10,827 bases of DNA from positions 1 through 10,827 of the forward strand of contig JAGQRA010000210.1 of NCBI GenBank assembly GCA_020425885.1, in the 5' to 3' direction. This document shows, one piece after another, positions 1 through 10,827 of the stretch. The DNA comes from Planctomycetota bacterium. Its GTDB lineage: Bacteria > Planctomycetota > UBA1135 > UBA2386. Each line of letters opens with the position of its first letter. The stretch's first letter is position 1. The notes below the pieces were generated by a model. It was not told the origin of the DNA. It saw nothing but the letters and a program-made list of their open reading frames with translations, and ran no database searches. A program made the position numbers and the translations under genes.

Positions 1-180
1 CACCGTCGGCCGTTCGCGAACGTGCAGATCCGGCAGGCCCTCGACTTCGCCCTCGGCGAACGGAACGGCGGTGGCAACGACCTCGCGGCGCGCGAACGGG
101 GTCACGTTCTGCAGCACCAGCGTGCGCTCCTGCGCGAGCAGCGTGCCGACGAACAGCAGGGCCAGGCAGGCGAACCTCAC
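1..180 (-). CDS. N-terminal fragment of a secreted protein (runs off left edge)
   Basis: The reverse strand reads open for 60 codons from a GTG at 180-178 to the window edge. The first 17 residues form a signal peptide: M-R-F, then a hydrophobic run (ACLALLFVGTLL), then A-Q-E, with cleavage likely near LLA/QE. The mature part begins ERTLVLQNVTPFARREVV and continues with TAVPFAEGEVEGLPDL. A pattern of 'xNxTPFxRRExVxxxVPFxxGEV' resembles the N-terminal RIFT-barrel domain of PcRGLX/YetA-like proteins, but this is a memory-based match to a short stretch and is weak. The start is chosen because GTG directly precedes the signal peptide and no in-frame ATG lies nearby. It is transcribed away from the gene at 215, with 34 bp between the two starts, so they probably share a promoter region. 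Export is well supported; function is unknown. Confidence 0.72.
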   Translation of the reverse strand, partial: MRFACLALLFVGTLLAQERTLVLQNVTPFARREVVATAVPFAEGEVEGLPDLHVRERPTV

Positions 181-214
181 AATGGTGTCACCGAGTCGCT
201 ATGGTCTCGGCTCC

Positions 215-2506
215 ATGAGGTGTCCACGGCTTCGCCATCGTGCCCTGCGTGCCTTGCGTGCGCTGTTGGCATCGTGCCTGATCTTCGCCGCGGCGCCCGC
301 GCAGGGGAAGCCGGTCGTCGCCCCCGAGCCCGAGGAGGCCGCCGTGCTCGCGCTCGGCGCCAAGGAACTCGACGCCTATGCGACGCTGTGTTTCAAGAAC
401 GGCTTCCCGAAGCGGGCGCGCGAGGTCTGGTTCGAGGTCATCGGCGAGTACGACGGCGACGACGCCGCCGCGCGCAAGGAGCTCGGTTACATCCGGCACG
501 GCACGGTGTGGCAGCTCGATGCCGCGTTCGGCTATCCGGAGCAGGACGCGCCCGACGCCGGCGCCGCGAAGATGCTGCAGAAGCGCTTCGACGGCGTCTG
601 CAAGAAGCTCGGCGATGCGCACCGCGCCCTCGCCGACCAGCTCCGCGCCGCCGGCAAGGAGGCCCGCGCCGGCTACCACGTGCAGCGCGCGCTGCGCTTC
701 CTGCCCGCGGACTCCAAGGTCGTCGCGGCCTCGGGTCTGCAGCAGTACGAGGGCATCACCGGCAACGCCGTGGATCTCGAGATCCTGCGTCGGTCGCGGG
801 TGATGGATCGCGAGATCACGAGCCAGACCGAGCAGAGCTACGAGGTCGCGGCCACCGACGCGCGGCAGCCGGCGATCGACAAGGGCGGCATGCCCTACAC
901 GGGGCAGAAGAGCCCGCACTACACGGTCTACGGCGACTGGGAGCCGGACGTGCTGGCGCAGGCCGCGACCTGGGCCGAACGCGCCCTGGCGTTCTGCGAG
1001 GTGGCCTTCGCCGATCACCTGCAGCCCGTGTCGCGCAGCCGCCAGTACCGCACCTTCTGCTTCGTGCGGACCAAGGCGACCTTCGTCAGGCTGGTCGAGG
1101 CCAACGTCTCGACGATCGGCCGGTCGCAGGCCGAGTTCATCGTCGAGCATGCCAAGGCGACGTTGATCGGCGACATGCATACCGCCGGCGTCGAGGAGAC
1201 CGAGACGGTCTACGACCTGGCGGTGCGCTGGGTCGTCCAGGACTACGTCGGCCTCGGCTCGGACGCGATGAACGAGGGCATCGGCCACGCCGTGGTCGGG
1301 ATGTTCTTCGGCCGCAACCTCGTGTTCTCGGTCGGGCAGGAGAAGCAGCAGCACACCGTCGCCTCGCGCACCGTGGCCAAGCTGCTGTTGCCCGACATGG
1401 ACACCTGGATGGAACTAGCGACCGAGATCGCCTGGTCGAAGACGAGCACACCGGCGGCGCGGCTGCCGCTGCTCAAGGCCGCGAGCTTCCCGACCGACGG
1501 CCGCATCAAGTCCTGGTCGTTCTGCGACTATCTGCTGCGCCGCGACCCGAAGCTGCTGCGGCTGCTCGACAAGACCGGGGCCAAGGCCCGCAACGACAGC
1601 GACGTCGAGGTCGCGTTCCAGCAGGCCGCCGAGCTGCCGCTGTATCAGCTCGAAGAGGGCTGGCGGCGGTTCTGGACCGAGGACTCGGCGATCAAACGGG
1701 CGATCCGCGACAAGAGCACGCCGCTCGAGTCCGCCAGCAAGGAGGCGCCGAAGTGGCTCGCCGCCTTCAACAAGGCGCGCGTCGAGAACGGCGGCAAGGA
1801 GGTCGGCTGGTCGGCGCAGCTGTCGGTCGACTGCAAGGAGCACGTCGACTACCTCAAGGCCAACAAGGACCAGCGCGGGCCCGACAAGGAGCACTCGCAG
1901 CTGCCGGGCAAACCCGGGTTCTCGAATTCGGGCCGTTCGTTCGCACAGACCGCCGTGGTCTGGACCGAGGGCAAGGATCCGAAGAAGGCGATGGCCGAGT
2001 GGATGCTGATCCCGGGCTATCGTGACGCCATCCTCAATCGCAACATCGACACCGTCGGCATCTATGCCGAACGCGGCATCGTGGTCCTCGATGGCCGGCG
2101 CGGTCGTGAGGCGTCGCAGTCGGCCATGTCGCTCACCTATCCGAGCGCCGACCTCAAGGGTGGACGCAAGAAGGAGCCCGTGCCGTCGGCGGTCGATGTC
2201 GACCTGCTCGGCCCCGAGGTGCAGAAGCTGCTCGGCCTCAACAAGCGCGGCAAGCAGAAGCAGATCGGGCTGCCGCTCACGGCCCACTTCTACTTCAGCC
2301 GGGCCGATGACGTGAAGTGCGAGGTGACGTCACGCGGGCAGCCGGTCGAGGGCTGGTTGGTGCGCGGCAGCGGTTCGTGCGGCCGCACCTCGGTGCCCGG
2401 GCTGTGGGTGTTCTACCCGGCCGAGCCGCTCGACAAGGGCGTCGACATGAACGCCGAGTGGACCTGGCCTGATGGCGGCCACAAGGTCACGTTCACCACC
2501 AACTGA
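215..2506 (+). CDS. Exported pseudo-peptidase (gluzincin-like core) with CAP-like domain, paralogue 1
   Basis: The protein is 763 aa from the ATG at 215. That start gives an arginine-rich n-region, a hydrophobic stretch and APAQG, a signal peptide of about 29 residues; an in-frame ATG at 182 would add 11 residues ahead of it. Residues ~35-190 are helical with TPR-like repeats. From ~235 ('PHYTVYGDW') the layout follows the peptidase-MA/DUF1570 type: a 'hYxVxg' strand, then a helix, then the place where HExxH should be, which reads RWVVQ (338-342). Eleven residues later comes NEGIGH (353-358), matching the gluzincin third-ligand motif 'WxNEGxA'. The zinc histidines are missing, so proteolysis is unlikely. 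Residues ~513-626 resemble a CAP domain ('AFNKARVENGG', 'AMAEWMLIPGYRDAILN', 'VGIY'), with Tyr replacing the usual His in 'GHR'. Residues ~642-763 look like the beta-rich domain often following CAP domains ('YPAEPLDKG...VTFTT'). It is a clear paralogue of the next gene. Fold assignment is inference from motifs; the biological role is unknown. Confidence 0.85.
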   Translation: MRCPRLRHRALRALRALLASCLIFAAAPAQGKPVVAPEPEEAAVLALGAKELDAYATLCFKNGFPKRAREVWFEVIGEYDGDDAAARKELGYIRHGTVWQLDAAFGYPEQDAPDAGAAKMLQKRFDGVCKKLGDAHRALADQLRAAGKEARAGYHVQRALRFLPADSKVVAASGLQQYEGITGNAVDLEILRRSRVMDREITSQTEQSYEVAATDARQPAIDKGGMPYTGQKSPHYTVYGDWEPDVLAQAATWAERALAFCEVAFADHLQPVSRSRQYRTFCFVRTKATFVRLVEANVSTIGRSQAEFIVEHAKATLIGDMHTAGVEETETVYDLAVRWVVQDYVGLGSDAMNEGIGHAVVGMFFGRNLVFSVGQEKQQHTVASRTVAKLLLPDMDTWMELATEIAWSKTSTPAARLPLLKAASFPTDGRIKSWSFCDYLLRRDPKLLRLLDKTGAKARNDSDVEVAFQQAAELPLYQLEEGWRRFWTEDSAIKRAIRDKSTPLESASKEAPKWLAAFNKARVENGGKEVGWSAQLSVDCKEHVDYLKANKDQRGPDKEHSQLPGKPGFSNSGRSFAQTAVVWTEGKDPKKAMAEWMLIPGYRDAILNRNIDTVGIYAERGIVVLDGRRGREASQSAMSLTYPSADLKGGRKKEPVPSAVDVDLLGPEVQKLLGLNKRGKQKQIGLPLTAHFYFSRADDVKCEVTSRGQPVEGWLVRGSGSCGRTSVPGLWVFYPAEPLDKGVDMNAEWTWPDGGHKVTFTTN

Positions 2507-2556
2507 GACCTGACCCGATCCGTGCAAGCGCGCGCCGCGGCCGTAGAGTCAGCGGC

Positions 2557-4854
2557 ATGTTCCGGATCTCGACGTGGCTGCTCGCCGCCACCCTGACCCT
2601 GGCCTCGATCGCCGCCCAGGACCCCACGGCGGCGCGCAAGCGGGAGAGCAAGCTCACCGCGGAGGCCATCACGACGTTGCACCAGATCGCCGACGCCCTC
2701 GAGGCGCAACGCCAGCACGGCGCCGCGCTGGCGTTGCGCAAGGAGATCCTGCTCGAGTACTCCGAGGAGGACGCGAAGGCGCGCGACAAGGTCGGCTTCA
2801 CCAAGGTCGGCGATCTCTGGCAGCCCGACCCGGGCAAGCTCGTCATCGAGAAGGACCTGAGCGGCGACAAGAAGGAGCTGAAGAAGATCGAGAAGCTCAT
2901 CGACAAGTTCCGCAAGGACCAGATCAGCGAGCATCGGGCGGTCGCCGAGCTGTGGACCAAGGCCTTGGACACCGCGCGTGCGAGTCATCACTGGCGGCGC
3001 GTGCTGGCGCTGGACCCCGATGCCAAGGATGCGGTGACGGCGTTGTCGTTGGCGCGATTCCAGGGCTTCCGCGGCAGCGACGAGGAACTCCACATGCTGC
3101 GCCGCGCCTGGGCCATCCGCGGCGCCGTCGAGTGGCTCAATCGCCATGAGTTCCCGGTCGAGCCGATCGAGGGCGGCACGCACCCGTTGCTGGAGAAGGC
3201 CGGCATCCCGCACCAGGGCTACCGCAGCCAGAACTTCGAGATCTGGGGCACCCTGCCGGGCGACCAGCTGCCGAAGGTGGCGCAGAACTGCGAGCGCGCG
3301 GTGCTGATGTGCCGTACGATCTTCGGCACCAGCGAGGGGCACGTGTTCGCGCCCGGTCCGCGGCGTGGCCTGGTGTTGGTCGGCGACGAGGCCAGCTATC
3401 ACAAGGTGCTCGATCAATGCGCCGACCAGTTCGACGCGGCGCGGCTCGAGTTCCTGAAGAACACCGTCGACCTCGCCTTCCTCACGGTCGGCGAGCAGCA
3501 GGTGCGGTTCATCAAGACCAACGGCTCGTACGACGAGGCGTTCGACCAGAGCGTCCGCGCCGTCGTCCAGGACATCACCGGCTGCTTCACCGAAGGCCTG
3601 TGGGAAGGCCTCGGCCATGCCGGCTGCGGCGCCCTGTTCGGCAAGACGATCACGTTCCTGCTCGAGCAGCAGACCGCCCGCACGGTGGCGTCGTGGGCCA
3701 AGGAGCTGCTCGTGCCCGACATCAAGGTCTGGATGGAGATCGCGGCCAAGTCGGCCTGGTCGAAGAGCGACACCAAGACCAGCGAGCTGGTGCTGATCAG
3801 CGCGGCGCGGTTCACCACCGAGCAGCGCGTCAAGGCCTGGGCGATCTGCGACTACCTGTTCCATTGGCGACCGGAGCTGATCTGGCAGCTCGACCAGAGC
3901 CAGACCGAGGACATCCGGACGCCGCCCGAGGTCGAGGCCGAATTCGAACGCCGCACCGGCATCGCGCTGCCCAGGATCGACGCCGACTGGCGCGCGTTCT
4001 GGTCGCGGCAGGAGGCGCTGCGCACGGCGATGGCGGCCGACCCGCTCGGCGATGAGAAGGATCGCTATCGCGAGGCCCGCCAGCAGGCGCGCGAACTGGT
4101 CGATGCAGTCAACGAGCTGCGCGCCGCCGCGCAACGCGGCCCGGTCGGGTTCTACTACGCCGAGGACGTCGACACCCAGGCGGCGTTGGCCTATGCGATC
4201 AAGCTCGACAAGGCCGAGCGCGATCAGCTGAAGAAACCGAAGCAGAAGATCCCGTTGCCGCCGGTGCCCGAGGCGATCGGGCGCAGCGTGTTGTTCTCAC
4301 GCGCCGAGTCGCCGGCCGCGGCCGTGCTGGGCTGGTGGGCCGATCCGGCCTGGCGCGACACCATGCTGCACCCGGGTCGGGGCCTGCTCGGCGCCAACCG
4401 CAATTCGCAGTGCTGCGTGCTCGACCTGACCGAGCCGGTGCAGGCGCCGACCAGCGGGCTGCCGCAGACCTGGCCGAGCCAAGGTGAGGTCGGGGTGCCC
4501 GGCAGTGCCCGCGTCGCCGATCTCGGCCCGCGGGCGCAGGCTGCGCTGCTGGCCGCCGGCAAGAAGCCCGACGACCTCGTGGCGATGCCGTGGACGCTGC
4601 ACTTCCTGCGCGAGATCACCGCCGCCGATCTCGCCGCCGTCGAAGCCCGCGTCTACTACGACGGCTATCGCACCGACTGCGTGCTGGTGAGCTACCAGGA
4701 TGGCGAACCCGACGACGCCGCGGCCGGCTGCTTCGCCTGCATCTGTCTGGAAGCGCCGGTGTCCGGCGCCGCCGTCGAGGTCGAGTGGACCATACCCGCG
4801 AACATGCTCGCCGAGGACGAGAGGTTCAGGCCGGTCCGATTCATCGTGAAGTAG
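2557..4854 (+). CDS. Exported pseudo-peptidase (gluzincin-like core) with CAP-like domain, paralogue 2
   Basis: The protein is 765 aa, with a clean signal peptide MFRISTWLLAATLTLASIAA followed by QDP. It starts 50 bp after the previous stop, so the two genes are probably co-transcribed; no clear Shine-Dalgarno site is visible. It shares the whole architecture of the upstream gene. Residues ~35-165 are charged and helical, with a TPR-like end ('HHWRRVLALDPDAKDAV'). The gluzincin-like core starts near 'NFEIWG' (226-231), has RAVVQ (334-338) where HExxH is expected, and WEGLGH (349-354) exactly 11 residues later. Then come blocks shared with the paralogue: 'RTVAS', 'LLVPDIKVWMEIA', 'AWSKS', 'AWAICDYLF' and 'WRAFWS'. 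Residues ~512-624 match the CAP-like region ('LVDAVNELRAA', 'AVLGWWADPAWRDTML', 'CCVLDL'), with Trp replacing the 'GHR' histidine. The C-terminal part is beta-rich, with cysteines in 'GCFACICLE'. It is likely a non-catalytic exported or cell-surface protein; function is unknown. Confidence 0.87.
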   Translation: MFRISTWLLAATLTLASIAAQDPTAARKRESKLTAEAITTLHQIADALEAQRQHGAALALRKEILLEYSEEDAKARDKVGFTKVGDLWQPDPGKLVIEKDLSGDKKELKKIEKLIDKFRKDQISEHRAVAELWTKALDTARASHHWRRVLALDPDAKDAVTALSLARFQGFRGSDEELHMLRRAWAIRGAVEWLNRHEFPVEPIEGGTHPLLEKAGIPHQGYRSQNFEIWGTLPGDQLPKVAQNCERAVLMCRTIFGTSEGHVFAPGPRRGLVLVGDEASYHKVLDQCADQFDAARLEFLKNTVDLAFLTVGEQQVRFIKTNGSYDEAFDQSVRAVVQDITGCFTEGLWEGLGHAGCGALFGKTITFLLEQQTARTVASWAKELLVPDIKVWMEIAAKSAWSKSDTKTSELVLISAARFTTEQRVKAWAICDYLFHWRPELIWQLDQSQTEDIRTPPEVEAEFERRTGIALPRIDADWRAFWSRQEALRTAMAADPLGDEKDRYREARQQARELVDAVNELRAAAQRGPVGFYYAEDVDTQAALAYAIKLDKAERDQLKKPKQKIPLPPVPEAIGRSVLFSRAESPAAAVLGWWADPAWRDTMLHPGRGLLGANRNSQCCVLDLTEPVQAPTSGLPQTWPSQGEVGVPGSARVADLGPRAQAALLAAGKKPDDLVAMPWTLHFLREITAADLAAVEARVYYDGYRTDCVLVSYQDGEPDDAAAGCFACICLEAPVSGAAVEVEWTIPANMLAEDERFRPVRFIVK

Positions 4855-4870
4855 TCGGCGGCGCAGGGGG

Positions 4871-5662
4871 TCACTCGTAGGCCAGCCGCCGCACGCCGTC
4901 CCAGACCTCGGTGTGGCCCTTCCCCGGCAGTTCGTGCAGCGTCGCGTTGTCGCCGATCAACTGCCGCAGCTGCCGCGGCGCCGCGATCGGCAGCGCGTCG
5001 TCGGCGGTGCCGTGGACGATGACGACGGGACATTCGACGGTCGCGGCGGCGGCGGTCGCATCGAAGACGTCGTCGGCCAGGAAGCGGCCGAACGGTCCGT
5101 GACGCATGATGTCGATGCGCGGTCCGGCGGCGGCGAGCACGAGGCGGGCCGGGGCCTGTGCGCGCCGGGTCAGCTCGGCGGTCAACTGCACGGCCAGCAC
5201 CGAGCCGAGCGAGTAGCCGAGCACCTCGGTTCGTTCCGGCGCGGCACCGAGCGCGCGCAGTCGGTCCCATTGCGGCAGCAGATCGGCGAGCAGATGTTCC
5301 GGTGTCGGCACGCCGGTCGATGCCTCGAAGCCGCGATAGGCCCAGAAGGCGACGCCGATCTCGTCGGGCAGGGCGCGTTCGAGCTCGGCCTGGAAGCCCG
5401 GCAGCAGCGCCGTCGAGTTGCCGGGCACGAACAGGACCCAGCGGCCGGCCGGATCGACCGGCGGGCGGACGAGGCCGACGAGGGTGACGCCGGGCTCGAC
5501 CTCGAGTCGGTCGATCTGCCAACGCCCGGTCGCGAGCGCTGCGATGTCGGCCTCGCTCTTCTGATCGATCCAGTAGGCGAAGCGATGCAACCTGGCGGCG
5601 CCGAACCAGGCCATGACGACGGCGAGCAACAGGCAGATGGCGATCCACATGCGGGTCTTCAC
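4871..5662 (-). CDS. Membrane-anchored alpha/beta hydrolase
   Basis: The protein is 263 aa from a GTG at 5662; an ATG at 5650 would give 259 aa. Residues ~5-22 (MWIAICLLLAVVMAWFG) follow Lys2/Arg4 and form an uncleaved signal anchor or one membrane helix, so the domain probably faces the periplasm. The alpha/beta-hydrolase fold is shown by 'WVLFVPGNS' (75-83, oxyanion-hole strand), the nucleophile elbow GYSLGS with Ser151, 'VVIVHGTADDALP' with the acid at Asp221 or Asp222, and 'LPGKGHTE' with His250. The spacing fits the YfhR/ABHD13-like group of serine hydrolases, whose substrates are mostly unknown. Its stop is 16 bp from the stop of the convergent gene to its left, and it diverges from the NRPS gene across 136 bp. 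It could be an esterase or amidase. It is not an obvious type II thioesterase, since those are cytosolic and lack an anchor. Confidence 0.88.
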   Translation of the reverse strand: MKTRMWIAICLLLAVVMAWFGAARLHRFAYWIDQKSEADIAALATGRWQIDRLEVEPGVTLVGLVRPPVDPAGRWVLFVPGNSTALLPGFQAELERALPDEIGVAFWAYRGFEASTGVPTPEHLLADLLPQWDRLRALGAAPERTEVLGYSLGSVLAVQLTAELTRRAQAPARLVLAAAGPRIDIMRHGPFGRFLADDVFDATAAAATVECPVVIVHGTADDALPIAAPRQLRQLIGDNATLHELPGKGHTEVWDGVRRLAYE

Positions 5663-5798
5663 TGACTTCGGCGGTGCGATCAGGGCTTCTGGGAAGGAGC
5701 CGCGCCAGCCGCCGTTGGCATGGGCCGCATGACGGCTAGGCAGGCGCGACCATAGACCGTATCAAGGGGATCCGCTCGCAACTCCGATCGATCTCCAG
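5663..5798. promoter_or_regulatory. Divergent intergenic region between hydrolase and NRPS genes
   Basis: These 136 bp must hold the promoters of both the leftward hydrolase and the rightward NRPS gene. TTGGCA at 5715-5720 is close to a sigma70 -35 box, but the hexamer 16 bp on (TAGGCA, 5737-5742) is a poor -10, so no promoter is called with confidence. No strong Shine-Dalgarno sequence lies just before the NRPS ATG; AAGGGG at 5764-5769 is about 30 bp away. No operator-like long palindrome is visible. Confidence 0.4.
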
Positions 5799-8700
5799 AT
5801 GTCGCAAACGCTCGCCGCGGTCTTCGTTGGTTCCGACACTTTGCTGCTGCAGTGTCTCGAGGTCTGGCGCGAGCGCGGCCACCGCGTCGTCGCGGTCGCG
5901 ACCGACACCGACAAGGTCCGCCGCCATTGTGCCGAGCTCGGTCTGCGCTGCCTCGATGCCAGCGCCGACTTCGCCGCTCAACTGCAAGGCGAGGAGATCG
6001 ATCTGCTGTTCGCCATCACCTGGCTGTCGATGCTGCCCGAATCGGCGCTGCGCCTGCCGCGCCACTTCGCCGTCAACTTCCACGACGGCCCGCTGCCGCG
6101 CTACGCCGGGCTCAACGCGACCTGCTGGGCGATCCACAACGGCGAGCGCGAGCACGCCGTGACCTGGCACGTGATCGAGGCCGAGGCCGACACCGGCGCC
6201 ATCCTGTCGCAGCAGAGCTTCGCGATCGCGCCCGACGACACCGCGTTCACGCTCAATGCCCGCTGTTTCGAGGCCGGGTTGGCAACGTTCGAGAAGTTGA
6301 CCGGGCAGCTCATGGACAACGCGGTGACGCCGGTGCCACAGGACCTGCAACGGCGCAGCTACTTCGGTCGGCGGGCGCGGCCCGCTGCCATGGCGATGCT
6401 CGACTTCGGCCAGCCGGCGGCGGCGGTGGCGCGGGTCGTGCGGGCCTTCGATCATGGCGGCTACCAGAATCCGATCGCCATCGCCAAGGTCCGGACTTCG
6501 CGCGGCGTGATCGTGCCCGGCGGGGCCGAGGTCGTGGCCGGTCACGGCGCCGCGGCCGGCACCATCACCGCCGTCGACGACGAGTCCGTGCGCATCGCCT
6601 GCGCCGACGGCGAGGTCCGCTTGACGCGGCTGCGCTGCCTGCAGAACCACGAACTCGACGCCGCCGGGCTGCAGCGATTCGGCGTCGTCACCGGCGGCAA
6701 GGTGTCGTTGCTCGACGCCGATCATGCGGCTCTACTCACGGCGCTCGGGCGCGCCGCGGCGGCCGATGAGCCCCAGTGGCTCGACGTGCTGCGCTCGCAG
6801 CCGCCGTTGCCGGTGCCCGGCGGCAGTCCGGCGGCGGCCGCCGCCGCCGAGGCGAAGTTGGCCGTCGATCTCGGCGCGGCGGTGACCAGCGCTGCTGCGG
6901 CCGCCGCGATCACCGCCTGCTTCCTGGCCCGCGACGGCGCGCTGCCCGCATTCGCGATCGGCTTGCGGACCGCAGCGTCGGCAGCGCTGGTCGATGCCGC
7001 GCGCGATCTCGCCGTGGCCTTCGCGCCGGCCGTGCTCGCCATCGACGTCGCGCAGCCGGTCGGCGAGGCGCAGCGTCTGGCCGGATCGATGCTCGAGGCA
7101 GCGGCGGCGCGCGGCCCATTGCTGCGCGAGCTGTTGGTCCGCCGCGCCGACGTGCTGCCGCCCTCGACCGTGCTCGAACCGCCGGTCCGGTTCTGCCTCG
7201 AGGCCGAGCCGGGCGCGGTCGCACCGGGCAGCCTCGTCTTCGTCTTCGCCGAAGGCGGCGCACTGCAGCTGCGCTACGACGGCAACGCGTTGCCGGTCGC
7301 GGCGGCCGAGGCGTTGGCGCGCCGGCTGCAGGTCTTCGCCCGCGCCGCTGCGGCCGCGCCGCAGACGTCGCTCGCCACGGTGCCGGTGCTCGATGCCGTC
7401 GAACTGCAGCAGGTGCTGCACGACTGGAACGACGCCGCCGAGCCGGCGCCGAGCGAACCGTGCGTGCACCGGCAGTTCGCGGCCCAGGCGGCGCGCACGC
7501 CCGATCAGGTCGCGCTGCGCCACGGCGACGAGGAACTCGGCTACGGCGCCCTGATGCAGCGGGTCGCGCGTCTCGCCGGTTGGCTGCGCGGCCGCGGCGT
7601 CGATCGCGGCGATCGCGTCGGCATCTGCACCGGGCGCGGTCTCGACATGGTCACGGCCGTGCTGGCGACGCTGCGCTGCGGCGCGGCCTACGTGCCGCTC
7701 GATCCGGCCTATCCGCGGGAACGGCTGCAGTTCATGGCCGACGACGCCGAGCTGCGCGCCCTGATCGTCGATCCGCGCACCAAGTCCCTGGCGCCGAGCG
7801 CGGCCTGCGCCCACATCGACCTCGAGGCCGATCGCGAGGCCATCGCCGCGGCCGCACCGATGCTCGACGATCACGCCGTCGGCGACGATCTCGCCTACGT
7901 CATCTACACCTCGGGTTCGACCGGGCACCCCAAGGGTGTCATGGTGCGGCATCGCAACGTCACCAACTTCTTCGCCGGTATGGACCGCGTGCTCGGCACG
8001 TGCGCCGGCGCCGCCAATGCCGGCGTCTGGCTCGCGGTGACCAGCCTGTCGTTCGACATCTCGGTGCTCGAGCTGTTGTGGACGCTGTGCCGCGGCCTCA
8101 CCGTGGTCGTCCACGACGGCGAAGGTCGGGCGGCGCAGCGCACGGCGCAGAAGCTGCAGGCCAGCACGCGCCCGATCACGTTCAGCATGTTCTACTTCGC
8201 CAGCGACGAGGGCGAACATGCCGAGGACAAGTACCGGCTGCTGCTCGACGGCGCGCGCTTCGCCGACGAACACGGCTTCGAGGCGGTGTGGACGCCCGAG
8301 CGCCACTTCCATGCCTTCGGCGGTCTCTATCCCAACCCGTCGGTGGCCAGCGCCGCGATCGCCGCCATCACCAGGAACGTCGGCATCCGTGCGGGCTCGT
8401 GCGTGCTGCCGCTGCACAGCCCGATCCGAATCGCCGAGGAATGGTCGCTGGTCGACAACCTGTCGCACGGCCGCGTCGGCATCGCCTTCGCCGCCGGCTG
8501 GCACGGCCGCGACTTCGTGCTGCGGCCGGAGACGTTCGCCGATCGCAAGAACGTGATGTTCGCCGGCATCGAGCAGGTCAAGGCATTGTGGCGCGGCGAG
8601 GCCATCGAGTTCCCCGGCCACGACGGCGCGCCAATCCCGATCCGGACCATGCCGCGGCCGATCCAGAACGAGCTGCCGGTCTGGATCACGGTCGCCGGCA

Positions 8701-10460
8701 ATCCGGAGACCTACCGTCAGGCCGGCGAGATCGGCGCCCACGTGCTGACCCACCTGCTCGGCCAGAGCCTCGAGGAGCTGGCGCAGAAGCTCGACATCTA
8801 CCGCCAGGCCTGGCGCACCGCCGGGCATCCCGGCGAGGGCAAGGTCACGCTGATGCTGCACACCTTCGTCGGCGACGACGACGAGCGCGTGCGCGAGATC
8901 GTGCGCGAGCCGATGAAGGGCTACCTCAAGAGCAGCATCGATCTGGTCAAGCAGGCGGCGTGGTCGTTCCCGGCGTTCAAGAACCGCGTCGACAAACCCG
9001 GCGAGATGGACGCGCTGCTCAACGGCGGCCTGACGCCGGCCGACTTCGAGGCCCTGCTCGAGTTCTCGTTCGAGCGCTACTACCGCACCAGCGGCCTGTT
9101 CGGCACGCCCGAGAGCTGCGTCCAGATCGTCGATCGGCTGCGCGGCATGCAGGTCGACGAGATCGCCTGCCTGGTCGACTTCGGCGTGCCGACCGACCTG
9201 GTGATGGCCAACCTGCCGAAGCTGCTCGAGCTGAAGCGCCGCTGCGACGCGATCACGGCGGCCGCGCGCGTGACGGAAGCCACGGCCGTCGAGGCGCCGC
9301 GGCCGCCCGAGTCGATTTCTTCGCTGCTGCAGCGGCATGGCGTCACGCACCTGCAATGCACGCCGTCGATGGCGGCGATGTTGATGCTCGATCCGGCGGC
9401 GGTCTCGGCGCTGCGCGGCGTACAGCACATGCTGGTCGGCGGCGAGGCGTTGCCGGGGGCGCTGGCGGCGTCGCTGCGGGAACTGGTGCCGAACCTGCAC
9501 GACGTCTACGGGCCGACCGAGACCACGGTCTGGTCGACGGTGCAGCCGGTCGGCGACGACGATCCGGTGCCGATCGGCCGGCCGCTCGCGAACCAGCGCG
9601 TCTACGTGCTCGATCCGCGGCAGCAACCGGTCGCGATCGGGCATGCGGGTGAGCTGTGGATCGGCGGCGACGGCGTCACCGCCGGCTACTTCCGCCGACC
9701 CGAGCTGACGCAGGAGCGGTTCGTGCCCGATCCGTTCTGCGGCAACAGCAACGGCAACTGGCCGGCGCTGATGTATCGCACCGGGGATCTCGCGCGCTGG
9801 CGCCACGACGGCGTGCTCGAGTATCTCGGCCGCACCGATCACCAGGTCAAGGTGCGCGGCTACCGCATCGAACTCGGTGAGATCGAGGCCGCCCTGAGCC
9901 AGCATCCCGGCGTTCGCGAGTGCGTGGTCACGGCGAGCAGCGAAGGCACCGAGACCAGGCTGTGCGCCTACTTCGTACCGCGGCAACCGGCGCCGAAGGC
10001 CGACGACCTGCGCGCCCACCTGCGCACCTCGTTGCCCGAGTTCATGATGCCGAGCTGGTTCGTCGCCCTCGCCGATCTGCCGCGGACGCCGAACCTGAAG
10101 ATCGATCGCCAGGCGCTGCCGTCACCCGAGGCCGCGGGCGCGGGCCGGCGCCGCACCATGGCCACGGCGCAGAACGAGACCGAGGACGCGATCCTCGCGA
10201 TCTGGCGGCAGGCGCTGGCCACCGACGAGGTCGGCGTCGAGGACAACTTCTTCGACTCGGGCGGCCACAGCATCCTCGCCGTCAAGGTGCACCGCGAGAT
10301 CGTGCAGCGACTCGGCGTCGAACTGCAGATCACGGATCTGTTCCGCTTCACGACCGTGCGCGCGCTGGCCAGGCATCTGCAGGCCGATGCCAAGGCGCCG
10401 AGTGCGGCGCAGGTCGCGGCGGAGCGGGCCAAGGCGAGGCGATTGACGCGGCGGCGGTAG
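5799..10460 (+). CDS. Single-module NRPS: formyltransferase - partial C - adenylation (Gly-like) with inserted luciferase-like monooxygenase - PCP
   Basis: The protein is 1553 aa, with no signal peptide, so cytosolic. Residues 1-200 are a methionyl-tRNA-formyltransferase-type domain that transfers formyl from 10-formyl-THF; its catalytic set is visible as Asn93/His95 ('VNFHDGPLPRYAG') and Asp131 ('EADTGAIL'). Residues ~203-282 match the formyltransferase C-terminal barrel. Residues ~345-540 resemble the C-terminal half of a condensation domain, without HHxxxDG. The adenylation domain starts at ~555, with A2 'LRCGAAYVPLD', A3 'YTSGSTGHPKG' and A4 'FDIS' (752-755). It is interrupted by a luciferase-like FMN monooxygenase at ~795-1148 ('WTPERHFHAFGG', 'LVDNLSHGRVGIAFAAGW'), of the MupA/Atu3671 type. 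It resumes at ~1165 with A5 'VYGPTE', A6, A7 'YRTGDLARW', A8 'GRTDHQVKVRGYRIELGEIE' and the A10 lysine K1434. The carrier domain has 'FFDSGGHSI', phosphopantetheine site Ser1491. Pocket residues suggest glycine. There is no thioesterase. The start is fixed because the first beta strand of the formyltransferase begins right after Met1. Function is predicted as formylation and oxygenation of carrier-bound glycine. Confidence 0.95.
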   Translation: MSQTLAAVFVGSDTLLLQCLEVWRERGHRVVAVATDTDKVRRHCAELGLRCLDASADFAAQLQGEEIDLLFAITWLSMLPESALRLPRHFAVNFHDGPLPRYAGLNATCWAIHNGEREHAVTWHVIEAEADTGAILSQQSFAIAPDDTAFTLNARCFEAGLATFEKLTGQLMDNAVTPVPQDLQRRSYFGRRARPAAMAMLDFGQPAAAVARVVRAFDHGGYQNPIAIAKVRTSRGVIVPGGAEVVAGHGAAAGTITAVDDESVRIACADGEVRLTRLRCLQNHELDAAGLQRFGVVTGGKVSLLDADHAALLTALGRAAAADEPQWLDVLRSQPPLPVPGGSPAAAAAAEAKLAVDLGAAVTSAAAAAAITACFLARDGALPAFAIGLRTAASAALVDAARDLAVAFAPAVLAIDVAQPVGEAQRLAGSMLEAAAARGPLLRELLVRRADVLPPSTVLEPPVRFCLEAEPGAVAPGSLVFVFAEGGALQLRYDGNALPVAAAEALARRLQVFARAAAAAPQTSLATVPVLDAVELQQVLHDWNDAAEPAPSEPCVHRQFAAQAARTPDQVALRHGDEELGYGALMQRVARLAGWLRGRGVDRGDRVGICTGRGLDMVTAVLATLRCGAAYVPLDPAYPRERLQFMADDAELRALIVDPRTKSLAPSAACAHIDLEADREAIAAAAPMLDDHAVGDDLAYVIYTSGSTGHPKGVMVRHRNVTNFFAGMDRVLGTCAGAANAGVWLAVTSLSFDISVLELLWTLCRGLTVVVHDGEGRAAQRTAQKLQASTRPITFSMFYFASDEGEHAEDKYRLLLDGARFADEHGFEAVWTPERHFHAFGGLYPNPSVASAAIAAITRNVGIRAGSCVLPLHSPIRIAEEWSLVDNLSHGRVGIAFAAGWHGRDFVLRPETFADRKNVMFAGIEQVKALWRGEAIEFPGHDGAPIPIRTMPRPIQNELPVWITVAGNPETYRQAGEIGAHVLTHLLGQSLEELAQKLDIYRQAWRTAGHPGEGKVTLMLHTFVGDDDERVREIVREPMKGYLKSSIDLVKQAAWSFPAFKNRVDKPGEMDALLNGGLTPADFEALLEFSFERYYRTSGLFGTPESCVQIVDRLRGMQVDEIACLVDFGVPTDLVMANLPKLLELKRRCDAITAAARVTEATAVEAPRPPESISSLLQRHGVTHLQCTPSMAAMLMLDPAAVSALRGVQHMLVGGEALPGALAASLRELVPNLHDVYGPTETTVWSTVQPVGDDDPVPIGRPLANQRVYVLDPRQQPVAIGHAGELWIGGDGVTAGYFRRPELTQERFVPDPFCGNSNGNWPALMYRTGDLARWRHDGVLEYLGRTDHQVKVRGYRIELGEIEAALSQHPGVRECVVTASSEGTETRLCAYFVPRQPAPKADDLRAHLRTSLPEFMMPSWFVALADLPRTPNLKIDRQALPSPEAAGAGRRRTMATAQNETEDAILAIWRQALATDEVGVEDNFFDSGGHSILAVKVHREIVQRLGVELQITDLFRFTTVRALARHLQADAKAPSAAQVAAERAKARRLTRRR
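8181..9242 (+). other. Luciferase-like monooxygenase domain inserted between adenylation motifs A4 and A5
   Basis: This is residues ~795-1148 of the NRPS. The A4 aspartate (Asp753) and the first pocket residue after the insert (Gln1186) are 433 residues apart, compared with about 43 in GrsA, so roughly 390 residues are inserted. The insert reads as a complete TIM-barrel flavin monooxygenase: 'TFSMFYFASDEGE' (first strand), 'FEAVWTPERHFHAFGG' (substrate/flavin-site region), 'AGSCVLPLHSPIRIAEEW', 'LPVWITVAGNPETYRQAG' and a C-terminal helical part ending near 'LLELKRRCD'. The adenylation sequence resumes in frame on both sides. Boundaries are approximate to about 10 residues. Confidence 0.9.
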
Positions 10461-10491
10461 GGGGGGCGCCCGCGCCTTCCCATACCGCCGC
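10451..10491 (+). terminator. Long GC-rich hairpin overlapping the NRPS stop codon
   Basis: The arm GCGGCGGTA (10451-10459) pairs with TACCGCCGC (10483-10491). After one bulged A (10482), GGG (10460-10462) pairs with CCC (10479-10481), two G-U pairs follow, and GGCG (10465-10468) closes on CGCC (10473-10476) over a 4-base loop. That makes 18 pairs with one bulge. The TAG stop (10458-10460) is within the 5' arm. No T-tract follows, so this is not a textbook intrinsic terminator, but it could stop or protect the 3' end of the NRPS message. Confidence 0.55.
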
Positions 10492-10827
10492 GCCTCGATG
10501 GGGCACCGTTGCGAGCCTGCAGACCGCACCGACGGACGACGAGGACCAGCACCGGGAAGCGTGACTGCGGGTTCCTGGGTCATGCTGCCCGGCGCTCCGC
10601 TCGCCGCTGCACGCCGGGCTGGCCGATCGTGTTGCACGACTCGGACAACGTCCAACTCTCGGAGTTGTGTCATGCCTCCATGCCCGTCCAGCGTCTCTGG
10701 GTAAGCGTCCGACGGCCCCGCGCGCCCGCGATGGACTCGCCGCGTGAGTTTGCGATGGTGGTGCCATGCACAAGCGAAGGTTCGGACCGCGCCCTCGGGG
10801 CCGGGAAGAGTTGGCATCCTGGTATGG
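10461..10827. other. Apparently non-coding region downstream of the NRPS gene
   Basis: About 370 bp with no convincing gene on either strand. It holds the 3' part of the terminator-like hairpin, an 8-bp inverted repeat GCCCGGCG (10587-10594) / CGCCGGGC (10612-10619) with a 17-base loop, and a 6-bp hairpin CAACTC (10653-10658) / GAGTTG (10662-10667) with a 3-base loop. An ATG at 10766 opens a frame (MHKRRFGPRPRGREEL...) that stays open to the window edge for about 20 codons; it could be the start of the next gene, but too little is visible to call it. Confidence 0.5.

Follow-up and report, generated by a model that had tools for sequence, protein, structure and literature searches.

A candidate N-formylglycine loading protein with a monooxygenase inside its adenylation domain in a planctomycete, and its usual polyketide synthase partner in relatives

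In a stretch of 10,827 nucleotides of planctomycete DNA (hereafter the window, i.e., the whole stretch that was analysed) one gene encodes a protein in which a formyltransferase (F), the back part of a condensation (C) domain, a glycine-type adenylation (A) domain with a luciferase-like monooxygenase (LLM) inside it, and a carrier (T) domain are joined. The explanation that we prefer, and to which we give an even chance, is that this protein supplies N-formylglycine as the starter of an NRPS-PKS line made up of two proteins, that the LLM acts after extension, and that in relatives the unit so made is often placed on a surface polysaccharide. The parts are known individually and the overall kind is that of a hybrid NRPS-PKS. 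The order F - half C - A(Gly, LLM) - T, paired in polysaccharide loci with a PKS of one module, was not found in the literature covered (open-licence PMC papers).

Domain layout and integrity of the window gene

The gene is one frame of 1553 amino acids on the forward strand, with the following features:

5799..10460, + strand: whole gene, F - half C - A(LLM) - T (Pfam, NCBIfam, profiles made in this study)
5799..6707, + strand: formyltransferase, catalytic and C-terminal domain, residues 1-303 (Pfam, alignment, fold match of the predicted model)
6756..7433, + strand: condensation-domain remnant, residues 320-545, back part only, HHxxxDG absent (profiles)
7476..8168, + strand: adenylation domain, first part, reaching past A4 (FDISVLEL), with code residues D, I and L (Pfam, alignment, code reading)
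8181..9233, + strand: LLM of the MupA/Atu3671 family between A4 and A5, residues 795-1145 (TIGR04020, E 3e-154; PuwE domain 6ket, E 5e-117)
9279..10097, + strand: rest of the adenylation domain including its C-terminal subdomain, with code residues Q, L, G, V, V and W (Pfam, NCBIfam, alignment, code reading)
10185..10379, + strand: carrier (T) domain; S1491, the serine for phosphopantetheine, is encoded at 10269-10271 (Pfam, alignment)
10404..10457, + strand: Arg-rich C-terminal tail, residues 1536-1553 (alignment; similar tails in many relatives)

N93, H95 and D131 of the formyltransferase, the Asn-His-Asp set whose members we take to be catalytic, are invariant in 22 aligned rows, as are the carrier serine S1491 and the A10 lysine K1434, which lies directly beyond the second adenylation stretch. 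Of the 83 proteins that carry both F and LLM, 76 retain NFHDGxLP in its strict form, motif counts in this wider set being based on crude patterns (the carrier motif was hit in 48/83) that are no gauge of lost activity. In the predicted model of residues 1-560 (pLDDT 92.7) the Fmt and ArnA formyltransferases match over the first ~303 residues; the model of residues 518-1454 (pLDDT 76.8, pTM 0.54) was left out of fold claims.

Residues 320-545 of the window protein have no Pfam match, and a precomputed condensation-domain match occurs in two (P0106 and P0114) of the 120 homologues listed. A profile of this stretch (A6) nevertheless found the C domains of Txo1 (E 4e-20) and Txo2 (5e-20), from chain residue 194-198 onwards, and a profile of residues 330-545 found C domains of ordinary modules, starting ~65-120 residues past HHxxxDG where the match was near complete. 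The half C domain was recognised by these profiles and not by a fold match, the structural matches to the model of residues 1-560 falling mainly on residues 2-303. Since the profile matches start past HHxxxDG and a motif scan of the first 560 residues did not find that motif, the front of the condensation domain appears to have been replaced by F; to judge from the profiles, the formyltransferase stands where the catalytic front part once was. A formyltransferase fold with its Asn-His-Asp fused to A-T, and the lack of a functional condensation domain upstream of A (the back part being without HHxxxDG), are both as in a starter of the LgrA type; the formyl group would be placed on the nitrogen of carrier-bound glycine.

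The specificity code of the A domain reads DILQLGVVWK (read at anchor motifs, with the K taken from K1434 and not extracted). Codes could be read for 81 of 99 LLM domains, the remainder missing the strict motifs, by a crude search in which some odd letters are likely misreads; in all 81 A domains (73 F-type and 8 other LLM-bearing) the code begins DIL and its ninth residue is W, and in 65 of them its fourth is Q. A published survey reports, in the part available, DILQLGMIWK for all four of its MOX-bearing glycine domains (PMC12283262), a code from which that of the window differs at two places. Because the two codes are so close, glycine is our best guess for the substrate.

The LLM scores 513.2 bits against TIGR04020, for which the curated NCBI cut-off is 244.45, and the PuwE domain is its closest solved relative by sequence. 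It is the sole oxygenase found: an N-hydroxylating one was not seen among the Pfam matches or the 25 of 119 NCBIfam matches listed. The protein stops after the T domain without a thioesterase (TE) in cis (Pfam), and the contig stops 367 bases 3' of the gene. The Arg-rich tail recurs in many F-A(LLM)-T proteins, though not in that of L004, and may be a docking element onto the PKS.

A sequence-only reading of the window had already described domains for loading, formylating and oxygenating fused in one module, and the Pfam and NCBIfam matches confirm this, including a monooxygenase inserted within the A domain, after A4. Its statements that the formyltransferase residues and the carrier serine are intact, that the A domain is of the glycine type and that the starter residue is formylated are all upheld at the level of sequence. 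It had missed the half condensation domain and the PKS that usually accompanies the module in relatives, and its notions of a hadacidin-like synthetase and of a very small one-module product are not supported (see below). Its other option, hydroxylation at C-alpha with possible breakdown to a glyoxylyl thioester, is retained below as a rival explanation.

Relatives and their polyketide synthase

The homologue search scored only the 7989 candidates sharing most words, and its 1105 matches, of which 120 were listed, are therefore no census. Among those listed, homologues of equal length and layout are 51-75% identical and mostly planctomycete where the source names the organism; those further down are ~42-50% identical, some of them named as Pseudomonadota and Myxococcota. 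Eighty loci of 585 relatives, many from Rhodobacterales, were compared, and in these the F-A(LLM)-T gene usually lies near a PKS of ~2150 residues with the order KS-AT-KR-DH-ACP-TE (Pfam on two PKSs, and profiles made in this study). A KS is present in 53 of the 57 F-bearing loci of at least 20 kb but also in 7 of the 9 LLM loci without F, so that a KS nearby is not peculiar to the F-type; on the stricter test of KS, KR, DH and TE on one frame the counts are 46/57 and 0/9. In one of the KS-less loci (L017) the remaining PKS domains lie at the contig end and in another (L065) the PKS is 11.3 kb upstream; in L005 and L042 no KS was found within about 10 kb.

The partnership is also evident in whole genomes. 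In the planctomycete order to which the genomes of L065 and G001 belong, 39 of 154 genomes have a match to the module (E 1e-150 or better; 28 match the F region, 4 are short or cut-off frames and 7 match the A(LLM)-T part only) and 50 have a PKS match. PKS matches at E 1e-150 occur in 36/39 genomes with the module vs 14/115 without it (Fisher p 3e-20), and all 33 genomes whose PKS match was judged full-length, a set chosen by hand as matches reaching beyond query residue 1830, also have the module. Seventeen genomes carry module and PKS on the same contig, at distances from 47 bases to 11.3 kb, and 18 carry them on separate contigs, in a table that leaves out G124, G150, G151 and G152; G150 does have PKS matches, one of them beside a second module copy that is 43% identical.

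Of the 21 genomes whose module is most similar to the window gene (67-77% identity), 18 have the PKS, and no PKS match was obtained in G124, G151 and G152. Seventeen of the 18 PKS-bearing genomes of this subclade have the two genes on separate contigs, G001 alone having both on one. Some of the contigs concerned are short, but in G132, G134 and G138 module and PKS are on separate contigs of 54-194 kb. The lack of a PKS in the window is likely due to gene dispersal in its lineage, and we infer that the window's own genome contains one. With a PKS accompanying the module in nearly all relatives examined, the idea of a very small product from a single NRPS module loses its basis.

The PKSs themselves look intact. 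In 21 aligned sequences the KS Cys and both His, the AT Ser, the KR Tyr/Asn, the DH His/Asp, the ACP Ser and the TE Ser/His are present, at motifs that we take to mark the active sites. The AT extender-motif site reads AHS in 20 of the 21 and GHS in the other. Neither is the standard malonyl or the standard methylmalonyl AT motif, so that a malonyl extender is only an assumption. The DH is without the usual Q/H after its Asp, which makes dehydration uncertain. Judged by these residues, the PKS should add a two-carbon unit, reduce it, perhaps dehydrate it, and release it. A non-elongating KS0, as in the mupirocin-type bimodule, was not seen, each of the 21 PKSs having a single KS with an intact active site. 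Two loci deviate from the common pattern: in Paracoccus mutanolyticus (L064) the PKS and F-A(LLM)-T genes are spread over several frames, and this pair looks decayed or misread, and in Aliiroseovarius (L086, 19495-28743) the PKS partner has an extra A-PCP fused in ahead of its TE, so that the unit may pass to one further amino acid there.

Proposed pathway

In the pathway that we prefer, the A domain would adenylate glycine and load it onto T, and F would formylate its nitrogen with 10-formyl-THF as donor. The N-formylglycine would then be handed to the separate one-module PKS, which would add two carbons, assumed to come from malonyl. The LLM, with reduced FMN supplied by an outside reductase, would as first choice hydroxylate the alpha carbon of the PKS-made beta-keto-acyl chain, as MupA does; reduction by KR would come next and give a unit of the 4-formamido-2,3-dihydroxybutanoyl type, or a dehydrated form of it. 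The TE would free or transfer this acyl unit, and in many relatives it is probably attached to surface polysaccharide.

Gene neighbourhood and the fate of the product

At least two surface-polysaccharide genes lie near the module in 46 of the 57 F loci vs none of the 9 LLM loci without F, the seeds having been drawn from positive loci and applied identically to the controls. With Rhodobacterales left out, polysaccharide genes occur in 11/21 F loci vs 0/9 (p 0.011), over five phyla by labels. A phosphopantetheinyl transferase is found in 35/57 F loci vs 0/9. On plasmids of Aminobacter, Ruegeria, Shinella and Parasedimentitalea the pair sits, by annotation, variously amid genes for glycosyltransferases, a flippase, a sugar transferase, an O-antigen ligase and polysaccharide export, and in three of these four a phosphopantetheinyl transferase adjoins the module; the record of the Methylobacterium locus carries no annotation. 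In Planctomycetota, the module gene of L065 is near a priming sugar transferase and WecG, the PKS of G149 is near glycosyltransferases and WecG, and that of G001 is near glycosyltransferases and a polysaccharide export protein (all Pfam). The link is weakest in the window's own subclade, where the PKS lies beside a Dus family gene in G134 and G132 and the single GT87 gene downstream of it in G134 is the only polysaccharide-type gene seen.

These neighbourhoods, which are those of relatives and not of the window, hint at a polysaccharide role. We tentatively propose, with less than even confidence, that in several phyla the two-protein line makes an amino acid of about four carbons, N-formylated and oxygenated, which decorates a cell-surface polysaccharide as an acyl group instead of serving as a free metabolite, and that the window's lineage has kept both genes and moved them apart. 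NRPSs and PKSs have mostly been studied as makers of free metabolites; if the proposal is true, assembly-line chemistry also serves polysaccharide tailoring, and what is repeatedly called an "orphan NRPS-PKS" could be named, as a pair that recurs in several phyla near glycosyltransferase, flippase and export genes.

It is also quite conceivable, although we would not call it probable, that the same two-protein line makes a free, diffusible small molecule and that the polysaccharide genes are mere neighbours. This explanation overlaps with the preferred one in everything but the coat role, and the likelihoods of the two are not exclusive. No polysaccharide gene was found at 10 of the 21 non-Rhodobacterales F loci, both genes are dispersed in the window's subclade, the TE that ends the PKS has its Ser and His intact and could simply hydrolyse, and Aliiroseovarius has the longer PKS-NRPS protein instead, with its additional A-PCP before the TE and without an annotated glycosyltransferase in the stretch. 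Against mere neighbourhood speaks a polysaccharide context that recurs in several phyla and is absent from 9/9 LLM loci without F.

Around two of the Rhodobacterales plasmid loci (L082 and L086) the stretch also holds an exosortase gene, xrtD, and in L086 a VPLPA-CTERM gene. G134 encodes one more monooxygenase with a TIGR04020 match (465 bits, 499-aa frame), at C2:95416-96456 (L197) and ~44 kb from the PKS.

Comparison with known systems and the target of the monooxygenase

The best full-length PDB match of the window protein is LgrA, the linear gramicidin synthetase (E 1e-195), in which a formyltransferase is likewise fused N-terminally to an A-T module; the stretch that scores best falls in its second A-T region (residues 1438-1800). 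LgrA, which is not known to contain an LLM, goes on as an NRPS, whereas the window protein has a half C domain between F and A, and a PKS as partner in relatives. To our knowledge, neither the mupirocin nor the puwainaphycin system has a formyltransferase. FbnE of the fabrubactin system is, we assume, the same protein as Atu3671, and how the insertion point of the LLM lies relative to MtaG is likewise an assumption of ours.

Several enzymes with LLMs of the window's type have been described, and the statements that follow hold for the available parts of the sources. The substrate that MupA, working with an FMN reductase, hydroxylates at the alpha carbon is a beta-keto thioester on ACP and not the beta-hydroxy form (PMC10952193), and a 3-amino-2-hydroxy acyl chain is taken to owe its 2-hydroxy group to the PuwE domain (PMC4219810). 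Both are thus tied to alpha-hydroxylation of carrier-bound acyl chains, but MupA is a trans-acting enzyme and in PuwE the domain comes after its PKS module, neither being inside an upstream A domain as the window LLM is. The monooxygenase (MOx) of the myxothiazol and melithiazol terminal modules is, like that of the window, inside a glycine A domain; there, C-alpha hydroxylation of glycine is reported to cut the chain and to leave T-bound glyoxylate, and a TE follows (PMC11342130). The window protein, in which a monooxygenase inside a glycine-type A domain is recognised by Pfam, NCBIfam and the code, is by contrast an N-formylating starter that ends after T, with a PKS in trans in relatives; it was likened to these modules by description and not by sequence. 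In all three cases, MupA, PuwE and the MOx of the myxothiazol type, the oxidised carbon adjoins the carrier thioester, and by analogy the window LLM would hydroxylate such a carbon too. For FbnE, a flavin monooxygenase of Agrobacterium siderophores likened to the window LLM by description, architecture aside, a role in making an alpha-hydroxycarboxylate has been proposed (PMC12971057), in a siderophore setting unlike that of the window. Reactions of the Baeyer-Villiger type have been reported for the calyculin and mandelalide LLMs (PMC8739492). A formyltransferase occurs in the discodermin loading module and the calyxamide line of Entotheonella, where the calyxamide figure legend gives Fmt, KS, AT, KR and Ox; these are large multimodular peptides, unlike the window system, and the word "exopolysaccharide" is absent from the available main text of that paper (PMC12858407).

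Two LLM trees were built, from 62 of the 99 domains and then from 42 of them with PuwE (43 rows), near copies having been thinned by hand. In the 43-row tree all 27 F-type rows fall into one set (95/93) with L036, L023 and L029. Both trees mark L036 as "no F", although the front of its gene is cut off by the contig edge. L023 has a C domain in place of F and in L029 no F was found, and each is followed by a KS-AT-KR-DH PKS in which a TE was not recognised. In the first tree the F-bearing L006 stands among the "no F" rows. The F-type rows come together in both trees, but support is low at many forks and the chemistry is not settled by them. With L023 and L029 in the F-type set and both accompanied by a PKS, LLM and PKS travel together irrespective of the N-cap: they are the constant elements and the N-cap is the variable one. 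For this reason we favour action of the LLM after extension. Modules of the F type and of the C type have LLM and PKS in common and differ in the N-cap, and so also pose a clean question, namely what the target is of an LLM inside a glycine A domain.

The position of the LLM inside the upstream glycine domain, with DIL...W kept in 81/81 codes, is a point against our preferred explanation and favours glycine as the target. The LLM might accordingly act in cis on N-formylglycyl-S-carrier before extension, hydroxylating C-alpha to a carbinolamide that is either kept and extended or falls apart into formamide and a glyoxylyl thioester serving as PKS starter. We consider this somewhat unlikely. It is what the MOx of the myxothiazol and melithiazol glycine A domains is reported to do, T-bound glyoxylate being the outcome (PMC11342130, in the part available), and the formyl group would mimic the N-acyl group of their substrates. 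Yet a TE in cis is absent and the next enzyme in relatives is a PKS and not a release domain, formylation would be pointless if the nitrogen were lost, and the internal C-A(LLM)-T module of L023, standing before a PKS, would cut its own chain.

A product of the single module is rejected for the family as a whole in view of the PKS partner. For the window's own lineage it seems very unlikely that the partner was lost and that the module alone makes N-formylglycine or a hydroxylated form of it: the genes are unlinked in the subclade and three of the 21 close genomes (G124, G151 and G152) have no PKS match, but the PKS is there in 18/21 and the gaps are explicable by incomplete assemblies. Most improbable of all is the hadacidin-like synthetase of the sequence-only reading, in which the window protein alone would N-hydroxylate and N-formylate glycine, for although formylation of glycine is plausible, neither an N-hydroxylase nor a release domain is seen among the Pfam matches and the NCBIfam matches listed, the TIGR04020 LLM has kin that oxidise carbon, mostly beside a carrier thioester, as far as the available parts of the sources describe them, and a PKS accompanies the module in relatives.

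Other genes of the window

An alpha/beta hydrolase gene (4871-5662, - strand) is divergent from the module gene and has relatives in 7 loci. It was considered as a type II thioesterase and rejected, with a Thioesterase score of 22.6 vs the Pfam cut-off of 26.4 bits and a start that looks by eye like a membrane anchor. Further upstream are two genes for large, apparently exported proteins (by eye), one of 834 aa with a CAP domain (PF00188; 2-2506, + strand) and one of 765 aa (2557-4854, + strand); 6 loci have a relative of the first, and 7 a relative of the second, close to the F-A(LLM)-T gene.
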